In this document: positions 1-7,850 of the stretch, piece after piece
Numbering within the stretch: the stretch's first letter is position 1
Layout of the letters: the number at the start of each line of letters is the position of its first letter
Origin: Polaromonas sp. YR568
GTDB taxonomy: Bacteria; Pseudomonadota; Gammaproteobacteria; Burkholderiales; Burkholderiaceae
Length of the DNA: 7,850 bases
Direction of reading: 5' to 3'
Assembly: GCA_945871335.1 (NCBI GenBank)
Contig: CAMBWM010000109.1
Location: 1 to 7,850 of the forward strand
Program-made: the position numbers and the translations under genes
Notes under the pieces: generated by a model
Seen by the model: only the letters and a program-made list of their open reading frames with translations
What the model was told of the DNA's origin: nothing
Database searches by the model: none

Positions 1-103
1 TCACGTGCTGCTCTTTGCCCCGGGTGTCAGTGAAGCGGAAGTCAACAAACTTGACTTCGTTTTCCTTGACCATTTTCATGACGTCTGCGACGGTCTTTGC
101 CAT
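1..103 (-). CDS. glnA: Glutamine synthetase type I, N-terminal fragment (runs off left edge)
   Basis: The first 34 codons are visible, starting [19 protein letters not shown] and continuing [15 protein letters not shown]. This is the typical N-terminus of proteobacterial type I glutamine synthetase, the dodecameric cytoplasmic enzyme that makes glutamine from glutamate, ammonia and ATP. The ATG at 103-101 is preceded by a strong Shine-Dalgarno AGGAG at 110-114 with a 6-nt spacer, so the start is secure. The rest of the gene, including the active site and the adenylylation tyrosine loop, lies outside the window. The upstream leader has a sigma-54-type promoter and NtrC-like sites, which fits nitrogen-controlled expression. 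In this group glnA is often followed by ntrB-ntrC; that cannot be seen here. The identification rests on a short but very characteristic segment. Confidence 0.93.
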
Positions 104-155
104 CAGAATCTCCTGTTGCTGGATGGTGGTTAAAAATCTTTTCAGTGCAACTGAA

Positions 156-171
156 TGCACTTTCTATGCCA
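156..171 (-). promoter_or_regulatory. Sigma-54 (RpoN) promoter for glnA
   Basis: Read on the minus strand the site is TGGCATAGAAAGTGCA. This matches the sigma-54 consensus TGGCAC-N5-TTGCW, with the essential GG (-24, positions 169-170) and GC (-12, positions 157-158) exactly 10 nt apart. The predicted transcription start is near position 145, giving a 5' UTR of about 42 nt before the glnA ATG. Sigma-54 control of glnA with NtrC is well established in Proteobacteria. The assignment here is from sequence match and position. Confidence 0.72.
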
Positions 172-316
172 CAGGGGGAGATCCCCCGCTGAAAGCAGAA
201 CCTGCGATTGTGCCGTCAACTGACGCCGTTTTCAGGGCGATTGGGCATAAATTGCCAGAACTCAGCTCAGGCCCAAGTAGATGACTTTTTTAGAGCAGAT
301 ACGGCGACCCCGTGAT

Positions 317-333
317 TGACCCGTTTTGGTGCA
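317..333 (-). promoter_or_regulatory. NtrC-like binding site, promoter-proximal
   Basis: On the plus strand it reads TGACCC-GTTTT-GGTGCA. Against the NtrC consensus TGCACC-N5-GGTGCA one half is perfect and the other has 4 of 6 matches. Its centre (325) is 23 bp, about two helical turns, from the centre of the second site (348). It lies about 180 nt upstream of the predicted glnA start, a plausible enhancer distance for sigma-54 activation. Confidence 0.5.
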
Positions 334-339
334 CTTATT

Positions 340-356
340 TGCACCAAAATAGGGCT
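340..356 (-). promoter_or_regulatory. NtrC-like binding site, promoter-distal
   Basis: On the plus strand it reads TGCACC-AAAAT-AGGGCT. One half-site matches the NtrC consensus perfectly and the other has 3 of 6 matches. It forms a tandem pair with the site at 317-333 and just touches the stop codon of the upstream CinA/MoCF-like gene (355-357). The perfect halves of the two sites face each other and form a 10-bp inverted repeat, TTTTGGTGCA/TGCACCAAAA, with a 6-nt spacer at 324-349. Confidence 0.48.
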
Positions 357-1302
357 AAATAGAGCGCACCAATTGAGGGCCCAGCTTTAGATTAAAAAGG
401 TGCAAGCCGGCCAACACGCCCGGAAAAGCTGCATTCACGTCGGCAGGCGTCCCTTTGACGCCCAGCTCAATGTGGCGACCGTACTCAGCATGGTCCATGC
501 TGGGCAGGCTAAACACCTTGACGCCCGGATGACGCGCTTCAATAGTGAGCATGAGGGGCGTCAGCATGGCCTCCATAGTGCCCATCACGATCACGGATTT
601 TTCAATATAAGCCTGCAACTGGTGCAGGTGACTGAAATGCGTGTCCAGCACCCACTCGACCATGGGCCAGGCCATGACCGGAAAACCAGGAACGAAATAG
701 ATGCCCCCACGCTCACCCGCTGCGTGTGGTTCGCTGCCCCCCGGGGGGGCGCTCGCAGCTTGGGACGGCCCGGCGCTGCTCAGGTCAATACCCCCACGCT
801 CACCCACTGCGTGTGGTTCGCTGCCCCCCGGGGGGGCGCAAAAGAAACCGGGTATTTTGTTGTAGGGGTTGGGAATGATGGAGGCGCCCACCGGGAAGGT
901 GCCCATGTTGAGGCGGTGGATGTTGTCCTCGCGGTCGGGTTCGAAGGGCAGGCCTTGCTCGCGCGCCACGTCTTGCATGCGCTCGCGGATCAGCACTTTG
1001 GCCTGTGGGTGCAGCTCCAGCTCCACGCCCAGGGCGCGCGCTGCGCAGTGGCGCGTATGGTCATCGGGTGTGGCGCCAATACCGCCGAAAGAAAATACCA
1101 CATCACCGCGCTCGCTCGCAGCGGCAAAGGCCCGGGCTAACGTGGCCGTGATGCGATGCGGGTCGTCGCCCACATAATCCGCGTAACTCAGTTGCAGTCC
1201 GCGTGCGGCCAACAGCTCAATGGCTTTGGGCATGTGCTTGTCGGCACGCTTGCCGGAGAGGATTTCGTCGCCGACGATGATGATTCCGAAATGTGGGGCC
1301 AT
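355..1302 (-). CDS. CinA/MoCF-family molybdopterin-binding-domain protein with an in-frame repeat insertion
   Basis: A 315-residue protein of the CinA N-terminal / MoaB-Mog (MoCF) fold family, usually annotated competence/damage-inducible protein A or molybdopterin-binding protein. The N-terminus FGIIIVGDEILSGKRADKH and the motif GGIGATPDDHT (about residues 73-83, counterpart of the family GGTGPTxDD) place it there. It has only the MoCF part; there is no C-terminal NMN amidohydrolase domain as in full CinA, so its biochemical role is uncertain. Residues 155-200 are an insertion containing two near-identical 18-residue copies, APPGGSEPHA(V/A)GERGGI, joined by DLSSAGPSQAAS. Without it the protein would be about 269 residues, near the usual family size, and KIPGFF would join YFVPGFPVMAWPM directly. 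The gene lies 23 nt after the EI24-like gene. The ATG at 1302 lacks an obvious Shine-Dalgarno, so expression may depend on the upstream gene. Confidence 0.85.
   Translation of the reverse strand: MAPHFGIIIVGDEILSGKRADKHMPKAIELLAARGLQLSYADYVGDDPHRITATLARAFAAASERGDVVFSFGGIGATPDDHTRHCAARALGVELELHPQAKVLIRERMQDVAREQGLPFEPDREDNIHRLNMGTFPVGASIIPNPYNKIPGFFCAPPGGSEPHAVGERGGIDLSSAGPSQAASAPPGGSEPHAAGERGGIYFVPGFPVMAWPMVEWVLDTHFSHLHQLQAYIEKSVIVMGTMEAMLTPLMLTIEARHPGVKVFSLPSMDHAEYGRHIELGVKGTPADVNAAFPGVLAGLHLFNLKLGPQLVRSI
704..752 (-). repeat. 49-bp repeat core, copy B
   Basis: This core matches 791-839 at 48 of 49 positions; the single difference turns Val into Ala in the encoded peptide. It contains stem CACGC (708-712)/GCGTG (722-726) and the C6G7 block at 736-750. 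In coding orientation it encodes APPGGSEPHAAGERGG and is the second copy. Confidence 0.9.
791..839 (-). repeat. 49-bp repeat core, copy A
   Basis: First copy in coding orientation, 87 bp from its partner and in the same reading frame. It encodes APPGGSEPHAVGERGG. It has the same internal stems as the other copy: CACGC (795-799)/GCGTG (809-813) and the C6G7 block at about 823-837. Confidence 0.9.
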
Positions 1303-1325
1303 GAAGTATGAAAGGCGCTGGACGC

Positions 1326-2207
1326 TCAGGGTAAAGGTGGCAAGGGCTCGGTCGCAGGCGCCGTCGGTAAAAAGGGCACGTCAACAGGTGTGCCGGCCGT
1401 TGACATGAACTCATCGCGCAAGCGCAGTTGCTGCAAAGCCGATAAAGCAAAGTGCGCAAACCACAATGAAGAAAAGGCAAACACGAGGGTGTAAATCCAG
1501 ATGGCCACGGGTACCAGGATGGGCGCCATGGCCACGAACATGGCGCCTGAGGCCCAGATCACACTGGGCACTGCGCCCAGGTAGCCGCTGAGCACACCGA
1601 TGCTCAACAGACTCCAACGATTCTCCTTAAAAATGTGCCGACGTTCGTCGGCGCTGGCGTACTCTGCCAGCGCGTCATAAGCCATCACGCGGTAAGTCAG
1701 CCAACCCCATATCAACGGTGGCAAAACCAGCACCAGAGGCGGCACAAGCCACAAAGGAAATGACAAGATCAGGGCGATACAGGCCAGCAATGTCGAGGCC
1801 AAACTCCACACCAAGCTGGCAGCCAAAGAGCCGCCCTGGCGACGCTCAAGTGTTGCAAAGCGCCGCCCCCCAACCAAAGACACCATGGCCGGTGTCATCA
1901 ACATGGCCACGAACAACAAAGACGTGATCACAATCACCGGAATGGCCAGGAACAACAACAATGCCGGCGCCAGCACCAGCCGTAAATTACCCAGCCCAAG
2001 GCCTTCCAGCCATTGGCTCATGCTGCTGACCAGCTGGTAGCTGTCAAGCTGGGTGCGCAGCATATCGACAGCGTCATTCCAGTACAAATAACCCAGACCG
2101 AGCGACGCCACTGTCATGATGATGAGCGGTAAAAAAGACAGTGCGATCACCCGCGGATGCAGGCAATAAGCCGCTGCACGCCAGAAAGAATCGATCAGCC
2201 GACTCAT
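1326..2207 (-). CDS. EI24/CysZ-like multi-pass inner-membrane protein
   Basis: A 293-residue hydrophobic protein beginning MSRLIDSFWRAAAYCLHPRV, typical of the EI24 domain family, which includes the sulfate transporter CysZ. Hydrophobic stretches lie at about residues 20-42, 75-108, 128-168 and 205-255, several long enough to hold two helices. The C-terminal tail (about 35 residues) is Pro/Thr-rich and probably cytoplasmic. I chose the ATG at 2207 over an in-frame start 15 codons upstream because it overlaps the stop of the preceding gene as ATGA (2207-2204), with a GGGGCGGG stretch just before it, and it gives the usual family N-terminus. Sulfate transport is possible but not shown; there are no sulfur genes nearby, so I would keep the neutral EI24 name. 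Confidence 0.85.
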   Translation of the reverse strand: MSRLIDSFWRAAAYCLHPRVIALSFLPLIIMTVASLGLGYLYWNDAVDMLRTQLDSYQLVSSMSQWLEGLGLGNLRLVLAPALLLFLAIPVIVITSLLFVAMLMTPAMVSLVGGRRFATLERRQGGSLAASLVWSLASTLLACIALILSFPLWLVPPLVLVLPPLIWGWLTYRVMAYDALAEYASADERRHIFKENRWSLLSIGVLSGYLGAVPSVIWASGAMFVAMAPILVPVAIWIYTLVFAFSSLWFAHFALSALQQLRLRDEFMSTAGTPVDVPFLPTAPATEPLPPLP

Positions 2208-3136
2208 GCCCGCCCCAACAGGCGCTTGAGCCCCTGCCATTGTTGTGACCACAGGCCACGGCCGTAGTCGCGTTGCTGCTCAATCTGATCGGGCACGCCG
2301 GTGGGTTCGAGCTTGTGCTGAAAATTGGCCGTGCCAAAAATCTGATCCCACCAAGGCAGCAACACGCCATAGTTCTGCTCGCTGCAATGAATGCTGTGAT
2401 GCAAGCGATGAAAGCGGGGGCTGACCCACAGCCGCTCGCCCAGACGGCCAAAGCTCAGGCGCACATTGGCATGCTGCAAGCTTTCGCTGAGCTGGGTCAA
2501 GGCCACGATGGCAATGAACTGCTCGGGCGCGACGCCGATCAGCTGGGCCAGCAGCACCAGCAAGACGTCCAACAGCATGTCGTCCAGAAAATGGTTGCGG
2601 TTGTCGCTCCACATGCTCATCTGGCGCTGCGCATGGTGCAGCGAATGCAGCCGCCACCACAGCCCAATACCGTGCTGGCCGCGGTGCAGCCAATACGCAA
2701 AGAAATCAAACACCACCAGGTAAATCACCAGGCTGGCCAGCGCACCGTCAGTCACGCCGGGCCACAGTTGGTCTAAATGAAAGGTGCCCAAACCGGCGAC
2801 CCGCAGCTGCCCGAATGCATCGTTGAGCAAGGGGCCGAGCAGAAAGAAAAGCGCCACACGAAAAAGGCCCAGGCGGTGGATCAGGGTGTAGATCATGTCG
2901 GTGCGGATGGTGGCGCGGTCCGTCACCGCCTCAACCGGTCGCCATCGCTGCAAGGGCCCGAAGATGACCACTATCACAAGAATTTGCAGCACACCGGCCA
3001 GCAACCAGGCACTGGCGGCATAAGCGTCTTCGAGCAAATTACCCATGCCCAGGCTGAACAGGATGGGGGCTGCCAGCGCAAACAACACTTCCTGCAAGGC
3101 GGTGAAACTGTCTGTCAACCAAGTCCAAAGGTTCAT
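2204..3136 (-). CDS. Sterol desaturase / fatty acid hydroxylase superfamily membrane protein
   Basis: A 310-residue integral membrane protein with the di-iron histidine motifs of this superfamily: HRGQH (151-155), HSLHH (164-168) and HRLHH (243-247). Further histidines (H182, H222) sit in expected neighbouring positions. Hydrophobic segments flank the motifs (about 15-32, 42-61, 92-106, 133-150, 189-213). Such enzymes use O2 and a bound di-iron centre to hydroxylate or desaturate lipid substrates at the membrane. The substrate here is unknown; a bacterial membrane lipid, fatty acid or carotenoid-like compound is more likely than a sterol. The ATG at 3136 has a strong Shine-Dalgarno GGAGGA (3142-3147) and overlaps the stop of the upstream gene as ATGA, so it is preferred over a start 31 codons earlier. 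The gene also overlaps the following EI24-like gene by 4 nt. Confidence 0.9.
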   Translation of the reverse strand: MNLWTWLTDSFTALQEVLFALAAPILFSLGMGNLLEDAYAASAWLLAGVLQILVIVVIFGPLQRWRPVEAVTDRATIRTDMIYTLIHRLGLFRVALFFLLGPLLNDAFGQLRVAGLGTFHLDQLWPGVTDGALASLVIYLVVFDFFAYWLHRGQHGIGLWWRLHSLHHAQRQMSMWSDNRNHFLDDMLLDVLLVLLAQLIGVAPEQFIAIVALTQLSESLQHANVRLSFGRLGERLWVSPRFHRLHHSIHCSEQNYGVLLPWWDQIFGTANFQHKLEPTGVPDQIEQQRDYGRGLWSQQWQGLKRLLGRA

Positions 3137-4014
3137 GACCGTCCTCCAAGCGAAGGCTGCGAAGTGGCCGCGCCTTGCTGCGCAATCCATGGTTTGAACT
3201 GCGGATGCTCGCGCAAGGTGGCAAAGCAAAATCCGCGCGCTTGCAGGCCCACAATCAAGGGCTCAAGCACGGCCGGCGCCCAGGGGTCCCGTCGCGACCA
3301 GATGCCCAGGTGCGCCACCAAAATGTCACCGGCGCGTATGTCGCGCAGCGCTGTCTGCAAAAGCTGTGCATTGGGAAAACGCTCGCTGGGCAACTCATCG
3401 CCTAAAAATCCGGCCGGCGCCCAAGCAACATGGGCCCAACCGCAGCTGCGTGCGGCCTGCAGCAAGGCAGGCGAGGTCTTGCCGCCCGGGGCGCGAAACA
3501 GCGGCAGCGGCGCCCGGCCCGTCAGGGCTTGCAAGCGTGTGGCAGATTTTTTAATTTCAGCGCAATACTGTGCGGCCGTCCAAAGCTGGTCTTTGCCAGC
3601 CAGTGGCCCGGCCGAGGCGCGGATTCGAAAGCGAAGCGCCTGTCCAGGCTCGGCCACGTCGGCACGCCAGTAACTGTGGTCGTAGGTGTGCGAGGCAAAT
3701 TCATGGCCCTCTGCAGCGCGCCCCTGCCACCAGCCGGCCCAGTCACTGCCTAGGCTTGCGTTGCCGGTTTGGGTGGCTTCATTGGCCGCAAAAAAAGTGA
3801 CTTTGACATCGTGCTTTTTCAGCACGTCGGCAATCAGGGGGGCGACGGCCATGTGGCCGGTGTCAAAGGTCAGGTAGACGGGTTTGACGGCAGCAGCGCC
3901 AGACGTGGTGGCGCAAGTGCCGGCGTGCAGGGCCGACCCGACTACCGCCAAGGCCAGCAGCGCGAGTGCGCGCTCGCGTTCAGCGGGGCGCGTGGTCCAG
4001 TGTCCAAACGCCAT
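3133..4014 (-). CDS. Exported polysaccharide deacetylase-like (NodB fold) protein
   Basis: A 293-residue protein with an N-terminal signal or anchor sequence: Arg-rich residues 9-15, then a hydrophobic ALALLALAVVGSALHAG stretch. A NodB-type carbohydrate esterase 4 domain follows. Motif 1 is YLTFDTGH (47-54), motif 2 is SHTYDH (108-113, the H-x3-H zinc pair), motif 3 is RAPGG (174-178), and a late HLG motif is at 235-237. The usual motif 1 is TFDDG; here the second Asp, normally a metal ligand, is Thr. That leaves D51 as the presumed base and H109/H113 for the metal. It may deacetylate peptidoglycan or an exported polysaccharide in the periplasm, but activity is not assured. I preferred ATG 4014 (GGAAAGA upstream) to an in-frame TTG at 4029. 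It overlaps the upstream propeller gene by 35 nt and the downstream gene by 4 nt. Confidence 0.85.
   Translation of the reverse strand: MAFGHWTTRPAERERALALLALAVVGSALHAGTCATTSGAAAVKPVYLTFDTGHMAVAPLIADVLKKHDVKVTFFAANEATQTGNASLGSDWAGWWQGRAAEGHEFASHTYDHSYWRADVAEPGQALRFRIRASAGPLAGKDQLWTAAQYCAEIKKSATRLQALTGRAPLPLFRAPGGKTSPALLQAARSCGWAHVAWAPAGFLGDELPSERFPNAQLLQTALRDIRAGDILVAHLGIWSRRDPWAPAVLEPLIVGLQARGFCFATLREHPQFKPWIAQQGAATSQPSLGGRS
3142..3147 (-). promoter_or_regulatory. Shine-Dalgarno fixing the sterol desaturase-family start
   Basis: GGAGGA on the minus strand, 5 nt before the ATG at 3136. It sits inside the end of the deacetylase-like gene and supports the shorter start over the upstream in-frame one. 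Confidence 0.75.
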
Positions 4015-4984
4015 GCGGGCTCTTTCCAACTTTGATCTGTCGCACCAGCTTACCGCTGGTCAGGTCCAGCACACTGAGCTTGCCGGTCCAGCGGGAAGAA
4101 ACAAAAAGATGCTTGCCGTCGCGCGAGACATCCATGCAGTCCGGTCCGCCGGGCACATCGAAGCGCCCGACCACGTCCAGCGTCTGCAAGTCAATCTTGC
4201 TGATAGTATTGGCCACGCGGTTGCTCACCAGTGCATGCCGCCCGTCACCCAGAGCCCGAAATGCATGTGCACCCAGGCCTGTCCTGACGACTTTGCTACG
4301 CACGGGCGCCGGGCCGGAAACGTCATACACCTCGACCGCGTCGCCGCCGGTCAGCGCCACCAGAATGCGTTTGTCGTCGGCCGTGCCGAAAAGGTCCGCC
4401 GGCATGGGGCCGGTCTTGATGCGCCATTTGATCAGCTGCGTCTTCAAGTCGAGCGCAATCAGCTCGTCGCTGTCTTGCATGGTCGAGTAAGCGGTGCTGC
4501 TCTTGCTGTCTATCCAGAGGTGGCTGGGGGTCTTGCCGGCGGCAATGCGCTTGGCCAGCGTCATGTTGCTGCCGTCCCAGCTGAAGATATCGATGTGATT
4601 AAGGCGGTTCGCAGCTGTCACAAACCATTTCATGTCGGGGGAAAAGCGCAAATGGTAGGGATCGAGCACATTGCGCACGGTGCGCTGGACTGCGGCCGTG
4701 CGCGGATCAATGAAGGTCAGCGAGTCCGACATCGCGTTGGCAACGATCATAGACTTTTCGTCTGGGGTGAGGTACAGGTGATGCGGCTGCTTCCCGGTGG
4801 CAATGCGACGGGTTTCTTTCCAGGTGGTGACGTCAATCACGCTGACGCTGTCGCCCAGCGAATTAAGCACGAACAAGGGCGCCGGCGCAGTGCGCGGCAC
4901 AGCTGCATTGGTACCCGTGGCGCCTGTAGCGGCTACAGAAACAAGGACCAGTGCACAGGAAAGAAAACGGATTACAGAAATCAC
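3980..4984 (-). CDS. Exported YVTN/YncE-type beta-propeller repeat protein
   Basis: A 334-residue protein with a hydrophobic N-terminal export signal (FLSCALVLVSVAATGATG, about residues 7-24). Repeated propeller blades follow, with the recurring pattern of a 'VIDxxT' strand, then 'GKxPHxLxLTPD', then 'ANxxSDSLTxID'. Examples are FVLNSLGDSVSVIDVTTWK (about 38-56), then blades ending FIDPRT, HIDIFSWDG, ALDLKT, KIDLQT and VLDLTSGK. The family forms seven-bladed propellers and is often periplasmic; ligands are mostly unknown, so no function is assigned. No ATG lies at the right place. The GTG at 4984-4982 is chosen because AAGG (4992-4995) precedes it by 7 nt and the signal peptide starts there. 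It begins 17 nt after rsuA and its 3' end overlaps the deacetylase-like gene by 35 nt, suggesting coupled expression. Confidence 0.83.
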   Translation of the reverse strand: MISVIRFLSCALVLVSVAATGATGTNAAVPRTAPAPLFVLNSLGDSVSVIDVTTWKETRRIATGKQPHHLYLTPDEKSMIVANAMSDSLTFIDPRTAAVQRTVRNVLDPYHLRFSPDMKWFVTAANRLNHIDIFSWDGSNMTLAKRIAAGKTPSHLWIDSKSSTAYSTMQDSDELIALDLKTQLIKWRIKTGPMPADLFGTADDKRILVALTGGDAVEVYDVSGPAPVRSKVVRTGLGAHAFRALGDGRHALVSNRVANTISKIDLQTLDVVGRFDVPGGPDCMDVSRDGKHLFVSSRWTGKLSVLDLTSGKLVRQIKVGKSPHGVWTLDHAPR

Positions 4985-5001
4985 AAAAACACCTTGTCTG
5001 A

Positions 5002-5751
5002 TCAGTGACTCAGTGTAGCGGCCGGCGCCGAAATGCTGTTGAGGTCCTGCGCAGTCAGCCAACGCCATTGGCCGGGCGCCAGTTCAGGCGGCAGCAGCAA
5101 ACCGCCGATGCGCGAGCGGTGCAAGCCCTCGACCCGGTTGCCCACGGCCGCGATCATGCGCTTGACCTGGTGGTACTTGCCTTCGGTGAGAACCAAGCTG
5201 AGGCTCAACTCGCCGGTCTGCACGCAGTCGGCAGCACGCACCGGTTTGGGGTCGTCGTCCAGCACGACGCCGGCCAACAGCTTTTGGACCTGCGTGGCAT
5301 CCACCGGGTGCTTGGCCAGCACCTCGTACTCCTTGGGCACATGGTGCTTGGGCGAGCTCATGCGGTGAATGAACTTGCCGTCGTCAGACAGCAGCAGCAA
5401 ACCGGTGGTGTCTTGGTCCAGGCGCCCGACGGCCTGCACACCCGCCGCCGCCCCGCCGCCACGCTGGCGAATGGGCGCTGGCAACAAGGTGTAAATGCTG
5501 GGATAGGTGCTGGGCTTTTGCGAGCACTCATAGCCGGCCGGTTTGTGCAGCATTAAATAAGCTTTGGCGTGGTACAGCCAGGGCTCACCCTGCACTTGGA
5601 AAGCCAAACCCTCGGCCTCGAACAAGGTAGATGCGTCCTCGCAAACGCTGCCAGCCACCGCCACAAAGCCCTGCTGCACCAAACCGGCGCAGACCCGGCG
5701 GGTGCCAAAACCCTGAGAAAACAAAATGTCCTGAAGTTGCATTCGCGCCAT
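5002..5751 (-). CDS. rsuA: 16S rRNA pseudouridine(516) synthase, RsuA type
   Basis: A 249-residue member of the RsuA/RluB/RluE/RluF branch of pseudouridine synthases, which convert a uridine in rRNA to pseudouridine. An S4-like N-terminal RNA-binding segment (about 5-58, LQDILFSQGFGTRRV) precedes the catalytic domain. That domain shows HKPAGY (69-74), the active-site motif GRLD (109-112, D112 the catalytic Asp) followed by QDTTGLLLLSDDG, and the C-terminal KYHQVKRM/VGNRVEGLHR block (about 192-212). These are the hallmarks of RsuA, which modifies U516 of 16S rRNA; RluE- or RluF-type specificity cannot be fully excluded. Start choice is uncertain: ATG 5751, ATG 5742 (MQLQDILFSQ) and GTG 5772 are all in frame and none has a clear Shine-Dalgarno. 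It is the first gene of the leftward six-gene string and faces an AT-rich divergent control region. Confidence 0.88.
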   Translation of the reverse strand: MARMQLQDILFSQGFGTRRVCAGLVQQGFVAVAGSVCEDASTLFEAEGLAFQVQGEPWLYHAKAYLMLHKPAGYECSQKPSTYPSIYTLLPAPIRQRGGGAAAGVQAVGRLDQDTTGLLLLSDDGKFIHRMSSPKHHVPKEYEVLAKHPVDATQVQKLLAGVVLDDDPKPVRAADCVQTGELSLSLVLTEGKYHQVKRMIAAVGNRVEGLHRSRIGGLLLPPELAPGQWRWLTAQDLNSISAPAATLSH

Positions 5752-5900
5752 GGGCGTATTGTCGCCGGCCACGCAATCGGGCTCGAGGCGCCCCGACGTG
5801 GCAGGTGTTATTGGCTAAAACCAGGTTAACAACAAGTATTTTTCACATTAAGAAAAATAACCCATGAAAAAAACTATAAAAATTTAAATGGGTATATATT

Positions 5901-5913
5901 GAATTATTAATTC
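5901..5913. promoter_or_regulatory. 13-bp perfect palindrome, possible operator
   Basis: GAATTATTAATTC is an exact inverted repeat (6-bp arms around one T), about 95 bp upstream of the winged-helix gene's start. Such palindromes are typical targets of dimeric winged-helix regulators. Autoregulation is a guess from position; in AT-rich DNA a palindrome this short can also arise by chance. Confidence 0.3.
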
Positions 5914-5995
5914 TTATTTTGGCTTTTCAGCAAATACATGTTCCCGCTTCGACCTAGACAAGATGGGTCAAAGAGCTTTCATGCCAGCCACCAAC

Positions 5996-6001
5996 AGGGG
6001 A
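5996..6001 (+). promoter_or_regulatory. Shine-Dalgarno selecting the winged-helix gene start
   Basis: AGGGGA lies 6 nt before ATG 6008 and is the best ribosome site among the three in-frame ATGs (5963, 5981, 6008). Confidence 0.6.
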
Positions 6002-6007
6002 TTCACC

Positions 6008-6388
6008 ATGCTTGTGAGAACCATCGAGTCGAAGAACTATCTGAACTTCCTGGCCCGCGTTAAGGAAGTTCGTTTATCACCCCAATACTGCGAACTCAAC
6101 TCGACCGAGGAAAAGCTGCTGAACTTGTTGGTGCCGTCGTGGACCTCGGACACCAAAATCACGGTGCTCAAAGCCATGGGGCTAGACCCTGATATTTCGC
6201 ACAGCACCTCTCACCGCCTGCTTAAAAGCCTGCGACTCAAAGGCTACATCACCCTGTTGAGCGAAGAGCGCGATACCCGCATCAAATACGTAGAGCCGAG
6301 CGAAAAGACAGAGCAATTTTTCACCCAACTGGGACAGTGCCTGCGACGGGCACTCAAACCTCAACCCGAAGTTGTCCTGACAAGCTGA
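6008..6388 (+). CDS. Small winged-helix (MarR-like) DNA-binding protein
   Basis: A 126-residue cytoplasmic protein. Residues about 30-45 (ELNSTEEKLLNLL) form a helix. A helix-turn-helix follows, TKITVLKAMG ... SHSTSHRLLKSLRLKGYI (about 49-81), and then a beta-wing TLLSEERDTRIKYVEPS (about 82-98), with a final helix (about 99-116). The order helix, HTH, charged wing and C-terminal helix is that of MarR-like winged-helix proteins. The start ATG 6008 is chosen because AGGGGA (5996-6001) precedes it by 6 nt; in-frame ATGs at 5963 and 5981 lack as good a site. I do not recognise a named family. It has no Mop domain, so it is not a classical ModE despite lying beside modBC. It is the only plus-strand gene and converges on modC with a 32-nt gap. 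An orphan regulator, perhaps horizontally acquired given its AT-rich leader. Confidence 0.75.
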   Translation: MLVRTIESKNYLNFLARVKEVRLSPQYCELNSTEEKLLNLLVPSWTSDTKITVLKAMGLDPDISHSTSHRLLKSLRLKGYITLLSEERDTRIKYVEPSEKTEQFFTQLGQCLRRALKPQPEVVLTS

Positions 6389-6420
6389 GCGGCCTACGGC
6401 CAGTTCCCTTGCAAAGCTGA

Positions 6421-7500
6421 TCAGTCGATCAGTGCCACCGACTTGATCTGCGCCCAGACCGCCTGCCCGGGCTGCAAGGCCAGGGCCTGTGAGGCCCGCT
6501 GCGTGATGCGCGCTAACAGCAGTGACTGGCCGCAACGCAAACGTAAAAGTACCTGTGAAGGATGTGTGTCGGCGCTCAAGCTGTCGACCACACAGGCCAG
6601 CAGGTTTTGAATGCTGGTGTGCCGCGGTTCCTGCGTGGCCACGCTGACATCACGCGCCAAAATGCGGATGCGTACTTTGCGCCCGACGCTCAGGCCCGCG
6701 TCGCGCAACCACACACTCCCACCGGGAAAGGACACGCGGCTCAAGTGCCATTGAGCATCGTTTTCTGCCACATGGCCTTCGAGTAAGGCGCCCGCATCGT
6801 CGCCCAGAGACAGTGCTGGCGTGACCGCTGACAAAACCTCTGCCACCGGGCCGGCCGTCTTCACCGTACCGCGCTCAAGCACCACCAGGTGGTCGGCCAG
6901 TCGGGTCACTTCCTGGGCCGAGTGGGTGACGTAGATCATGGGCGTGCGCGACTCGTCCCGCAGTCGCTCAATCCAAGGCATGATGTCAAGCCGCCGCGCC
7001 AGATCAAGTGAAGCCAGCGGCTCGTCCAGCAGCAGCACCCGGGGCTGTGCGGCCAGCGCGCGGGCAATCGCCACACGCTGACGCTCGCCCCCCGACAAGG
7101 CCTGCGGCCGGCGGCCCAACAACTCTCCAATGCCCAGCAGATCAATCGCCTCTTGCAGGGCCCGTGCCGAAGCCGGCCCGGTGCTGCGGCGCAGCCCATA
7201 GGCCAGATTCGCCTGCACGTTCATGTGCTCAAACAGACTGGACTCCTGGAACACATAACCCAGCGAGCGTTGCCAGGTGGGCACGAACACGCCAGCAGCA
7301 TCGTCTTGCCACGTTCGTCCGTCAATGCGCACCAGGGCATTTTGCGCACGTTCCAGCCCGGCCACGCAGCGCAACACGCTGGTCTTGCCAGAGCCCGAGG
7401 GCCCAAAAAGCACAGTGATGCCTTTGGGTGGTAAGTGCAGGTCGACATCCAGGTCAAAGTCGGCACGCGGCAGTTTCAGCCGAATCTGCTGCCCAGTCAT
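6421..7500 (-). CDS. modC: Molybdate ABC transporter ATP-binding protein
   Basis: A 359-residue cytoplasmic ATPase that powers molybdate import with the ModB permease and ModA binding protein. The ABC domain shows Walker A GPSGSGKTS (33-41), Q-loop Q86 in GYVFQESSLF, signature LSGGERQRVAIARAL (135-149), Walker B LLLDEP (156-161), D-loop SLD (164-166) and switch H193. The C-terminal part (about 292-356, TSIQNLLACVVDSL ... ITQRASQALALQPGQAVWAQIKSVAL) is the Mop/TOBE domain that binds oxyanion and separates ModC from other importers' ATPases. Length is normal for the family. The ATG at 7500 overlaps the modB stop as ATGA, so the two are translationally coupled. The end of the gene carries a small inverted repeat, CTGATC-N4-GATCAG (6417-6432), over the stop codon. 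Tungstate or sulfate ATPases are less likely because of the Mop domain. Confidence 0.93.
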   Translation of the reverse strand: MTGQQIRLKLPRADFDLDVDLHLPPKGITVLFGPSGSGKTSVLRCVAGLERAQNALVRIDGRTWQDDAAGVFVPTWQRSLGYVFQESSLFEHMNVQANLAYGLRRSTGPASARALQEAIDLLGIGELLGRRPQALSGGERQRVAIARALAAQPRVLLLDEPLASLDLARRLDIMPWIERLRDESRTPMIYVTHSAQEVTRLADHLVVLERGTVKTAGPVAEVLSAVTPALSLGDDAGALLEGHVAENDAQWHLSRVSFPGGSVWLRDAGLSVGRKVRIRILARDVSVATQEPRHTSIQNLLACVVDSLSADTHPSQVLLRLRCGQSLLLARITQRASQALALQPGQAVWAQIKSVALID

Positions 7501-7850
7501 GGCAAGAGCCGCACAGGGCGACGTTTCAGCAAGGCCAGCGCGAGTAAAACAACAAACGAAAAAACTACCATGAGGGCTGCCAGCCCATGGGCTTGCGCAT
7601 ACTCCATGGCTTCCACGTGCCCGTAAATCTGGGTGGAAACCACTCGCGTTTTGCCTTCAATGTTGCCGCCCAGCATGAGCACCAGCCCGAACTCCCCCAC
7701 CGTGTGCGCAAACGTCAAAATACCCGCTGTGGCCAACCCGCCGCTGGCCATGGGCATGGCGACGGTGAAAAAAGCATCGACAGGTCTGGCGCCCAAAGTG
7801 GCAGCCACTTCCATCGGCCTGGGGCCTATAGACTCAAAAGCATGCTGCAG
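7497..7850 (-). CDS. modB: Molybdate ABC transporter permease, C-terminal part (runs off right edge)
   Basis: The last 117 residues of an inner-membrane permease; the frame is open to the window edge with upstream residues LQHAFESIGPRP. The EAA-type coupling loop EVAATLGARPVDAFFTVAMP, which docks onto the ATPase, is followed by the ModB-like segment GGLATAGILTFAHTVGEFG (a membrane helix) and the conserved GGNIEGKTRVVSTQIYGHVE. A final transmembrane helix (LAALMVVFSFVVLLALALL) and a short basic tail KRRPVRLLP complete it. The 4-nt overlap with modC confirms it as its partner. modA is expected further upstream, outside the window. An internal ATG at 7814 is not the start, because the homology clearly continues beyond it. 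Confidence 0.93.
   Translation of the reverse strand: MQHAFESIGPRPMEVAATLGARPVDAFFTVAMPMASGGLATAGILTFAHTVGEFGLVLMLGGNIEGKTRVVSTQIYGHVEAMEYAQAHGLAALMVVFSFVVLLALALLKRRPVRLLP

Follow-up and report, generated by a model that had tools for sequence, protein, structure and literature searches.

An extra segment in a MoCF-domain protein gene of Polaromonas sp. YR568 consists, with a probability of about 0.85, of a full and a partial copy of a non-autonomous, single-strand-structured Comamonadaceae repeat, which was inserted in frame into a working protein and has since changed in copy number. The repeat is dispersed and lies in frame in many unrelated genes, and orthologues free of the insert exist. 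As far as could be found, it forms an undescribed family of protein-coding palindromic repeats, which behaves like the Rickettsia palindromic elements (RPEs) but differs from them in structure, arrangement and host. The preliminary description of the segment is supported in substance, and neither of the two outcomes that it named as refuting is seen, as most orthologues are free of the segment and the core is dispersed in related genomes; changes in tandem copy number, the repeated use of one loop, the fold as a three-way junction and the restriction to two frames go beyond it. The features of the window, which is the whole 7,850-nt stretch of DNA analysed, are collected in Table 1.

Table 1. 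Features of the window, with the evidence for each
Feature	Position	Strand	Evidence or context
Gene of the MoCF-domain (CinA/MoaB-like) protein, host of the insertion	355-1302	minus	315-aa ORF, PF00994; CinA structures lead the fold search
Extra segment, residues 156-201 (APPGGSEPHAVGERGG IDLS SAGPSQAAS APPGGSEPHAAGERGG I)	700-837	minus	Orthologue comparison; pLDDT <50 at 164-197
Full copy of the 72-nt element, profile positions 1-72	703-775	minus	nhmmer; alignment of copies
Spacer separating the full and the partial copy	776-790	minus	Copy-to-copy period of 87 nt = 29 codons
Partial copy, profile positions 24-71, without the left arm	791-839	minus	nhmmer
G+C hairpin block GCCCCCCGGGGGGGC of the full copy	736-750		Sequence; helix 2 of the consensus fold
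Same G+C hairpin block (GCCCCCCGGGGGGGC) in the partial copy	823-837		Sequence
141-aa ORF without a Pfam match	5963-6388	plus	Flanked by a pseudouridine synthase gene and the gene of an ABC transporter ATPase with a TOBE domain

The host protein matches PF00994 (MoCF_biosynth) with 92.9 bits against a Pfam cut-off of 26.6, and its predicted structure is closest in the fold search to CinA of Thermus (E 1.5e-16, 20% identity). The earlier assignment to the CinA/MoCF family holds for the MoCF domain, but this is the only domain found in the Pfam search of the host protein, which is not a full two-domain CinA. The interruption of about 46 codons is confirmed. A comparison with orthologous loci, for which the best 80 of 554 confirmed stretches were taken, puts the surplus of the window protein at about 46 residues, situated between KIPGF and YFVPGFP; the chosen anchors are 6-13 residues apart in 68 of the 80 loci, further apart in 12, and separated by 49 residues in the window, and most orthologues are without residues 156-201. 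The proposed 87-bp unit in 1.6 copies also stands, with two 52-nt direct repeats (701-752 and 788-839) that are 96% identical and 87 nt apart; the profile built from the element copies finds a full and a partial copy here (Table 1). The nearest locus, L001 from a Rhodoferax MAG (96% identity over a 151-residue query), has one partial copy at the site where the window has 1.6, and other relatives carry one to four copies, part-copies and remnants there. The segment had been read as a landing of an element inside a gene; it does belong to a dispersed repeat, but the MoCF site does not record a single clean landing.

The element profile was built from 124 unique full-length copies of all loci, the window's included, and these copies give a single consensus with a 72-nt body, CGCCGGGCCGCCCCAAGG...GCCCCCTCGGGGGGCAGCGAACCACACGCAGTGGGGAGCGTGGGGGC. 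The left border of the element is fuzzy, and the flank profile has a weak preference on the right side. A DNA search with the segment (E <= 0.01) finds the element in all 14 related genomes, which were hand-chosen among genomes with orthologues, and 82 of 100 genomes drawn from the Comamonadaceae contain it at E <= 0.001, with at most eight candidates scored in most genomes. The C6G6 repeats that the preliminary description had named for this family are real, and they lie both between genes and in unrelated genes. Across the order, the element is present in 12 of 150 genomes by sequence search (six candidates scored) and in 20 of 200 by covariance model search (24 candidates scored). With 150 candidates scored in each genome, the covariance model finds at least 107, at least 134 and at least 95 copies in three genomes and 19, 9 and 30 in three others; four element-negative genomes re-tested with it gave no match. 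Five of 72,556 plasmid records match the element, phage records give no match at E 1e-3, and positions 1-2300 of the window have no near match among plasmids. No known Rfam family is matched at its gathering score, the three hits lying far below it (E 0.47-1.8). A sub-type with a different left arm, the GCCGCGGAACCGGCTT type, recurs in L004, L064 and several loci of G113 (e.g. L168 and L174), and in L004 it occupies the same MoCF loop.

The consensus fold of the element is a three-way junction, in which an outer stem of five pairs (GCCCC/GGGGC) encloses a G+C hairpin and a second hairpin, while the first nine positions are unpaired. The second hairpin varies in sequence but keeps its pairing. 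Over 34 aligned copies, of which a script chose 26 for diversity and eight were added by hand, 94.1% of 639 cells are paired (89.4% in shuffles) and there are 37 two-sided changes (12.9 in shuffles), neither value being reached by any of 500 shuffles; the test favours the structure, since this was derived from the same 34 sequences. Also in excess are the pairs that show a two-sided change (5 against 3.3; 10 of 500 shuffles reached 5) and the further pair types (19 against 15.8; four of 500 reached 19), and slid structures are only 51-66% paired. The outer stem and the G+C hairpin are nearly invariant and so say little on covariation; four pairs of the second hairpin account for 35 of the 37 two-sided cells. 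Compensatory changes preserve the fold, and the covariation across copies is strong evidence of this. The self-complementarity claimed earlier is borne out across copies but not by individual ones: single cores fold no better than dinucleotide shuffles (z -0.08 to -0.89), so that the palindromy of one copy is weak evidence. The whole window segment gives z -2.20 on the plus strand and -0.85 on the minus strand against the same type of shuffle.

Copies internal to genes make up 83 of the 204 profile hits in the analysed loci and 61 of 171 after removal of same-place repeats and of copies with too little flank, with genes called by an in-house codon-usage script rather than taken from annotation, so that gene ends may be off. 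These copies represent 42 distinct gene contexts, five of which are the MoCF gene. Pfam domains are matched in all 30 contexts that were run, 11 of the 42 lying outside this run, and in the window's own gene, and they are situated on both sides of the inserts or across them. Hosts with Pfam matches include GlyQ, KsgA, an EPSP synthase with a cytidylate kinase domain, TrpE, GcvT, a glyoxalase-II-type hydrolase, a sterol desaturase of the fatty acid hydroxylase family and an acyl-CoA synthetase; PriA, a helicase, a topoisomerase, PDH E1 and a LipB-like ligase are also among the hosts, and PEP carboxylase (ppc) has the element at two different sites. The names MetX, HrpA, AidB, LipB and sterol desaturase are the author's reading of the matches. 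GlyQ with its insert has 306 residues over a 278-position profile, and its residues 195-221 take the place of three residues in PDB 7qcf_A; a structure model of GlyQ was discarded (pLDDT 45, from an alignment of seven rows that was too shallow). In a protein search with the insert region, 116 of 180 candidates match at E <= 0.01. Three of the 116 bear other domains, the aminomethyltransferases P0025 and P0043 and P0097 (PF00155, PF01212), which is read as threonine-aldolase-like, so the insert peptide occurs in unrelated proteins. The element is in frame, too, in a protein annotated as belonging to the Fic family and encoded on a plasmid of Rhodoferax antarcticus. Several copies per gene are seen in a ValS-like gene (L081:275-837, G008), which has three copies read antisense in frame, two in tandem and the third about 340 bases further on, and in an RND transporter gene (L114 / L219, G102), which has six head-to-tail copies with an 84-nt period, amounting to about 165 residues.

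The MoCF host gene is under purifying selection. In ten comparisons its flanks give dN/dS values of 0.059-0.105, with dS near saturation (about 0.9 or more) in nine of them; L001, at a moderate distance (dS 0.33), gives 0.082 and is unaffected by saturation. These low values make it very likely that the gene is functional. In the host structure model (overall pLDDT 81.6, pTM 0.64), pLDDT is below 50 at residues 164-197 of the insert, whereas the two strands connected by the insert (152-155 and 200-204) belong to blocks of mean pLDDT 84-90. The insert apparently survives as a disordered, floppy loop, and the suggestion that the peptide is tolerated as a loop agrees with the model.

The frame in which the element is read is restricted. 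The core is read in two of the six frames, one per strand, in 27 of 29 cases outside the MoCF gene, which were pooled by hand from overlapping loci and families, with ppc counted once per strand, the frame of L110 reassigned by eye because its anchor had fallen in the left arm, and L078, L151 and L155 dropped for want of an anchor. Seventeen cases use the sense frame (GGSEPHAVG) and ten the antisense frame (GSLPPEGA), and the two exceptions are L143 (lipB-like) and L224; the two-frame binomial P of 1.1e-10 treats the cases as independent and can serve only as a guide. Among 74 intergenic copies, the share without a stop is 72-97% whichever of the six frames is taken, so stop codons do not explain the use of two frames. 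The ends of the element vary in phase (ERGG or SVGA; APTLP or PPRSP), while the frame of the core is constant, which points to a filter that acts on the peptides of the surviving in-gene copies and not on the phase of integration. Translated in its unused frames, the consensus would yield peptides that are strongly cationic or contain Trp, Cys or Phe; since the antisense frame that is used also has Cys and Trp in many copies, a harmless peptide is no sharp criterion.

Filled and empty sites can be compared at glyQ, which was found in 28 of the 30 genomes queried. The insert is present in G003 and G058, and in G062 as judged by match length only; G056 and G008 have decayed inserts, and the site is empty in G002, G005, G006 and G007, whose sequence ahead of it is 97-98% identical to that of G003. 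A target-site duplication is not visible against these close empty relatives at glyQ, the one such site viewed, where the borders are blurred. The left border of the insert, TDTGSAPGR, is common to G003, G056 and G058, with the close relatives of G003 empty (L226-L230), and the filled allele may have been exchanged between species by recombination or may be an old inheritance. A tree of 103 MoCF proteins contains 27 with an insert, six with a remnant and 70 with neither, 22 of the 27 coming from the insert search and P0013 having been dropped because its right anchor is missing. This quick tree needs at least ten changes between insert-or-remnant and none, in which gains and losses are indistinguishable and for which recombination may be responsible; the sub-type with another left arm in L004 and L064 speaks for one separate gain or more. 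Even close relatives differ in copy number. The window has two copies and P0042 one, in flanks that are 98% identical, and among proteins with near-identical flanks P0001 has four, P0002, P0006 and P0014 three each, and P0018 two. Inserts are decaying in L002, L021, L023, L034, L036, L064, L229 and L230.

Adjacent copies lie head to tail on the same strand in 37 of 37 pairs in the analysed loci, part of which were found with a two-copy tandem query that favours tandem arrays. The commonest tandem period is 84 nt and most are 84-87 nt. With one mixed array set aside, the period is divisible by three in 17 of 18 intragenic and 12 of 18 intergenic arrays; since the usual unit of 84 nt corresponds to 28 codons as it stands, no special unit is required for arrays in coding sequence. 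Of the non-internal copies, 109 distinct ones are complete at the right; by raw count, 54 of these have the right end at -3 to +10 bp of a stop codon facing it, 18 have it further off, and 37 have no facing stop within the searched range. Intergenic copies next to stops are seen, for example, in L166-L205, and copies in this position may have a role in termination or insulation. In the single-contig genome G113, 40 of 113 candidates were scored, giving 40 places of which 39 were fetched; these contain 41 copies, seven internal, three overlapping a gene end and 31 intergenic. As coding sequence makes up 86% of this DNA, the element strongly avoids genes, and its internal copies resemble survivors.

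Two rival readings are given next to no weight. A native tandem repeat born in the MoCF gene would explain the 87-nt period within that gene and is refuted by the dispersal of the same sequence between and inside unrelated genes across the family. Artefacts of metagenome assembly or gene calling come to mind because many loci are from metagenome-assembled genomes and the genes were called by script, but Pfam domains flank or span the inserts and intragenic copies are present in the named isolates Polaromonas sp. A23 (L004), Curvibacter sp. PAE-UM (in aroA and gloB; G014) and Rhodoferax sp. TS-BS-61-7 (in an aidB-like gene; G013), and also in Rhodoferax antarcticus with its Fic family protein. 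That the peptide has been co-opted, the loop or an mRNA hairpin altering activity, folding or translation speed, is unlikely. Such a role would fit the repeated use of the same loop, which at glyQ involves five filled or decayed cases in addition to the MoCF changes and recurs in ksgA, an accC-like gene, gcvT and the sterol desaturase gene, and it would fit the constancy of the core frame while the ends change phase. Inserts nevertheless decay, copy number differs among near-identical proteins, and the same peptide is found in unrelated enzymes, for which tolerance suffices as an explanation.

It is also quite improbable that the element is a classical REP or REPIN moved by a RAYT (Y1) transposase. 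All 16 chosen element-bearing genomes have a Y1_Tnp match, exactly one in 14 of them, and many copies lie just downstream of genes, as described for REPs in the accessible text of PMC3733652. A match is, however, also present in 14 of 18 element-negative genomes and in 17 of 19 further element-positive ones, so that the presence of Y1_Tnp does not discriminate, and 18 Y1_Tnp loci, taken with flanks of about 1.5 kb as far as the contig reached, contain no copy of the element. A GTAG/CTAC tag is near either end in only four of 108 copies, head-to-head or tail-to-tail pairs of the REP type are absent from the 37 adjacent pairs, and the branched 72-nt three-way junction differs from the 20-40 bp hairpin of a REP.

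According to the accessible parts of the literature, RPEs (Ogata 2000, via reviews) are dispersed palindromic repeats found between genes and in frame in unrelated conserved genes (PMC10969869, PMC2229807), 105-146 bp long with terminal inverted repeats forming a long stem-loop (PMC2229807), and are treated further in PMC2996958. The parallel with RPEs drawn in the preliminary description holds for behaviour, as the element is palindromic, dispersed and in frame in the 42 gene contexts, and adds a predicted peptide to unrelated conserved proteins. It fails for size and terminal stem: the Comamonadaceae element has a 72-nt body folded as a three-way junction with a short outer stem, is arranged in head-to-tail arrays, mostly of an 84-87-nt unit, and often has its right end beside a stop codon. 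REPs, as far as the accessible text of PMC3733652 describes them, are high-copy, mostly downstream of genes and in several species, Thauera included, also inside some ORFs; CGTC REPs are without a dedicated transposase, and some RPEs are tied to CGTC repeats (PMC3733652). The element resembles REPs in being high-copy and palindromic with many copies just downstream of genes, and differs from the CGTC type in its end, which is CGTC in two of 108 copies, CGCC in 92, CGCA in 10 and CGCT in four. Thauera is a betaproteobacterium. The names Acidovorax, Comamonas, Variovorax, Polaromonas, Rhodoferax and Delftia are absent from the main text of PMC3733652. Set beside a MITE, which has terminal inverted repeats and a target-site duplication, the element has an outer stem that is not terminal on the left, and at glyQ, where the borders are blurred, no duplication is visible. 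Stable mRNA structures just after stop codons have been described as ribosome termination structures in the accessible text of PMC7518266; many intergenic copies are likewise placed just after stops, but those structures are a general property of 3' regions rather than a repeat family, and a link between the two is conjectural. The Rhodoferax ferrireducens paper mentions palindromic repeats only as CRISPR in its accessible text (PMC2755013). Among the papers listed by the literature searches, several of which listed part of their finds and all of which miss most subscription journals, none describes the element, which may be in print elsewhere; among the matches listed for the insert peptide strings all are to the short string GERGG and none is on this subject.

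The reading preferred here is that the element inserted in frame into a beta-hairpin loop of a working MoCF-domain protein and that its copy number then changed, in the window's lineage probably by 29-codon units. Spread would depend on a process involving ssDNA or RNA that recognises the three-way junction, and the covariation supports the need for single-strand structure; no mobilising enzyme was found, and RAYT does not fit. Most surviving insertions would lie outside genes, many just after stops, where transcribed hairpins may act as a terminator or a ribosome-insulating structure. Within genes, a copy would survive only if it leaves the reading frame intact, is placed in a loop and presents a peptide that can be tolerated, and such a filter would explain the use of two of the six frames. 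A wider proposal, made tentatively and with rather less than even odds, is that the repeat is a family-specific three-way-junction mobile element which spreads through ssDNA or RNA unlike REP/RAYT systems and is a recurrent source of new protein loops, landing beside stops or in loops, with two tolerated peptide frames and head-to-tail growth in steps of 28-29 codons.

For annotation, a peptide of the APPGGSEPHAVGERGG type should be taken as a repeat and not as a homologous domain. Palindromes inside genes are best known from Rickettsia and Wolbachia, which are intracellular and have decaying genomes, and drift is the usual explanation for them. The Comamonadaceae are mostly free-living bacteria, and here the insertion of a repeat into genes runs across the family and reaches essential enzymes. 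Some genomes have about a hundred copies or more, filled and empty close relatives exist, and isolates are among the hosts; the movement of the element, the filter on its insertions and a possible role of selfish DNA as a source of protein loops are therefore open to test in this family.
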